Part shown: in pieces, positions 1-64,000 of the stretch
How positions within the stretch are numbered: the first letter of the stretch is position 1
Layout: every line of letters begins with the position of its first letter
Source: Limimaricola cinnabarinus
GTDB taxonomy: Bacteria > Pseudomonadota > Alphaproteobacteria > Rhodobacterales > Rhodobacteraceae
Assembly (NCBI RefSeq): GCF_002723615.1
Contig: NZ_KZ304952.1
Span: 62,001-126,000 of the forward strand
DNA: 64,000 nt
Direction of reading: 5' to 3'
Made by a program: the position numbers and the translations under genes
The notes under the pieces: generated by a model
Seen by the model: only the letters and a program-made list of their open reading frames with translations
Database searches by the model: none
Told to the model about the DNA's origin: nothing

Positions 1-405
1 GACCAGTGGCTGATGTGGCAGATGGGGGGGCTGGGGCCGATGGCGGGACAGGCGCATCACTTCCTGCACTACGCCCCCGCCATGTCGCCGCCCCAGGACA
101 TCCCCTATGCCAAGGACCGCTACCGCGCCGAGGTCGCCCGGCTCTACGGTGTGCTCGACCGGCAGCTCGCGGCGAATGAATTCGTGGCCGGGGCGGAGTT
201 CACCATCGCCGACATGGCCTGTTTCCCATGGGCGCGGCTCTGGGCACGGCAGGAGCAGAAGATCGAGGATTTCCCGCATATGCGCCGCTGGCTCGACACG
301 CTGGAGGCCCGCCCCGCCTGCGCGCGCGGCGTCGCGCTGCATCTCGACAAGCGGCAGGGCACGGCCAGCCCCGACCAGCAGAAACACATGTTCGGGCAGC
401 GTTAG
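1..405 (+). CDS. Glutathione S-transferase, C-terminal part (5' end outside window)
   Basis: The reading frame is open from base 1, so this is the 3' part of a gene that begins before the window. The visible 134 residues are the all-helical C-terminal domain of a glutathione S-transferase. The opening run WQMGGLGPMAGQAHHF is typical of the YfcG/Ure2p-like (nu) bacterial class, and FTIADMACFPWA is the buried helix-capping motif of the fold. Family members conjugate or reduce glutathione-linked substrates in the cytoplasm; the substrate cannot be read from this fragment. The internal ATG at 13 is not the true start, because homology continues upstream of it. A strong hairpin follows the stop codon. 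Confidence 0.85.
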   Translation, partial: DQWLMWQMGGLGPMAGQAHHFLHYAPAMSPPQDIPYAKDRYRAEVARLYGVLDRQLAANEFVAGAEFTIADMACFPWARLWARQEQKIEDFPHMRRWLDTLEARPACARGVALHLDKRQGTASPDQQKHMFGQR

Positions 406-415
406 ACACGCGAAA

Positions 416-439
416 CGCCGGGCGCCATGGCGCCCGGCG
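416..439. terminator. Perfect hairpin between convergent GST and yciB
   Basis: CGCCGGGCGC, CATG, GCGCCCGGCG form a perfect 10-base stem in the gap between two converging genes. There is no T-run, so termination in either direction is inferred from its position and stem strength. Confidence 0.5.
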
Positions 440-473
440 GTCGATCGCTTTCGGAACGGCGCAGCCCGCGCGG

Positions 474-1073
474 CTACTCCTCGGGCTGGATCATGTAGCT
501 CTGCAACGCCGCAATCTGCAGCCACAGGAAGACGAAGAGCACCGCCGGAAAGGCGAAGGTCTCGATCTTGACCCACATCTCCTCGGACTGGGTGCGCCAG
601 ACGAACTCGTTGGCCAGCGCCAGCGCCGCGAACATCGCCGCCAGCCTCCGGGTCAGCTTGAGCCAGCCCTCGTGGCGCATCGGCAGCGCCTCGCCCATCA
701 TCCATTCGAGCGGGCTGCGGCCCAGCGCCAGCCCGGCCCCGAGGATCGCGGCGAAGAGGCCGTAGACGATGGTGGTCTTCATCATGAAGAACCGCTCGTC
801 GTTGAACCACGCGGTCAGCCCGCCGAAGAAGATCACCATGAAGGCGGTGAAGACCTGCATCCGGCTCAGCGCCCCGGTCAGCGCCCAGAGCGCCGCCATC
901 GCGGCGAGCAGGATCGGGATGAAGATCAGCGTGGCGAGGATGAAGCCCGAATACTCGGTCCCCGCGATCACGAAGCTGTCCTCCTTGAGCCGCAGATAGA
1001 CGAGGAAGAAGGCCAGCGTCGGGCCCAGTTCCAGCGCCTGCTTGAGCCAGGGGCTGATGTTGCGTTGCGCCAT
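474..1073 (-). CDS. yciB: YciB-family inner-membrane protein (septation protein A)
   Basis: A 199-residue polytopic membrane protein of the YciB/IspZ family, linked in other bacteria to cell-envelope maintenance and septation. About five hydrophobic segments are visible, the first within residues 12-25. Family signatures include KQALELGPTLAFFLVY near the N-terminus, a central TAWFNDERFFMMKTTIVYG stretch and a FVWR motif in the last third. The start at 1073 (MAQRN) is chosen over an upstream in-frame ATG because AAGGAG lies nine bases before it and the upstream extension has no membrane-protein character. The gene stands alone, convergent with the GST and divergent from the MgtC-like gene. Confidence 0.9.
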   Translation of the reverse strand: MAQRNISPWLKQALELGPTLAFFLVYLRLKEDSFVIAGTEYSGFILATLIFIPILLAAMAALWALTGALSRMQVFTAFMVIFFGGLTAWFNDERFFMMKTTIVYGLFAAILGAGLALGRSPLEWMMGEALPMRHEGWLKLTRRLAAMFAALALANEFVWRTQSEEMWVKIETFAFPAVLFVFLWLQIAALQSYMIQPEE

Positions 1074-1228
1074 CCACGGTCTCCTTGGTCCTGCCGGCAC
1101 CAGCGCGCCGATCGCGGCCAGACATAGGCATTCGCGCGCCCGGGGGCCAGTCTCAGGCACCGCGACGCGCCCGGAACGCGGCCCGGTGATCCGCCGTTGT
1201 CACACAAACGTCAGAGGAGTCCCGCCCC

Positions 1229-1714
1229 ATGTTCGAAGCGTTGCAAGCCGATCTCGCCTCCGGTTTTAAGGCCACCGGCCCATGGGTGGCGGCAATGCGC
1301 CTGATGGCGGCGATCGTGCTGGCCGGGCTGATCGGCGTGGAGCGCGAATGGCGCGGCAAGCCCGCGGGCCTCAGGACCCACATCCTCGTGGGCCTCGCCG
1401 CCGCGCTCTTCGTGATGCTGGGACAGGAGGTCACGCAGCTCGATTTCGGCGGCACCGACGACAAGCGGATCGACCCGCTGCGCCTGATCGAGGCGGTGAC
1501 CTCGGGCGTGGCCTTTCTCGCGGCGGGCATCATCTTCACCACCAAGGGCGAGGTGCGCAACATCACCACCGGCGCGTCACTGTGGCTCGCCGGCGCGGTG
1601 GGCCTGGGCTGCGGCGCGGGACAGATCCCGCTCGCCGCGATGGCGAGCGTGATGGTGGTGGTGGTGCTGATGCTCCTGCGCGAGGTCGAGCGGATGCTCG
1701 GCTGGCACGACTAG
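1229..1714 (+). CDS. MgtC/SapB-family membrane protein
   Basis: A 161-residue hydrophobic protein of the MgtC/SapB family. The signature GLIGVEREWRGKPAGLRTH followed by a hydrophobic helix lies at about residues 31-60, and three further helices follow. It is the short form that lacks the C-terminal ACT-like domain of Salmonella MgtC. MgtC proteins are associated with growth at low magnesium and with modulation of ATP synthase or other membrane partners; the role here is unknown. GAGGAG precedes the ATG by about a dozen bases. Its stop codon shares the tetranucleotide CTAG with the stop of convergent ftsY. Confidence 0.88.
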   Translation: MFEALQADLASGFKATGPWVAAMRLMAAIVLAGLIGVEREWRGKPAGLRTHILVGLAAALFVMLGQEVTQLDFGGTDDKRIDPLRLIEAVTSGVAFLAAGIIFTTKGEVRNITTGASLWLAGAVGLGCGAGQIPLAAMASVMVVVVLMLLREVERMLGWHD

Positions 1715-2997
1715 GCCAGATCGCCCTCCGCCCCGGTGAGCGCGCGGGCGAATTCCTCGGGGTCGAAGGGTGCCAGATCGTCGATCTGCTCGCCCACCCC
1801 GATCGCATGGATCGGCAGGCCGAAGCGGTCGGCCAGCGCCACGAGAACGCCGCCGCGCGCCGTGCCGTCGAGCTTGGTCATCACCAGCCCCGAGACATCG
1901 GCGATGTTGCGGAAGATCTCGACCTGCGAGAGCGCGTTCTGCCCCGTCGTGGCGTCGAGCACCAGCAGCGTGTTGTGCGGCGCGTCCGGGTCCTTCTTGC
2001 GGATCACCCGGACGATCTTCGACAGCTCCTCCATCAGGTCGGAGCGGTTCTGCAGGCGTCCGGCGGTGTCGATCAGCAGAAGATCCGCGCCATCGGCCTG
2101 CGCCTTGGCCATCGCGTCATAGGCGAGGCTGGCGGGGTCGGTGCCCTGTGGCGCGGTCATCACCGGCACGCCGGCGCGGTCGCCCCAGATCTGAAGCTGT
2201 TCGACGGCCGCCGCGCGGAAGGTATCGCCCGCGGCGATCACCACCGACTTGCCCGCCGCGCGGAACTGGCTCGCGAGCTTGCCGATCGTCGTGGTCTTGC
2301 CAGAGCCGTTGACGCCGACGACCAGCACCACCTGCGGCGTCTTGGCATAAAGCGGCATGGGGCGCGCCACCGGCTCCATGATCCGGGTGATCTCGCCCGC
2401 CAGAAGATCCTTGAGCTCGGGCACCGAGAGCTTCCGGCCCATCCGCCCCTCGGCGATGTTGGCGGTGACGCGCAGCGCCGTCTCGACGCCCATGTCGGAC
2501 TGGATCAGCAGCTCTTCGAGCCGCTCCAGCATTGCGTCGTCGAGCTCCCGGCGCGGCGCGGCGGCGCTGCCCTTGCCGAAGAGGCGGCCCAGCAGGCCGG
2601 GCTTTTCGGGCTCGGGCGCTGCCGGAGCAGGCTCCGGTTCGGACGCGGGTTCAGATGCGGGTTCGGGCACAGGTTCCGGCGCGGGCGTCTCGGGCACCGC
2701 CGGTTCGGGCGGCGTCACCGGGGCGGCGGGCATGCCCGGCGTCACCGGCGGGGCGACGGGCGGCTCGGCATCCGGCGTCGCCGGGCGCGGCCCGGCGGGG
2801 GCGCTGGGCTCGGGGCGCGGATCGGGCTCCGGTTCGGCCGTCGTCTCGGGCGCGGGTGTGGGTGCGGCCTCCTGCCGGGGCGCCTCCGTCTCCGGCGCTT
2901 CGGCCTCGGCCCCCTCCTCGACGATTTCCTCGAGCCCGCGATCGAGCTTGGAGGAGGAGGTGAAGAGCCGGTCTTTGAGTTTTCCGAAAAAGGACAT
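1711..2997 (-). CDS. ftsY: Signal recognition particle receptor FtsY
   Basis: A 428-residue SRP receptor GTPase that docks ribosome-nascent-chain-SRP complexes at the inner membrane. The NG domain fills the C-terminal two thirds: P-loop [13 protein letters not shown] with its lysine at residue 234, then DTFRAAA, DTAGR and [10 protein letters not shown]. The N-terminal A region, about residues 20-130, is an acidic run of Pro, Glu and Ala, as in many alphaproteobacteria. The start MSFFGKLK at 2997 is preferred over an ATG 14 codons upstream because the family begins with such a membrane-binding amphipathic stretch. Confidence 0.96.
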
Positions 2998-3115
2998 GCG
3001 CCGCCCGGTCCTGCTGTCTTTGGATATACGCTTTCCCACCTAACGCTTGCGGTGGGTCTTGGAAAGGGAGGCGCGCGCGGGCGAGACTGCCCGGTGTCGC
3101 CATATCGGATTCGCC

Positions 3116-4159
3116 ATGCCGCTCGCCTTCGCCACGGCCACGCTTCTGCCGCTGCCGCTGATCGCGGCGGCGATGCTGTGGGGCGGCGCTTGGGCGCTTG
3201 CCGCCCCGCTGGCGCTGGCGCTGCTGACGGCGGCGCTCGACGAGATCGGCGCGCGGCTGGCGCCGCCGCGGCCGGGGGCCGAGTTTCCCGCCTCCGCCGC
3301 GCTCACCCTCGCGATCGGCCTGTCGCATTTCGCGCTGCTGGGCGGGGCGGTCTGGGCGCTGTCGGGCGGCTGGCTCACCCTTGGGGAAAAGGCCGGTCTC
3401 TTCGCCGCCGCCGGGCTCTGGCTCGGGCAGGTGAGCAACGCCAACGCCCATGAGCTGATCCACGCGCCTGCGCGCGGCCCCCGCCGTCTCGGCATCGCGG
3501 TCTATGTCTCCTTGCTGTTCGGCCATCACGCCTCGGCCCATCCGCTGGTGCATCATGTCCGGGTCGCCACGCGCGACGATCCGGCCACGGCCCGGCGCGG
3601 CGAAGGGTTCTGGCGCTATGCGCCGCGCGCCTGGCGCGGCGGGTTTCGCGAGGGGCTGCGTATGGAAAGCGCAAGGCGGCGCGGGCATCCGCGCTGGCGT
3701 CACCCTTATCTTCTTTACGCAGGCGGCGCGGCGCTGGCGCTCGGCCTTTCGGCGCTGCTGGCCGGCTGGCGCGGGGTGGCTGCGCATCTGGCATTGGCGG
3801 GCTTTGCCCAGCTTCAGCTGCTCCTGTCGGATTATGTCCAGCATTACGGGCTGGAGCGCGCGCGCGGCGAAGGTGGCCGGATCGAGCCGGTCGGGGCGCG
3901 GCACAGCTGGAACAGCCCGCATCCCGTCTCCTCATGGATGATGCTGAACGCGCCGCGCCATTCCGATCACCACGCCCGCCCCGCCCGGCCCTACCCGGCG
4001 CTCGATCTGCCCGAAGCCGCGCCGATGCTGCCGCGCAGCCTGCCGGTGATGGCCTGCCTCGCTTTGTGGCCGCGCTTCTGGCGGCGGGTGATGGACCCGC
4101 GCGTCGCGGCATGGCGCGCCGCCGGTCGCGAGGGGCTGGCGGCACGGGCCGCGGAATGA
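3116..4159 (+). CDS. AlkB-type membrane fatty-acid desaturase/alkane 1-monooxygenase
   Basis: A 347-residue integral-membrane non-heme di-iron enzyme. The N-terminal third is a set of Leu/Ala-rich helices. The histidine boxes of the alkane 1-monooxygenase branch are present in order: HELIH at residues 112-116, HHASAHPLVHHVRVAT from 137, and NAPRHSDHH near 277-286. These residues bind the two irons that activate O2 for terminal hydroxylation of alkanes or similar chains. No rubredoxin gene, the usual electron donor, lies in the window. The start at 3116 (MPLAF) is chosen because the upstream in-frame region is hydrophilic and overlaps the ftsY promoter. The next gene starts in an ATGA overlap with the stop. 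The substrate is uncertain. Confidence 0.85.
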   Translation: MPLAFATATLLPLPLIAAAMLWGGAWALAAPLALALLTAALDEIGARLAPPRPGAEFPASAALTLAIGLSHFALLGGAVWALSGGWLTLGEKAGLFAAAGLWLGQVSNANAHELIHAPARGPRRLGIAVYVSLLFGHHASAHPLVHHVRVATRDDPATARRGEGFWRYAPRAWRGGFREGLRMESARRRGHPRWRHPYLLYAGGAALALGLSALLAGWRGVAAHLALAGFAQLQLLLSDYVQHYGLERARGEGGRIEPVGARHSWNSPHPVSSWMMLNAPRHSDHHARPARPYPALDLPEAAPMLPRSLPVMACLALWPRFWRRVMDPRVAAWRAAGREGLAARAAE

Positions 4160-4581
4160 GACGATGCGGCATGAGCATCCGCCGAGTCAGCGCCCCCCTC
4201 CTGCTCGCGCTTTGCATGGCCCAGCCCGGCGCCGCGCAGGAGCGGCAGCCGCTCGACGCCGATGAGTTCGAGGCGCGGGTGGTCGGGCGCACCCTCACCT
4301 ATCACAGCCGCGGCGCGCCCTACGGCATGGAGCGCTACGGCCCCGACCGGCAGGTGACGTGGTCCTTTCTCGACGGGCGCTGCCTCGACGGGACATGGTA
4401 TCCCGAGGCCGATGCGATCTGTTTCGCCTATGAGGACGGGACCGGCCCGGAATGCTGGCGCTTCTTCGACGAGAACGGGCGGCTGAGCGCCGAATTCGTC
4501 AACGATCCCGAAATGCCGCAGCTCTACGAGATGCAGGACAGCGAGACGCCGCTGTCGTGCCAGCCGCGCGTCGGCGTCTGA
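4156..4581 (+). CDS. Small exported protein of unknown function coupled to the alkB-like gene
   Basis: A 141-residue protein if it starts at 4156, where ATGA overlaps the stop of the alkB-like gene; the alternative ATG at 4171 gives 136 residues and a cleaner signal peptide. The N-terminus is a Sec signal ending in QPGAAQ. The mature part has four cysteines (in DGRCLDG, DAICFAY, PECWRF and LSCQP) and many aromatics, suggesting a compact disulfide-stabilised periplasmic domain. I do not recognise the family beyond conserved hypothetical proteins of Rhodobacteraceae. Overlap implies co-translation with the hydroxylase, but a functional link is only inferred. Confidence 0.75.
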   Translation: MRRCGMSIRRVSAPLLLALCMAQPGAAQERQPLDADEFEARVVGRTLTYHSRGAPYGMERYGPDRQVTWSFLDGRCLDGTWYPEADAICFAYEDGTGPECWRFFDENGRLSAEFVNDPEMPQLYEMQDSETPLSCQPRVGV

Positions 4582-4606
4582 AAGCGGCGCGGCGGAGCGC
4601 GCGGGC

Positions 4607-5089
4607 CTACTCCTCCAGCACCGAGATGGCGCCATTGCGCTCGATATAGGCGCAAGGCACGTCCTCGATGCGCGCATAGCCCTGCATGCGCAGCTTCTGC
4701 TCAAGGTCGCGCCGCCCCATATGGGCGTGCTTCAGCACCGCCTCGTCGAGCGTGCCGTCGCGGATCACCTCGAGCGGCCTTCCCTTCACGAGATTGGAGA
4801 ACCCCTCGCTGCGTACCGCGAGCTGCCCCAGCAGGATCCAGAGCAGGCCGAGCACCACGCAAGCCGCCAGAACCGGGCCGATCGGCGCGTTGCCGGTCAG
4901 GGCCCGGCTCAGGCTGGAGCCGATCAGCAGGGTCAGGATCAGGTCGATCACCGTCGTGTCGGCGAGCGATTTGCGCGGCAGGCAACGAAACAGCGCCGTG
5001 GCAAAGACAAAGACCACGACCGCGCGCAGGCTCACCTGCAGCACGGTCAGGTCGGATGAGGCGTCGCCGAGTATGTTCGTGAGATCCAT
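4607..5089 (-). CDS. DUF421 (YetF-like) membrane protein
   Basis: A 160-residue protein with three predicted membrane helices in its first half, including a VVVFVFATALFRCLPRK stretch and TVIDLILTLLIGSSLSRAL. A cytosolic DUF421 domain follows, with KGRPLEVIRDG and the C-terminal motif DLEQKLRMQG. YetF-type proteins are linked to membrane and spore physiology in Bacillus, but no molecular activity is established. The start at 5089 places the first helix at the expected distance from the N-terminus. The gene is downstream of xseA on the same strand, 23 bases apart, and may be co-transcribed with it. Confidence 0.85.
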   Translation of the reverse strand: MDLTNILGDASSDLTVLQVSLRAVVVFVFATALFRCLPRKSLADTTVIDLILTLLIGSSLSRALTGNAPIGPVLAACVVLGLLWILLGQLAVRSEGFSNLVKGRPLEVIRDGTLDEAVLKHAHMGRRDLEQKLRMQGYARIEDVPCAYIERNGAISVLEE

Positions 5090-5112
5090 CTGCCCTGCCC
5101 CGTCTTGCGCCG

Positions 5113-6660
5113 CTACAGCAACGTGCCCTGCTCGGGCGGCGGTGGCGCGGGCTTGGAGCCGCGCTTGGGCCGCGCGGCCGCCCCGGCCTGCACCCGCCCG
5201 TCGGCGAACTCGATCTCGAGCACCGTCGCCGCCTGCGCCGCCGCGACGCCGGTGACCACCGCGCCGTCGCCGCGCACCACCGCGTAGCCGCGCGCCAGCG
5301 TCGCCTCGTAGCCCAGCGTGTCGCGCAGCCGCTCCAGCGCCATGAGACGCTCGCGCTGCCGCTCGATCCGGGTGGTGACGAGATCGGGGCGCAGCCGCGC
5401 CGCGAGCCGGTCGAAATCGCGCCGTTCGCGCCCGATCGCGGCATCGAGCGCCGTGGCGCTGAGCCGCAGCCCCTGCAGCCGCAGCCGCTTTTGCGCGAGG
5501 CCTGCGCGATGCGCGCCCGGCAGCCGCGCGGCGGAAGAGCCGAGCCGGTCGCGCCCGCGCTCCACGGCGCGGGCGACGAGACCGGGGCGCAGCGGATGGT
5601 CCGACAGCTCGATCCGCTTCTTCGCGATGGCCGCGCGCAGCGCGCCGGGCAGCCGCGTGTCGAGCGCGTCGAGCCGTTGCGCCGGCCCCATCAGCAGCGC
5701 ATCGGGGCGCGGCAGGGCGCGCGACAGATCGCGCAGCCGCTCGGCCCGCCGGTCGAGCCCGGCGCGGGCGGACTGCGCCAGCCGCGCGCCGAACTGCGCC
5801 AGATCGGCCTGCAGCTCGGCGCGCACCGGCACCGCCATCTCGGCGGCGGCGGTGGGCGTCGGCGCGCGCCGGTCGCTGGCATGGTCGATCAGCGTGGTGT
5901 CGGTCTCGTGCCCCACCGCCGAGATCAGCGGGATCGCGCTTTCGGCGGCGGCGCGCACCACGATCTCCTCGTTGAAGCCCCACAGATCCTCGATCGAGCC
6001 GCCGCCGCGCGCGACGATCAGAAGGTCGGGGCGCGGCAGCGCGCCGCCCGGGGTCATCGCGTTGAAGCCGCGGATCGCGGCGGCGACCTCGGCGGCCGAG
6101 GCCTTGCCTTGCACCGCCACCGGCCAGACCAGCACCTTGCGCGGGAAGCGGTCGCGCAGCCGGTGCAGGATGTCGCGGATCACCGCGCCGGTGGGCGATG
6201 TCACCACGCCGATGATCTCGGGCAAATAGGGGATGGGCCGCTTGCGCCCCTCGTCGAACAGCCCCTCGGCGGCCAGCGCCTGACGCCGCTTTTCCAGCAT
6301 CGCCATCAGCGCGCCCGCCCCCGCGGGCACCACCTCCTCGACATTGAGCTGGTAGCGCGATTGCGAGCCGAAAGTGGTCATCCGCCCGGTGGCGATGACC
6401 TCCATCCCCTCCTCGGGGCGATGCGCCAGCTTGGAGACCTGCCCCTTCCAGCTCACGGCGGAGAGCACGGAGCGGTCGTCCTTGAGGTCGAAATACATGT
6501 GCCCGGTGCGCGCCACGGTCACCCTTCCGACCTCGCCGCGCACGCGGACATGGCCGAATTCGCCCTCGATGGTCTTCTTCACCGCGCCCGAGATCTCGGA
6601 CACGGTGAACTCATGCGCGTTACCGCCCGGCGCGGGGCCGTCATCTTCGAACAGGTCCAT
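5113..6660 (-). CDS. xseA: Exodeoxyribonuclease VII large subunit
   Basis: A 515-residue large subunit of exonuclease VII, which degrades single-stranded DNA together with the small subunit XseB, not encoded here. The N-terminal OB-fold occupies roughly residues 10-110, with FTVSEISGAVKKTIEGEFG and VRVRGEVGRV. The catalytic domain carries IGVVTSPTGAVIRDILHRL, IVARGGGSIEDLWGFNEE and SAVGHETD. A long Arg-rich coiled-coil region follows, and the C-terminus ends in a Pro/Lys-rich tail. The start at 6660 (MDLFEDD) is supported by AAGGGG five bases upstream; an ATG six codons earlier has no such site. Confidence 0.96.
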   Translation of the reverse strand: MDLFEDDGPAPGGNAHEFTVSEISGAVKKTIEGEFGHVRVRGEVGRVTVARTGHMYFDLKDDRSVLSAVSWKGQVSKLAHRPEEGMEVIATGRMTTFGSQSRYQLNVEEVVPAGAGALMAMLEKRRQALAAEGLFDEGRKRPIPYLPEIIGVVTSPTGAVIRDILHRLRDRFPRKVLVWPVAVQGKASAAEVAAAIRGFNAMTPGGALPRPDLLIVARGGGSIEDLWGFNEEIVVRAAAESAIPLISAVGHETDTTLIDHASDRRAPTPTAAAEMAVPVRAELQADLAQFGARLAQSARAGLDRRAERLRDLSRALPRPDALLMGPAQRLDALDTRLPGALRAAIAKKRIELSDHPLRPGLVARAVERGRDRLGSSAARLPGAHRAGLAQKRLRLQGLRLSATALDAAIGRERRDFDRLAARLRPDLVTTRIERQRERLMALERLRDTLGYEATLARGYAVVRGDGAVVTGVAAAQAATVLEIEFADGRVQAGAAARPKRGSKPAPPPPEQGTLL

Positions 6661-6699
6661 GCCCCTTACCTGCACCATGCCGCGCGGGGGGGCAACGGG

Positions 6700-7065
6700 T
6701 CAGAACCCGTCGCTGCCCTCACTGCCCTCGCCGTAGAGCCAAGCCGAGTATTCCCGCGCGGCGAGGCCGGTCATGAAGGTCTGCACGCCGCGCGCGGAGC
6801 TCAGATCCGGCTGGATGCGGCCGCGCGAATTCTGTTCGAGATATTGCGCGGCGGAGATCAGCCCGCGGCGCGTGCCCGGCCCCCAGGCCGCATCGATCGC
6901 GCTGTCGTAGAAGCCGCCGAAGCTCAGCTCTTCCTGCAAAGCGCGCCGGGTGCGGGGGGAGAGCTGCATGAAGATCGCGCCCAAAGGATCGTCCTGCGCC
7001 ATCGCGGCGGTGGCACCCAGCCCGAGACCGAACGGGATCATGGCGAGAAAATGGCGTCTTTGCAT
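6700..7065 (-). CDS. Small exported protein with peptidoglycan-binding-like fold
   Basis: A 121-residue protein with a twin-residue (QRRHFL) start, a hydrophobic signal stretch and a cleavage site around TAAMAQ. The mature part, with LSPRTRRALQEELSFGGFYDSAIDAAWGPGTRRGL, is reminiscent of the short three-helix peptidoglycan-binding domain found in exported Rhodobacteraceae proteins, in which an N-x-x-D/G-x-W/F-G-P-x-T repeat is common. It probably sits in the periplasm. The start at 7065 is chosen because GGGAG precedes it and it places the signal at the N-terminus. It lies just upstream of xseA and divergent from purD. Confidence 0.7.
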   Translation of the reverse strand: MQRRHFLAMIPFGLGLGATAAMAQDDPLGAIFMQLSPRTRRALQEELSFGGFYDSAIDAAWGPGTRRGLISAAQYLEQNSRGRIQPDLSSARGVQTFMTGLAAREYSAWLYGEGSEGSDGF

Positions 7066-7262
7066 AAGGTTACTCTCCCTGTTAAACCAAGAGTTGCATC
7101 CCATATCGCTGTTGCCCGCGCCAGTCGCGAGGGCCTTTGCGCGCCGGCCCCGGCCCGCGGCGTGTCCGATCGGCCACAGCGCATATGCGCCCCCCGCGCC
7201 ATTGCCCCGAAGCGCGGGCGCGCCTAAAAGCGCCCCGACGGCAAGCTTGCGGGAGACGCGCC

Positions 7263-8537
7263 ATGAACATCCTCATCCTCGGGTCCGGCGGGCGCGAACA
7301 TTCCATCGCCTGGGCCGTGCTGCAGAACCCCAAATGCGACCGGCTGATCGTCGCACCCGGCAATGCCGGGATCGCGCGGATCGCCGAATGCGCCGATCTC
7401 GACATTCTCGATGGCGACGCGGTGGCGGGCTTTGCCGCCGAGAACGCGGTGGATCTGGTCATCATCGGCCCCGAAGCGCCGCTGGCCGTCGGCGTGGCCG
7501 ATGCCTGCCGCGCCGCCGGGCTGAAGGTTTTCGGCCCCTCCGCCGCGGCCGCGCGGCTCGAAAGCTCGAAGAGCTTCACCAAGGCGATCTGCGACGCTGC
7601 GGGCGCGCCGACCGCGGGCCATGCGCATTTCACCGATCTGGCCACCGCGCGCACCTATCTCGAACGCCAGCCCATGCCGATCGTGATCAAGGCCGACGGG
7701 CTGGCCGCGGGCAAGGGCGTGGTCGTGGCGACCGAGCGCGATCAGGCGCAGGCCGCGCTCGATCACATGTTCGGCGGCGAATTCGGCGCCGCCGGCTCCG
7801 AGGTGGTGATCGAGGAGTTCATGGAAGGCGAGGAGGCGAGCTTCTTCGTCCTCGTCGATGGCGAGACCGTGCTGCCGATCGGCACGGCGCAGGACCACAA
7901 GCGCGTGGGCGATGGCGACACCGGCCCCAACACCGGCGGCATGGGCGCCTATTCCCCCGCGCCGATCCTCGATGAAAGCGTCGCGCAAAAGGCGCTCGAC
8001 GAGATCATCCGCCCCACCATGCGCGAGATGGCGCGGCGCGGCACGCCCTATTCGGGCGTGCTCTATGCCGGGCTGATGATCCAGAACGGCCAGCCGCGCC
8101 TCGTCGAATACAATGCCCGCTTCGGCGATCCCGAATGCCAGGTGCTGATGATGCGGCTCGGCGGGCAGGCGCTCGACCTGATCCAGGCCTGCGCCGAGGG
8201 GCGGCTTGATGGCATGGAGGCGCATTGGGCCGATGATCACGCGCTGACCGTCGTGCTCGCGGCGAAAGGCTATCCGGGCAGCTACGACAAGGGCTCCGTG
8301 ATCGGCGGGCTCGACGCGCTGGAGGGCAGCGCCTCGGCCATGGTGTTCCATGCCGGCACGGCGCTGCGCGAGGGCAAGGTCACGGCCAATGGCGGGCGGG
8401 TGCTCAACGTCACCGCGCGCGGCGAGACGCTGGCCGAGGCCCGCGCGGCGGCCTACCGCATGGTCGAGGCGATCGACTGGCCCGAGGGCTTCTGCCGAAG
8501 CGACATCGGCTGGCGGGCGCTGCCCGAGAGGGTCTGA
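7263..8537 (+). CDS. purD: Phosphoribosylamine-glycine ligase
   Basis: A 424-residue GARS enzyme that joins phosphoribosylamine and glycine using ATP, the second step of purine synthesis. The protein opens with [15 protein letters not shown], the classic N-domain motif. The ATP-grasp domain contains [31 protein letters not shown], and the metal-binding [15 protein letters not shown] motif. Length matches the monofunctional bacterial family. GGGAGA precedes the ATG. It is a single gene ending in a strong intrinsic terminator, convergent with carD. Confidence 0.97.
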
Positions 8538-8567
8538 ACGCCCTCGCCCACGGCCGGACAGGCAACG

Positions 8568-8600
8568 AAAAGGGCCGCACCTTCAAGGTGCGGCCTTTTT
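8568..8600. terminator. Intrinsic terminator of purD
   Basis: A run of A, then GGCCGCACC, a TTCAA loop, GGTGCGGCC and five T residues. The A-run before the stem mirrors the T-run after it, so it can act in both directions for convergent purD and carD. Confidence 0.9.
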
Positions 8601-8637
8601 CGCATCGGTCCCGACGCTTCGGCTCAGGCCCTTGACC

Positions 8638-9150
8638 TCAGGCGGCGGCGGCGCGGCTCACCAGAACGCCGTCGATCTCGCGCGCGGCGGCGGTCTCGTC
8701 GCTGCCGGAAACGGCGGCGATCTCGCGGATCAACCGCTCGAGCGCGGCCTCGTAGAGCTGGCGCTCGGAATAGGACTGCTCGCGCTGGTCATCGGCGCGG
8801 TGCAGGTCGCGGACCACCTCGGCGATGGCGATCAGGTCGCCCGAGTTGATCTTCTGCTCGTATTCCTGCGCCCGGCGCGACCACATCGCCTTCTTGACCT
8901 TGGCCTTGCCCTTGAGCGTCTTCATGGCATGGGCCACGACATCGGGCGAGGAGAGCGAGCGCAGCCCGGCTTCGGTGGCCTTGTGGGTGGGCACGCGCAG
9001 CGTCATCTTGTCCTTCTCGAAGGAGATCACGAAGAGCTCGAGCGACATGCCCGCCACTTCCTGCTCCTCGATCGAGACGATCTTGCCGACGCCATGCGCC
9101 GGGTAGACGACGAAGTCATCGGGACGGAATTCGTTCTTCTTCTTGCTCAT
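8638..9150 (-). CDS. carD: CarD/CdnL-family RNA polymerase-binding transcription factor
   Basis: A 170-residue protein of the CarD/CdnL family, which binds the RNA polymerase beta subunit and stabilises open complexes, notably at rRNA promoters. The N-terminal interaction domain starts with EFRPDDFVVYPAHGVGKI, and the DNA-binding helical domain contains KKAMWSRRAQEYEQKINSGD, the conserved W-S-R-R segment. The start at 9150 (MSKKK) follows AGGAAGG and replaces an upstream ATG with no site. The block helicase-S4-fdxA-carD on one strand is a familiar arrangement in this family, though the 233-base gap before carD suggests its own promoter. Confidence 0.94.
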   Translation of the reverse strand: MSKKKNEFRPDDFVVYPAHGVGKIVSIEEQEVAGMSLELFVISFEKDKMTLRVPTHKATEAGLRSLSSPDVVAHAMKTLKGKAKVKKAMWSRRAQEYEQKINSGDLIAIAEVVRDLHRADDQREQSYSERQLYEAALERLIREIAAVSGSDETAAAREIDGVLVSRAAAA

Positions 9151-9383
9151 GATGTCCTTCCTGGAAGATTCCACCGGGTGAAGGGCGCGCCGAATACCCG
9201 GCGAACCAAAAGGTTCGTCAGGGGCGCGGATGGCCGGCGGGATCTAGGTTTGCAGCAGCATTACCGGATCAATATAGCACAAGTTTCGCCTTCGAGGAAG
9301 CGTCATGCCGCAGCGCAAAGAAACGCCTTGTCGCCAAGGCGTTCGAGATCGTGTAATGCGCGGCCTCGGCGCGGGGCCGCGAA

Positions 9384-9719
9384 TCAGCCGCCCTCGCCGG
9401 GGGCCTCGGAGAACAACTCCATCTTGCCCTCCTTGCCGTCCATCTCCTCCGCCTTGGGCAGCGGGTCCTTCTTGGTGACGATGACGGGCCAGATCTCGGA
9501 ATATTTCCGATTGAACTCGACCCATTTCTCGACATCCGGCTCGGTGTCGGGGCGGATCGCGTCGGCCGGGCATTCGGGCTCGCAGACGCCGCAATCGATG
9601 CATTCGTCGGGATGGATGACGAGCATGTTCTCGCCTTCATAGAAGCAGTCGACGGGGCAGACCTCGACGCAATCCGTGTATTTGCAGGCGATGCAGTTGT
9701 CCTTGACGACATAGGTCAT
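9384..9719 (-). CDS. fdxA: Seven-iron ferredoxin FdxA
   Basis: A 111-residue ferredoxin of the 3Fe-4S/4Fe-4S type. Cysteines 9, 17 and 50 would bind the 3Fe-4S cluster and 21, 40, 43 and 46 the 4Fe-4S cluster, within [13 protein letters not shown] and [16 protein letters not shown]. The extra C-terminal extension with [20 protein letters not shown] is typical of alphaproteobacterial FdxA. It transfers electrons at low potential in the cytoplasm; the partner is not identified here. It lies downstream of the S4 protein on the same strand. Confidence 0.96.
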
Positions 9720-9772
9720 TGGCGGGCCCTCGATGCTTGTTGCGGCCTAGCTAGAGCAGAGCGCGGGGTCAT

Positions 9773-10108
9773 TCAAGCGCTCGCCGGACCCTCCGCCTCG
9801 CCCTGCGCCCCCGGCGGGTCGAGATCGTCGTAGAGCCCCTGCGCCTCGCTGGCCGGGCCGCGCCGCTCTCCGAGGGCGCGTATCCGCACCACGCGGATCG
9901 CGCGGCCCTGCGGAAAGGTCAGCACGTCGCCCGCCCCCACCCCGCGCGAGGGGCGCGCGGCGGGTTGGCCGTTGACCCGCACCCGCCCCTTGGAGACGAG
10001 CGCGGCCGCCAGCGCGCGGGTCTTGAAGAACCGCGCCTGCCAGAGCCACTTGTCGAGGCGCAGCGTCTCGCGCCGCGCCTCGGCCGGGTTCGGCGCGCCC
10101 CGGCTCAA
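9773..10108 (-). CDS. S4-domain RNA-binding protein (Hsp15-like)
   Basis: A 111-residue protein with an S4 domain at residues 16-65: LRLDKWLWQARFFKTRALA, then VSKGRVRVNGQPAARPSRGV. This is the Hsp15 (HslR) arrangement, whose E. coli member binds stalled 50S subunits carrying peptidyl-tRNA. The C-terminal third is acidic and Gly/Pro-rich. The start is TTG, overlapping the TGA stop of the helicase gene as TTGA, so translation is probably coupled. Its place behind a SUV3-like RNA helicase fits an RNA or ribosome-linked role, which is inference. Confidence 0.88.
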   Translation of the reverse strand: MSRGAPNPAEARRETLRLDKWLWQARFFKTRALAAALVSKGRVRVNGQPAARPSRGVGAGDVLTFPQGRAIRVVRIRALGERRGPASEAQGLYDDLDPPGAQGEAEGPASA

Positions 10109-13100
10109 TCGCGCTTGAAGCCCGCGAGCGCGGCGGCGAAGGGGTTGTCGGGATCGACCTTCTTCTCGCGCGGCGGCTGCGAGGAGAAGTTGCGCGGACG
10201 CTGATCGTCGCGCTCGCCCTTGCCGCGGCGCTTGCCGTCGCCCTTGGCCCCCGGCTTGCCCTTGGCACCGCGCGGCGCGCCGCCCTCCTTGCGCGCGCCA
10301 TCGGGCTTGCCGCCCTGTCGGCGGCCCTTCTGGCCCTCACCGCCCCGGCGCTGCCCGCGCCCGGCCCAGGTGAAGGTGTAGAAGGTCTCCATCTCGGCCA
10401 CTTCGGCCTCGGCGGTCTCCTGCGCCGTGGCGGGGGCGGTTTCGCCCACGGCGATGGTGCCCGGCGGGATCTCGGTCGGGGTGCCGGCGGGGATGCCCGT
10501 GGGCGGGTCGCTGTCGGGCATCTCGTCGGGCGCGGGCGCGGGGCCGCGATCGGGCGAGCCGCCCGGCACCTCGGCGGGCGCGTGATCGGGCTCGGTGCCC
10601 GGCACGTCCGTGGGGCTCGCGGGGGCGTTGTCCGGCTGCTCGGGCGCGTCTGGCGTCTCGTTCGGCAGATCGGGCTGCTCGGGCGCGTCGGGCGGCGTGA
10701 TGCCGGGCGCGTCGGGCTGGTCGGGTGCCTCCTGCGGCGTGTTGCCGGGCACGTCCGGCCCTTCGGGCGCGGGCGGCGTGGTGTCGGGGGTCTCGCCCGG
10801 CACCTCCTCGGGCGCGGCGGCGGCCTTGGCGGGCTTGGCCTTGGGCCGCTCGCCCTTCTCGGCCTTGTAGCCCAGCCCCGACATCAGCTCGGCGAACTGC
10901 TCCAGCGTCAGCCCGGTGATCGACAGCATGTCGGGCACCGCCTCGAAGCCGCCCTTGCTGTCGCGGTCGCGCAGCATGTCGGCCAGTCGCTCCAGCATGT
11001 CGATGCGGATCGCCCGCTCGCCTGCGGCGCGGTAGCCCGCCATGGCGTAGTAGCCCGGCGCAGCACCCCGCGTGGCGGGCACGGTGACGAGGCCCGGCGG
11101 CGGCGTCTCGGGGAACTCCTGCAGCCCCTTCGACAGCGCCCAGAGCACGAGGCGGATGCGCGTCGGCGCGGGCTTCAAGAGCGCCGGCATGAAGATGGTG
11201 AACTGGCCGAAGCGGATGCCGTGCTTCCTGAGCGCGCCGCGCGCCTCCTGATCGAGCGCGCGCACCTCCTCGGCGACCTCGCCGCGCGGGATGATGCCGA
11301 AATTCTCGACCATGCGGTAGGCGAAACCCTTGGCCTGCCCGCTCAGCGTCTCGTCATTGCCCAGCGCCAGCAGCGGCTCCTGCGTCGAGGCGATCTTGCG
11401 GTCGATGAAATGCTGCAACCGCCGCTTCACCTTGTCGGTGATCTCGGTGCCCGCTTCCTCGTCCACGTAAGCCACGACCTGCGGCTTGAACGGATCGGCG
11501 CCGGAGACGAGCTTGCCCACCGCCGAAGCGCCCCACATCAGCCCGCCCTGCTCGGTCACGTCGATCTCGGTATCGGGCGCGTTGTAAAAGCGGTCCGCGC
11601 GCAGGTGGAACTGCGGCGCAAGCGCCTTGTCCGCCGCCTGCCGCAGCGTCTTTGCCTCGTCCGGGCCGCCCGCCTTGTCGGCGCGAAACCGGAATCCTTC
11701 CAGCCGTCCGACGAATTCGCCCTCGACCGTCACGTCGCCGTTGTCTGTCACTTCGGCCACCATGACCTCCTTCTGCTTGAGCCGCCGGGCCAGAACGCTG
11801 GTCCGCCGATCCACGAATCTTTGAGTCAGCGCGCCGTGAAGCGCATCCGACAGGCGATCTTCTACTCCGCGCGTCACGTCGCGCCAATGGCTTTCATCCC
11901 CGACCCAGCCCTTGCGCTGGGCCACGTAGGTCCAGGTGCGGATATAGGCCAGCCGTTTCGACAGCGCGTCGATGTCGCCATCGGTGCGGTCGATCCGCTC
12001 GATCCGCCGCGCGAACCAGTCATCGGGGATGCGGCCGCGATCCTGCAGATGCGAAAAGATCTGCCCGACCATCTCGGCATGCTCGCCCCGCCCGATGCCG
12101 CGAAAATCCGGCAGGCGGCAGACATCCCACAACAGCCGCACCGAGGAGCCGTCATGCGCGCGGCTGCGGATCACCGGATCGGCGGCGAGCGATTTGAGGG
12201 CTGCGAGATCGTCGCTTTCGCGCACACGGCCAAGCCAGGGGTTGTTGGTGCGGCTCTCCAGCGTCTGGATCAGCCGCTTGAGCGAGCCGAACTGCAGGTC
12301 GGAATTGCGCCAGAAAAGCCGCGTCACCGGGCGGAAGCGGTGATTCTCGATCGCCTCGACGACCTCCTCCTCCAATGGCGGCGCCTCGCCGGTCACGCCG
12401 AAGCTGCCATTGGTGCGGTGCCGCCCGGCGCGGCCCGCGATCTGCGCCAGCTCGTCGGGGGCAAGGTGGCGCATCTTGTGGCCGTCGAACTTGATCAGCG
12501 AGGAAAAGGCGACATGCGCCACGTCGAGATTGAGCCCCATGCCGATCGCGTCGGTGGCGACGAGATAATCGACATCGCCGTTCTGGTACATCTCGACCTG
12601 CGCGTTGCGGGTGCGGGGGCTGAGCGCCCCCATCACCACCGCCGCCCCGCCCTTCTGGCGGCGGATCAGCTCGGCGATGGCATAGACGCTGTCGACCGAA
12701 AAGCCGACGATGGCGGCGCGTTCGGGCATGCGGCTGAGCTTCTTGGAGCCCGCATAGCTCAGCGTCGAAAGCCGGTCGCGGCGCATGGTCTCGGCCTCGG
12801 GCACCAGCGCGCGAATCGCGGGCGCCATGGTCTCGGAGCCCAGAAACAGCGTCTCGTGCCGCCCGCGCGCATGCAGCAGCCGGTCGGTGAAGACATGGCC
12901 GCGCTCGGGATCGGCGCAAAGCTGGATCTCGTCGACGGCGAGGAAATCGGCATCCATCTCGGGCATCGCCTCGACGGTGCAGACCCAGTAGGCCGCGCGC
13001 GGCGGCACGATCCGCTCCTCGCCGGTGACCAGCGCCACGACCGAGGGGCCGCGCGCCTTGACGATGCGGTCATAGACCTCGCGGGCCAGAAGCCTGAGCG

Positions 13101-13206
13101 GCAGGCCGATGATGCCGGAGCGATAGGCCAGCATCCGCTCGATCGCGTAATGCGTCTTGCCGGTGTTGGTGGGGCCGAGCACGGCGCCGATGCGGGAGGG
13201 GGTCAT
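10105..13206 (-). CDS. SUV3-like DExH RNA/DNA helicase with long low-complexity tail
   Basis: A 1033-residue superfamily 2 helicase. The first ~480 residues resemble mitochondrial SUV3: Walker A GPTNTGKTH at 11-19, DEIQ box at 92-95, and in the second RecA fold a VVMGALSPRTRNAQ segment, VATDAIGMGLNLD and QIAGRAGRH. A helicase-associated middle part runs to about residue 770. The tail is unusual: about 180 residues of imperfect Pro/Asp/Glu/Thr repeats, then a basic Gly/Arg/Lys-rich segment ending in a short conserved DPDNPFAAALAGFK motif. SUV3 proteins unwind RNA in degradosome-like complexes; this is inferred for the bacterial copy. The S4 gene overlaps its stop. Confidence 0.9.
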   Translation of the reverse strand: MTPSRIGAVLGPTNTGKTHYAIERMLAYRSGIIGLPLRLLAREVYDRIVKARGPSVVALVTGEERIVPPRAAYWVCTVEAMPEMDADFLAVDEIQLCADPERGHVFTDRLLHARGRHETLFLGSETMAPAIRALVPEAETMRRDRLSTLSYAGSKKLSRMPERAAIVGFSVDSVYAIAELIRRQKGGAAVVMGALSPRTRNAQVEMYQNGDVDYLVATDAIGMGLNLDVAHVAFSSLIKFDGHKMRHLAPDELAQIAGRAGRHRTNGSFGVTGEAPPLEEEVVEAIENHRFRPVTRLFWRNSDLQFGSLKRLIQTLESRTNNPWLGRVRESDDLAALKSLAADPVIRSRAHDGSSVRLLWDVCRLPDFRGIGRGEHAEMVGQIFSHLQDRGRIPDDWFARRIERIDRTDGDIDALSKRLAYIRTWTYVAQRKGWVGDESHWRDVTRGVEDRLSDALHGALTQRFVDRRTSVLARRLKQKEVMVAEVTDNGDVTVEGEFVGRLEGFRFRADKAGGPDEAKTLRQAADKALAPQFHLRADRFYNAPDTEIDVTEQGGLMWGASAVGKLVSGADPFKPQVVAYVDEEAGTEITDKVKRRLQHFIDRKIASTQEPLLALGNDETLSGQAKGFAYRMVENFGIIPRGEVAEEVRALDQEARGALRKHGIRFGQFTIFMPALLKPAPTRIRLVLWALSKGLQEFPETPPPGLVTVPATRGAAPGYYAMAGYRAAGERAIRIDMLERLADMLRDRDSKGGFEAVPDMLSITGLTLEQFAELMSGLGYKAEKGERPKAKPAKAAAAPEEVPGETPDTTPPAPEGPDVPGNTPQEAPDQPDAPGITPPDAPEQPDLPNETPDAPEQPDNAPASPTDVPGTEPDHAPAEVPGGSPDRGPAPAPDEMPDSDPPTGIPAGTPTEIPPGTIAVGETAPATAQETAEAEVAEMETFYTFTWAGRGQRRGGEGQKGRRQGGKPDGARKEGGAPRGAKGKPGAKGDGKRRGKGERDDQRPRNFSSQPPREKKVDPDNPFAAALAGFKRD
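10634..10689 (-). repeat. Direct repeat in the helicase tail
   Basis: The 17-base unit GGCTGCTCGGGCGCGTC (plus strand) occurs at 10634-10650 and 10673-10689, a 39-base or 13-codon period. It encodes repeated DAPEQPD units and sits within a longer tract of diverged copies. It is coding, not an intergenic repeat. Confidence 0.75.
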
Positions 13207-13244
13207 GAAGGGTCCTGTGGTCGCGCCGGGACGGCGTGAAAATT

Positions 13245-13808
13245 CTACAGCGTGCGGCCGCCGAGCATGATGTCGAGACGGCGCGCGGCCTCTCGGGCCT
13301 GCGCGTCCTGCGGCATGAGCGCCAGCACCCGGCCCCAGACCTCGCGCGCGGCCTCGGGGCGCTCCATCTCCTCGAGCAGGGCGGCAAAGCCCTGCAGCGC
13401 GCCGAAATGGCGCGGCTCATGCGCCAGCGCCGCGCGCAGATCCTCGATGGCGGGGCCGGTGAGACCGGCGAGATAATAGGCATTGGCGCGCAGCACATGC
13501 GCCTCGGCCAGCCCGGGCGCATGGTCGATCGCGGCGGTCAGATGCTCGATCGCCTCCTGCCGATCGCCCGTGCCCAGCGCCTCGCGGCCCCGCTCCACGA
13601 GCAGGTCGATCGCGGCGGAGCCGCTGCGCGACCACGTCTCGCGGATCTCGGCGGCGAGCTGCGGCGTTTGCTCGGGGCTGGCCGATTGCAGCGCCTCGAA
13701 CAGCGGGGCGACCGGATCCCCCTCCTGCGCCTGCGCGGGAAGCGACAGGGCAAGTGCCGCGGCCAGTGCCGTGAGGACAGGTTTGAAGGAAGGAAGTCTT
13801 GCACCCAT
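13245..13808 (-). CDS. Exported tetratricopeptide-repeat protein
   Basis: A 187-residue protein with a signal peptide (cleavage near SLPAQAQ) and TPR-type helical repeats between about residues 65 and 175: EALGTGDRQEAIEHLTAAIDH, AYYLAGLTGPAIEDLRAALA and AALLEEMERPEAAREVWGRV. TPR proteins are scaffolds for protein contacts, here in the periplasm. The start at 13808 is chosen because it places the signal peptide at the N-terminus; an upstream in-frame ATG adds 24 non-signal residues. It lies 38 bases before the helicase on the same strand and may share its transcript. Confidence 0.82.
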   Translation of the reverse strand: MGARLPSFKPVLTALAAALALSLPAQAQEGDPVAPLFEALQSASPEQTPQLAAEIRETWSRSGSAAIDLLVERGREALGTGDRQEAIEHLTAAIDHAPGLAEAHVLRANAYYLAGLTGPAIEDLRAALAHEPRHFGALQGFAALLEEMERPEAAREVWGRVLALMPQDAQAREAARRLDIMLGGRTL

Positions 13809-13912
13809 AGTCCCTAGTGTAGGGGCGCGCCCGGGCCGAGACCAGAGGCGCCCCATCACAAGGACCAGATCGGCGGCCATCCCGGCCCGCCGCGAACGCG
13901 AAGGACGACAGG

Positions 13913-14206
13913 ATGAGTGAACTGGTGAGCCAGGCAGTGACGGCGCTCAACGCCAAGATGGACGGCGACGGCCTCGAAGGCGGACCGGCCAAGTTCGTGA
14001 TCTCGGACGAGGGCGCGATCATGATCGACGAGAGCGGCGCGCGCGCCGGCGACGAGCCGGCCGAGGTGACGCTGACCGCCGATGCCGAGACCTTCCAGTC
14101 CATCCTCGAAGGCGATCTCGATCCCACCGCCGCCTTCATGCAAGGCAAGCTCGCGGTCGATGGCGACATGGGGCTCGCCATGAAGCTGGCGGCGGTCCTT
14201 GGCTGA
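13913..14206 (+). CDS. SCP2 sterol-carrier domain protein
   Basis: A 97-residue protein consisting only of an SCP2-type lipid-binding fold: a VTLTADAETFQSILEGDLDPTAAFMQGKL core followed by VDGDMGLAMKLAAVLG. Such small proteins bind fatty acyl or other hydrophobic ligands in a cytoplasmic cavity. AGGACGACAGG precedes the ATG. Its last bases overlap the TTG start of a hydrolase, so the two are probably translated together and may act on a shared lipid-like substrate (inference). Confidence 0.92.
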   Translation: MSELVSQAVTALNAKMDGDGLEGGPAKFVISDEGAIMIDESGARAGDEPAEVTLTADAETFQSILEGDLDPTAAFMQGKLAVDGDMGLAMKLAAVLG

Positions 14207-15137
14207 CGGCACGGGCCGCCCGGCCGCGCCCTATTTCGCGGATGTGGCCGGGGGGCCCGCGGCGGCGCATTGGATCGCCGCCCCCGACGGCGTGCGGCTC
14301 AGGGCGGTGCATTGGCCCGGCCCGAGCCCTCGCGGCACGGTGCTGATCCTGACGGGCCGCACCGAATATGCCGAGAAATACGGCCGCGTCGCCGCCGATC
14401 TGGCGGCGCGCGGCCTTGGCTGCGCCACGATCGACTGGCGCGGACAGGGGCTGTCCGAGCGCGCCCATGACGACGCGCTGCGCGGCCATGTCGCGAGCTT
14501 CTCCGAGTATCAGCTCGATCTCGACGCGCTGATCGCCCATGCGCGGGCGCTAAGCCTGCCCGAACCCTACCACATGCTGGCCCATTCGATGGGCGGCTGC
14601 ATCGGGCTGCGCGCCCTGATGCGCGGCGCGCCCTTCGCGCGCGCCTGCTTCACCGCGCCGATGTGGGGCGTGCTGATGCGGCCCACATTGCGCGTCGCGG
14701 CCTGGGGGCTGAGCAGCGCCTCGCGGCTCGTGGGCCTGTCGCACCTGCCCTCGCCGGGGCGCTCGGCGACGCTGGAGGACGCGGCCGAGGCGGCCGAGGC
14801 CAACATGCTCACCCGCGACGCGGAGAGCTTCGCCTGGGTGCGCCGACAGGTCGAGGCCCATCCCGAGCTGGGCCTCGCCGCGCCATCGCTGCACTGGGTG
14901 CACGAGGCCTTGCGCGAAACGCGGGCGCTGGCGCGGCTGCCCTCGCCCGACACGCCCTGCCTGACCCTGCTCGGCGACGAGGAATGGGTCGTCGATTCGG
15001 CCCGCGTGCATGACCGGATGCGGCGCTGGCCCGGCGCGGATTTCGAGATCGTCGAAGGCGGGCGGCACGAGCTGCTGATCGAGGATGCCGCGACGCGGGG
15101 CGCGCGGCTCGACCGCATCGCCGCGCATTTCGGCTGA
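14199..15137 (+). CDS. Alpha/beta hydrolase, lysophospholipase/monoacylglycerol-lipase-like
   Basis: A 312-residue alpha/beta hydrolase. The catalytic serine lies in LAHSMGGCIGLRAL, the probable acid in LLGDEEWVVDSARV, and the histidine in EGGRHELLIED near the C-terminus. The segment GTVLILTGRTEYAEKYGRV followed by DWRGQGLSER is typical of the PldB-like lysophospholipase group. The start is a TTG overlapping the SCP2 gene by eight bases, the only start that keeps the N-terminus of the fold. Cytoplasmic; the substrate is not established. Confidence 0.88.
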   Translation: MADGTGRPAAPYFADVAGGPAAAHWIAAPDGVRLRAVHWPGPSPRGTVLILTGRTEYAEKYGRVAADLAARGLGCATIDWRGQGLSERAHDDALRGHVASFSEYQLDLDALIAHARALSLPEPYHMLAHSMGGCIGLRALMRGAPFARACFTAPMWGVLMRPTLRVAAWGLSSASRLVGLSHLPSPGRSATLEDAAEAAEANMLTRDAESFAWVRRQVEAHPELGLAAPSLHWVHEALRETRALARLPSPDTPCLTLLGDEEWVVDSARVHDRMRRWPGADFEIVEGGRHELLIEDAATRGARLDRIAAHFG

Positions 15138-15146
15138 AGGCCGACC

Positions 15147-16244
15147 CTACTCCGCCGCACCCAGATGCCCGACCCCGGGCAGGCGCGCGTCGCCCGTCGG
15201 CAGGCGCATCCGCGCCGGATGCCCGCCCGCCACCGTGTCGTGCAGCCGCTCGGAGGGATCGCGCCCGACGATGCGGCGCCTGCGCGACAAGAACAGCTTG
15301 TTCCAGCCGCGCCACGTGCCCACCGAAGGTGCCTCGGGGTCGCAGGGAAACCGCGCGCGCCAGCCCTCGGGCAGCGCCAGGTCGCAGTCTTCCAGCCGCT
15401 CCAGCATCCAGACCAGCGGGATGTTCGACAGCTTGCGGCTTTCCAGCAACCCGCCGAGCTGGCCGCCGATATCGCCATGGGTGCCGCGAAACCAGACCTG
15501 CTCGACATGGCCCGCGAAGCCCTGCGGCGTCGTCCACAGCACCGGCAGATAGGCGTTGCGCGTCTCGTCGAGCGCCAGCGCGTGAAAGCCGTGCCGCACA
15601 TGGCGCCCGAGGCGGTGATCGTGGAACATGTGGTTGGGCTCGGACCAGCGCCACAGCACCGGCAGCCTGAGCCCGAGCGAGGCGACCGTGTCCCAGACCG
15701 CCACCGCCTCGATCTCGACCCGGTCGTGGCAATGCAGCCGCGAAAAGGCGCGCACCGTCTCGCCCGGTTCGGGCCCGCGGTGGCGGTAGTGGCGGTAGGC
15801 GTCGCGCACGTTGCGCTCGGTCGCCTCCTCGGCGCGCAACAGCCCCACCCGGCTGATCGCCCCCGCGAGCGAGCGCACCGCATAGGCGCCGCGCGAATAG
15901 CCCACGAGCATGATCCTGTCGCCGGGGCGAAAGCGCGAGGCGAGCACGCCGTAGGCGCGCTGGATCAGCCGGTTGATGCCGCGCCCCATCATCACGTCGG
16001 GCGTCTCGGCCCAGCTGCCCCACTGGATGCCCGCCTCGTAATGCACGGTCAGGTTGGCGCTGCGCCCGCTTTCGCGCAGAAGCTTGTAGGTCAGACCGGC
16101 ATTGGTCTCGAATCCCGGCCTGAGCGTCGACATGGTGCCGTCGAGGATGATGACATGGGTCGCGGGGCCGCGCATGCGCGGCTGGCCCTCGGCCTGCCGC
16201 GGGCGGCGCCCGACGAGGCCCAGAAGCCAGTCACGAACGCCCAT
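15147..16244 (-). CDS. DUF2235 alpha/beta-hydrolase-like protein
   Basis: A 365-residue DUF2235 protein. The N-terminal strand THVIILDGTMSTL with its conserved Asp-Gly-Thr, and the nucleophile elbow LVGYSRGAYAVRSLAG, mark the fold; WFRGTHGDIGGQL is the later conserved His/Asp motif. DUF2235 is related to the Tle1 phospholipase effectors of type VI secretion, but no secretion gene or immunity gene lies nearby and there is no signal peptide, so a solitary cytoplasmic hydrolase is more likely. It is convergent with the SCP2-linked hydrolase. Confidence 0.85.
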   Translation of the reverse strand: MGVRDWLLGLVGRRPRQAEGQPRMRGPATHVIILDGTMSTLRPGFETNAGLTYKLLRESGRSANLTVHYEAGIQWGSWAETPDVMMGRGINRLIQRAYGVLASRFRPGDRIMLVGYSRGAYAVRSLAGAISRVGLLRAEEATERNVRDAYRHYRHRGPEPGETVRAFSRLHCHDRVEIEAVAVWDTVASLGLRLPVLWRWSEPNHMFHDHRLGRHVRHGFHALALDETRNAYLPVLWTTPQGFAGHVEQVWFRGTHGDIGGQLGGLLESRKLSNIPLVWMLERLEDCDLALPEGWRARFPCDPEAPSVGTWRGWNKLFLSRRRRIVGRDPSERLHDTVAGGHPARMRLPTGDARLPGVGHLGAAE

Positions 16245-16308
16245 CGGCGCCTCTCATCCGTGCCCGCGCTCGTCCTGCCCGCCGCATCGCGTTCCTTTCC
16301 CTGCCCCT

Positions 16309-17466
16309 TCACCCTAGGGGGCGGGACGGGTCTGTCCAGAGCCGCGCCACCTCGCCGCGCTCATATGTGCCATATCCGTTGAAACAGGTGGTGACCCCGA
16401 CGAGATAGGCCCCCGCCGAGCGAAACAGCAGCCAGTCGCCCTCCTCCGCGCAGCCCGGCAGCAGGGTCTCTCCGGGCAGCCGGTCGAGGCTGTCGCAGGT
16501 CGGCCCCCAGAGCGCGAAGGGCTGCGGCGCGGCGGTCTCGCGCGCGCCGTCGGTGACGAGATCGACCCGCGGCATCCCGATCGAGGGGCATTCCGACAGC
16601 CCGCCATAGATGCCGTCGCCAAGATAGAGCGCGGCCCCGCGCCGGGCCTTGACGCGCACCGCATAGGCCATCGCGTCGGCCACCAGCGCGCGGCCCGGCT
16701 CGCAGACCAGATCGGGGGCTTCGTCGAAGGCGGCCCTGCCCTCCGCGATCGCCGCGAAGATCGGCTCCAGCGCGGGCTCGCCCCCGTCGCGGCCCGAGGG
16801 AAAGCCGCCGCCGACATTGAGCCGCGCCAGCCGCACACCTGCCTCGCGCGCCGCCTTTGCGCAGGCCCGCATATAGGCGGTCCAGGCGGCCGGATCGCCG
16901 CATTGCGTGCCGACATGGAAGGTCATGGAGACGCGGAAGCCCTGCGCGGCGGCGCGCGCCAGCAGCGCCTGCGCGAGGTCGGGCTCGGCCCCGAACTTGG
17001 TCCCGAAATCATAGGCCGCCCCCGCCACCGGCAGCTTCAGCCGCACCGCGATCTCGGTGTCCGGCGCCACGCCGCAAGCCACGAGCTTGTCGAGTTCGCC
17101 CGCGTCATCGACCGACCACGAGGCCACCCCCGCCGCGATCCCGGCGGCGATCTCGGCGCGCGAGCGCACCGGGTTGTGGTAGTGCAGCGCGGCCCAGGGG
17201 CTGATGCCGCGCACCAGCGCCATCTCGGCGGGCGAGGCCACGTCGAAGGCGGTCATGCCGCTTTGCACCAACGCCGCGATCACCCCCGCATCCGGGTTGG
17301 CCTTGACCGCATAGGTCACCATGCCGGGAAAGCCGTCCCGGAACCGGGCGTGGCGCGCCGCCAGCGCGCCCGGGCAATGGAGCAGCACGGCGGTCTCGCC
17401 GCCATGGCGGGCGAGCCAGTCCTCGGGTGTGTCGGCGCGGGCGCAGTCGATCGGGGCTTGCAGCAT
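16309..17466 (-). CDS. PLP-dependent ornithine/lysine decarboxylase (alanine-racemase fold)
   Basis: A 385-residue type III PLP decarboxylase. The PLP-binding lysine is K55 in YAVKANPD. Other hallmarks are FDVASPAEM, FHVGTQC, NVGGGFPSG, EPGRALVADA, and the catalytic cysteine in WGPTCDSLD. This eukaryotic-type ornithine decarboxylase fold converts ornithine to putrescine, or lysine to cadaverine in some members; the sequence alone does not settle which. The start at 17466 is fixed by GGAGG eight bases upstream. An Lrp-type regulator is divergent from it, with an inverted repeat in the shared promoter region, so amino-acid-dependent regulation is likely. Confidence 0.92.
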   Translation of the reverse strand: MLQAPIDCARADTPEDWLARHGGETAVLLHCPGALAARHARFRDGFPGMVTYAVKANPDAGVIAALVQSGMTAFDVASPAEMALVRGISPWAALHYHNPVRSRAEIAAGIAAGVASWSVDDAGELDKLVACGVAPDTEIAVRLKLPVAGAAYDFGTKFGAEPDLAQALLARAAAQGFRVSMTFHVGTQCGDPAAWTAYMRACAKAAREAGVRLARLNVGGGFPSGRDGGEPALEPIFAAIAEGRAAFDEAPDLVCEPGRALVADAMAYAVRVKARRGAALYLGDGIYGGLSECPSIGMPRVDLVTDGARETAAPQPFALWGPTCDSLDRLPGETLLPGCAEEGDWLLFRSAGAYLVGVTTCFNGYGTYERGEVARLWTDPSRPLG

Positions 17467-17523
17467 GATGGTCCTCCTTGCCCCCATCTTGCGCCTGCCT
17501 GCCGCCGGTTCGAAGCGGCGATC

Positions 17524-17543
17524 CGGTCGATTTGTCTCGACCG
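17524..17543. promoter_or_regulatory. Inverted repeat, probable Lrp-type operator
   Basis: CGGTCGA, six bases, TCGACCG form a perfect 7-base inverted repeat, 30 bases before the regulator start and 58 bases before the decarboxylase start. Its place between a regulator and its divergent neighbour suggests that the regulator binds here. Confidence 0.55.
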
Positions 17544-17572
17544 ACCGGCGAAACGCCGACAGGATCGGCGAT

Positions 17573-18001
17573 ATGACCGATGCCACCGATGCCCGCCTGA
17601 TCGCGCTTCTGACCGAGAACGCCCGCGCGCCCGTGGCGCAGCTGGCGCAGAAGCTCGGCCTTGCCCGCTCGACCGTGCAGGCCCGGCTCGACCGGCTGGA
17701 GCGCGCAGGCGTGATCGCGGGCTACACGCTGCGCCTGTCGGACCGCGCCCGTGGCGGGATCTGCGCCACGGTGCTGGTGCAGATGGTCCCGGCGCGGCAG
17801 GCCATGGTGCTCGCAGGTCTGAGGCGGATCGCGGAGGTCGAGACGGTGCACACCACCTCCGGGCGCTTCGACCTTGCCTGCCGCCTGCGGGCCGGGACGA
17901 CCGAGGCGCTCGATGACGCGCTCGACCGGATCGGCGCGCTCGACGGGGTGAAGGCCACCGAGGCGCTCATTCACCTGTCCACCCGCATCGACCGGGGCTG
18001 A
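17573..18001 (+). CDS. Lrp/AsnC-family transcriptional regulator
   Basis: A 142-residue Lrp/AsnC regulator. The winged helix-turn-helix is at about residues 5-50, with LIALLTENARAPVAQLAQKLG and recognition helix LARSTVQARLDRLERAG. The RAM ligand domain follows, with VETVHTTSGRFDLACRLRA. Such proteins sense amino acids and act on neighbouring genes. The divergent decarboxylase gene is the obvious target, and autoregulation through the same inverted repeat is likely. Confidence 0.93.
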   Translation: MTDATDARLIALLTENARAPVAQLAQKLGLARSTVQARLDRLERAGVIAGYTLRLSDRARGGICATVLVQMVPARQAMVLAGLRRIAEVETVHTTSGRFDLACRLRAGTTEALDDALDRIGALDGVKATEALIHLSTRIDRG

Positions 18002-18064
18002 TCCCTTTTCCTCCCCTGCCCGCCGCGCTACAGACGGGACCGATTTCACCGAGGAGTCCGGGAC

Positions 18065-21000
18065 ATGGCGATGGAAAAGACGTTCGACGCGGCCGAGGCC
18101 GAGGCCCGGCTCTACGAGGCATGGGAAAAGGCGGGGGCCTTCCGCGCGGGCGCCGGCGCGCGCCGCGCCGAGACCTTCTCGATGATGATCCCGCCGCCCA
18201 ACGTCACCGGCTCCCTGCATATGGGCCATGCCTTCAACAACACGCTGCAGGACATCCTCGTGCGCTGGCACCGGATGCGCGGCTTCGACACGCTGTGGCA
18301 GCCCGGCCAGGACCATGCGGGCATCGCCACGCAGATGGTCGTCGAGCGCGAGATGGCCAAGACCGGCGCGCCGAGCCGCCGCGAGATGGGCCGCGAGAAA
18401 TTCCTCGAAAAGGTCTGGGAGTGGAAGGCGCAGTCGGGCGGGCAGATCGTGGGCCAGCTCAAGCGCTTGGGCGCCTCGCTCGACTGGGAGCGCAACGCCT
18501 TCACCATGTCGGGTGCGCCAGGCGCGCCCGAAAGCGAGCAGGGCAATTTCCACGACGCCGTGATCAAGGTCTTCGTCGACATGTACGAGAAGGGCCTGAT
18601 CTACCGCGGCAAGCGGCTGGTGAACTGGGACCCGCATTTCGAGACGGCGATCTCGGATCTCGAGGTCGAGAACATCGAGCAGCCCGGCAACATGTGGCAC
18701 TTCAAATACCCGCTCGCGGGCGGCGAGACCTACACCTATGTCGAGCGCGACGAGGACGGAAATGTCGTCTTCGAGGAGGAGCGCGACTACATCGCCATCG
18801 CCACCACCCGCCCCGAGACCATGCTCGGCGACGGCGCGGTCGCGGTGCATCCCGATGACGAACGCTACGCGCCGATCGTCGGCAAGCTGTGCGAGATCCC
18901 GGTCGGCCCCAAGGAGCAGCGCCGCCTGATCCCGATCATCACCGACGAATACCCGGAGATGGATTTCGGCTCGGGCGCGGTGAAGATCACCGGCGCGCAT
19001 GACTTCAACGACTACGAGGTCGCCAAGCGCGGCGGCATCCCGATGTATCGCCTCATGGACACCAAGGGCGCGATGCGCGCCGATGGCGCGCCTTACGCCG
19101 AAGCCGCGGCACGGGCGCAGGAGGTGGCGCAGGGGGCCGAGATCTCCGTGATGGAGGCCGACGCGCTGAACCTCGTGCCCGAGAAATATCGCGGGCTGGA
19201 TCGTTTCGAGGCGCGCGCCGCGGTGGTCGAGGACATCACCACCGAGGGCCTCGCCGTCATGGTGCCCGAATGGGACCCGCGGCTCGGCCCCAAGGCCGCC
19301 AAGCGCGAGGCCGCCGAGGAAGGCGCCGCCCCGCCCGAGACGCGGCTGGTGCCGCTCGTCGAGCACAAGCCGATCATGCAGCCCTTCGGCGACCGCTCCA
19401 AGGTGGTGATCGAGCCGATGCTGACCGACCAGTGGTTCGTCGACACCTCGAAGATCGTCGGCCCCGCGCTTGACGCGGTGCGGTCGGGCGAGACCAAGAT
19501 CCTGCCCGAGCGCGACGCCAAGGTCTATTTCCACTGGCTTGAGAACATCGAGCCCTGGTGCATCTCGCGCCAGCTCTGGTGGGGCCACCAGATCCCGGTC
19601 TGGTACGGGCCGACCCTGACCGACGGGCAGGTCGATCTCGAGGCCGACTGGACGCCGTTCTGCGCCGCGACGCGCGAAGAGGCGCTCGAAAAGATGACCG
19701 CCTATTACGGCCATGACGAGATCCGCTTCGTCGAGGATCGCGGCGAGGCGGTCGCGCTGTTCGAGGCGGCGATCGGCAATGTCACCGACGAGGGCGCGAT
19801 CCGCAGCCCCGACGCGCCGACCGCCATCCCCGTCTGGCGCGACCCCGACGTGCTCGACACCTGGTTCTCCTCCGGCCTCTGGCCGATCGGCACGCTGGGC
19901 TGGCCCGAAGAGACGCCGGAGCTGGAGAAGTACTTCCCCACCTCCACGCTGGTCACCGGCTTCGACATCATCTTCTTCTGGGTCGCCCGGATGATGATGA
20001 TGCAATACGCCGTGGTGGATCAGAAGCCGTTCGACACCGTCTATGTCCACGCGCTGGTGCGCGACGAGAAGGGCAAGAAGATGTCGAAGAGCTTGGGCAA
20101 CGTGCTCGATCCGCTCGACCTGATCGACCAGTACGGTGCCGATGCCGTGCGCTTCACCCTGACCGCCATGGCCGCGATGGGGCGCGATCTGAAGCTTTCG
20201 ACCCAGCGCATCCAGGGCTACCGCAACTTCACCACCAAGCTGTGGAACGCCTGCCGCTTTGCCGAGATGAACGGCGCGCTCGCGCCCGAGCGCCACGCCG
20301 CCCCCGCCGTGCCGCCCAAGCCCACGGCGACGGTCAACCGCTGGATCGTGTCGGAGACCGCGAAGATCCGCGAGGAGACCGATGCCGCGCTCGAAGCCTA
20401 CCGCTTCAACGATGCCGCGAACGGGCTCTACGCCTTCGTCTGGGGCAAGGTCTGCGACTGGTATGTGGAGTTCTCCAAGCCGCTTCTGCAGGGCGAGGAC
20501 GACGCCGCGAAGGCCGAGACGCAGGCGGTGATGGCCTGGGTGCTCGATCAGTGCATGCTGCTGCTGCACCCGATCATGCCCTTCATCACCGAAGAGCTGT
20601 GGGGCAACACCGCCCGGCGCGACGGCATGCTCGTCCATGCCGCATGGCCCGAATACACGGCCGCCGAGCTGGCCGATGCGGAGGCCGAGGCGGAGGTGGA
20701 GATCGCCATCGCCATGGTCGAAGGGGTGCGCTCGGCGCGCGCGCAGATGAACGTGCCGGCGGGGCTTCAGGTGCCGGTGGTGCTGGTCGGCGCGAATGAC
20801 GCTGCCCGCACGGCATGGGACCGCAACGCCGCGATGATCTCGCGGCTGGCGCGGATCGATCACCTGACCGAGGCCGAGGAGGCGCCCAAGGGCGCGATCA
20901 GCGTGCCGCTGACAGGGGCCACGCTGGCGCTGCCCTTGGCCGACATCATCGACGTCTCGGCCGAAAAGGCGCGGCTGTCCAAGGTGATGGGAAAGCTGGA

Positions 21001-21160
21001 AAAGGAGATCGGCGGGCTGAAGGGGCGGCTGAACAACCCCAAATTTGCCGAAAGCGCGCCCGATGAGGTGGTCGAGGAGACCCGCCAGAACCTCGCTGCG
21101 CGCGAAGCCGAGCAGGCGCAGCTTGCCGCGGCGCTCGACCGGCTGGCCGAAATCGGCTGA
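18065..21160 (+). CDS. valS: Valine-tRNA ligase
   Basis: A 1031-residue class I valyl-tRNA synthetase. The HIGH motif appears as [15 protein letters not shown] near residue 43 and the KMSKS loop as [15 protein letters not shown]. The editing CP1 domain contains [18 protein letters not shown]. The C-terminal coiled coil, with a [20 protein letters not shown] core, is the tRNA-contacting arm. The length is longer than the usual ~950 because of an enlarged editing insertion. GAGGAGTCCGGGAC precedes the start. A perfect 11-base hairpin follows the stop. Confidence 0.98.
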
Positions 21161-21168
21161 AAACAGGG

Positions 21169-21196
21169 GGTGCGCGGCCATGAAGGGCCGCGCACC
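21169..21196. terminator. Perfect 11-base hairpin after valS
   Basis: GGTGCGCGGCC, a six-base loop, GGCCGCGCACC, starting eight bases after the valS stop and ending four bases before the stop of the opposite 53-codon gene. There is no T-run on the plus strand; on the minus strand a CCCCCTGTTTT tract follows, which suits termination of the small gene. Confidence 0.6.
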
Positions 21197-21199
21197 GCC

Positions 21200-21361
21200 T
21201 TACGCTGGAAACAGCAGCTTGTAGGTCAGGATCAGCACGATGCCGATCCCCGATGCGAGCAGGATCACCCAGACATGGTCGAAGACCGTTCTTTCTTCGG
21301 CAATGGAGGGTAAAAATGCCCTCCGCACGGCGCGGATGGCATGACGCAGATATAAAAGCAT
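21200..21361 (-). CDS. 53-residue single-span membrane protein, unknown
   Basis: A short gene with clear coding signs: GAGGGGG three bases before the ATG, a defined stop and a following hairpin. The product has a basic N-terminus (RHAIRAVRRAF), a charged middle (AEERTVFDHVW) and one long hydrophobic helix (VILLASGIGIVLILTYKLL) near the C-terminus. That topology suggests a small inner-membrane protein with the N-terminus inside. It is convergent with valS and divergent from the HisC-like gene. I do not recognise a named family. Confidence 0.72.
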   Translation of the reverse strand: MLLYLRHAIRAVRRAFLPSIAEERTVFDHVWVILLASGIGIVLILTYKLLFPA

Positions 21362-21460
21362 TTTCCCCCTCAGGTTGTTGGCCCCACGCTAGCCCTCACG
21401 CATGGGCTTCGCAAGCGTTTGTCGCTTGCCGCGGCAACGCCCGCGCGGCATCTTGCAGCC

Positions 21461-22573
21461 ATGACCGATCCGCGCCTCACCCCGCTCGCCGCCTCCCTGC
21501 CCGACACGGTGCCCTTTGTCGGGCCCGAGACCCAGCAACGCCGCATGGGGCGGGATTTCACCGCCCGGCTGGGCGCGAATGAAAGCGTCTTCGGCCCCTC
21601 GCCCCGCGCCGTCGAGGCGATGCAGGCCGCCGCGCAAAAAGTCTGGATGTATGGCGATCCCGAGGCGCATGAGCTGCGCGAGGCCATCGCGGCGCATCAC
21701 GGTGTCGCGCCCGAACATATCCGCGTGGGCGAGGGCATCGACGGGCTTCTGGGCCTTCTGGTGCGGCTGACCATCACCCAGGGCGACTGGGTCGTGACCT
21801 CCGAGGGCGGCTATCCGACCTTCGACTATCACGTCACCGGCTTTGGCGGGCGCATCGAGCACGTGCCCTATGCGGGCGACCGCGTGGACACAGAGGGGCT
21901 GATCGATCGCGCAGGCTGGGCCGGGGCCAAGCTCGCCTACATCTCCAACCCCGACAACCCGATGGGCGGGCTGCACGATGCCGCGACGATCCGGGCCATG
22001 ATCGAGGCGTTGCCCGCCGGCGCGCTGCTGGTGCTCGACGAAGCCTATGTCGAATTCGTGCCCGAGGCGCAGCTGCTGCCGATCGATGCGGAAGACGACC
22101 GGGTGATCCGGCTGCGCAGCTTTTCCAAGGCGCATGGGCTCGCCGGGGCGCGGGTCGGCTATGCGATCGGCCCCGCGCCGCTGATCGCGGCCTTCGACCG
22201 GGTGCGCAACCATTTCGGGCTTGGCCGCATCCCGCAGGCCGGGGCGCGCGCGGCGCTGGCGGATCGCGATCACCTCGACCACGTGGTGTCGCAGGTGGCG
22301 GCGGCGCGGGCGCGAATCGCGGCCATCGCGCATGACAACGGCCTCGCGCCCCTGCCCTCCTCGACCAACTTCGTCGCCATCGATTGCGGCGGCGACGGCG
22401 CCCTTGCCCGGCGCGTGATGACCGGCCTCGCCGCGCGGGGCGTCTTCGTGCGGATGCCCGGCGTCGCCCCGCTCGACCGCTGCATCCGCGTCACCGCCGG
22501 GCACGAGGCCGATCTCGACATCTTCGCGGCCGCGCTGCCCGAAGCGCTGGAAGAGGCGCGCGCCGCGCCCTAG
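21461..22573 (+). CDS. HisC-like PLP aminotransferase
   Basis: A 370-residue class I/II aminotransferase of the histidinol-phosphate group. GANESVFGPSPRAVEAM, YGDPEAHELREAIAA, YISNPDNPMGG, LVLDEAYVEF and the PLP lysine in RSFSKAHGLAGARVGY are the family landmarks. No other his gene is nearby, and such solitary copies often act on phenylpyruvate or related amino acids, so the gene name is left open. The start at 21461 (MTDPR) is preferred over an ATG 14 codons upstream for lack of conserved sequence there. A small membrane-protein gene follows after 23 bases. Confidence 0.88.
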   Translation: MTDPRLTPLAASLPDTVPFVGPETQQRRMGRDFTARLGANESVFGPSPRAVEAMQAAAQKVWMYGDPEAHELREAIAAHHGVAPEHIRVGEGIDGLLGLLVRLTITQGDWVVTSEGGYPTFDYHVTGFGGRIEHVPYAGDRVDTEGLIDRAGWAGAKLAYISNPDNPMGGLHDAATIRAMIEALPAGALLVLDEAYVEFVPEAQLLPIDAEDDRVIRLRSFSKAHGLAGARVGYAIGPAPLIAAFDRVRNHFGLGRIPQAGARAALADRDHLDHVVSQVAAARARIAAIAHDNGLAPLPSSTNFVAIDCGGDGALARRVMTGLAARGVFVRMPGVAPLDRCIRVTAGHEADLDIFAAALPEALEEARAAP

Positions 22574-22596
22574 ATCCCGGGGCGAGGAGATGCGCC

Positions 22597-22767
22597 ATGC
22601 GCCAGCCCGCCCCGGATTTCACCACCGCCTTTCTCGCCACGCTCGGCGTGCTGCTCTTCATGGGGCTGCTGACGGCGGCGGCGCTGTGGGGCTGGGCCGG
22701 GGTGGTCTTTGGCGCGCTGGGCTTCGACCGCATCGCGCAGCCCCTCGCCCGCCGCGCCCGGCGCTAG
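22597..22767 (+). CDS. 56-residue membrane protein, unknown
   Basis: A 56-residue protein with one to two hydrophobic segments (TTAFLATLGVLLFMGLLTAA and WAGVVFGALGF) and a basic C-terminus rich in Arg. GAGGAG lies eight bases before the ATG. It follows the aminotransferase by 23 bases and is probably in its operon. Its stop shares CTAG with the stop of the convergent hydrolase. No function is recognised. Confidence 0.72.
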   Translation: MRQPAPDFTTAFLATLGVLLFMGLLTAAALWGWAGVVFGALGFDRIAQPLARRARR

Positions 22768-23501
22768 GCGCGGGCCGAGACCTCTGCCACGCTTGCCGCG
22801 ATCAGGTCGAGGCAGTCGGGCGTCGAGAAGCGGTGATCGGCCCCGTCGACCAGCGTCAGCCGCATGTCCGGCCCCTCGGCATGCTCCAGAAGCCGCAGCG
22901 CCGTGGCTACCGAGACATCCTCATCCGCCGTGCCTTGCAAAAAGCGCACCGGGAATTTCAGCGCCAGCGGCGTGCGCAGCACGAGGTTGCCCCGCCCCTC
23001 CTCGATCAGCCGCCGGGTGATCCTGAGCGGCTCGCCGTAATCCGACGGGTAATCGAGATGGCCCTCCGCCTCGAAGCGCGCGCGCATCTCCCCGGTCATT
23101 TCCGCCCAGAACCCGTCTTCGGTGAAATCGGGCGCCGCGGCGATGGTGACGAGGCCCGCGATCTTCTCGGGCGCCGCGCGCGCCAGCAGGAGCGAGATCC
23201 AGCCGCCCATCGAGGAGCCGACGAGGATCTGCGGGCCGGTGGTCAGCGACAGCGCCGCCGCCGCATCCTCGGCCCAATCGCCGATCGCGCCCTCCTCGAA
23301 TACGCCGCCGCTGCTGCCATGGCCGGAATAGTCGAATCGCAGGAAGGCGCGGCCCTCGCGCCTGGCCCAGTCTTCCAAGTGCAGCGCCTTGGTCCCCTCC
23401 TTGTCCGAGCGAAAGCCGCCGAGGAACACCACGCCCGGCCCCTCGCCCGGCAGCTGGTCATAGGCGATGCGGCGGCCCTGCGGGCTGGTGAAATCGGGCA
23501 T
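22764..23501 (-). CDS. Alpha/beta hydrolase (ABHD10-like)
   Basis: A 245-residue serine hydrolase. Landmarks are GVVFLGGFRSDKEGTKA, FDYSGHGSS, the nucleophile elbow LVGSSMGGWISLL, an acid in GTADEDVS and the catalytic histidine in VDGADHRFSTP. The group resembles the mitochondrial ABHD10 acyl-protein thioesterase family. It is cytoplasmic with no signal peptide. It is convergent with the preceding operon and divergent from thrS. The physiological substrate is unknown. Confidence 0.87.
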   Translation of the reverse strand: MPDFTSPQGRRIAYDQLPGEGPGVVFLGGFRSDKEGTKALHLEDWARREGRAFLRFDYSGHGSSGGVFEEGAIGDWAEDAAAALSLTTGPQILVGSSMGGWISLLLARAAPEKIAGLVTIAAAPDFTEDGFWAEMTGEMRARFEAEGHLDYPSDYGEPLRITRRLIEEGRGNLVLRTPLALKFPVRFLQGTADEDVSVATALRLLEHAEGPDMRLTLVDGADHRFSTPDCLDLIAASVAEVSARA

Positions 23502-23660
23502 GGTCGTCTCCGTCCTTGGTCGGCGCGCAGCATCGAAGCGCGCGGCGCCGATGACAAGCCCCGCGCTTGACAGCCCGGCCCCGCCCGATCATCAAGCCCC
23601 TCACGCATATAACCCGCAACCGGGCGTTCCGTGGGCGCCAGACCGACGAGGAGGCCGCAT

Positions 23661-25616
23661 ATGGCCCAGATCTCCCTCACCTTTCCCGATGGCAACAGCC
23701 GCGACTATCCCGCCGGGGTCACCGCCGCCGAGGTGGCGCAGTCGATCTCGCCGAGCCTCGCCAAGAAGGCCATCTCCGCCGATGTGAACGGCAATCACTG
23801 GGATCTCAGCTGGCCGATCCAGCATGACAGCAAGATCGCCATCCATTCGACCAAGGACGAAGCCCCCTCGATCGAGCTGATCCGCCACGCCTTCGCCCAT
23901 GTCATGGCGCGCGCGGTGCAGGAGATCTGGCCCGACGTGAAGGTCACCATCGGCCCGGTCACCGAGCATGGCTGGTTCTACGATTTCGACCGCGAGGAGC
24001 CCTTCACCCCCGAAGATCTCGGCGCGATCGAAAAGAAGATGAAGGAGATCATCGCCAAGTCCGAGCCGATCCGCAACGAGGTGTGGGACCGGGCGCAGGC
24101 GCGCGCCTACTACCAGGAGCGCGGCGAGACCTTCAAGATCGAGCTTCTGGACCGCATCCCCGAGGACGCGCCCATCCGCATGTACTGGCATGGCGACTGG
24201 CAGGATCTCTGCCGCGGCCCGCATCTGCAGCACATGGGCCAGCTGCCCGCCGACGCGTTCAAGCTGATGGGCGTCTCGGGCGCCTACTGGTTCGGCGACG
24301 TCTCGCGCCCGCAGCTGCAGCGCATCTCGGGCGTCGGCTTCCGCAACCGCGCCGAGCTCAAGGCGCATCTGACCATGCTGGAGGAGGCCGCCAAGCGCGA
24401 CCACCGCAAGCTGGGCCGCGAGATGGATCTCTACCACCTGCAGGAGGAAGCGCCGGGCATGGTGTTCTGGCACCCGAACGGCTGGACCGTCTACCGCGCG
24501 CTCGAAGACTACATGCGCCGCCGCCAGAACGCCGCCGGCTACCGCGAGATCCGCACGCCGCAGGTCGTCGACCGGGTGCTGTGGGAGAAGTCGGGCCACT
24601 GGGAAGCCTACCGCGAGAACATGTTCATCGTGGAGGTGGACGAGGAAGGCGCGAAGGAAAAGCGCACCAATGCGCTCAAGCCCATGAACTGCCCCTGCCA
24701 CGTGCAGGTGTATAACCAGGGGCTCAAATCCTACCGCGACCTGCCGCTCAGGCTCGCCGAATTCGGCTCCTGCCACCGCTACGAATCCTCGGGCTCGATG
24801 CACGGGCTGATGCGCGTGCGCGGCTTCGTGCAGGACGACGCGCATATCTTCTGCACCGAGGACCAGCTCGAAGAGGAATGCGCCGACTTCATCACGCTCC
24901 TGGCCTCGGTCTACGAGGATCTCGGCTTCGAGAAGTTCGACATCAAGCTCTCCACCCGGCCCGAGACGCGCGTCGGCTCCGACGAGATCTGGGACAAGGC
25001 CGAGGCCGCGCTCGAAGGCGCGATCAACAAGGCGGGGGCGGATTACACCGTCGATCCCGGCGAGGGCGCGTTCTATGGCCCCAAGCTCGACTTCAAGCTT
25101 ACCGACGCGATCGGGCGCGAGTGGCAGTGCGGCACCTTCCAGGCCGATTTCAACCTGCCCGACCGGCTGGATGCGGAGTTCGTCAACGAAAAGGGCGACA
25201 AGGCGCGGCCCGTCATGCTGCACCGCGCGATCCTCGGCTCCTTCGAGCGGTTCCTCGGCATCCTGATCGAGAACCATGCCGGCCGCCTGCCGCTGTGGCT
25301 GGCACCCCGTCAGGTCGTCGTGGCTTCGATCGTCTCGGATGCGGATGACTACGTGAACGAGGTCGTCGCCACGCTGCGCCGCGCCGGCATCCGCGCCGAG
25401 GCCGACACCCGCAACGAGAAGATCAACTACAAGGTCCGCGAGCATTCGGTCGGCAAGGTGCCGGTGATCCTCGCCATCGGTGGCCGCGAGGTCGAGGAGC
25501 GCACCGTCAGCCTGCGCCGTCTGGGCGAGAACCGCTCCGAGGTGCTGGGCCTCGACGCGGTGGTCGAGACCCTGAAGGACGAGGCGACGCCGCCGGATCT
25601 GCGCCGCGACGCCTGA
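23661..25616 (+). CDS. thrS: Threonine-tRNA ligase
   Basis: A 651-residue class II synthetase with the full domain set: TGS domain at about residues 1-62, the editing domain with [13 protein letters not shown] and a later RGPHLQH, the catalytic core with [12 protein letters not shown], and the C-terminal anticodon domain (ROLD region). GAGGAGG lies before the ATG at 23661, which follows two weaker in-frame candidates. A strong terminator begins about 75 bases after the stop, inside the opposite gene. Confidence 0.98.
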
Positions 25617-25619
25617 GGC

Positions 25620-25916
25620 TCAGAGCCCCTGGCGGTAGACCCCGCCTTCTTCGATCACCGGGCGCTTCAGAAGCGCCGGGTGATCCTCCAGAAGCCCGGC
25701 CACAGGCCGGGCTTTTTCGTCCTCGCTGAGCCCGCGCCACGTGGTCGAGGACCGGTTGATCGCGCGGTCGCCAAAGGCCGCGACGATCGCCTCGCGCTCC
25801 TGCGTGCCCAGCGGCTCGGCGCGCACGTCGACCAGCACCGGCGCGTGGCCCCCGGCCTTCAGCGCCTTCATCGCGGCGCGTGTCTTGTCACAGGTCTTCA
25901 GCCCCAGAACCCGCAT
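25620..25916 (-). CDS. ArsC/Spx-family thioredoxin-fold protein
   Basis: A 98-residue ArsC-like protein. The start MRVLGLKTCDKTRAAMKAL carries a single cysteine in the active-site position, and the LLKRPVIEEGG segment is the family signature. The usual arsenate-reductase arginine triad is not clear, so YffB/Spx-like redox or adaptor function is as likely as arsenate reduction. GGAGGGCAGG immediately before 25916 decides this start over an ATG four codons upstream. Its 3' half carries, on the other strand, the thrS terminator. Confidence 0.8.
   Translation of the reverse strand: MRVLGLKTCDKTRAAMKALKAGGHAPVLVDVRAEPLGTQEREAIVAAFGDRAINRSSTTWRGLSEDEKARPVAGLLEDHPALLKRPVIEEGGVYRQGL
25692..25717 (+). 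terminator. Intrinsic terminator of thrS inside the opposite gene
   Basis: AAGCCCGGCC, ACA, GGCCGGGCTTTTT: a perfect 10-base stem followed by T residues, read on the plus strand. It lies 76 bases after the thrS stop and within the coding sequence of the convergent ArsC-like gene. Confidence 0.88.
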
Positions 25917-26015
25917 CCTGCCCTCCATAAGTGATTTGCCTTTCAGTGACGCGCGCTACTGTCCTTGGCAACCGCAAGGCGTGCGGTCGGACTTCAAGCG
26001 ACGGGAGACAGTGCC

Positions 26016-26222
26016 ATGCCGAAGGGCACCGTGAAATGGTTCAACACCACCAAGGGCTACGGCTTCATCGCGCCGGAGGATGGCGGCAAGGACATCTTCG
26101 TCCACATCTCGGCGGTGGAACGATCGGGCCTCACCGGGTTGGCCGATGACGAGCTGGTGGAGTTCGAGTTGATCGAAGGCCGGGATGGGCGCGAGATGGC
26201 GGGGAATTTGCGGAAGGTTTGA
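26016..26222 (+). CDS. Cold-shock protein (CspA family)
   Basis: A 68-residue single cold-shock domain protein. KGTVKWFNTTKGYGFIAPED contains RNP1 and DIFVHISAVERSG contains RNP2, the aromatic surfaces that bind single-stranded RNA or DNA. GGGAGA precedes the ATG. It is a monocistronic gene ending in a hairpin that also marks the left edge of an A/T-rich segment. Confidence 0.95.
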   Translation: MPKGTVKWFNTTKGYGFIAPEDGGKDIFVHISAVERSGLTGLADDELVEFELIEGRDGREMAGNLRKV

Positions 26223-26224
26223 AA

Positions 26225-26246
26225 GTGGGCAGCCGAGGCTACCCAC
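26225..26246. terminator. Hairpin after the cold-shock gene
   Basis: GTGGGCAGCC and GGCTACCCAC pair with one mismatch, three bases after the cspA stop; a run of seven T lies 15 bases further on. It also lies just past the stop of the opposite 30-codon gene, so it may end both transcripts. Confidence 0.55.
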
Positions 26247-26252
26247 AAACAC

Positions 26253-26345
26253 TCATTTATCTTTTTTTCCATTGTCGTCGTTATAAATCGACCTTCTCGT
26301 AGGTTTCCCAGACGGTGGTGGATTGCTAGCCTTATCGTCAGACAT
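26253..26345 (-). CDS. 30-residue hydrophilic peptide gene, unknown
   Basis: A 31-codon frame with AAGGAG six bases before its ATG, an almost ideal ribosome-binding site embedded in the end of the preceding gene. It overlaps that gene's stop by eight bases, so coupled translation is likely. The peptide is polar, with an acidic start (MSDDK), a central NPPPSGKPTRRS segment and a Lys/Asp-rich end. No family is recognised. The excellent ribosome site and overlap argue for a real gene; its short length leaves doubt. Confidence 0.5.
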   Translation of the reverse strand: MSDDKASNPPPSGKPTRRSIYNDDNGKKDK

Positions 26346-26853
26346 TACTTACTCCTTCGAGTATCAGAAAAATCCAAAGCGGCACCTGAAAAACAGCGGC
26401 AAATAACCCTCCTCCTAGTAACCAGCGAACGCGACCAATCTTTCTTTCGTTTTCGTCAAAAAATTCGTCCGCGTCTTTAGCGAGCTTTGCATGTAGGTCT
26501 GGCAACTTGGTTTCTGTCGTAATTGCGTGAAGTATAGCATCTGGGTTTAACTCAAATGTATACTCCCCCCTTCCTACCAAAACTAGGGAGGACAGGATTA
26601 TGGAAACCAGCACCGAGCCAAATATAAGCCAGAATGCCAATGGCAGATGTATACCTTCACCTGCTTTCAAGGCAGAAAATTCTGGATATATTACTCGGAA
26701 GAACGACGCGAATATTGTCGCCACAAGTCCGGTTATTGCTGCACAATACGAAGCTTGATTTCGAAGCGACTTCAAGTCTTCTTTTTGCCCCCGCAGTTGC
26801 GAGTAACTAAGTTCGTAAGCGAACTTAGAGTATTCTGCTTTTAGGTTATCCAT
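26338..26853 (-). CDS. 171-residue three-span membrane protein in A/T-rich insert
   Basis: The codon use and visibly low GC set this gene apart from everything around it, pointing to horizontal acquisition. The first 35 residues are an amphipathic charged stretch ([20 protein letters not shown]). Three hydrophobic helices follow at about residues 37-58, 72-96 and 143-167, with a charged cytosolic segment containing [20 protein letters not shown] between the second and third. This layout recalls small uncharacterised membrane proteins and SLATT/Pycsar-type effectors, but no diagnostic motif is present. The start at 26853 lies inside the end of thyX (13-base overlap). A 30-codon gene overlaps its stop. 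Confidence 0.75.
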
Positions 26854-27749
26854 TGGCTATTAAACTCCCGCCATTCCCTGGCGCTCATCCCCGACGTCTC
26901 CTGAGTCACTTCCTCCCCAGCGAGCATCCGACGCAAGCACTCTACACCGGAAGCTGAAAGCGTCACCCCTCCAAGGCGATACTCCTCGAAGGCGCGGTAG
27001 GCGGCGGGGACCCAGTCCTTGACCATCTCGCAGATCGCGTCCGCATAGACCCGGATCTCGTATTGCGCATGGCTGTCCGCCCGGAGCCGCAGGAAGTGGA
27101 ACAGGTTGTGCAGATCCACCTTCCAGTACCACTGCGTGTAGATGTTGGCGGGCAGGTTCATCCGCGCCAGCTCGCGCGCCACGCCCTGCTGGCCCTCATC
27201 CGAGATCATCTGCTCGTAATGATCATAGGCGCGGTGCGCGTCCTCGCGCAGCCAGTCGAGTACGCGGGCCGATTCCTCCGGGCCAAGCACGTCGCCCCGG
27301 CCCTGGTTGTTCTGGCTCGACTGCGCGGCGAGGTCTTCGGTGCGCGGGATGTAGAACTCCCGGTCGAGGATCGAGTAGCGGGCGGAGTATTCGTTGACGT
27401 TGGCGGTGCGGTGGCGGATCCACTGGCGGGCGACGAAAACGGGCAGCTTCACATGCAGCTTCAGCTCGCACATCTCGAAGGGCGTCGAATGCCAGTGCCG
27501 CATCAGGTAGCGGATCAGCCCCTCGTCGTTCTGCACCGACTTGGTGCCGCGCCCGTAGCTGACGCGCGCCGCCTGGCAGATCGCGGCGTCGTCGCCCATG
27601 TAGTCGATCATCCGCACGAAGCCGTGATCGAGCACGGGCTTCGGGACATAGAGATGCTGCTCCGCCCCTTCGGAGACGGCGCGCAGCGTGGTGCGGGGGG
27701 TGGCGCGCAGATCGGCGATCTCGGCGTCCTGCTCGGGCGTCAGCGGCAT
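26841..27749 (-). CDS. thyX: FAD-dependent thymidylate synthase ThyX
   Basis: A 302-residue flavin-dependent thymidylate synthase, making dTMP from dUMP with methylene-tetrahydrofolate and NADPH. The ThyX motif appears as [14 protein letters not shown], with supporting segments [19 protein letters not shown] and the nucleotide-binding [24 protein letters not shown] lies seven bases before the ATG. No thyA is seen. The last ~30 codons are lower in GC than the rest and run into the A/T-rich insert, so the C-terminus may have been replaced when that segment was acquired. Confidence 0.96.
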
Positions 27750-27904
27750 GGGGCTCTCCTTGGTCCGGGTGCTGGGGCCTCAATAGCTGCCGCGTGGCAG
27801 GAGGGGAACATCCCCTCTCCACGGTGGCGGCCCCGAAAGGCGGCGCGTTGACAGCCCCCTCTCCCGGCGGAACTGTCGGGCCGACACTGACCGAGGACGC
27901 CCCG

Positions 27905-29013
27905 ATGACCCGCCTGCTCTCCACCGCCGCGCTCATGGCCCTGCTTACCGCCTGCGGCGACGGGCAGCCCTTCGTCTTCGATGAGGATGCGGTCGCGCAG
28001 CCCGGCGACGATGCGGGCGATCCGCCGGAGGACGCCTTCGACGACGAGGAGCCCCCGGCCGACGACGAGGGCTTCGAGGGCGATCTCGACGTGCCGCCCG
28101 GCACCGCCTCGCCCTCGCCCGACGCCTCGATCCGGCGGTTCGAGCCGCTGAACGAGACTGGCGGCGGCTTCGTGCGCAGCGTCAGCTACAATGCCGCCGA
28201 GGAAAGCTTCACCGTCGACAACCTCGCCTTCGACGGCATCACCCCCTACCGGCGCGACAGTGGCCTGCCGAGCATGGGCGGCTACGCGGTGTTCGAAAGC
28301 GACGAGACCGTGCGCGACCCCGTGAATGGCGACGAGATCGGCCAGCTCGACTACCGCGCGATCTATGGCGTCAGCCGCAACAGCACCACCGTCGACGGCG
28401 AGCGCATGCCGGTCTCGCGCTTTGCCATCGTGCGCAGCGGCGATTTCGTCGATTACGGCTTCGGCGGCTTTCTCTACGAGCGCAATGGCGGCGTGGAGCT
28501 GCCCGAGCGGCGCGACGGCCAGGCGGTGTTCATCGGCGATTATGCCGGCACGCGGGTCTTTTCGGGCCGCGGCGGGCAGGAGCTGACCGAGGCCGGATGC
28601 AGATCGCGGTGGATTTCACCGATTTCAACGAGTCCGAGGGCGTCGACGGGATGCTCTATGACCGCCGCGCCTATGATGTCGACAGCGGTGAGGAGGTCGA
28701 TGCCACTCAAGGCGGCGTGCGGCGGGAGACGGCCGATGGCGTCTTGCTCGACCTGCCGACCGCGCGCTTCACCCTCGCCACCGGCTCGACCACCGCCGAT
28801 GGCGAGATCCTGGGCAACATCAGCAGCAGCGTCATGGTGGACGGCACCCTCGAGGATTACGAGAGCGGCAGCTATTACGGCATCATCGGCGGCGATCTCG
28901 ACACCGGCGGCGAGGTGGTCGGCGTGCTCGTCATGACCTCGGACGATCCGCGGTATGACGGTGTGACGGCGCAGGAGACCGGCGGCTTCATCCTCTACCG
29001 CGAGGCGCCGTGA
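27905..29013 (+). pseudogene. Slam-linked surface lipoprotein, frameshifted near 28597
   Basis: The gene starts with a lipoprotein signal (MTRLLSTAALMALLTACGDG, lipobox LTAC). An acidic Asp/Glu/Pro linker follows, then a Gly-rich beta-barrel domain resembling the TbpB-type barrel domain of Slam substrates. Near 28586-28597 the frame breaks: the upstream frame runs on to 28936 as non-conserved Arg/Ser/Pro sequence, while the natural continuation (MQIAVDFTDFNESEGVDG to GGFILYREAP) is one base out of frame and ends at 29013. One missing base in GCCGGATG restores a 369-residue protein. No slippery heptamer is visible. The Slam gene starts in a GTGA overlap with the restored stop, which supports a single original gene. 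Confidence 0.75.
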
Positions 29014-30368
29014 GGCTTTTGCGGGCGGCCCTTGCGCCGGTCGCGCTGACGCTCGCGCTGGCCGCGCCGGCCCCGGCCCCGGCGCAGGTGCGGCTCGACG
29101 CGACGGAGCTGCGCTCCGTGGCGGTGGCGCGCATGGCGGCGGGCGATCTGGCGCAGGCCGAGGTGATGGCGCGCGCGCTGCTCGCCCGCGACCCCGACGA
29201 CGCGACCGCGCTCAGCATTTCGGCCGAAGCAGCAACGGCGCGGCGCGACTGGCCTCTTGCGCGCCGCATGGCTGCGCGGGCGCATGGGCGGGTCGAAGGG
29301 CCGGCGCGGTTTCGCATGGCACGGCTCGCGGCCTATGCGCTGGCGCAGGAGGGCCGCTATACCCGCGCGCAGATCTGGCTGCGCCGCGCCGCGCCCGACG
29401 CCCCCGACGCGCGGGCCGAACGCGGCCTCGTGCGCGACTACCGTCTCGTGGCGGCGCGCAACCCGCTCACGCTGTGCTTCGGCCTCGGCATCGCCCCCTC
29501 CTCCAACATCAATGGCGGCAGCCGCGCCGAGACGCTGATCCTGCCCGGCCTGCCCTTCGAGTTCGAGCTGTCGGGCGATGCGCGGGCGCTCTCCGGGGTC
29601 ACGACCACGGCCAGCTTTGACTTGAGCCACGCGCTGCCGCCCCTGCCGACCGGACCGCTGGTCTTCGATCTGCGGGCGAAGGGGCGCGCCCACCGGCTGA
29701 GCGACGCGGCGCGGCGGCAGGCCCCCGAGGCTCGTGGTGCGGATTATGCCCAAGCCGCGCTGAGCCTCGGGCTGCGCCACCGGCTGCGGCAGGCGGGCCT
29801 GCCACCGCTCGATCTTTCGGCCGAGCTGGGGCGCGACTGGTATGGCGGCGCGCCCTATTCGGACCGGCTCGGCCTCGGCCTTTCGCGCCTCATGCCGTTG
29901 GGGGCCGGGCGGAGGCTCTCCTTCGGCGTCACGCTCGACCGTGTCGCGCGGCGCGACATCGACGCGAGCTGGTGGGCCCCTGCCCTGCACGCGGCGCTGC
30001 GCCAGGATCTGGGGGCCGACCGGCTCACCCTCTCGGCGCATCTGCGCGAGACGCGCAGCGACCGGCCCGATACCGGGCATGACGCGCGGGTCGCGCGGCT
30101 CGACTACGACATCGGGCGGCGTGTCGGTCCTGCCCTGCTGGGTTTCGGCATCGAGGCGCAATGGCGCGACTACGACAGTTCGCGCTATGTCCGAGGCGGG
30201 CGCGAGGATCGCAGCCTCGGGATCGAGGCCCGGTTGGGCCTGCCGAAGGCCGGGCGCTATGGCTTCTACCCCGAGATCGGGCTGACGGGGCGCAGGGTCT
30301 GGTCGAATGCCGACCTGTTCGACGCGCAGACGCTGACGCTCGACATCGGGCTGCGCTCCAGCTTCTGA
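29010..30368 (+). CDS. Surface lipoprotein assembly modifier (Slam, DUF560) outer-membrane protein
   Basis: A 452-residue two-part protein: signal peptide (cleavage near APAPAQ), a TPR-like helical domain to about residue 135, and a C-terminal ~320-residue beta-barrel of alternating aromatic strands ending in a terminal Phe (LRSSF), the outer-membrane signature. NPLTLCFGLGIAPSSNINGG opens the barrel as in DUF560 proteins. In Neisseria, Slams deliver lipoproteins to the cell surface. The start is GTG, overlapping the lipoprotein gene's stop as GTGA, so the two form a substrate-exporter pair. Confidence 0.88.
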   Translation: MRLLRAALAPVALTLALAAPAPAPAQVRLDATELRSVAVARMAAGDLAQAEVMARALLARDPDDATALSISAEAATARRDWPLARRMAARAHGRVEGPARFRMARLAAYALAQEGRYTRAQIWLRRAAPDAPDARAERGLVRDYRLVAARNPLTLCFGLGIAPSSNINGGSRAETLILPGLPFEFELSGDARALSGVTTTASFDLSHALPPLPTGPLVFDLRAKGRAHRLSDAARRQAPEARGADYAQAALSLGLRHRLRQAGLPPLDLSAELGRDWYGGAPYSDRLGLGLSRLMPLGAGRRLSFGVTLDRVARRDIDASWWAPALHAALRQDLGADRLTLSAHLRETRSDRPDTGHDARVARLDYDIGRRVGPALLGFGIEAQWRDYDSSRYVRGGREDRSLGIEARLGLPKAGRYGFYPEIGLTGRRVWSNADLFDAQTLTLDIGLRSSF

Positions 30369-30445
30369 GGGCCGGTGCTGGCCATGGCCGCCGGGCGTGC
30401 TAGGCTCCGCGCCAACCGAATATTCACGGATGAGGGAGAGCCGCA

Positions 30446-30874
30446 ATGGCGCTGAAATATCTGCACACCATGGTCCGGGTGAAGGATCTCGAAAAGAGCA
30501 TGGCCTTCTACGAGCTGCTCGGGCTCAGGGAAACGCGCCGCAAGGAAAGCGAAGGCGGCCGCTTCACCCTCGTCTTCATGGCTCCTCCGGGCCAGGAAGA
30601 GTGCCCGGTCGAGCTGACCTGGAACTGGGATGGCGATGATGCGCTGCCCTCGGACAGCCGTCATTTCGGCCATCTCGCCTACAGCGTCGACGACATCTAT
30701 GCCACCTGCCAGCACCTGCAGGACAACGGCGTGACCATCAACCGCCCCCCGCGCGACGGGCACATGGCCTTCGTGCGCTCGCCCGACAACATCTCGATCG
30801 AGTTGCTGCAGGCCGGAGATGCCCTGCCCCCGCAGGAGCCGTGGTCCAGCATGGAGAACACCGGTCACTGGTGA
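30446..30874 (+). CDS. gloA: Lactoylglutathione lyase (glyoxalase I)
   Basis: A 142-residue VOC-fold metalloenzyme that isomerises the methylglyoxal-glutathione adduct to lactoylglutathione. Metal ligands are visible as the His in LHTMVRVKD, the Glu in CPVELTWNW, the His in HFGHLAYSVDD and the Glu in NISIELLQ. Length and motif order fit bacterial GloA. GGGAGAGCCGCA precedes the ATG. It is a single gene closed by a hairpin before the convergent MarR-type gene. Confidence 0.93.
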   Translation: MALKYLHTMVRVKDLEKSMAFYELLGLRETRRKESEGGRFTLVFMAPPGQEECPVELTWNWDGDDALPSDSRHFGHLAYSVDDIYATCQHLQDNGVTINRPPRDGHMAFVRSPDNISIELLQAGDALPPQEPWSSMENTGHW

Positions 30875-30884
30875 CCCGGTATGG

Positions 30885-30908
30885 CCCCGCCGCCCAGGCG
30901 CGGCGGGG
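30885..30908. terminator. Hairpin between gloA and the MarR-type gene
   Basis: CCCCGCCGC, CCAGGC, GCGGCGGGG form a perfect 9-base stem that ends at the base before the opposite gene's stop. No T-run is present. Confidence 0.5.
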
Positions 30909-31418
30909 TCAGTAGATGTAGCGGATCTGGTCGGTCCAGTAGCGTTCGATCCGGCGCAATGACATGGTGATGTCGTCGATGCCGGACTGGTCGAGCACCC
31001 CGCGCGACAGCATGCCCGCGGCATGGCCCTCGAACAGCTTGTCGACGATGTCGCGGATGCGGCGGCCCTGATCGGTCAGCCGCACGCGGACCGAGCGCCG
31101 GTCGATCTGGCAGCGCTGGTGGTGCATGTAGCCCGCCTCGACCAGCTTCTTGAGATTGTAGCTGACATTGCTGCCCTGGTAGTAGCCGCGCGATTTCAGC
31201 TCGCCGGCCGTCACCTCGTTGTCGCCGACATTGAACAGCAAGAGCGCCTGAACGGCGTTGATCTCGATCACGCCGACGCGCTCGAATTCGTCCTTGATCA
31301 CGTCGAGCAGAAGCCTGTGCAGCCGCTCCACCAGCGTCAGGCTGTCGAGATAGCTCATCATGAAGGCCACGTCACGCGCGCTGCGCGGTGCCAGCTCGAG
31401 AGAGGAATGCACACTCAT
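30909..31418 (-). CDS. MarR-family (LdtR-like) transcriptional regulator
   Basis: A 169-residue winged-helix regulator. The helix-turn-helix contains EVTAGELKSRGYYQGSNVSYN followed by LVEAGYMHHQRCQIDRRSVRV, in which SYNLKKL is the recognition helix. Overall it resembles LdtR, an alphaproteobacterial regulator of osmotic and cell-wall stress genes. GGAGA eight bases before 31418 supports that start over an ATG nine codons upstream. Its targets are unknown. Confidence 0.85.
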   Translation of the reverse strand: MSVHSSLELAPRSARDVAFMMSYLDSLTLVERLHRLLLDVIKDEFERVGVIEINAVQALLLFNVGDNEVTAGELKSRGYYQGSNVSYNLKKLVEAGYMHHQRCQIDRRSVRVRLTDQGRRIRDIVDKLFEGHAAGMLSRGVLDQSGIDDITMSLRRIERYWTDQIRYIY

Positions 31419-31499
31419 TATAGGTTCTCCGTTCTGCGCGCCCATCAGGCAGCAATGGGGCAGAATGACGAAGAAACCGTTAAGTTGCGCGGATCCGCC

Positions 31500-31801
31500 T
31501 CAGCCGGGCCGCGTCACCCCGCGCGCGCCTTCGGCGATCTCGGCCACCAGCGCGCGATAGGGCTCGGGGGCCTGCCCGGCCCCGGCGACCCAGGCATAGA
31601 GGTCGTGATCGTTCTCCGACAAAAGCCGGTCGTAAAGCGCGAGGTCGGCATCGCTCATATCCGCGAGACGGCGCTGGGCGAAATCCTGCAGGATCAGGTC
31701 CATCTCCTTGATGCCGCGCCGCATGGAGCGCATCCGCAGCCGCCGCAGGCGGGTGTCGCGCGGCTCGTTGGCGGGGGCCGCGGGCTCGATCGGCAGCGCG
31801 C

Positions 31802-31805
<4 letters not shown>
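31500..31805 (-). CDS. sdhE: Succinate dehydrogenase FAD assembly factor SdhE
   Basis: A 101-residue SdhE/Sdh5 protein that attaches FAD to the flavoprotein subunit of succinate dehydrogenase. RLRMRSMRRGIKEMDLILQ with its conserved RGxxEMD-like core (here RGIKEMD), then DLALYDRLLSENDHDLYAW, are the family hallmarks. The start overlaps the stop of the XRE regulator gene as ATGA. No sdh structural gene is in the window. Confidence 0.9.
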
Positions 31806-33516
<1,711 letters not shown>

Positions 33517-33529
33517 ACGAGGGGACCCG

Positions 33530-33949
33530 ATGACCGACCTGTCCGGCTATTATTTCCGCGTGAAGGAAACGGGCGGCACCATGTACCGCATCGGCGACGA
33601 GACAAGGCACCGCCGGGTCGATCTCGAACAGGTCGCGGTGATCAACACCCGCAATGGCGACATTCGCGGCCCGGGCAACCGCCCCCTCGCGCCCGAGGAT
33701 CAGGCCGCCGCCGAAAGCTGGCTCGCGCAGCGGCGCGAGATCCTCGCCGCGCGGCAGATCGACGACATCCACCGCGCCATCGACCACATGAACCTCACCG
33801 CGCAATGGGTGCAAAGCCAGGCCAGCCCCGAGGATCTCGAAGCGGTGACCGAGCCCCTGCTGCTGGCGATGCATGACCTGCGCACCATCCTCGTGCGCAA
33901 GAAGGCCGACCGGGTCGAGGCCGCGCGCGAAGCGGCGGCGCAGGGCTGA
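33530..33949 (+). CDS. Conserved hypothetical protein after aspC
   Basis: A 139-residue soluble, charged protein with no signal peptide. The first half (YYFRVKETGGTMYRIGDETRHRRVDLEQVAVIN) looks like a small beta domain. The second half is helical, with conserved-looking SWLAQRREILAARQIDDIHRA and a basic C-terminus. GAGGGGACCCG precedes the ATG. It probably shares a transcript with aspC. I do not recognise a family. Confidence 0.8.
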   Translation: MTDLSGYYFRVKETGGTMYRIGDETRHRRVDLEQVAVINTRNGDIRGPGNRPLAPEDQAAAESWLAQRREILAARQIDDIHRAIDHMNLTAQWVQSQASPEDLEAVTEPLLLAMHDLRTILVRKKADRVEAAREAAAQG

Positions 33950-33952
33950 GCC

Positions 33953-34561
33953 TCAGCCCGTCCGCTTGCGCCCCTTGCCGCGAAACACCCGCCACAGGTA
34001 GAGCAGCACGATCACCGCGATGATGCCGTTGGTCACCGGGTTGAGCCAGCCCTGCACCCGCTCGTATTGCGATTCCAGCACATAGCCCGCCCCGAACAGC
34101 GCGCCGACCCAGATCACGCTGCCCGCGGTGGTATAGACGAGAAACCGGCCCAGCGGCATGTTCTGCAGCCCCGCCGGCACCGAGATCAGCGTGCGCACCG
34201 TCGGGATCATGCGCCCGAAGAACACCGCCGCCGCGCCGTGCCGGTCGAACCAGTCCAGCGCATGCTCGATGCTGTGCCGATCGAGGGTCAGCCAGCGCCC
34301 GTGCCTGTCGACCCAGTCCATGATGCGTTCGCGCCCGAGCCTGCGGCCGACCTCGTACCACAGCCAGGCGCCGGCGACCGAGCCTATGACCCCGCCGATG
34401 AAGGTCAGCACCGGGCCGGAGGAGCCGGTCGCGGCATTGTAGCCCGCAAGCGGCATGACCAGCTCGGAGGGAATCGGCGGAAACACGTTCTCGAGGAACA
34501 TGAGCGCCGCGACGGCGAATGCGCCGCCCGCGGCGATCCAGGTGGTGATGAAATCGAACAT
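33953..34561 (-). CDS. DedA-family membrane protein
   Basis: A 202-residue DedA/VTT-domain protein. FLENVFPPIPSELVMPLAGY is the hallmark glutamate-containing reentrant segment, and FFGRMIPTVRTLISVPAGLQ is the conserved second motif with its Arg. Four to five membrane helices are visible. DedA proteins are proposed lipid flippases or membrane transporters that support envelope homeostasis. It lies downstream of the MATE gene on the same strand, 32 bases apart. Confidence 0.93.
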   Translation of the reverse strand: MFDFITTWIAAGGAFAVAALMFLENVFPPIPSELVMPLAGYNAATGSSGPVLTFIGGVIGSVAGAWLWYEVGRRLGRERIMDWVDRHGRWLTLDRHSIEHALDWFDRHGAAAVFFGRMIPTVRTLISVPAGLQNMPLGRFLVYTTAGSVIWVGALFGAGYVLESQYERVQGWLNPVTNGIIAVIVLLYLWRVFRGKGRKRTG

Positions 34562-34593
34562 GCCCGGCCAACGTCCGGCGGGCCGGGCGGTTC

Positions 34594-35985
34594 CTAGACC
34601 GCGCCGATCCGCACCGAACGCGACCAGAAGCGCCACAGCAGCATGACCGCCGCAAGGCCGAGACCCACCACGAGGCCGAGCCAGACCCCCGCCGCGCCGA
34701 GCCCGGCGGGAAAGCCCAGCAGGTAGCCCGCCGGCATGCCGATGAGCCAATAGCTGATCGCGGCGAGCACCATCGGCACGCCGGTGTCCTGCACCCCGCG
34801 AAGCAGGCCCAGCGCCATGACCTGCAGCGCATCGACGACCTGAAACAGCGCCGCCAGCATCAGCAGCGAAATGCCGGTGGCGACCACCGCCCCGCGCGCC
34901 GGATCGTCCGGATCGACGAAGGCCGAGACGAAGGGTTCGGGGATGGCGACGAAGACCAGGCCGATCAGCCCCGCCGACACCACGGAAAGCACCACCCCCG
35001 ACTGGCCGATCATCCGCAGCGCCGTCTCGTCGCGCCGGCCCAGCGCCCGGCCCGCGCGCACCGTCGCCGCCTGGCTCAGGCCGACCTGGATCATGAAGGC
35101 GACCGAGGTCACCTGCAGCGCGATGCCATGCGCCGCGAGCGGCACCGCGCCGATCCAGCCGACCATGATGCCGGTCGCGGTGAACAGCCCGCCCTCGGCA
35201 AGGCTGGTGAGCCCGATCGGCGCGCCGAGCCGCGCCACCCGGCCCAGCTCCTCCCAATCGGGCCGCCACAGCCGCCGCACGAGATCGTATTCCGGCAGCT
35301 TGCGCAGCGCATAGGCCACGAGCGCCACCGCCTGCAGCGCCGCCATGGAGAGCGAGGCGATCGCAGCACCGCGGATGCCCAGCTCGGGCGCCCCCCAGTT
35401 GCCGAAGATCAGCGCGTAGTTCAGCAGCGTGTTGCAGACCGCCATGCCCAGCGTCGACCACAGCAGGATGGCGGTGTGCTCCAGCGCCGAAAGGAACGAG
35501 CGCATCACCATCGCCACCAGCCCCGGCACCATCGCCCAGGCCGCGATCCGCAGATAGGCCTCGCCCGCCGCGGCCACCTGCGGCTCCTGCCCCAGCGCGA
35601 GGAAGATCTCTTGGGTCCACATCAAGGGCGGCACGAAGACCGCGGCATAGATCATGCCCGCCCAGAGCCCCATCCGCGTGACCCGCCGCACCATCACCGC
35701 GTCCCCGGCCTCGGCCGCCGTCGCCACCACCGGCATCACCGCCCAGGCAAAGCCGGAACCCACGATGAAGATCAGGAAATAGAGCGAGGTCGCCAGCGTC
35801 GCCGCCGCCAGCGCGGTCACGTCGTACCAGCCGAGCATCACCGTGTCGGTGACGTTCATCGCCATCTGCGCGAGGTTCGAGCCGATCAGCGGCAGGGCCA
35901 GGGCGAAGAGCTTGCGGCCGTGCTGGGCACGGGTCAGCGCCTCGAAGGGCTTGGCCGGGGCGGTGGAGAGGTCTGCTTGCGTCAT
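34594..35985 (-). CDS. MATE-family efflux transporter
   Basis: A 463-residue, twelve-helix MATE exporter, cation-coupled and located in the inner membrane. The first repeat opens with LALPLIGSNLAQMAMNVTDTVMLG and the second with a LGAPIGLTSLAEGGLFTAT helix, as in NorM-type pumps. Typical substrates are cationic drugs or metabolites; none can be named here. The start is at 35985, divergent from the exported hydrolase gene. Confidence 0.93.
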   Translation of the reverse strand: MTQADLSTAPAKPFEALTRAQHGRKLFALALPLIGSNLAQMAMNVTDTVMLGWYDVTALAAATLATSLYFLIFIVGSGFAWAVMPVVATAAEAGDAVMVRRVTRMGLWAGMIYAAVFVPPLMWTQEIFLALGQEPQVAAAGEAYLRIAAWAMVPGLVAMVMRSFLSALEHTAILLWSTLGMAVCNTLLNYALIFGNWGAPELGIRGAAIASLSMAALQAVALVAYALRKLPEYDLVRRLWRPDWEELGRVARLGAPIGLTSLAEGGLFTATGIMVGWIGAVPLAAHGIALQVTSVAFMIQVGLSQAATVRAGRALGRRDETALRMIGQSGVVLSVVSAGLIGLVFVAIPEPFVSAFVDPDDPARGAVVATGISLLMLAALFQVVDALQVMALGLLRGVQDTGVPMVLAAISYWLIGMPAGYLLGFPAGLGAAGVWLGLVVGLGLAAVMLLWRFWSRSVRIGAV

Positions 35986-36107
35986 TCGATCTGACTACGC
36001 CGCCCGCCCCGCCCCCGTCCAGAACGAGATTGTACCCAAGGCGCGCCCGCGCCTTGTCATGAGGGGCGGAGTGTGCCCCCATCCCCGCGCAACCCGGAGG
36101 AGAGAGA

Positions 36108-37391
36108 ATGACCAGGATCCTGCTCGCCGCCTCGGCGGCGCTCTGCGCCGCGCCCGCGCTGGCCGAGAACCGCATCGACTTCGTGCGCCCCGACGCGCCC
36201 GAACTGGCCGCCCATGGCGATCACGCGGTCGGCGTCACCACCATGCGCTTCACCCGCGAGGAGGTGCCCGACGTGGCCCGCGCCAGCGAGGACGGCGTCG
36301 AGAGCTACGACCGCGAGATCACCGTCGAAGTCTGGTATCCCGCGGCCCGAGGCACCGAACCCGGCGGCAGCTACACCGCGCTCCTGCGCGACGGCGTGAC
36401 CGAGGTGCAGCTGCAGGGCCGCGCCGCGCGCGACGCCGATCCGGCGGCGGAGGGCGAGTTCCCGCTGGTCGTCGTCTCGCATGGCTACCCGGGCAACCGT
36501 TTCCTGATGAGCCACCTCGCCGAGAACATCGCCACCAAGGGCTATGTCGTGGCCTCGGTCGACCACCCGGATTCGACCTATGACGACATGGGCGCCTTCG
36601 GCTCGACGCTGGTGAACCGCCCGCGCGACCAGGCCTTCGTGCTGGACCGGATGGCCGGGCTCGAAGACGGGATCGGCGCGATCACCGATGGCGACACCGC
36701 CGCCGTCATCGGCTACTCCATGGGCGGCTACGGCGCGCTGATCTTCTCGGGCGCGGGGCTGACCGAAGACTTCCGCAGCTCGCGCTACGCGCCGCCGCAG
36801 GAGCTTCTGGAGATCAACGCGCATGGGGCCGACAGCATGGCCGATCTGCCCGACGACCGGGTCAGGGCCGTGGTCGCGATCGGCCCATGGGGCCGCAACC
36901 GCGACGCCTGGGATGCCGAGAGCCTCTCGGCCATCGACACGCCGCTGATGCTGATCGCGGGCGGGGTGGACGACGTGTCGGGCTACGACGCGATCCGCTC
37001 GATCTTCGAGGAGACCACCGGCACCGAGCGCCACCTGCTCACCTTCGAGAACGCCAATCACAACGCCGCCGCGCCGATGCCCGCGCCGATGGAAAGCTGG
37101 GAGGTCTCCGAGACGCTCGGTTACGCCCCCTTCGACCACTACGCCGACCCGGTCTGGGACACGACCCGGATGAACAACGTCACCCAGCACTTCGTCACCG
37201 CCTTTCTCGACCTGCACCTGAAGGGCGACGCGGCCAAGGCCGATTACCTCGATCTCGTGCCCGACAGCGCCGACGCCGTCTGGGACCGCGCCGAGGACGG
37301 CACGCCGAACGAGGCCGACAGCTACTGGACCGGTTTCCCGAACCGCACTGCCAAGGGGCTGCGCTTCGAGACCCTGCCCGCAGGGGAATGA
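36108..37391 (+). CDS. Exported alpha/beta hydrolase
   Basis: A 427-residue hydrolase with a cleavable signal (ASAALCAAPALAEN). The catalytic serine is in VIGYSMGGYGALIF, a probable acid in IAGGVDDVSGYD and the histidine in FENANHNAAAP. PLVVVSHGYPGNRFLMSHLAE places it near the platelet-activating-factor acetylhydrolase/dienelactone-hydrolase-like group. Strong GGAGGAGAGA precedes the ATG. It acts in the periplasm on an unknown ester. A perfect hairpin follows. Confidence 0.88.
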   Translation: MTRILLAASAALCAAPALAENRIDFVRPDAPELAAHGDHAVGVTTMRFTREEVPDVARASEDGVESYDREITVEVWYPAARGTEPGGSYTALLRDGVTEVQLQGRAARDADPAAEGEFPLVVVSHGYPGNRFLMSHLAENIATKGYVVASVDHPDSTYDDMGAFGSTLVNRPRDQAFVLDRMAGLEDGIGAITDGDTAAVIGYSMGGYGALIFSGAGLTEDFRSSRYAPPQELLEINAHGADSMADLPDDRVRAVVAIGPWGRNRDAWDAESLSAIDTPLMLIAGGVDDVSGYDAIRSIFEETTGTERHLLTFENANHNAAAPMPAPMESWEVSETLGYAPFDHYADPVWDTTRMNNVTQHFVTAFLDLHLKGDAAKADYLDLVPDSADAVWDRAEDGTPNEADSYWTGFPNRTAKGLRFETLPAGE

Positions 37392-37398
37392 CCCAAGC

Positions 37399-37420
37399 GC
37401 CGCGCGTCACGGCGCGCGGC
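37399..37420 (+). terminator. Hairpin after the exported hydrolase
   Basis: GCCGCGCG, TCACGG, CGCGCGGC, a perfect 8-base stem starting eight bases after the stop. No T-run follows, so factor-independent termination is uncertain. Confidence 0.5.
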
Positions 37421-37531
37421 CGCCACCGGCAGAACCGGCACGAAAAGTGAACGCCATCGCCACGCGCCGGCGTTGCCCCCGGCCCCGCCTCCGGGTTATA
37501 TGGCCGTCACCCCAGAACAAGAGCAGTGCCC

Positions 37532-39487
37532 ATGCCCGACGATCTCCTCTCCGGCGCCGAGCCCGCCTATGACGCCTCCTCCATCGAAGTCCTCGAAGGG
37601 CTGGAGCCGGTCCGCAAGCGCCCCGGCATGTATATCGGCGGCACCGACGAGCGGGCGCTGCATCACCTCGTGGCCGAGGTGCTCGACAACTCCATGGACG
37701 AGGCCGTGGCGGGCCACGCCAACCGGATCGAGGTCGAGCTTCTGGCCGACTACTCCGTCGTGATCCGCGACAATGGCCGCGGCATCCCGATCGACCCTCA
37801 CCCCAAGTTCCCCGGCAAGTCGGCGCTGGAGGTGATCCTCTGCACGCTGCATGCGGGCGGCAAGTTCTCAGGGAAAGCCTACCAGACCTCCGGCGGCCTG
37901 CACGGCGTCGGCGCCTCGGTCGTCAATGCGCTCTCCGACAGCATGGTCGTTCAGGTCGCGCGCAACCGCGAGCTTTACGAGCAGCGCTTCTCGCGCGGCA
38001 AGCCCGAGGGCCCGGTCGCCAAGATCGGCGCCGCCCCCAACCGGCGCGGCACCACCGTCACCTTCCACGCCGACGAGGAGATCTTCGGCCATCACCGCTT
38101 CAAGCCCGCGCGGCTGATGAAGATGGTGCGCTCCAAGGCCTATCTCTTCTCGGGCGTCGAGATCCGCTGGAAGTCCGAGATCGACGATGGCGAGACCCCG
38201 AAGGAGGCCACCTTCCACTTCCCCGGCGGCCTTGCCGACTACCTCGCCGAAACCTTGGGCAAATCCTCGACCTATGCCGACAAGCCCTTTGCCGGCACCG
38301 TCGAGTTCTCCGAGAAGTTCAACGTGCCCGGCAAGGTCGAATGGGCGGTGAACTGGACGCCCTCGCGCGACGGCTTCACCCAGTCCTACTGCAACACCGT
38401 GCCGACGCCCGAGGGCGGCACGCATGAGAGCGGCTTCTGGGCCGCGATCCTCAAGGGCATCCGCGCCTATGGTGAACTGGTCAACAACAAGAAGGCGGGC
38501 CAGATCACCCGCGAGGACCTGACCACGGGCGGCTGCGCGCTGGTCTCGTGCTTCATCCGCGAGCCGGAATTCGTGGGCCAGACCAAGGACCGGCTGGCCA
38601 CCACCGAGGCGCAGCGCCTCGTCGAGAACTCGGTGCGCGATCATTTCGACAACTGGCTCGCCTCCGACACCAAGTCCGCGGGCGCGATCCTCGATTTCCT
38701 CGTGCTGCGCGCCGAGGAGCGGCTTCGGCGCAAGCAGGAGAAGGAGACGGCCCGCAAGACCGCGACCAAGAAGCTGCGCCTGCCGGGCAAGCTGGTCGAC
38801 TGCTCCGCCAACAACCGCTCCGGCACCGAGCTTTTCATCGTCGAGGGCGACTCGGCGGGCGGCTCGGCCAAGATGGCGCGCGACCGCAAGACGCAGGCGC
38901 TGCTGCCGCTCCGCGGCAAGATCCTCAACGTGCTGGGCGCGGCCTCGTCGAAGCTCGGCTCCAACCAGGAAATCAACGATCTGACGCAGGCGCTGGGCGT
39001 CGGGCTCGGGCCGAAGTTCAACGTCGACGATCTGCGCTATGACAAGATCATCATCATGACCGACGCCGATGTCGACGGCGCGCATATCGCGGCGCTCCTG
39101 ATGACCTTCTTCTTCAGCCAGATGCGCCCGATGATCGACCACGGCCACCTCTACCTCGCCTGCCCGCCGCTCTACCGGCTGACCCAAGGGGCCAGGCGCC
39201 TCTATGTCTCCGACGACGCGGAGAAGGACCTGATGATGCAGAAGGGTCTCGGCGGCAAAGGCAAGATCGATGTGCAGCGCTTCAAGGGTCTGGGCGAGAT
39301 GGACGCCAAGGATCTGAAGGAGACGACGATGGACCCGAACTCGCGCAAGCTGATCCGGGTGTCGATCAGCGACGACGAGCCGGGCGAGACGGCGGATCTG
39401 GTCGAGCGGCTGATGGGCAAGAAACCGGAGCTGCGGTTTCAGTATATTCAGGAGAATGCACGATTTGTTGAGGAATTGGATGTCTGA
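37532..39487 (+). CDS. parE: DNA topoisomerase IV subunit B
   Basis: A 651-residue type II topoisomerase ATPase subunit that decatenates daughter chromosomes with ParC. The GHKL ATPase has DNSMDEAVAG, VIRDNGRGIP, TSGGLHGVGASVVNA; the TOPRIM domain has FIVEGDSAGGSAKMARDRK and MTDADVDGAHI. The shorter length and DRKTQALLPLRGKILNV form separate ParE from GyrB. The ATG at 37532 is preferred over a GTG two codons upstream because both read in frame and ATG is usual. A DNA-binding-like gene follows after nine bases. Confidence 0.96.
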   Translation: MPDDLLSGAEPAYDASSIEVLEGLEPVRKRPGMYIGGTDERALHHLVAEVLDNSMDEAVAGHANRIEVELLADYSVVIRDNGRGIPIDPHPKFPGKSALEVILCTLHAGGKFSGKAYQTSGGLHGVGASVVNALSDSMVVQVARNRELYEQRFSRGKPEGPVAKIGAAPNRRGTTVTFHADEEIFGHHRFKPARLMKMVRSKAYLFSGVEIRWKSEIDDGETPKEATFHFPGGLADYLAETLGKSSTYADKPFAGTVEFSEKFNVPGKVEWAVNWTPSRDGFTQSYCNTVPTPEGGTHESGFWAAILKGIRAYGELVNNKKAGQITREDLTTGGCALVSCFIREPEFVGQTKDRLATTEAQRLVENSVRDHFDNWLASDTKSAGAILDFLVLRAEERLRRKQEKETARKTATKKLRLPGKLVDCSANNRSGTELFIVEGDSAGGSAKMARDRKTQALLPLRGKILNVLGAASSKLGSNQEINDLTQALGVGLGPKFNVDDLRYDKIIIMTDADVDGAHIAALLMTFFFSQMRPMIDHGHLYLACPPLYRLTQGARRLYVSDDAEKDLMMQKGLGGKGKIDVQRFKGLGEMDAKDLKETTMDPNSRKLIRVSISDDEPGETADLVERLMGKKPELRFQYIQENARFVEELDV

Positions 39488-39496
39488 TCGGAGGCT

Positions 39497-40009
39497 ATGG
39501 CCGATGATCTTGATGATCCCCTAGTCGAAACAGGTGCCTACCCGCGCCAAGACCTGACGCGGGATGGCTATTTTCGAGCAAGTGAGCCATGGAGCGAGGC
39601 CGAGGAACGGGTCTTGCTGCAGCTTCACATGGAGCTCCGCCTGTCCGATGAGGGCATGTCCCGGCATCTGGCCCGACCGCCCGGCTCGATTCGGTATCGT
39701 CTGCGGCGCTTGCTCGACCCCGATGGTGTTGGGCGCGCCCGGGAGAGGCTGAGGACCGAACACCCTTTGCGCCGTGTGCTGATGGGCAGACATCCGGTCA
39801 CCGGCAAACCGCTCTCGCCTGATTCCGCGTGGCGGCACCCCGCGATCCTCAACGATCTGCCGATCATCCTGAAGTCATGCGAGGTCGCGGATGCGGCTTC
39901 GCATGATCGGGCGCCAATGCCCAATCCGCCAGCATGCAGGCCCACCCGGCGAACCTCCGCCACGCTCCACAGGATGGAGTTGGACGACGACGTTATTGAA
40001 GAGGGATGA
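39497..40009 (+). CDS. Hypothetical protein with SANT/HTH-like segment downstream of parE
   Basis: A 170-residue protein. Residues ~32-70, EPWSEAEERVLLQLHMELRLSD followed by MSRHLARPPGSIRYRLRRLL, read like a compact Myb/SANT or 'W-x-x-E-E-D' helix-turn-helix in which the third helix (PPGSIRYRL) would contact DNA. The rest is basic and Pro-rich, with no recognised fold. Composition is somewhat lower in GC than its neighbours. GATCGGAGG precedes the ATG. It is in the parE operon by position. Function is unknown; a DNA-binding accessory role is inference. Confidence 0.72.
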   Translation: MADDLDDPLVETGAYPRQDLTRDGYFRASEPWSEAEERVLLQLHMELRLSDEGMSRHLARPPGSIRYRLRRLLDPDGVGRARERLRTEHPLRRVLMGRHPVTGKPLSPDSAWRHPAILNDLPIILKSCEVADAASHDRAPMPNPPACRPTRRTSATLHRMELDDDVIEEG

Positions 40010-40018
40010 ACCTTGCGC

Positions 40019-40696
40019 TCAGGCCACCACCCCGTGATCCATCCGCACCACCCGATCCATCCGGCTCGCCAGTTCGAGATTATGCGTCGCGATCAACGCC
40101 GAGAGCCCCGTGCCGCGCACCAGTTCCATCAGCGCGCCGAAGACCCTGTCAGACGTGTCGGGATCGAGGTTGCCGGTCGGCTCGTCGGCCAGCAGCAGGC
40201 GCGGCGCATTGGCCAGTGCGCGGCAGAAGGCCACGCGCTGCTGCTCGCCCCCCGATAGCGCCGCCGGGCGGTGATCGGCGCGCGGCTCGACGCCGACCTG
40301 TGCCAGAAGCTCCCGCGCCCGCGCCTCCGCCTCGCGGCGCGAGACGCCCGCCGCAAGCTGCGGCAGCACGATGTTCTCCAGCGCCGTGAACTCGGGCAGA
40401 AGATGGTGGAACTGGTAGATGAAGCCGACATCGGCGCGGCGCACCTGTGTGCGGCGGCGATCCGAGAGCTTGGTCATCTCCTGCCCCGCGATCTCGACAT
40501 GGCCCGCATCGGGCGTGTCGAGAAGCCCCGCGATGTGCAAAAGCGTCGACTTGCCCGCGCCCGAGGGTGCCACCAGCGCCACGACCTCGCCGGGGCGGAT
40601 CACCAGATCCGCGCCGCGCAGCACCTGCACCTCGGAGGGCTTGCCCCGGTTGTAGGTCTTGGTGAGGCCCGAGAGCTTCAGGATCGGATCACTCAT
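40019..40696 (-). CDS. lolD: Lipoprotein-releasing ABC transporter ATPase LolD
   Basis: A 225-residue ABC ATPase of the MacB/LolD type. Walker A is [12 protein letters not shown], the signature is [16 protein letters not shown], Walker B is [12 protein letters not shown] and the H-loop is ATHN. The LolD-family insertion [18 protein letters not shown] is present. With the adjacent permease it releases lipoproteins from the inner membrane to LolA. Its start overlaps the permease stop by eight bases. Confidence 0.96.
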
Positions 40697-41975
40697 AGCG
40701 CAGCGCCTCGACCGGGTTCATCCGCGCCGCGCGGCGGGCGGGAAACAGGGTGATGACCCATGACAGGGTCAGCGACAGGGCCACGGCGGAGAGCACGTCG
40801 CCCAGCTCCAGCTTGGCGGGCAGCGCGTAGATGCCGCGGATCGACGGGTCCCAGACGCCGCCGCCCGAAAGATAGTTCACCGTGGCGAAGATCGGGTCGA
40901 TCCAGATGGCGAAGGCACAGCCCAAGACCACGCCCGCGAGCGTGCCGATGGTGCCGATGCCCGCGCCGCAGATGAAGAACACCCTGAGCACCGAGCCTTC
41001 GGTCAGCCCCATGGTGCGCAATATGCCGATGTCGCGCCCCTTGTTCTTCACCAGCATGATCAGCCCGGAGATGATGTTCATGCTCGCGATCAGCACGAGG
41101 ATCGACAGGATCACGAACATCACGTTGTCCTCGACCGTGAGCGCGCGCAAAAACGCGCCCGCGCTGTCGCGCCATGTCCAGAGAAACGCCGTCGGCCCCG
41201 CCGCTTCCATGATCTCGGGCACGAGATCCTGCACGTTGTCGGGGTCCTCGACCATCACCTCGATCTCGCCCGCGACGCCGTCGCGGTTGAAGAAGAGCTG
41301 CGCCTCCGACAGCGGCAGGTAGGCGCGCGTGCGGTCGATGTCGTAGCGCCCGGCGGTGAAGATATAGGTCACTTCATAGGCCGAGACGCGCGGGCTCTGC
41401 CCCATCGGGGTGCGCGCGCCGTTGGGCGACAATATCCGCACCTTGTCGCCGATCACCGCGCCCAGCTCGCGCGCCACGCCAGAACCCAGCGCGATCCCCT
41501 CCTCGAAGCGCGCGATGTCGCCGATGCCGGTCTCGGGGTCGGCGATGCGCGGCAGGGAGGCGAGATCCTCGGCCCGGATGCCGTAGACCTCGACGCCGGC
41601 ATTGCCCGCATCGAAGCTCGCCATCACCTGCCCGCGCACCACGGGGGCGGCGCGGGTGACGCCGTCGATCTGCATCAGCCGCTCGGACAGACCCTCGTAA
41701 TCCTCGATCACCCGGCGGGTGATCTCGGTGCCCTCGATCACGCTGTCCTGATAGACGGTGACATGGGCGTTGGCGCCGAGGATGGTATCGATGAATTCCT
41801 CGCGGAAGCCCGCCCGCACCGACAGCGTCGCGATCAGCGCGAAGACGGCAAGGGTGATGCCGACGAGGCTGATCCAGGTCATGACGCTCACCCCGCCCTC
41901 GGCGCGGCGGGCGCGGATGTAGCGCCAGGCGATCATCCACTCGAAGGCGGAAAACGGGGCGGTGCGGTTGGCCAT
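40689..41975 (-). CDS. lolC: Lipoprotein-releasing ABC permease LolC/LolE type
   Basis: A 428-residue permease with one N-terminal helix, a large periplasmic domain (about residues 55-275) and three C-terminal helices, the MacB/FtsX fold. [20 protein letters not shown] is the LolC/E N-terminal motif; [13 protein letters not shown] is the coupling-helix motif. Only one permease gene is present, so it probably acts as a homodimer, as in other alphaproteobacteria. The start at 41975 is chosen because an upstream extension is Pro-rich and not conserved-looking. Confidence 0.95.
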
Positions 41976-42157
41976 GGAGGGTCCCTTGAAATGCGCGCGG
42001 ACCTTGGGGGGAGGCGCGGGCGGGGTCAAGCCGCGACGCCGCCACCTCACGCCACGGTGCTTGACGAGAACGGCGGCGCCGGGTCAGCTTGGCCCTTGGG
42101 GGATGTCATGACCGGCGCGCCGCGCCCGCATGGCCGCATTTGGGGGGAGGAGCGCCG

Positions 42158-43138
42158 ATGCGCGCCGTGATCTGCCGCGCCTATGGCGGCACCGAGCATC
42201 TCGAAATCGTCGAGCGCGCCCTGCCAGAGCCGGGGCCGGGCGAGATTCGCGTCGGGCTCTGCGCCGGAACGGTAAGCGCGGGCGACTGGCGCATCCGTTC
42301 GCTCAGCGTGCCGCCGGGCTACGGGCTGATGCTGCGCGCCGCCTTCGGCTGGACCGGGCCGCGCCAGCCGGTGCTGGGCACCGCCTTTTCCGGGGTGGTG
42401 GAGGCGGTCGGGCAGGACGTGACCCGCTTCGGCCCGGGCGACGAGGTGTTCGGCTCGACCGGCATGAAGATGGGCGCCCATGCCGAGGCGGTGGTGCTGC
42501 CCGAGGGGGGCGCGGTGGTCCACAAGCCGCATGTGCTGATCCATTCCCAGGCCGCCGCCCTGCCCTTCGGCGCGACCACGGCGCTGCAGTTCCTGCGCGA
42601 TCGCGGGCGGCTCAAGCCCAAGCACAGGCTCTGCGTCGTCGGCGCCTCGGGCGCGGTCGGCACGGCGGCGGTGCAGATCGGCCGGGCGATGGGCGCGCAT
42701 GTGACCGCCGTCTGCTCGGCCGCCAATGCCGATCTGGTGCGCGATCTGGGCGCGCGCGAGGTGATCGCCCATGACGAGGGCGAAGACCCCTTCGCCGAGG
42801 AAAACCGCTTCGACGTGATCCTCGACACGGTGGGTCAGGCACCCCTGAAGCGACGGATGCGGGCGCTGCGCCGCCGGGGGCGGCTGCTGCTGGTCTATGC
42901 GGGGCTCGGCACCGGGATCGCGTCGTGCTTCGTGGGCCGTGGCGGGCGACGGGCGCGGGGCGGCGTGGCAAATGAAAGCCGCGCCGACATGGAGGAGATC
43001 GCCCGGCTCATCGAGGCGGGCGATCTGCGCGCGGTGATCGACAGCCGCTACCGGCTGTCGCAGATCGCGCAGGCCTATGACCGGGTGGCGACGGGCCGCA
43101 AGCGCGGCGCCGTGGTGCTGCTGCCCGACGACATCTAG
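42158..43138 (+). CDS. MDR-superfamily zinc-independent oxidoreductase
   Basis: A 326-residue medium-chain reductase of the quinone-oxidoreductase branch. The substrate domain begins MRAVICRAYGGTEHLEIVER, and the nucleotide-binding motif is VVGASGAVGTAAVQIGRAMGA with AREVIAHDEGEDPF beyond it. The structural zinc cysteines of alcohol dehydrogenases are absent. NADPH-dependent reduction of quinones or enones is the usual activity; the substrate here is unknown. GGGGGAGGAG lies just upstream. It is convergent with proS, three bases between stop codons. Confidence 0.9.
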   Translation: MRAVICRAYGGTEHLEIVERALPEPGPGEIRVGLCAGTVSAGDWRIRSLSVPPGYGLMLRAAFGWTGPRQPVLGTAFSGVVEAVGQDVTRFGPGDEVFGSTGMKMGAHAEAVVLPEGGAVVHKPHVLIHSQAAALPFGATTALQFLRDRGRLKPKHRLCVVGASGAVGTAAVQIGRAMGAHVTAVCSAANADLVRDLGAREVIAHDEGEDPFAEENRFDVILDTVGQAPLKRRMRALRRRGRLLLVYAGLGTGIASCFVGRGGRRARGGVANESRADMEEIARLIEAGDLRAVIDSRYRLSQIAQAYDRVATGRKRGAVVLLPDDI

Positions 43139-43141
43139 CCT

Positions 43142-44479
43142 TCAGAGATAGGCGTAGATCCGGGCGATCTTCTCGACCGCCTGCTCGGGCGGCAGCTCCT
43201 CGCTTTCGCCGGTGCGGCGCGAGACCAGCTCGACCACGCCGTTCTTGAGCCCCTTGGGCCCCACGGTGATCCGCCACGGCAGGCCGATCAGGTCCATCGT
43301 GGCGAACTTGGCGCCCGCCCGCTCGTTGCGGTCGTCATAAAGCGGGTCGAGGCCCAGCGCCTGCAGACCGGCATAGATGCCCGCGCAGGCGGCGTCGGTC
43401 TCGGCGTCGCCCTGGCGCAGGTTGACGATGCCCACGTGGAAGGGCGTGACGCCTTCGGGCCAGATGATGCCCTTCTCGTCGTGGCTGGCCTCAATGATCG
43501 CGCCGACGAGCCGGCTCACGCCGATGCCGTGGGAGCCCATCTCGACCGGCACGCGCTGGCCTTCGGCATTGGTCACGGTCGCGCCCAGCGCCTTGGAATA
43601 CTTGGTGCCGAAATAGAAGATCTGGCCGACCTCGATCCCGCGCGAGGAGCGGCGGCGCTCTTCGGGCACCGCGTCGAACAGCGCCGCATCATGCGTCTCG
43701 TCGGTCCGCGCATAGGGCGTGGTCCATTCCGAAACGATCTGCTTGAGCTGGTTCGGGTCCTCGTAGTTCACCACCCGGTCGGACAACTCCAGATCGAGGA
43801 TGGCGCTGTCGTAGAACACCTCGCTCTCGCCGGTGTCGGCCAGCACGAGGAACTCATGCGTGTTCTCGCCGCCGATCGGCCCGGAATCGGCGCGCATCGG
43901 GATCGCCTTGAGCCCCATCCGCTCATAGGTGCGCAGGTAGCTCACCATGTGGCGGTCATACGCCTCGAGCGCGCTTTCGCGGTCGACGTCGAAATTGTAG
44001 CCGTCCTTCATCAGGAACTCGCGGCCGCGCATCACGCCGAAGCGCGGGCGCATCTCGTCGCGGAACTTCCACTGGATGTGGTAGAGCGTCTTGGGCAGGT
44101 CGCGGTAGGAGGAGATGTAGCTGCGGAAGATGTCGGTGATCATCTCCTCGTTGGTGGGGCCATAGAGCAGATCGCGCCCGTGCCGGTCCTTGATGCGCAG
44201 CATCTCCTCGCCATACGCCTCGTAGCGCCCGCTTTCGCGCCACAGATCGGCCGATTGCAGCGTCGGCATCAGAAGCGGGATATGCCCGGCCTTCTGCTGC
44301 TCCTCGTCGACGATGCGCTCGATGTTCCTGAGCACCTTGAGCCCCAGCGGCAGCCAGGAATAGATGCCGACGGCGGCCTGCTTGATCAGGCCCGCGCGCA
44401 GCATGTAGCGGTGGCTGACGATCTGCGCCTCGGCGGGCGTTTCCTTGAGCACGGGCAGGAAATAGCGGGTCAGGCGCAT
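43142..44479 (-). CDS. proS: Proline-tRNA ligase (short alphaproteobacterial type)
   Basis: A 445-residue class II prolyl-tRNA synthetase. Motif 1 region [25 protein letters not shown], motif 2 with [22 protein letters not shown] and motif 3 in [23 protein letters not shown] are complete. The large YbaK-like editing insertion of the E. coli enzyme is missing, so mischarged Ala-tRNA would need a separate editing protein. The anticodon-binding domain is at the C-terminus. Confidence 0.97.
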
Positions 44480-44667
44480 CGAGGAATCCTATTGTCAGAG
44501 AGCCGGGTCAGCCGGGGAGCGGACGAATTCCCCTGTAGGGGAGTGCCGCGCACCTGACAAGCGCCGTCCCGCCCTGCCCGCGCGCCGGCTTCGGGGGGCC
44601 AAAAGGCTTGCGTGCCACCCGCCGGGCGGCGACATAGGTAGCGCACCCCCCGCAAGGAGCGAATTTC

Positions 44668-45792
44668 GTGGCACTTCCGATCCAGCAGCAGGCGCGCATC
44701 TGGGCCGTCATCGCCGCCGTGGCCTTCGTGCTTTTGTGGCTGTTGGGCGACGTGATCCTGCCCTTTTTGCTCGGCGGCGCGCTGGCCTATCTGCTCGATC
44801 CGCTGGCCGACCGGCTGGAGCGGCTGGGGCTGAGCCGGACATGGGCGGTGGCGGTGATCGCGCTCGGCGTGGTGCTGGGCTTCGTGGCCGCCGTGCTCTT
44901 GCTGATCCCGACGCTGATCCGGCAGACCAGCCAGCTGGTGCAGACCGCGCCCGAGCTGTTCACCGGGCTGCGCGACTGGCTCGCCGCCCGCTTTCCCGAG
45001 CTGATGGACGACAGCTCCACCATCCGCGGTCAGCTCGACGCGATCGGCGCGGGCGTGCAGGCGCGCGGCGGCGAGATCCTCGAAGGCTTGCTCTCTTCGG
45101 CGATGGGGCTCCTCAACCTGTTGATGCTGTTCGTGGTGGTCCCCGTCGTCGCGGTCTACCTGCTGGTCGACTGGGACCGGATGGTGGCGCGGATCGACGA
45201 GCTTTTGCCGCGCGAGCACGCGCCGACGATCCGCCAGCTCGCGCGCGAGGTCGACCGGACGCTCGCCTCCTTCGTGCGCGGACAGGGGCTCGTCTGCCTG
45301 ATCCTCGGCACCTATTACGCGGTGGCGCTGGCGCTGGTAGGCTTGAATTTCGGCCTCGTGGTCGGCGCGGTGGCGGGGCTCGTCACCTTCATTCCTTATG
45401 TCGGCGCGCTGGTGGGCGGCGTGCTGGCGATCGGGCTGGCGCTGTTCCAGTTCTGGGGCGACTGGGTCTGGATCGGCGCGGTGGCGGGCATCTTCGTCGC
45501 GGGCCAGATGATCGAGGGCAACGTCCTGACGCCGCGTCTCGTCGGCGGCTCGGTCGGGCTGCACCCGGTCTGGCTGCTCTTCGCGCTGGCGGTGTTCGGC
45601 ACGCTGTTCGGCTTCGTCGGCATGCTGGTGGCGGTGCCCTTCGCGGCGAGCCTCGGGGTCTTTGCCCGCTTTGCCGTCGCGCGCTACCAGCAAAGCGCGC
45701 TCTACAGCGGCGGCCCCACGGCGATGCCGCCGCCCGTGACGCCGCCCGCCCCGCCCGCGACCCCGCCGGAGCGCGCATGGCGTGGCAACTGA
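44668..45792 (+). CDS. AI-2E-family (PerM-like) permease
   Basis: A 374-residue polytopic membrane protein of the UPF0118/AI-2E exporter family. Helices run through most of the protein; conserved segments are LAYLLDPLADRLER, YLLVDWDRMV, LVTFIPYVGALVGG and EGNVLTPRLVGGSVGLHPV. The C-terminus is Pro-rich. The start is GTG, with AAGGAG eight bases upstream. Despite the family name, autoinducer export is not shown for most members. The next gene, hdaA, starts 16 bases before this one ends. Confidence 0.92.
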   Translation: MALPIQQQARIWAVIAAVAFVLLWLLGDVILPFLLGGALAYLLDPLADRLERLGLSRTWAVAVIALGVVLGFVAAVLLLIPTLIRQTSQLVQTAPELFTGLRDWLAARFPELMDDSSTIRGQLDAIGAGVQARGGEILEGLLSSAMGLLNLLMLFVVVPVVAVYLLVDWDRMVARIDELLPREHAPTIRQLAREVDRTLASFVRGQGLVCLILGTYYAVALALVGLNFGLVVGAVAGLVTFIPYVGALVGGVLAIGLALFQFWGDWVWIGAVAGIFVAGQMIEGNVLTPRLVGGSVGLHPVWLLFALAVFGTLFGFVGMLVAVPFAASLGVFARFAVARYQQSALYSGGPTAMPPPVTPPAPPATPPERAWRGN

Positions 45793-46403
45793 GCCTCGAT
45801 CTGCCGCTGGCGGTGGCGCTGGGCTCCGAGGATTTCATCCTGTCCGACGCCAACCGCGCCGCGCACCGCATGGTGACGGCGATGGGCTGGCCCGAGGGCA
45901 AGCTCGCCCTCACAGGCCCGCCCGGCTCGGGCAAGAGCCACCTCGCCCGCCTCTGGCAGGCGACCAGCGAGGCGATCGTGGTCGAGGACATCCAGCGCCT
46001 CTCTCCCGCCGCCGAAGAGACGCTGTTTCACCTGCACAACCGGCTCGCCGCCTCGGGCGGGCGGCTGCTGCTCACCGCCGACCGCGCGCCCGCCCGGCTC
46101 GACATCGCGCTGCCCGATCTGGCGTCCCGGCTGCAGGCGACGGCGGTGGCGCGGATCGCCGACCCCGACGACCGGCTCTTGCGCGCCGTGCTGGCCAAGC
46201 ATTTCGCCGATCGCCAGCTGGTGCCGATGGCCGACGTGATCCCGTTTCTCGCCGCCCGGATCGAGCGCAGCTTCTCGAGCGCCGCCGCCGTGGTCGCCCG
46301 GCTCGACCGGCTGGCGCTGGCCGAGGCCCGGCCGGTGAGCCGGGCGCTGGCCCGCCGGGCGCTGGGCACATCGCTGGACATTCCTGCCGGACGGGCGCGA
46401 TAG
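45777..46403 (+). CDS. hdaA: DnaA-related replication regulator HdaA
   Basis: A 208-residue AAA+ protein related to the DnaA ATPase domain but with no DNA-binding domain IV. Walker A is GPPGSGKSHLARLW, Walker B is VVEDIQRL, and AARIERSFSSAAAVVARLD is the helical lid. HdaA with the beta clamp stimulates ATP hydrolysis on DnaA and limits re-initiation in Caulobacter. It overlaps the preceding permease gene by 16 bases and lies directly before ppk1 and ppx. Confidence 0.93.
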   Translation: MAWQLSLDLPLAVALGSEDFILSDANRAAHRMVTAMGWPEGKLALTGPPGSGKSHLARLWQATSEAIVVEDIQRLSPAAEETLFHLHNRLAASGGRLLLTADRAPARLDIALPDLASRLQATAVARIADPDDRLLRAVLAKHFADRQLVPMADVIPFLAARIERSFSSAAAVVARLDRLALAEARPVSRALARRALGTSLDIPAGRAR

Positions 46404-46452
46404 TGGGGCGACCCTTCATCCCGACGTTGCAAGAATGCGCCAGACAGCACCC

Positions 46453-48642
46453 ATGACACAGGCCGATTTCCTCACTGCGGGCTTTCCCGAACCGGTGGCG
46501 CTCGACGCCGATCTCACGGGGCCTGCGCGTTTCGTCAATCGCGAGCTGAGCTGGCTCGGCTTCAACTTCCGGGTGCTGGAAGAGGCCGAGAACCCCCGCG
46601 TGCCGCTGTTGGAGCGGCTGCGTTTCCTGTCGATCTCGGCCACCAATCTCGACGAGTTCTACACCGTGCGCGTAGCCGGGCTGCGCGAGCTGGCGCAGGC
46701 CGGCAACGCCACGCCCGCGATGGACGGGCTCACCCCGGCCGAGCAGCTGCGCCAGATCGACCGCGAGGCGCGCGCGCTGATGGCGCGCCAGCAGGAGATC
46801 TACAAGACGCTGTGCGACGAGATGGCGGCGCAGGGCATCACCATCCTGAAGCGCTCGGATGTGGCCAAGAAGGACATGGCCTTTCTTTCGGACGCCTTTC
46901 TCAACCGCGTCTTTCCGGTGCTCTCGCCGCTGGCGATCGACCCGGCGCACCCCTTCCCCTTCATCCCCAATGAAGGGCTGGCGCTGGCGCTCTCGCTCGA
47001 GCGCGCCTCCGACAAGAAGCCGCTGCGCGCGCTCCTGCCGGTGCCTGCGCAGATCGACCGCTTCATCCAGATGCCCTCCGAGGAGGGGCAGCGCTACCTG
47101 CCGCTCGAAGAGCTGCTGCTTCTGAATCTCGACCAGCTCTTTCCGGGCTACAGGATGAAGGGGCACTGCACCTTCCGCGTGCTGCGCGACAGCGATCTCG
47201 AGGTCGAGGAGGAGGCCGAGGACCTGGTGCGCGAGTTCGAGGTCGCGCTCAAGCGGCGCCGCCGCGGCGAGGTGGTGCGCATGAAGCTCTCGGCCGGCGC
47301 GCCGCCCGCGCTCAAGGCCACCATCATGGAGGAGCTGCACATCCGCGACGCGGAGGTGATGGAGGTCGAGGGGTTGATCGGCATCGGCAATCTCAAGGAG
47401 TTGGTCACCGATGCCCGGCCCGACCTGTTGTGGCCGCCCTTCACCCCGCGGGTGCCCGAGCGGGTGCAGGACCATGACGGCGACATGTTCGCCGCGATCC
47501 GCCAGAAGGACATGCTGCTGCACCACCCCTACGAGACCTTCGACATGGTCAACCGCTTCCTGCAGCAGGCGGCGACCGATCCCGACGTGGTGGCGATCAA
47601 GCAGACGCTCTACCGCACCTCGCGCAACTCGCCCATCGTCGAGGCGCTGTGCGAGGCGGCCGAGGACGGCAAGTCGGTCACCGCGCTGGTCGAGCTCAAG
47701 GCCCGCTTCGACGAGGCCGCCAACATCCGCCAGTCGCGCCGGCTGGAGCGGGCGGGCGCGCATGTCGTCTACGGCTTCACCCAGTACAAGACCCATGCCA
47801 AGATCAGCACCGTGGTCCGGCGCGAGGGCGACGGGCTCGTCACCTACACCCATTTCGGCACCGGCAACTACCATCCCATCACCGCGCGGATCTATACCGA
47901 TCTCTCCTTCTTCACCTGCGACGCGGCGCTGGGGCGCGACGCGACCAAGGTGTTCAACTATATCGGCGGCTCGGCCGAGCCGCTGGGCCTCGAAAACCTC
48001 GCCATCTCGCCGCTGACGCTGAAGACGCGGCTTCTGGAGATGATCGCGGCCGAGGCCGAGCATGCGCGCGCGGGCCGTCCGGCCGAGATCTGGGCCAAGC
48101 TGAACTCCATCGTCGAGGCCGAGGTGATCGACGCGCTCTACGAGGCAAGCCGCACGGGCGTGAAGATCTCGCTCGTGGTGCGCGGCATCTGCGGGCTGCG
48201 CCCCGGCATCGAGGGGCTCTCGGAGAACATCCGGGTGAAATCCATCGTCGGGCGCTTTCTCGAACACAGCCGCATCGTCTGCTTCGGCAACGGGCGCGGC
48301 CTGCCCTCGAAGAAGGCGCGGGTCTTCGTCTCCTCGGCCGACTGGATGGGCCGCAACCTCAACCGCCGGGTCGAGACGCTGGCCGAGATCACCAACCCGA
48401 CCGTCAAGGCGCAGATCACCGATCAGATCATGGCCGCCAACCTCGCCGATGTGGCGCAAAGCTGGGTCATGGGCCCCGACGGGCGCTTTGCCCGCGCCGA
48501 CTGGCCCGAGGACGGGCGCGCCTTTTCCTGCCACCGTTTCTTCATGGAAAACCCCTCGCTTTCGGGCCGGGGCACGGCCGGCGCAAGCGACGTGCCGCAG
48601 CTGACCCATGCGCATGACGAGGTCGAGCGAACTCTTTCGTAG
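46453..48642 (+). CDS. ppk1: Polyphosphate kinase 1
   Basis: A 729-residue enzyme that builds polyphosphate from ATP. N-domain RFVNRELSWLGFNFRVLEEA; catalytic regions YKTHAKISTVVRREGD and YTHFGTGNYHP with the phosphorylated and second histidines; a PLD-like fold at the C-terminus with RGICGLRPG. All landmarks of full-length Ppk1 are present. Two in-frame ATGs exist; 46453 is the conservative choice, the other (46435) adds six residues. The next gene is the hydrolase ppx, so synthesis and breakdown are neighbours. Confidence 0.97.
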   Translation: MTQADFLTAGFPEPVALDADLTGPARFVNRELSWLGFNFRVLEEAENPRVPLLERLRFLSISATNLDEFYTVRVAGLRELAQAGNATPAMDGLTPAEQLRQIDREARALMARQQEIYKTLCDEMAAQGITILKRSDVAKKDMAFLSDAFLNRVFPVLSPLAIDPAHPFPFIPNEGLALALSLERASDKKPLRALLPVPAQIDRFIQMPSEEGQRYLPLEELLLLNLDQLFPGYRMKGHCTFRVLRDSDLEVEEEAEDLVREFEVALKRRRRGEVVRMKLSAGAPPALKATIMEELHIRDAEVMEVEGLIGIGNLKELVTDARPDLLWPPFTPRVPERVQDHDGDMFAAIRQKDMLLHHPYETFDMVNRFLQQAATDPDVVAIKQTLYRTSRNSPIVEALCEAAEDGKSVTALVELKARFDEAANIRQSRRLERAGAHVVYGFTQYKTHAKISTVVRREGDGLVTYTHFGTGNYHPITARIYTDLSFFTCDAALGRDATKVFNYIGGSAEPLGLENLAISPLTLKTRLLEMIAAEAEHARAGRPAEIWAKLNSIVEAEVIDALYEASRTGVKISLVVRGICGLRPGIEGLSENIRVKSIVGRFLEHSRIVCFGNGRGLPSKKARVFVSSADWMGRNLNRRVETLAEITNPTVKAQITDQIMAANLADVAQSWVMGPDGRFARADWPEDGRAFSCHRFFMENPSLSGRGTAGASDVPQLTHAHDEVERTLS

Positions 48643-48708
48643 AGAATTCAAGGCGCCGTCCATTTTTCCTTTGCCCCCGCCGGACAGGCCGTTAAGACCG
48701 CGCCCGAT

Positions 48709-48726
48709 GCGGAGCGTTGACTCCGC
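48709..48726. repeat. Small inverted repeat between ppk1 and ppx
   Basis: GCGGAG, CGTTGA, CTCCGC is a perfect 6-base hairpin in the 128-base gap. Role unknown; could be an operator or an mRNA processing point. Confidence 0.35.
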
Positions 48727-48770
48727 AAGAGGCCGGGCCACATGCTGCGGCAGGATCATGAGGGGGCTTC

Positions 48771-50318
48771 ATGAACGAACACAGCGACGCGCAGGGCGGC
48801 GACTGGGGGCCTTTCGGCCGACCGCTGTTCGACGATCCTACATCCCGCGCGCTCAGCCGGGTCGGCGTGGTCGATGTGGGCTCGAACTCGGTCCGGCTGG
48901 TGGTGTTCGACGGCGCGGCCCGCTCGCCCGCTTATTTCTACAACGAAAAGATCATGTGCGCGCTGGGCGAGGGCCTCTCCGAAACGGGCCGCCTGTCGCC
49001 CCGGGGTCGCGAGCGGGCGCTCAAGGCGCTCAAGCGCTTTGCCACGCTGGCCGTGGGCATGAACATCACGCCGCTCACCGCCGTTGCCACCGCCGCCGTG
49101 CGCGAGGCCGAGGACGGGCCGGAGTTCTGCGAGGAGGTGCTGCGCGAGACCGGGATCGAGATCCACGTCATTTCGGGCGATGAGGAAGCGCGGCTCTCGG
49201 CGCAGGGCGTTCTTCTGGGCTGGCCCGGCTCCTACGGCATGGTCTGCGACATCGGCGGCTCCTCGATGGAGCTTGCAGACATCGACGACGGCAAGGTGGG
49301 CCGCCGCCTCACCTCGGCGCTGGGCCCATTGAAGCTCAAGGAGGTCAAGGGCGGGGACAAGGGCCTCGAAGACTACATCAGGACCACGATCGACGAGATC
49401 CACGCCGAGATGAAGGGCGAGACCGGCATGCGGCTGTTTCTCGTCGGCGGCTCCTGGCGGGCGATCGCGCGCTGCGACATGACGCGGCGCGACTATCCGC
49501 TCACCGTGCTGCACGAATACCGCATGACCACCGAGGCCGTGGCCGAGACGCGGGCCTATATCGACGCCGAGGACCCGGAGGATCTGCGCGGCCGCGCCGG
49601 GGTCTCGTCGGACCGGATGGCGCTGGTGCCGCTGGCGATCCGGGTGCTCGACCGGCTGGTGAAGGTGTTCCAGCCCAAGGACATCACCATCTCCTCCTAT
49701 GGCATCCGCGAGGGCATGCTCTACGAGCAGATGCCCCCCGCCCTGCGCGATCGCGATCCGCTGATCGAGGCCTGCCGCTTTGCCGAGGCCAAGGATGCGC
49801 GGATGCCCGGCTTCGGGCCGATCCTGTTCGATTTCGTGCGCCCGCTCTTTCCGCATGCCGACTGGCAGCGCAAGCGGATCATCAAGGCCGCTTGCCTCTT
49901 GCACGATGTCAGCTGGCGCGCCCATCCCGACTACCGCCCGCAGGTCTGCTTCGACAACGCCACCCGCGCGAACCTTGGCGGGCTCAAGCATTCCGAGCGG
50001 ATCTTCCTCGGGCTGGCCCTGATGCATCGCTACTCCAACAAGCGCGAGGGCGCGCGCTACAAGCAGATGTTCACGCTGGTCTCCGACGAGGACAAGCGCG
50101 AGGCCGCCGTGCTGGGCAAGGCGATGCGGCTGGGCGCGATGCTGTGGCTCGGGGCCGAGACGGTGCCGGGCAACCTCGCTTGGAACGCGGTGGACAAGAC
50201 GCTGACGCTCGATCTCGATCCGCGCGCGCGCGCGCTTTACGGCGAGGTGGCCGAGCAGCGGTTCAAATCACTGGCCTCGACGCTCGACGCCACCGGCGAG
50301 GTGCGCATCCGCGACTAG
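48771..50318 (+). CDS. ppx: Exopolyphosphatase (Ppx/GppA family)
   Basis: A 515-residue Ppx/GppA phosphatase. GVVDVGSNSVRLVVFDG is the ATPase-fold phosphate loop, TPLTAVATAAVREAEDG and VCDIGGSSMELADIDDG follow, and the C-terminal HD-like helical domain includes LLHDVSWRAHPDYRP. It removes phosphates from the ends of polyphosphate chains and may also hydrolyse pppGpp. The coupling with ppk1 is by neighbourhood. Its TAG stop shares CTAG with the stop of gph. Confidence 0.95.
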   Translation: MNEHSDAQGGDWGPFGRPLFDDPTSRALSRVGVVDVGSNSVRLVVFDGAARSPAYFYNEKIMCALGEGLSETGRLSPRGRERALKALKRFATLAVGMNITPLTAVATAAVREAEDGPEFCEEVLRETGIEIHVISGDEEARLSAQGVLLGWPGSYGMVCDIGGSSMELADIDDGKVGRRLTSALGPLKLKEVKGGDKGLEDYIRTTIDEIHAEMKGETGMRLFLVGGSWRAIARCDMTRRDYPLTVLHEYRMTTEAVAETRAYIDAEDPEDLRGRAGVSSDRMALVPLAIRVLDRLVKVFQPKDITISSYGIREGMLYEQMPPALRDRDPLIEACRFAEAKDARMPGFGPILFDFVRPLFPHADWQRKRIIKAACLLHDVSWRAHPDYRPQVCFDNATRANLGGLKHSERIFLGLALMHRYSNKREGARYKQMFTLVSDEDKREAAVLGKAMRLGAMLWLGAETVPGNLAWNAVDKTLTLDLDPRARALYGEVAEQRFKSLASTLDATGEVRIRD

Positions 50319-50965
50319 GCCAGAAGATCCGACAGGCGCGACAGCGGCCGGCTCTCACCTTGCGAAAGCCGGCCCGGCGCGGCCCAGCCGACGCCGCGAA
50401 ACGCCATGCCCGCCGCCTGCGCCGTCGCCTCGTCGACCTCTGTATCGCCGACATAGATCGCCTCGCGCACGCCCAGATCCCCGATCACCGCGCGCAGATG
50501 GCCCGGATCGGGCTTGCGCGCGGGCACCGCATCGGCGCCGCGCACCGCGTCGAAGAAATGGTCGAGGCCGAGCTTTGCCAGCACCGTTTCGGTGAGCGCC
50601 TGCGGCTTGTTGGTGCACAGCCCGAGCCGCCAGCCCGCCGCCCGCAGCGCGGCGAGATCCTCGGCGACATGCGGAAAGATCGTCGTGCGCGCGACCGGCG
50701 CGTCGGCATAGCTTTCGAGATAGGCCGCCGTCAGCACGTCGATATCCGAAGGTGCCGCGGGAATGCGCTGCCGCCACAGCAGATCGGCCACCAGCCGATG
50801 CGCGCCATTGCCGATCAGCCCGATCACCACCGCTTCGTCCGCGGGCTCCAGCCCATGCGCCACGAAGCTCCGGTTCACCGCATGGGCGATGTCCGGCCCG
50901 CTGTCGATCAGCGTGCCGTCAAGATCGAAGACAGCGGCGCGCGGGCCGCCTTGCGCTGGCGTCAT
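50315..50965 (-). CDS. gph: Phosphoglycolate phosphatase-like HAD hydrolase
   Basis: A 216-residue HAD phosphatase. Motif I FDLDGTLIDSG, motif II in GLCTNKPQ, motif III lysine in ARKPDPGH and motif IV GDTEVDEATA are all present, with a small helical cap between I and II. Phosphoglycolate, made by Rubisco oxygenation or DNA repair, is the usual substrate; other sugar phosphates are possible. The start at 50965 sits in the N-terminal position normal for the fold. Confidence 0.9.
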   Translation of the reverse strand: MTPAQGGPRAAVFDLDGTLIDSGPDIAHAVNRSFVAHGLEPADEAVVIGLIGNGAHRLVADLLWRQRIPAAPSDIDVLTAAYLESYADAPVARTTIFPHVAEDLAALRAAGWRLGLCTNKPQALTETVLAKLGLDHFFDAVRGADAVPARKPDPGHLRAVIGDLGVREAIYVGDTEVDEATAQAAGMAFRGVGWAAPGRLSQGESRPLSRLSDLLA

Positions 50966-51022
50966 GAGCGTGTTCCGTGTGGCATTGCAGCAGCTTAGGC
51001 GCTGCACCGGCCCCGGCACAAG

Positions 51023-51397
51023 TCAGATGTCGTATTCGGGCGCGTCCGGGTCGGGCGTGAAGTCGGGCGCCTCGCGCTTGCGGCGGATGATGATGTCGCC
51101 ATTGTCGAGGATCTCGGGCGCCTCGTAATTGGAGATGTCATCGATCCGGTCGAGCACGCCCATCAGCGCCGGACCCATCTCCGACAAAAGCGCGCGCAGA
51201 TGCGGCTCGGCCATCTCGGCGAAGCCGCGGAAATCCTCGATGGCGGGCTCCATCTCACCCATGATCCCCTCGAAGAACAGCTCCGCCCCGCGCTGCATCA
51301 GGCCAAAACCCTCATCTTCGGGCGGCTCCTCGATCTGGGCGGTGGCGGGGCCGGCGATGAGCGCGGCGGCGATGGCGGCGTGCAGGATCTGTTTCAT
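51023..51397 (-). CDS. Small exported acidic protein, unknown
   Basis: A 124-residue periplasmic protein: signal peptide ending in AGPATAQ, then an acidic body with FGLMQRGAELFFEGIMGEMEP and a charged C-terminus EIIIRRKREAPDF-like (DIIIRRKREAPDF). No membrane helix beyond the signal. Similar proteins are widespread in Rhodobacteraceae, sometimes mislabelled as AAA ATPases although no Walker motif is present. The start at 51397 places the signal correctly. It lies between gph and an endonuclease-family gene on the same strand. Function unknown. Confidence 0.78.
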   Translation of the reverse strand: MKQILHAAIAAALIAGPATAQIEEPPEDEGFGLMQRGAELFFEGIMGEMEPAIEDFRGFAEMAEPHLRALLSEMGPALMGVLDRIDDISNYEAPEILDNGDIIIRRKREAPDFTPDPDAPEYDI

Positions 51398-51407
51398 GCC
51401 TCGCAAG

Positions 51408-52421
51408 CTAGTCGGCCTCGCGCCGCTTTCCAGCCGGGTCGAGATCGAGCGTGACGGGGAAGTGATCGGAGGCGGCGAGCAAAGCCTCGCGCAGATCGGC
51501 ATCGGCATAGATCTCCGGGTCGTCGAAGGGGTGCCAGATGCGCCAGCGGGGGCCGCATGCGCACAGATCGGGCGAAATCATCGCATAATCGAGCAACGCC
51601 GAGAGAATGCGCCAGTCGGGCGGCACGGCAAAGCGCGCGGTGGCGGGCTGGGCCGCCACCGGATGCGCGAGCGCGAGCCGGGCATGCGGATCGAAGAGCC
51701 GGCGCTCGGGCGCGTCGTCCTCTCCCAGCACGATCTCGACGCCCGAGCGGCCGAACAGCCGCTCCTGCGCGTCGAGGCCGGGGCCATCGTTGAAATCGCC
51801 CATCACCACGAGGCTGTCGCCCGCGTCGAGATGATCCTCGATCCGCGCCCGCAGCCAGCCGCATTGCGCGAGCTGCTTGCGGCGGTTCTCCACCGCGATG
51901 CGCTGCATTTCGCGCGCGTCATCGGCCCCATGCGGGGCCTTGGACTTGGCATGCACGCCGATCAGCCGCAGCGTCAGACCCTCCGCCTCGACCATCAATT
52001 CCAGCGGCGGCTTGGACCAGGTGATCCGGCTTTCGCCCTTGCCTGCATGCAGATCGAACCGCGGGGCGCTTGCGCTGGCGCGCGGGTCGTGGCGGGGGCG
52101 CAGGCGGTCGGGATCGTAAAGGAAGGCGATCTCCTGCTGGGTGTGGCTGCGAAAGCCGATCAGCGCCGCGCGCGTCCCGAGCCCGGCTTCGGCGGCGAAG
52201 GTCTCCAGCGCACGGACCCCGTCGCGTTTGCCGCCCGTATCGGGGGCCTCGACCACCACGATCCCGTCGGCGTCGAGCGCGCGCATCACATGGGCGATGG
52301 CTTCGAGCCGCCGCGCGCGGATGACGCCGTGGCGGGCGGAATCGCCCGCGTCGTGCTGCGGTCGGCCCGCATCGTCGAACAGCCGGTCGAACCAGGCGAC
52401 GTTCCACGTCGCCAGCCGCAT
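51408..52421 (-). CDS. Endonuclease/exonuclease/phosphatase-family protein
   Basis: A 337-residue EEP-fold protein. LATWNVAWFDRLFD at the N-terminus, LIGVHAKSKAP, VVMGDFNDGPG (metal-binding Asp and Asn) and SDHFPVTLDLD at the C-terminus are the DNase I-like landmarks. No signal peptide is seen, so action on nucleic acid or a phosphoester inside the cell is likely. It shares one base with the stop of the DjlA-like gene (TGATG), implying coupled translation. Confidence 0.88.
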   Translation of the reverse strand: MRLATWNVAWFDRLFDDAGRPQHDAGDSARHGVIRARRLEAIAHVMRALDADGIVVVEAPDTGGKRDGVRALETFAAEAGLGTRAALIGFRSHTQQEIAFLYDPDRLRPRHDPRASASAPRFDLHAGKGESRITWSKPPLELMVEAEGLTLRLIGVHAKSKAPHGADDAREMQRIAVENRRKQLAQCGWLRARIEDHLDAGDSLVVMGDFNDGPGLDAQERLFGRSGVEIVLGEDDAPERRLFDPHARLALAHPVAAQPATARFAVPPDWRILSALLDYAMISPDLCACGPRWRIWHPFDDPEIYADADLREALLAASDHFPVTLDLDPAGKRREAD

Positions 52422-53149
52422 CAGGCGCGGCCTTCGTCGCCGCCCGGCGCGGCGGTGACGACCCGGCCCGCCCCCTGCCCTTCGGAGATCCGCTCCCAGG
52501 CGCGGTTGGCGGCGATGAGACGGCTCTCGGCCATCTTCATCGCCTCTTCAGGCAGGCCGCGCGCGATGAGCCGGTCGGGATGGGTCTCGCGCACGATGCC
52601 GCGCCAGGCGTCGCGGATCTCGTCCATGTCGTCATCGGGCGAAACGCCCAGCACGTCGTAGGGGTCGGGCTCGGCATCGGGGACGAAGCGGGCGCGCAGC
52701 CGCGCGAAGCTGCGCGAGTCGATCTCGAAGATCTCGGCCACCCGCTGCAGGAAGGCGTTCTCGGCGGGGTGATAGTCGCCATCGGCGAGCGCGATGTGGA
52801 ACAGCCCCTCCATCAGGTCGCACAAGGGGCCCTTGTCGGCACCGAACATCGCGGCGATCTTGGCGGCGTAATCCTCGAAACCCGCCACGTCGGTGCGCGC
52901 CATGTTGAAGACGCGCGCGGCGTTGGCCTCTTCCTCGGGCGGGATGGTGAAGACCTCGCGAAACGCCGCGACCTCGCCGCGCGTCACCCGCCCGTCGGCC
53001 TTGGCCATCTTCGCGCCGAGCGCGATGACGGCGATGGCGAAGGCCACCGAGCGTTCCGGCGGGGTGCGCAGCCGGTCGAAGATCGAGGCGAGGCTTTCGC
53101 CCTGCCTCAGCGCCGCGATGATCTCAGCTATGCGTGTCCAGATCGACAT
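52421..53149 (-). CDS. DjlA-like J-domain protein with TerB domain
   Basis: A 242-residue protein. A TerB-like helical domain at about residues 20-145 (AFAIAVIALGAKMAKADGRVT) precedes a C-terminal J domain, PYDVLGVSPDDDMDEIRDAWR, with the essential HPD in ETHPDRLIARG. J proteins recruit DnaK. It lacks the N-terminal membrane anchor of E. coli DjlA, so it is probably cytosolic. It is upstream of the EEP gene and overlaps it by one base. Confidence 0.92.
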   Translation of the reverse strand: MSIWTRIAEIIAALRQGESLASIFDRLRTPPERSVAFAIAVIALGAKMAKADGRVTRGEVAAFREVFTIPPEEEANAARVFNMARTDVAGFEDYAAKIAAMFGADKGPLCDLMEGLFHIALADGDYHPAENAFLQRVAEIFEIDSRSFARLRARFVPDAEPDPYDVLGVSPDDDMDEIRDAWRGIVRETHPDRLIARGLPEEAMKMAESRLIAANRAWERISEGQGAGRVVTAAPGGDEGRA

Positions 53150-53180
53150 GGGCCCACCTTAGCGCCGCGTTGCGGCATTG

Positions 53181-53651
53181 TCAGAGTCGTTTCTGCAGGA
53201 TGGCAAGATCGAGCCAACGGCCGAACTTGCGCCCGACCTGCGGCATGTATCCGCTCCGCTCGAAGCCCATCCGCTCGTGAAAGGCGATGCCGGCGGTATT
53301 CTCGGCCGTGACGCAGGCGACCATGACGTGTTTGTCGGCGGCGCGCGCCGTCTCGAACAGCCGCCCCATCATCGCCCGCCCCGCGCCGCGCCCGTGCAGG
53401 CCGGGGGCAAGCAGGATCGTGTGCTCGACCGTGTGGCGGTAACCATCGGTGCCGCGAAAGGGAAACCAGCGGGCAAAGCCCTGCACGCCGTCTTCGTCCC
53501 AGACGAAGAAGGGATCGCCATTGCCGATGATCTGCGCGATCTCCGCCTCGCTGCGCTCGGTGGCGTTGAAGATCGAGGTCGTCTCCCGGATCACGCGGTT
53601 CCAGATGGCGCCGAGCGCGGGCGCGTCGTCGGGCGTGGCGGGGCGGATCAT
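53181..53651 (-). CDS. GNAT-family N-acetyltransferase (PAT-like)
   Basis: A 156-residue acetyltransferase. The start MIRPATPDDAPALGAIWNRVI, the acetyl-CoA loop LHGRGAGRAMMGRL and the late ENTAGIAFHERMGFERSGYM segment fit the phosphinothricin-acetyltransferase-like group of GNATs. The substrate amine is unknown. The start at 53651 is fixed by this conserved N-terminus; a longer in-frame extension lacks it. Confidence 0.9.
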   Translation of the reverse strand: MIRPATPDDAPALGAIWNRVIRETTSIFNATERSEAEIAQIIGNGDPFFVWDEDGVQGFARWFPFRGTDGYRHTVEHTILLAPGLHGRGAGRAMMGRLFETARAADKHVMVACVTAENTAGIAFHERMGFERSGYMPQVGRKFGRWLDLAILQKRL

Positions 53652-53845
53652 GTCGGTCTCCGGAAACTGCGTCGGCGCCCGTGATGTCGCGTCCCGCCAC
53701 GCGCCGCAAGGGTTCTTTGGGATGGGGCGCGAGCCCCGGCGCCGATGCGGGCCGAATGCGCCGGGAGAGGCGACGTTACGCAAGAGCGGGTACGGATTGT
53801 CGCGCCGCTCTTCGCGCGCGGGGCAATCATGCCTATGTTGAAGAC

Positions 53846-54349
53846 ATGAAACAGTTTCGCCCCCTGCTCGCGCTTATGGCTCTTTTCTGGGCCGCTCCCC
53901 TCGTTGCCGCGCAGGAGGCCCCGGACCTTCTCATGCGATGGGCCGAGGAGCCGCGCGCGGCCTATCCCGTGGGCGAGGCGGAGCTCGACGAGTTCGAGTT
54001 CGTCGCCCGCCCGATCGTGGTCTTTGCCGACGGGACCACGGACCCGCAATTTCAGCGGCAGATGGGCTTTCTGGCCGAGCGGATCGACGAGCTGGCCGCG
54101 CGCGACGTGATCGTGCTGATCGACACCGACCCGGAGGCGCGCAGCCCGATCCGCCGCAGCCTGCGCCCGCGCGGCTTCGCGGTGATCCTGATCGGCAAGG
54201 ACGGGCGCATCGCGCAGCGCAAGCCCGCCCCTTTCACCGGACGCGAGCTGATCCACGCCATCGACAAGCTGCCGCTGCGCCAGCAGGAGATCCGCGACGC
54301 GAACCGCCCGCTCGACGGCGCGGGGGCCCAGGCGCTGCCCTTGCGCTGA
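53846..54349 (+). CDS. DUF4174 exported protein
   Basis: A 167-residue protein with a signal peptide (LLALMALFWAAPLVAAQ) and a thioredoxin-like DUF4174 body: RPIVVFADGTTDPQFQRQMG, then DVIVLIDTDPEARSPIRR and FAVILIGKDGRIAQRKPAP. The family has the fold of thioredoxins but no CxxC here, so a redox role is unlikely. Exported to the periplasm. The gene stands alone, convergent with a small lipoprotein gene across a hairpin. Function unknown. Confidence 0.83.
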   Translation: MKQFRPLLALMALFWAAPLVAAQEAPDLLMRWAEEPRAAYPVGEAELDEFEFVARPIVVFADGTTDPQFQRQMGFLAERIDELAARDVIVLIDTDPEARSPIRRSLRPRGFAVILIGKDGRIAQRKPAPFTGRELIHAIDKLPLRQQEIRDANRPLDGAGAQALPLR

Positions 54350-54396
54350 GCCAAAGGCGCGCGCAATGCCCGAGACCGCTTCGACCTCATGCGAAA

Positions 54397-54424
54397 GGGC
54401 CGCCGGGGTTTCCCCCGACGGCCC
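54397..54424. terminator. Terminator-like hairpin after the DUF4174 gene
   Basis: GGGCCGCCGGGG and CCCCGACGGCCC pair with one mismatch around a TTTC loop, followed by GTCATTTT. It lies between two convergent genes. Confidence 0.65.
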
Positions 54425-54468
54425 GTCATTTTCCGTGCAACCGGCGAGATGCCGGCTGCGGGCGCGGC

Positions 54469-54687
54469 TCAGTAGCAGCCGTTCGCGTTCGGGTTGGTCA
54501 CGCAAGGCGCGATGCCGCCGATCGCACCGCCGACCAGCGCGCCGGTCACGGCGTCTTCGCCGGTGACTTCGGCAGCGGCGGCGCCAGCAAGGGCGCCGGT
54601 CGCGGCACGCTCACCGGGGGTCGCGCCGCAGGCAGCGAGGATCGCGGCGACGCCGAGCGCGCCGAGGAGTTTGAACTTGGAAGTCAT
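54469..54687 (-). CDS. Small glycine-rich lipoprotein
   Basis: A 72-residue lipoprotein. The lipobox AILAACG follows a short hydrophobic signal; the mature part is GATPGERAATGALAGAAAAE and DAVTGALVGGAIGGIAPC, the Gly/Ala zipper seen in OsmB/YMGG-like outer-membrane lipoproteins. It ends in a short cysteine-containing tail. Such proteins are often stress-induced and associate with the envelope. The start at 54687 is the one that gives a lipoprotein signal. It stands alone. Confidence 0.82.
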   Translation of the reverse strand: MTSKFKLLGALGVAAILAACGATPGERAATGALAGAAAAEVTGEDAVTGALVGGAIGGIAPCVTNPNANGCY

Positions 54688-54842
54688 TTTCGGTCTCCAG
54701 AAGTGAAGAATGGTGCCCCAGATGCCTCGATCACTGCCATGCCGACCGGCGCGGCGCAAGAGAACAGGCCGCCATGTCCCCACCGCCCCGGCATCATTGC
54801 CACGGCATGGGCGGCAACCCGCCTCCGCGCGGGGCGTAAGGT

Positions 54843-55226
54843 TCACCAGTCCTCGTCCTCCTCGTCACCCTCCTGCGCGGCCCCGCCGAAGACATCCGGG
54901 AAGCTGTGCCGCGCCACCTCGACGTCGATGCGCAAAAGCGCGTCGTAATCCTGCGGGTCGAACGGCTCCTCGGCCGGCACCACCTCGCGCCCGAACAGCC
55001 AGCTCAGCCGGGCGGCGTCGAGATTGCCGCGCACGAAAGGCTCCTCGCCGAACTGCGCCCAGAGCGCGGCCATGAAGCCCTCATCGGCGCGGCGATCGGG
55101 CGGGCGACGGTCGCGGAAACGCTCGCGGCGGATGATCTTGGTCGGGCCGCCCTTGGCGGCGCGGCGAATGGTGAACTGGAAATCGGTGCCGGGCAGCCGG
55201 CTGGGAAATCCGCGATGCTTTTCCAT
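54843..55226 (-). CDS. Hypothetical charged protein
   Basis: A 127-residue soluble protein, basic at the N-terminus (TKIIRRERFRDRRPPDRR) and acidic at the C-terminus (AQEGDEEDEDW). Central WAQFGEEPFVRGNLDAARLSWLFGRE looks conserved. No signal peptide or known motif. The start at 55226 is preferred because the upstream extension overlaps a strong hairpin and is not conserved-looking. It lies downstream of the thermonuclease gene on the same strand. Function unknown. Confidence 0.68.
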   Translation of the reverse strand: MEKHRGFPSRLPGTDFQFTIRRAAKGGPTKIIRRERFRDRRPPDRRADEGFMAALWAQFGEEPFVRGNLDAARLSWLFGREVVPAEEPFDPQDYDALLRIDVEVARHSFPDVFGGAAQEGDEEDEDW

Positions 55227-55240
55227 GTCAGTCCTGTCCT

Positions 55241-55270
55241 CGGGCTGCGCCGCGAGATCCGCGGCAGCCC
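55241..55270 (-). terminator. Hairpin between thermonuclease and hypothetical genes
   Basis: GGGCTGC-x-CCGCG and CGCGGCAGCCC pair around AGATC with a small bulge. Position suggests an end for the thermonuclease transcript; no T-run. Confidence 0.4.
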
Positions 55271-55361
55271 GTGTGATAGACGGCGCGGGCGCGACGCGCC
55301 ATACCATCCGGCCCGAAGACGGTCGGCGATGCGGCCCATGCGCCGGGGCAAAACAGGAAGG

Positions 55362-56039
55362 TCAGCTTCCGGCGTGACGCCAGCCGGCGCGGCGCGCCTC
55401 CGCCTCGTTGCAAAACCAGCGCTCGCCCGAGGCGGTGTCGATCTTGGTGCGCCCGTAATAGGGATCGCCGGGCATGTGGTAGATCCGCCCGCCGCCGGAA
55501 ACATTGCCCTTGATCGCGCAGCCGCCCGCCTCGACCCGCTCCTTCGGCGCGGCCGCGCTGCGTCCTTCGCGCTTGGCGCGCCGCCAGTCCCACGGCGCCT
55601 CGACCTCGCCGCGCCAGATGCCGCGCCCCGCCGCGCGGGCCTCGGCTTCGCTGTCGAGGTAATCCTCGGAGTAATCCACATAGGCCAGCGCCAGGCCTTC
55701 GGAGACCAGCGTCTCGCCGATATCGGCGCCCGCGACGGCGCAGCGCGCGACGATGCGCTCGTAGCGGTCGATATCGACCGTCTCGCAGACCGCATCCCGA
55801 CCCGAAAAGCGCAGCGTGGTCTCCTGCGTCACCCAGTCGCCGCAGGCCCAGACCGCGCCGGTGCCCGTGCCGCAGCTTTGCGCCGTCTCGGGCGCATCGA
55901 CGCCGTGCAGGCGCACCCGCGCCCCGCCGACATCGAGCGTGTCGCCGTCGATCACCGCCACCGGGCCCGCGGGGCCGGTGGGCGGGGCGGGCTCGGGGCT
56001 GCACAGGCCGAGAAAGGCGAGAAACGCGAAACAGGACAT
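55362..56039 (-). CDS. Thermonuclease-family (SNase) protein
   Basis: A 225-residue protein with a hydrophobic signal-like start (CFAFLAFLGLCSPEP, Cys possibly lipidated) and a staphylococcal-nuclease fold: VAVIDGDTLDVGGARVRLHG, VDAPETAQSC and DRYERIVARC hold the usual catalytic Arg/Glu/Arg and calcium-site residues. The C-terminal extra ~70 residues contain an excalibur-like CNEAEARRAGWRHA end. Exported nucleases of this type degrade external DNA or RNA. A 17-base A/T-rich palindrome lies upstream. Confidence 0.88.
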   Translation of the reverse strand: MSCFAFLAFLGLCSPEPAPPTGPAGPVAVIDGDTLDVGGARVRLHGVDAPETAQSCGTGTGAVWACGDWVTQETTLRFSGRDAVCETVDIDRYERIVARCAVAGADIGETLVSEGLALAYVDYSEDYLDSEAEARAAGRGIWRGEVEAPWDWRRAKREGRSAAAPKERVEAGGCAIKGNVSGGGRIYHMPGDPYYGRTKIDTASGERWFCNEAEARRAGWRHAGS

Positions 56040-56081
56040 GACGGGGATGTCGGCGCTATTTCGCGGTTCGGCAAGTGTTGT

Positions 56082-56098
56082 CTTAACTTAAAGTTAAG
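56082..56098. promoter_or_regulatory. A/T-rich palindrome upstream of the thermonuclease gene
   Basis: CTTAACTT-A-AAGTTAAG is a perfect 8-base inverted repeat around one base, strikingly A/T-rich in this GC-rich DNA, 43 bases before the thermonuclease start and 23 bases after the betA stop. It could be an operator or an end structure for the bet operon; the binding protein is unknown. Confidence 0.5.
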
Positions 56099-56120
56099 GA
56101 ATTCCTGCTTCCGGCGAGCG

Positions 56121-57776
56121 TCAGCGCTGCGCCACACGCCATGCGGGGTGAATCCACGGCTTTTCGTCGAGCGGGTCGAGACTGCGGCCGAGGATGTGAT
56201 CCGAGGCCTTCTCGCCCACCATGATCGACGGCGCGTTGAGATTGCCATTGGTGATGCGCGGAAAGATCGAGCTGTCGGCCACGCGCAGCCCCTCGACCCC
56301 GATCACCCGGCATTCGGGATCGACCACCGCGCCCGCATCGTCGCGCGCGCCCATCCGGCAGGTGCCGCAGGGGTGGTAGGCGCTCTCGACATGCTCCTTG
56401 ATCGCCTCGTCGAGCTCATCGTCGGTCTGGAATGCGTCGCCCGGCAGGATCTCGTGGCCGCGATAGGGGGCAAAGGCGGGCTGGCCGAAGATCTCGCGCG
56501 TCAGCCGGATGCAGGCCCGGAAATCGGCCCAGTCCTGCTCGGTCGACATGTAGTTGAACAGGATCTTCGGCGCTTCGGCCGGATCGGCGGAAGCCAGCGT
56601 CACATGCCCGCGCGAGCCCGAGCGCATCGGGCCGACATGCGCCTGGAAGCCATGCCCCTCGGCCGCGGCCTGCCCGTCATAGCGCACCGCCATGGGCAGG
56701 AAGTGATACTGGATGTCGGGGTATTCCACGCCCGCGCGCGAGCGGATGAAGCCCGCGCTCTCGAACTGGTTCGAAGCGCCGAGCCCGGTGCGCGACAGCA
56801 TCCACTGCGTGCCGACCATGCCCTTGCCCCAGAGGTTCCAATGGCTGAAGAGCGACACCGGCTGCGTCGCGGCCATCTGGATGTACATCTCGAGGTGGTC
56901 CTGCAGGTTCTGGCCTACGCCCGCACGGTCGGCCACGACCTCGATTCCGTGCTCGGCCAGATGCGCGGCGGGGCCTACGCCTGACAGCATCAGAAGCTTG
57001 GGCGAGTTGATCGAGGAGGCCGCGACGATCACCTCGGCGCGCGCGCGGATCACCTCGGTCTTCGATCCGCGCACGACCTCGACGCCGGTCGCCCGGCCCT
57101 CCTCGATCACCACGCGCTGCGCCAGCGCCCGCACCAGCGTGCAGTTCTCGCGCTTGAGCGCGGGGCGCAGATAGGCATTGGCCGCGGACCAGCGCGTGCC
57201 TTGCCAGATCGTCGCCTCCATCGGGCCAAAGCCCTCCTGCTGCTCGCCGTTGTAGTCGTCGGTGAGCTGGTAGCCCGCCTGCCCGCCCGCCTCGACGAAG
57301 GCGCGGGTCAGCGGGTTGTCGCGCGGGCCGCGGGTGACATGCAGCGGCCCGTCATGGCCCCTGCGGGCCGGATCGCCGCCATGGCCGCCATCATGCCAGT
57401 TCTCCATCCGCTTGAAGTAGGGCAGCACGCCCGCATAGTCCCAGCCCGTCGCCCCCATATCGGACCATGTGTCGAAATCGCGCGCATGGCCGCGCACATA
57501 GACCATGCCGTTGATCGAGGACGAGCCGCCGATCACCTTGCCGCGCGGGGTGGCAAGGCGCCGCCCGCCCAGATGCGGCTCGGGCTCGGAGCGGTAGCCC
57601 CAATCGTAGCGCGCCATGTTCATCGGGTAGCTGAGCGCGCCCGGCATCTGGATGAACGGCCCCGCATCGGTACCGCCATGCTCGATGACGATGACGCTCT
57701 TGCCCGCCTCGGAGAGGCGATAGGCCATGGTACAGCCGGCGCTGCCGGCCCCGACGATCACGTAGTCCGCTTCCAT
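56121..57776 (-). CDS. betA: Choline dehydrogenase BetA
   Basis: A 551-residue GMC-family FAD oxidoreductase that oxidises choline to betaine aldehyde. The N-terminal FAD fold is [40 protein letters not shown] and the C-terminal catalytic HPCGTCRMG and [20 protein letters not shown] are GMC landmarks. The start at 57776 (MEADYV) is the family-typical N-terminus; an ATG three codons upstream cannot be excluded. It is last in betI-betC-betB-betA. Confidence 0.95.
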
Positions 57777-57853
57777 CACACGCATCCCGATTCGTGGGGG
57801 GGCACGGCCACCCTCGGCCGCGCCCGGTCGTTACAGATCGCCCCGCGGGGGGC

Positions 57854-59323
57854 TCAGTAGGGCGCCTCGACCTCGCCCATGGCGACATAGACGGTCTTGA
57901 GCTGGCTCCAGTGCTCGATCGCCACCTGCCCGTTCTCGCGGCCCACGCCCGACATCTTCATGCCGCCGAAGGGCGCCTCGACGGGGGTCAGGTTGTAGGT
58001 GTTGATCCAGCAGGACCCCGCCTGCAGCTTGCCCACGAAGCGATGCGCGCGCGCCAGATCGCGGGTGAAGACGCCCGCCGACAGCCCGTAGATCGTGGCA
58101 TTGGCGCGTTCGAGCGCCTCCTCCTCGGTCGCAAAGCCGAAGACCGACATCACGGGGCCGAAGATCTCCTCGCGCGCGATGGTCATCTCGTCGGTGACAT
58201 CGGCAAAGACGGTGGGTTCGACCCAGTAGCCGTTCTCATCCGACATGCCCGTCGGACGACCGCCGCCCGCGACCAGCCGCGCGCCCTCCTCGCGGCCCCG
58301 GGCGATGAAGCCCTCGACGATCTCACGCTGGCGCGCGCTGACCATCGGGCCGAAATTCGTGGCCTCGTCGAGCGGATCGCCCATCTTCACGCCGCCCAGC
58401 CGCTCGGAGAGCCGCGCGAGGAACGCCTCGCGGATGCCGTCCTGCACGAAGACGCGGGTACCGTTCGAGCAGACCTGCCCGGTCGAGTAGAAATTGGCGT
58501 TGATCGCCGCCGAGACCGCATCCTCGACATTGGCGTCGTCGAAGATCACCAAGGGCGACTTGCCGCCAAGCTCCATCGTCACCGATTTCATGCCCGAGGC
58601 GGCGGCGGCATAGACGCGGCGGCCCGTCGGCACCGAGCCGGTGAGCGAGACCTTGGCGACGCGCTCGTCCTCGACCAGCCCGGCGCCGACCTCGCCATAG
58701 CCCTGCACCACGTTGAACACGCCATCGGGCAGACCGGCTTCCTTGAGGATCTCGGCCACCTTGAGCGCGCAGAGCGGCGTCGTCTCGGAGGGCTTGAACA
58801 CCATGGTGTTGCCGCAGGCCAGCGCCGGGGCGGCCTTCCAGCAAGCGATCTGGGTGGGGTAGTTCCACGCGCCGATGCCGACCGTCACGCCCAGCGCCTC
58901 GCGGCGGGTGTAGATGAAATCATCGCCCAACTGGATGTGCTCGCCCGAAAGCGTCGCGGCGAGGCCACCGAAATATTCGAGCGCGTCGGCGCCCGATGTG
59001 GCGTCGGCCACCAGCGTCTCCTGCAGGGGTTTGCCGGTGTCCTTGGTTTCCAGCTCGGAGAGCGCGCGGTTGCGCTCGCGCATGATGTCGGCGGCGCGGC
59101 GCAGGATGCGGCCCCGCTCCGTGCCGGTCATTGCCGCCCATGCGGGCTGGGCGCGCTTTGCCGCCGCGAGTGCCCGGTCGATCAGGGCGGGCGTGGCGGC
59201 GTGCAGATCGGCGATGGTCTCGCCGGTGGCCGGGTAGATCACCGGGAGCGCGGCGCCGCTGTCATCCTCGACATAGGCGCCGTCGATGAAGTGGCTGGCC
59301 TCGGGCTGGGTCGGATAGGTCAT
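57854..59323 (-). CDS. betB: Betaine aldehyde dehydrogenase BetB
   Basis: A 489-residue NAD(P)-dependent aldehyde dehydrogenase completing glycine betaine synthesis. [21 protein letters not shown] holds the general-base Glu and [17 protein letters not shown] the catalytic Cys. It follows betC by 34 bases and precedes betA by 77 bases. Length and order match the choline-to-betaine route in Rhodobacteraceae. Confidence 0.96.
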
Positions 59324-59357
59324 GGCTGCGTACTTTCGGAAAGATGATGGGGGAGGC

Positions 59358-60869
59358 TCACTCTCCGCGCGGGAAGCGCTGGCTCTCCTCGAGAATGTTC
59401 AGGTCCATGTGGTTGCGCATGTAGCGTTCGGAGGCGGCGCGCAGCGGCTGGTAGTCCCACGGGTAGTAGCCGCCCTGCCTCAGCGCCTCGTAGACGACTA
59501 AGCGGCGGGCCTGGCTCGCACGGACCTGCGCATCGACCAGATCGAAGTTCCAGCGTTCGGCGGCCATGGCGCGAAACCGCTCCAGCGTCTCGGCATGGGC
59601 CGGGTCGGCGGCGAGGTTCGCCCGCTCGCCCGGATCGGCCTCGAGGTCGAAGAGCTGTTCGGGATCGACCGGGCAGGCGGTGTATTTGAATCGCCCCTCG
59701 CGCAGACAGATCATCGGCGCGATCGAGCCTTCGGCGGCGTATTCCACCGCCACCGGCGTCTCGCGCCGCGCACCCTGCCCCAAGGGCACGAGGCTTTCGC
59801 CGTCGGTCCAGGGCGTGACCTCGGACATGTCGACACCGGCAAGGTCGCACAGCGTCGGCGTCACGTCGATCGCCGAAACCGGATCGGTGACGAGGCCGGG
59901 CTCCATTCCATCGGCCGAGATCATCAGCGGCACCCGCGCGGAGCCCTCGTGGAAGCTCATCTTGAACCACAGCCCGCGCTCGCCCAGCATGTCGCCATGG
60001 TCCGAGACGAAGACCACGATCGCCTCCTGCCGGGTGTCGCGCAGCACCTGCAGGATCTCGCCCAGCTTGTCGTCGACATAGCTGATATTGGCGAAGTAGC
60101 CCTGCCGGGCGCGGCGGATCATCTCGGGCGTGATGTCGAACTTCTCATGATCGGCGGCGTCGAGCAGGCGCTTGGAATGCGGGTCCTGATCCTCATAGGG
60201 GATCGGGTCGCTCTCGGGGTCGAGATGCGCGCAATCCTCGTAGAGATCCCAGTATTTGCGCCGCGCGACGTAAGGGTCGTGCGGGTGGGTGAAGCTCACG
60301 GTGAGGCACCAGGGCCGCGCGTCATGGCCGCGGGCGAGGTCGTAGAGCTTGGTCTTGGCCTGGTGCGCCACGTCGTCGTCATATTCGAGCTGGTTGGTGA
60401 TCTCGGCCACCCCGGCGCCGGTGACGGAGCCGAGATTGTGATACCACCAGTCGATCCGCTCGTCGGGCTTGCGCCAGTCCGGGGTCCAGCCGAAATCGGC
60501 GGGGTAGATGTCGGTGGTCAGCCGCTCCTCGAAGCCATGCATCTGGTCGGGGCCGACGAAATGCATCTTGCCCGAGAGGCAGGTCTGCCAGCCGGCGCGG
60601 CGCAGATGATGCGCGAAGGTCGGGATGTCGGAGGGAAACTCGGCGGCGTTGTCGTAGACGCCGGTGCGGAAGGGCAGCTGCCCCGACATGAACGAGGCCC
60701 GCCCGGGCGCGCAGAGCGGGCTGCCGGTATAGGCATTGGCAAAGCGGGTCGAGCGCGCCGCCAGCGCCTTGAGGTTGGGCGCGTGCAGCCAGTCGGCCGG
60801 GCCGTCGGGAAACAGCGTGCCGTTCAGCTGGTCGGCCATGACGATGAGAATGTTGCGGTTCGGTGTCAT
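59358..60869 (-). CDS. betC: Choline-sulfatase BetC
   Basis: A 503-residue sulfatase that releases choline from choline-O-sulfate. The active-site motif is [16 protein letters not shown], a Cys-type C-x-P-x-R that must be converted to formylglycine by a separate enzyme. [17 protein letters not shown] with the metal-binding Asp-Gln and [16 protein letters not shown] complete the metal site. The C-terminal [20 protein letters not shown] is the choline-sulfatase-specific tail. Its start overlaps the stop of betI as ATGA. Confidence 0.95.
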
Positions 60870-61441
60870 TTCAGCTCCAGTTCAAGCGCGGCGAGCAATT
60901 GCCGCGTGGCGGCGGGGCCGTCGGCCGGCCCGCCCGCGAGTCCCTGCTTGAGGTACATCCCGTCGATCAGCGCCGCGAGACGCTCCGCGGCATCCCTGGC
61001 CCCCGCCCCCAGAAGCGGCCGCAGATCATGCGCGAGGTTCGAGCGCAGCCTTTGGTGATAGATCCGCAAGAGCCGCGCCGCGGGCGCGGAGGTGCGGGCG
61101 AGAACGTAGAAATTCAGCCAGGCCGCCACCACCTCGGGCCGGAAGTTGGAGGGGCCGAAATTGGCGCGCAGGATCGCCGCGACGCGGGCGCGCGGATCGC
61201 CCTTGGCCGCGATGAGCGCCTCGCGCACCTCGGTGGAATACTCGGACAGCAGATGCCGCATCGCGGCGAGGAAGATCCTGTCCTTGTTGCCGAAATAGTG
61301 ATGCGCCAGCGCCGAGGACATGCCCGCGCGCTTCGCGATCCGCGCCACCGTGACGTCGAGCGAGCCATGGGCGCCGATCTCCTCGATCGTCGCTTTGACC
61401 AGCGCGGCGCGCCGTATAGGTTCCATCCCGAGCTTGGGCAT
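60866..61441 (-). CDS. betI: TetR-family repressor BetI
   Basis: A 191-residue TetR regulator. The helix-turn-helix spans IEEIGAHGSLDVTVARIAKRAG and MSSALAHHYFGNKDRIF. It matches BetI, which represses bet genes until choline is present. The ATG at 61441 follows GGAGACCCTTG; a TTG one codon earlier is unlikely. It is first in the operon with betC, betB, betA and faces choX across a 109-base region containing a perfect palindrome. Confidence 0.95.
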   Translation of the reverse strand: MPKLGMEPIRRAALVKATIEEIGAHGSLDVTVARIAKRAGMSSALAHHYFGNKDRIFLAAMRHLLSEYSTEVREALIAAKGDPRARVAAILRANFGPSNFRPEVVAAWLNFYVLARTSAPAARLLRIYHQRLRSNLAHDLRPLLGAGARDAAERLAALIDGMYLKQGLAGGPADGPAATRQLLAALELELK

Positions 61442-61506
61442 CAAGGGTCTCCAGATCCGCCCCGGCTCGTCGACCGGGTTGCAACCGCGACCCTAATAGG
61501 CTTTTT

Positions 61507-61520
61507 ATTGACGCGTCAAT
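61507..61520. promoter_or_regulatory. Probable BetI operator in the betI-choX intergenic region
   Basis: ATTGACGCGTCAAT is a perfect 14-base palindrome in the shared promoter region, close to TTGAC-containing sites described for BetI. Each half holds TTGACG, so it may overlap -35 elements in both directions. A possible plus-strand promoter is TTGCAA, 17 bases, TTTTTA ending at the palindrome edge. Confidence 0.75.
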
Positions 61521-61550
61521 CAAGAACCAGAACCCACAGGAAGGACGACC

Positions 61551-62489
61551 ATGATGTTCCGCACCACGATCAGCGCGCTGGCGCTGACCACCGTCGCCAC
61601 CGGCGCCCTCGCCCAGGATGCCGCCGAATGCCGCGACATCGTGATGTCCGATGTCGGCTGGACCGACATCACCGCGACAACCGCCACCACCGCCCTCGTG
61701 CTCGAGGGGCTGGGCTACGAGCCCGAGATCAAGGTGCTCTCGGTGCCGGTGACCTTCACCTCGATGTCGGATGGCGACATCGACGTCTTCCTTGGCAACT
61801 GGATGCCCACCCAGTCGTCCGAGATCGCGCCCTATACCGAGGATGGCAGCATCGAGACGGTGCACAAGAACCTCACCGGCGCGAAATACACGCTGGCCAC
61901 CAACGCCGCCGGCGCGGCGCTGGGCATCGCGAACTATGCCGACATCGCCGAGCATGCCGATGCGCTCGACAGCACCATCTACGGCATCGAGCCGGGCAAT
62001 GACGGCAACCAGCTGATCCTCGAGATGATCGAATCCGACGCCTTCGGCCTGTCGGATTTCGAGGTCAAGGAAAGCTCCGAGCAGGGCATGCTGGCGCAGG
62101 TCGACCGGGCGTCGAAGCGCGACGAGCCGGTGATCTTCCTCGGCTGGGAGCCGCATCCGATGAACGCCAATTACGAGATGACCTATCTCGAAGGCGGCGA
62201 TGACTGGTTCGGCCCCAATCTCGGCGGCGCCGAGGTCTATACCGTGACCCGCAAGGGCCTCGTGGAGGACTGCCCGAACCTCGGCGCGTTCCTGCAGAAT
62301 CTCGAATTCACGCTCGAGATGGAAAACGAGATCATGGGGTCGATCCTCAATGACAACATGGACCCGCGCGACGCCGCGCAGCAGTGGCTCGCGGCCAACC
62401 CCGAAGCCGTCGAGCCCTGGCTCGAAGGCGTGACCACGCTCGACGGCGGCGAGGCGCTGCCCGCGGTCAAGAGCGCCATCGAGGGCTGA
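61551..62489 (+). CDS. choX: Choline ABC transporter substrate-binding protein ChoX
   Basis: A 312-residue periplasmic binding protein of the OpuAC/ProX-like choline group. Signal peptide to about TGALAQ; conserved ECRDIVMSDVGWTDITATT, DVFLGNWMPTQ and VIFLGWEPHPMN carry the aromatic residues that box the trimethylammonium group in this family. AGGAAGG lies before ATG at 61551. It faces betI and is probably controlled by it. Two hairpins separate it from the permease gene. Confidence 0.95.
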   Translation: MMFRTTISALALTTVATGALAQDAAECRDIVMSDVGWTDITATTATTALVLEGLGYEPEIKVLSVPVTFTSMSDGDIDVFLGNWMPTQSSEIAPYTEDGSIETVHKNLTGAKYTLATNAAGAALGIANYADIAEHADALDSTIYGIEPGNDGNQLILEMIESDAFGLSDFEVKESSEQGMLAQVDRASKRDEPVIFLGWEPHPMNANYEMTYLEGGDDWFGPNLGGAEVYTVTRKGLVEDCPNLGAFLQNLEFTLEMENEIMGSILNDNMDPRDAAQQWLAANPEAVEPWLEGVTTLDGGEALPAVKSAIEG

Positions 62490-62498
62490 TCGCTCCTT

Positions 62499-62522
62499 GG
62501 GGCGCGCGCCGCGTCGCGCCCC
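62499..62522 (+). terminator. First intercistronic hairpin after choX
   Basis: GGGGCGCG, eight bases, CGCGCCCC, ten bases after the choX stop. It may protect or end part of the choX message rather than stop it completely. Confidence 0.5.
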
Positions 62523-62526
62523 CCTT

Positions 62527-62548
62527 CCCCGGCCCGCGCGGGCCGGGG
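62527..62548 (+). terminator. Second intercistronic hairpin, perfect palindrome
   Basis: CCCCGGCCC-GCGC-GGGCCGGGG, a 9-base stem directly after the first hairpin. No T-run follows, fitting partial termination or 3'-end protection of choX mRNA. Confidence 0.6.
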
Positions 62549-62668
62549 TCCGGATTTCCGGTCGCCCCGCCCCGGGCCGCGGCCCCCGCCCATCCGATCC
62601 GCGGCAAGACGTGCCGCATCCCCCCAGACGGAGACCCCGATGAGCAGACCCGACCGAGGCGCCGCCCC

Positions 62669-63499
62669 ATGGAGATGAGCATTCCCAAGATCCCCGTGGG
62701 CGCATGGGCCGCCAATGGCTTCGACTGGCTGGAGACCAATCTCGCCATCGTCTTCGACACGCTGTCATGGCTGCTCGAAGGCATGATCGACGGCATCCTG
62801 TGGCTCCTGCAGACCCCGCCCGAGCTTCTGGTGATCGCCGTCTTCGTCGGCCTCACCTATGCATTGCAACGCCGCTGGCAGCCGGCGCTCCTCGTGGCGC
62901 TGGGCTTTCTCTTCGTGCTGAACCAGGGCTACTGGGAGGAGACGAGCGAAAGCCTGACGCTGGTGCTTTCGGCCTGCGTCGTCTGCATGGGCGTCGGCGT
63001 GCCGATCGGCATCGCCGTGGCGCACCGCCCCAAGCTCTATGCCTGGGTCGCGCCCGTGCTCGACCTGATGCAGACGCTGCCGACCTTCGTCTATCTCATC
63101 CCCGCGATCGTCTTCTTCGGCATCGGCATGGTGCCGGGCCTGATCGCCACGGTGATCTTCGTGCTGCCCGCGCCGATCCGGCTGACCCAGCTCGGCATCT
63201 CCAACACGCCCACCGCCCTCGTCGAGGCCGCGCAGGCCTTCGGCGCCACGCCGCGGCAGCTTTTGTGGAAGGTCGAGCTGCCATCGGCCTTTCCGCAGAT
63301 CATGACCGGGCTCAACCAGACCATCATGCTGTCGCTGTCGATGGTGGTGATCGCGGCCCTCGTCGGCGCCGACGGGCTCGGCGTGCCGGTGGTCCGCGCG
63401 CTCAATTCGGTCAACACCGCGCTCGGCTTCGAGAGCGGCTTCGTCATCGTCGTGGTCGCGATCATGCTCGACCGCGCGCTGCGCGTGAAGCGAGGGTAA
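62669..63499 (+). CDS. choW: Choline ABC transporter permease ChoW
   Basis: A 276-residue inner-membrane permease of the ProW/OpuAB type. About six to seven helices; the cytoplasmic EAA loop is EAAQAFGATPRQLLWKVELP. An N-terminal amphipathic stretch with WAANGFDWLETNLAIVFD is typical of ProW-like proteins. The start at 62669 gives MEMSIPKIP; a second ATG two codons on is also possible. It is 180 bases after choX and two bases before choV. Confidence 0.94.
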   Translation: MEMSIPKIPVGAWAANGFDWLETNLAIVFDTLSWLLEGMIDGILWLLQTPPELLVIAVFVGLTYALQRRWQPALLVALGFLFVLNQGYWEETSESLTLVLSACVVCMGVGVPIGIAVAHRPKLYAWVAPVLDLMQTLPTFVYLIPAIVFFGIGMVPGLIATVIFVLPAPIRLTQLGISNTPTALVEAAQAFGATPRQLLWKVELPSAFPQIMTGLNQTIMLSLSMVVIAALVGADGLGVPVVRALNSVNTALGFESGFVIVVVAIMLDRALRVKRG

Positions 63500-63501
63500 C
63501 G

Positions 63502-64000
63502 GCATGAACGACACGACCAAGCGCAACGCCGTCGAATTCGACGCCGTCAACATCGTCTTCGGCGACAAGCCGGAGACCGCCCTGCCGCTGATGGACGAAG
63601 GGCTGGAGCGGCCCGAGATCTCCGACAGGACCGATCAGGTGCTCGGCGTGCATGACTGCACGCTCGATGTCCCCGAGGGCGAGATCCTCGTGCTGATGGG
63701 GCTTTCGGGTTCGGGCAAGTCGACGCTGCTGCGCGCCGTCAACGGGCTCAACCCGGTGGTGCGCGGCGATGTGCGGGTGCGCATGAACGGCGAGATGACC
63801 TCGGTCACCCAGGCCGACAAGAAGACCCTGCGCGAGATCCGGCTGCACCATGTCGCCATGGTGTTCCAGCAATTCGGCCTGCTGCCCTGGCGCACGGTGC
63901 GCGACAATGTCGGGCTCGGGCTGGAGCTGGGCGGCATGAGCCGGGCCGAGCGCCGCGACCGGGTCGAGACCGAGCTGGAGATGGTGGGCCTCGCCGACCG
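63502..64000 (+). CDS. choV: Choline ABC transporter ATPase ChoV (3' end outside window)
   Basis: The first 166 codons of a ProV-type ATPase; the frame is still open at the window edge. An N-terminal IVFGDKPETALPLMDEG segment is typical of ChoV, then Walker A GLSGSGKSTLLRAVNGL and the Q-loop VFQQFGLLPWRTVRDN. The signature motif and Walker B lie beyond the window. It starts two bases after choW ends and energises the choline importer. Confidence 0.95.

Follow-up and report, generated by a model that had tools for sequence, protein, structure and literature searches.

A putative T11SS (Slam-type) exporter gene adjoining a putative surface-lipoprotein cargo gene, probably inactivated by a single-base deletion

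The region 27905–30368 of the window (the whole 64,000-nucleotide stretch of Limimaricola DNA that was analysed) appears to carry a two-gene T11SS (Slam-type) unit, the cargo gene of which was probably knocked out by the loss of a single base, most likely in a recent mutation that the sequenced strain really carries. A recent loss of function was favoured over a sequence error, and both were placed far above recoding or phase variation as causes of the break. The pairing of a Slam-type exporter with a surface lipoprotein had been proposed in the first-pass annotation of this DNA, and the assignment of the two genes to a putative Slam/T11SS exporter and its putative cargo is supported by their predicted folds, by family members matching PF04575 and by synteny. 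The kind of gene pair is already known, as the order thyX–cargo–exporter–gloA is that of the marine cluster 3 T11SS locus. The features of the unit and its two neighbours are as follows:

26841–27749, minus strand: flavin-dependent thymidylate synthase gene (thyX), syntenic neighbour (PF02511, E 2.3e-57)
27905–27955, plus strand: lipoprotein signal peptide of the cargo gene with the lipobox LTAC (Cys17), recognised by eye in the sequence and its translation
27905–28594, plus strand: N-terminal portion of the cargo, read in frame 0 and comprising the handle/effector part and barrel strand 1 (82% identity with L. litoreus)
28586–28597, plus strand: interval of the frame break, inside strand 2 of the predicted eight-stranded barrel, one base shorter than in intact relatives
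28597–29013, plus strand: remaining C-terminal barrel of the cargo, out of frame with the signal peptide (138 codons and a stop)
29010–30368, plus strand: putative T11SS/Slam-type outer membrane exporter of 452 aa with a GTG start, assigned by predicted fold and homologues
30446–30874, plus strand: gloA-like gene of the glyoxalase/lactoylglutathione lyase family, syntenic neighbour (PF00903, E 3.5e-20)

The cargo gene (27905–29013) starts with an ATG at 27905 and the lipobox is followed by an acidic linker, just as first described. Cys17 was invariant across 20 aligned cargo relatives, partly by construction, because these relatives had been chosen using the lipobox pattern. A coding-frame model placed a switch of frame at 28596 of the window, and the DNA alignment with intact relatives confirmed the suspected loss of a single base within 28586–28597, at a site without a homopolymer run. 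Past the break, frame 0 was translated into unrelated sequence until a TGA at 28934–28936. The C-terminal part continues in the other frame, where it was 88% identical to L. litoreus and 76% identical to L. cinnabarinus, and its stop codon shares bases with the GTG at 29010 from which the exporter gene starts (GTGA), in agreement with the initial description. The observation of a frame-broken lipoprotein gene beside an exporter gene is confirmed.

The two cargo halves were searched separately in relatives by tblastn, with E ≤ 0.01 chosen as the cut-off for a match of the C half. The exporter search gave a match in 24 of 61 genomes, and the scan of the named genome collection revealed five loci, two from Limimaricola litoreus, one from L. 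cinnabarinus and two from metagenome-assembled Rhodobacteraceae. Both cargo halves shared one frame in each of the 11 distinct relatives whose C half was matched, i.e., in the seven other genomes of the same genus (7/7) as well as in G013, G023, G025 and G027, and the translated cargo open frames were continuous in each of them. The frame of the C part is therefore no chance reading. The cargo stop overlapped the exporter start chosen by the script by one or four bases in 7/7 same-genus relatives. For the loci L015, L021, L024 and L025, the N half alone was matched at E ≤ 0.01, each locus having a single-frame lipoprotein gene upstream of the exporter gene.

These relatives bear on the idea that the window holds two genes, one for a short lipoprotein and one for an independent small barrel protein translated from the ATG at 28597. 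The C part does open with an ATG, and the last base of a GAGG lies four bases upstream of it (seen by eye), but the start of this part has no sequence resembling a signal peptide (by eye), and the C part was continuous with the N part in each of the 11 relatives, the two frames forming separate genes in none of them. Moreover, neither piece would hold the whole barrel, since the break lies inside the second barrel strand. Two separate genes are extremely unlikely.

The fold of the cargo was predicted for the intact orthologue of L. litoreus, modelled with 19 relatives (pLDDT 82.8), and eight C-terminal barrel strands were present in the model. A Foldseek search of the PDB with this model gave 22 matches with E ≤ 0.001, every one of them a TbpB, fHbp or hemophilin-type entry, with low TM-scores by query length (0.19–0.36 among the matches listed) and 8–16% identity among the 22 best. 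In a structural second look (VIA), the best 50 matches listed for the cargo model were fHbp, hemophilin/haemophore, NHBA, TbpB or HpuA. The best of them was fHbp (Z 14.6, rmsd 2.7, 169 aligned residues), and apo-hemophilin was matched to residues 63–356 of the intact cargo model with Z 12.8, rmsd 3.8 and 201 aligned residues. The eight-stranded C-terminal barrel of the TbpB/fHbp fold is thus a feature of the L. litoreus orthologue model, the gene of the window itself being broken in strand 2. The TbpB barrel model of Pfam (PF01298) and PF08794 matched neither the cargo pieces of the window nor the L. litoreus orthologue, and among the 20 aligned cargo relatives they matched two and three, respectively, at E ≤ 1 (best 6.2e-7 and 0.0076). 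A PDB sequence search with the cargo profile gave four sequences, of which one was TbpB (E 0.036) and the other three were unrelated.

The exporter gene is intact in this genome, and a signal peptide was recognised by eye in its product. The AlphaFold2 model of the protein, built from an alignment of 23 rows, had a mean pLDDT of 90.6 and showed seven TPR-like helices at residues 31–150 and 14 long barrel strands at residues 153–450. In the PDB, the model matched TPR domains and barrels of the outer membrane, and the TPR-barrel proteins BcsC and PelB ranked near the top in Foldseek. No solved Slam structure was present among the PDB matches listed, so the predicted fold could not be matched to one. 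When the PDB was searched by sequence with the exporter profile, 39 distinct sequences were matched. Most of them were chains of TPRs or of designed helical repeats, and their best stretches lay within profile positions 10–138, none covering the barrel.

The exporter had initially been read as a TPR plus beta-barrel DUF560 protein. The TPR-barrel part of this reading agrees with the model, but the DUF560/SlipAM model (PF04575) gave no match to the window protein even at E 10, and the link to that family is made by homologues. With a cut-off of E ≤ 0.1, PF04575 matched 15 of the 23 aligned exporter family members, the best of them at 1.9e-10; the exporter of the window belongs to the eight left unmatched. 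The scan of the whole genome with PF04575 gave no match, and neither did the control searches. The matches of the window exporter to Pfam/NCBIfam models were weak, TPR-type and all below the cut-off. As the Pfam models omit the proteins of the window, membership in Slam/T11SS was assigned from homologues and the predicted fold.

The pair resembles the Slam1/TbpB system and other Slam-dependent surface lipoproteins of Neisseria in the architecture of exporter and cargo and in the adjacency of the genes (PMC5449769, PMC9090332). A TbpB/fHbp-like fold would be common to both, with the cargo model here having a single barrel. Unlike in Neisseria, no transferrin or heme receptor was found among the seven neighbouring genes scanned (one of which gave no match of any kind), and the window proteins are too diverged to be listed by the Pfam models. 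The predicted cargo fold is also similar to that of the Slam-dependent hemophilin of Acinetobacter baumannii (PMC8560813), from which the cargo described here differs in having a lipobox.

The closest counterpart is the 'marine cluster 3 T11SS locus', published for Rhodobacteraceae in 2025 (PMC12282271, Fig. 8). The locus of the window is like this locus of Rhodobacteraceae/Roseobacteraceae in its thyX, its predicted lipoprotein cargo with a C-terminal eight-stranded barrel, its T11SS outer membrane protein and its lactoylglutathione lyase, a likeness that rests on gene order. In the 22 loci of relatives in the exporter alignment, the gloA-like gene was located beside the exporter gene in all cases (22/22) and thyX in 19/22; no thyX match was found within the fetched flank of L016, L018 and L025. 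Two differences from the printed loci were noticed. The cargo frame is broken here, and each of the 11 printed loci has at least one DUF1194 gene, whereas none was found at the window locus, the only DUF1194 (PF06707) match of the genome being on contig C6 and the locus on C2. According to the same source, DUF1194 is common and not universal (102/145 loci). The statement that Slam substrates of alphaproteobacteria are poorly described has to be narrowed in the light of this source: the locus has been described, although according to its abstract all verified T11SS exporters belong to cluster 1 and none to marine cluster 3.

The association of the two genes was evaluated in a family sample of 198 genomes drawn evenly, with profile matches counted at E ≤ 0.001. 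The cargo profile was matched in 97/198 genomes and the exporter profile in 122/198. A strong exporter place was defined as a match at E ≤ 1.9e-60, which gave 100 places in 95 genomes. A cargo match was located directly upstream and on the same strand at 90 of the 100 places, i.e., in 90/95 genomes. When the window's genome (G000) and the 14 genomes contributing rows to the cargo alignment were subtracted by hand, pairing was seen in 75/80 genomes. Five of the unpaired places were extra places or pieces in genomes that did have a pair (two in G159 and one each in G163, G189 and G193), and the remaining five were found in the genomes without a pair, G091, G092, G110, G170 and G210. G091 and G092 had matches to the cargo profile on other contigs, and the exporter place of G210 started 143 bases from a contig end.

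On this sequence evidence, cargo–exporter pairing looks like the rule in the family. By domain counts, a cargo with the TbpB barrel was reported at 8/145 marine cluster 3 loci, and a structural look found cargo at 10/11 loci; similarity below the threshold is named there as one possible reason for the rarity of cargo (PMC12282271). The published count of 8/145 is probably an underestimate, since these cargo proteins escape the domain model, and the reported rarity of cargo probably reflects the sensitivity of that model.

Four causes had been offered for the break, i.e., inactivation, sequence error, phase-like switching and recoding. Inactivation and sequence error remain, whereas phase-like switching and recoding found no support, given the lack of a repeat tract at the site, the lack of a heptamer and the 11 unbroken relatives. 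With programmed -1 frameshifting, ribosomes slipping at the junction would make the full-length lipoprotein in addition to a short one. The long stretch in which the two frames are both open would allow for such a slip, but open wrong frames of such length are expected anyway at the 69% GC of the contig. No in-frame X XXY YYZ heptamer, the sole slip motif sought, was found in 27905–29013, and as the 11 relatives encode the cargo in one frame, the mechanism would have to be an innovation of this strain. Such frameshifting has a negligible chance of being the explanation.

Phase-variable on/off switching of the surface protein was considered in the same way. Phase variation typically affects surface proteins, but no repeat tract was found at the break. 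The longest homopolymer in 27905–29013 had five bases and was located away from the break, and the few triplets in three copies were also elsewhere. The relatives showed no frame-changing difference in length at this site, and phase variation is scarcely credible here. The single frame of the relatives, the absent repeat tract and the absent heptamer led to the rejection of three readings, namely separate genes, phase variation and programmed frameshifting. Among the titles of the literature matches listed for Slam combined with phase variation, surface lipoprotein or frameshift, none concerned this gene, and none of the titles among those listed for Limimaricola concerned this locus.

The weightier alternative is an error of sequencing or assembly, in which case the cargo gene of the strain would be unbroken and the pair an ordinary T11SS unit in working order. 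This is a real though lesser possibility. The assembly is a draft in 67 contigs, the cargo gene was unbroken in 11/11 compared relatives, and purifying selection still acts on both cargo parts, as expected had nothing happened. Homopolymers are the usual place of indel errors, but the break site is not one. The whole contig (282,909 bases, 69% GC, with 268 coding segments of at least 150 bases) was also analysed with the coding-frame model. In these 283 kb, one switch alone left over 60 bases open in each frame and was flagged, and it was the break in the cargo gene, the contig otherwise showing ordinary gene-to-gene switches. The detector recovered 108 of 240 randomly planted deletions; since it misses more than half of the planted breaks, further ones in the contig could have been overlooked. 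In 12 runs it gave 12 flags elsewhere, equal to the baseline flag alone. A real mutation is preferred to an error because the site is not a homopolymer, because no other switch was flagged and because damaged cargo genes occur elsewhere in the family.

The latter were detected in the profile search of the family sample. The cargo match was split in place in the window's genome, and in G220 the last 28 positions of the cargo profile were matched in another frame (E 0.0079), indicating an apparent frame break near the end of the gene. The cargo gene of G214 had one internal TAG with both parts in the same frame, and in G162 a second, partial cargo copy carried a TAA. The partial cargo matches in G020, G112, G145, G175 and G211 lacked a second piece, that of G211 being cut by the contig end, as was also the cargo of G131. 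With G000, G214 and G220 damaged among the 90 paired genomes, a damaged cargo gene is therefore rare and not unique to this strain. The idea that the window's genome is the sole case of a split cargo gene in the family was rejected, G220 being a probable second case. The G220 case, one weak match, fits the occasional real loss of the cargo.

The age of the break was judged from substitution rates. Relative to L. litoreus, the N and C parts of the cargo gene had Ka/Ks values of 0.28 and 0.35, respectively, the compared portion of the exporter gene had 0.17 and thyX had 0.10. The out-of-frame C part is free of stops, and from this and the Ka/Ks values of the two cargo parts the break is taken to be recent. 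Relative to L. cinnabarinus, Ka/Ks of the C part was 0.46 here and 0.39 for L. litoreus. The changes in the C part polarised with L. cinnabarinus comprised four synonymous and nine non-synonymous ones here and nine and eight, respectively, on the L. litoreus branch, which leans to relaxation and is not significant (Fisher p 0.28). An older break, of which relaxed selection on the C part would have been a sign, was rejected for want of a significant difference. Thus, neither Ka/Ks nor the polarised changes give a clear sign of long decay.

The presumed consequences of a recent loss of function can be sketched from known Slam/T11SS systems. In Neisseria, unfolded TbpB passes through Slam1 with the assistance of the chaperone Skp, as reported in PMC9090332, and PMC8406197 proposes that the C-terminal eight-stranded barrel targets the protein for secretion and that the N terminus is the effector. 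By analogy, the C-terminal barrel of the cargo would be the export address and the N-terminal half the working part. In the intact relatives, the cargo would take the Sec and lipoprotein pathways to the outer membrane and would reach the cell surface via the adjacent barrel protein. Genes of the OmpH/Skp family and for LolA are present in the genome. In the window, translation would leave the correct frame in the second barrel strand, and the product would keep its lipid anchor and lose nearly the entire export barrel. With just strand 1 and part of strand 2, it should therefore not be exported and should be stuck or degraded in the periplasm. Translation of the exporter gene may also fall, because the stop of frame 0 is now located 73 bases before the exporter start and no longer overlaps it.

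A second cargo gene was searched for in the genome with the cargo profile, and at E ≤ 10 just the two halves of the broken gene were matched. PF01298 gave no match in the genome at E ≤ 1; among the controls, it matched 2/14, none of them over the cut-off. These searches gave no further cargo-like gene, which would leave the exporter with no known cargo. A stronger form of this reading, in which the break is real and fixed in the lineage and the exporter remains intact and under selection as a natural cargo-less T11SS exporter, is very unlikely.

By itself, the frame break is of interest at the level of the strain only. Were the cargo-less exporter real, it would suggest that the marine exporters of this group do more than carry the neighbouring lipoprotein. 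The pairing seen across the family may be of slight wider import: the verified exporters all belong to cluster 1, and intact pairs, such as that of L. cinnabarinus, offer a choice for testing.

Besides the genome of the window, a damaged cargo lipoprotein gene next to the exporter gene was found in two genomes of the family genome sample. The cargo gene of G220 (L093, C28:26891-27900) adjoins the exporter gene and has an apparent frame break close to its end, and that of G214 (L094, C1:1073137-1074075), also adjoining the exporter gene, carries a single internal TAG.

The exporter profile search of the family genomes also revealed exporter genes with interrupted frames. The gene at G069:C11:930320-931702 contains an internal TGA, and those at G190:C108:4801-6116 (L095) and G185:C140:3522-4743 are divided between two frames. 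No cargo match was found in the 4 kb surrounding the split G190 gene, and the G185 contig stops at its exporter gene, so the state of its cargo is not readable. In the L. litoreus assembly, contig ends interrupt the exporter gene (L005, 4001-4207; L001, 2-1084), so its intactness is not readable from the assembly.

One further reading frame lies beside thyX in the window:
26341-26853, (-) strand, 171-aa reading frame between a cold-shock-domain gene and thyX
A Pfam scan of this frame gave no match at E <= 0.001.

The printed marine cluster 3 T11SS loci carry DUF1194 at the locus itself (PMC12282271), whereas the sole DUF1194 match in the window's genome (L033, G000:C6:135760-136344) is located apart from the T11SS locus.

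More distant TPR-barrel exporters were observed at L028, L029 and L032 (genomes G022 and G008). A search near L028 and L029 found no thyX or gloA matches; a lipoprotein gene lies upstream of the exporter gene at both loci. The three exporters possibly represent another T11SS subfamily.
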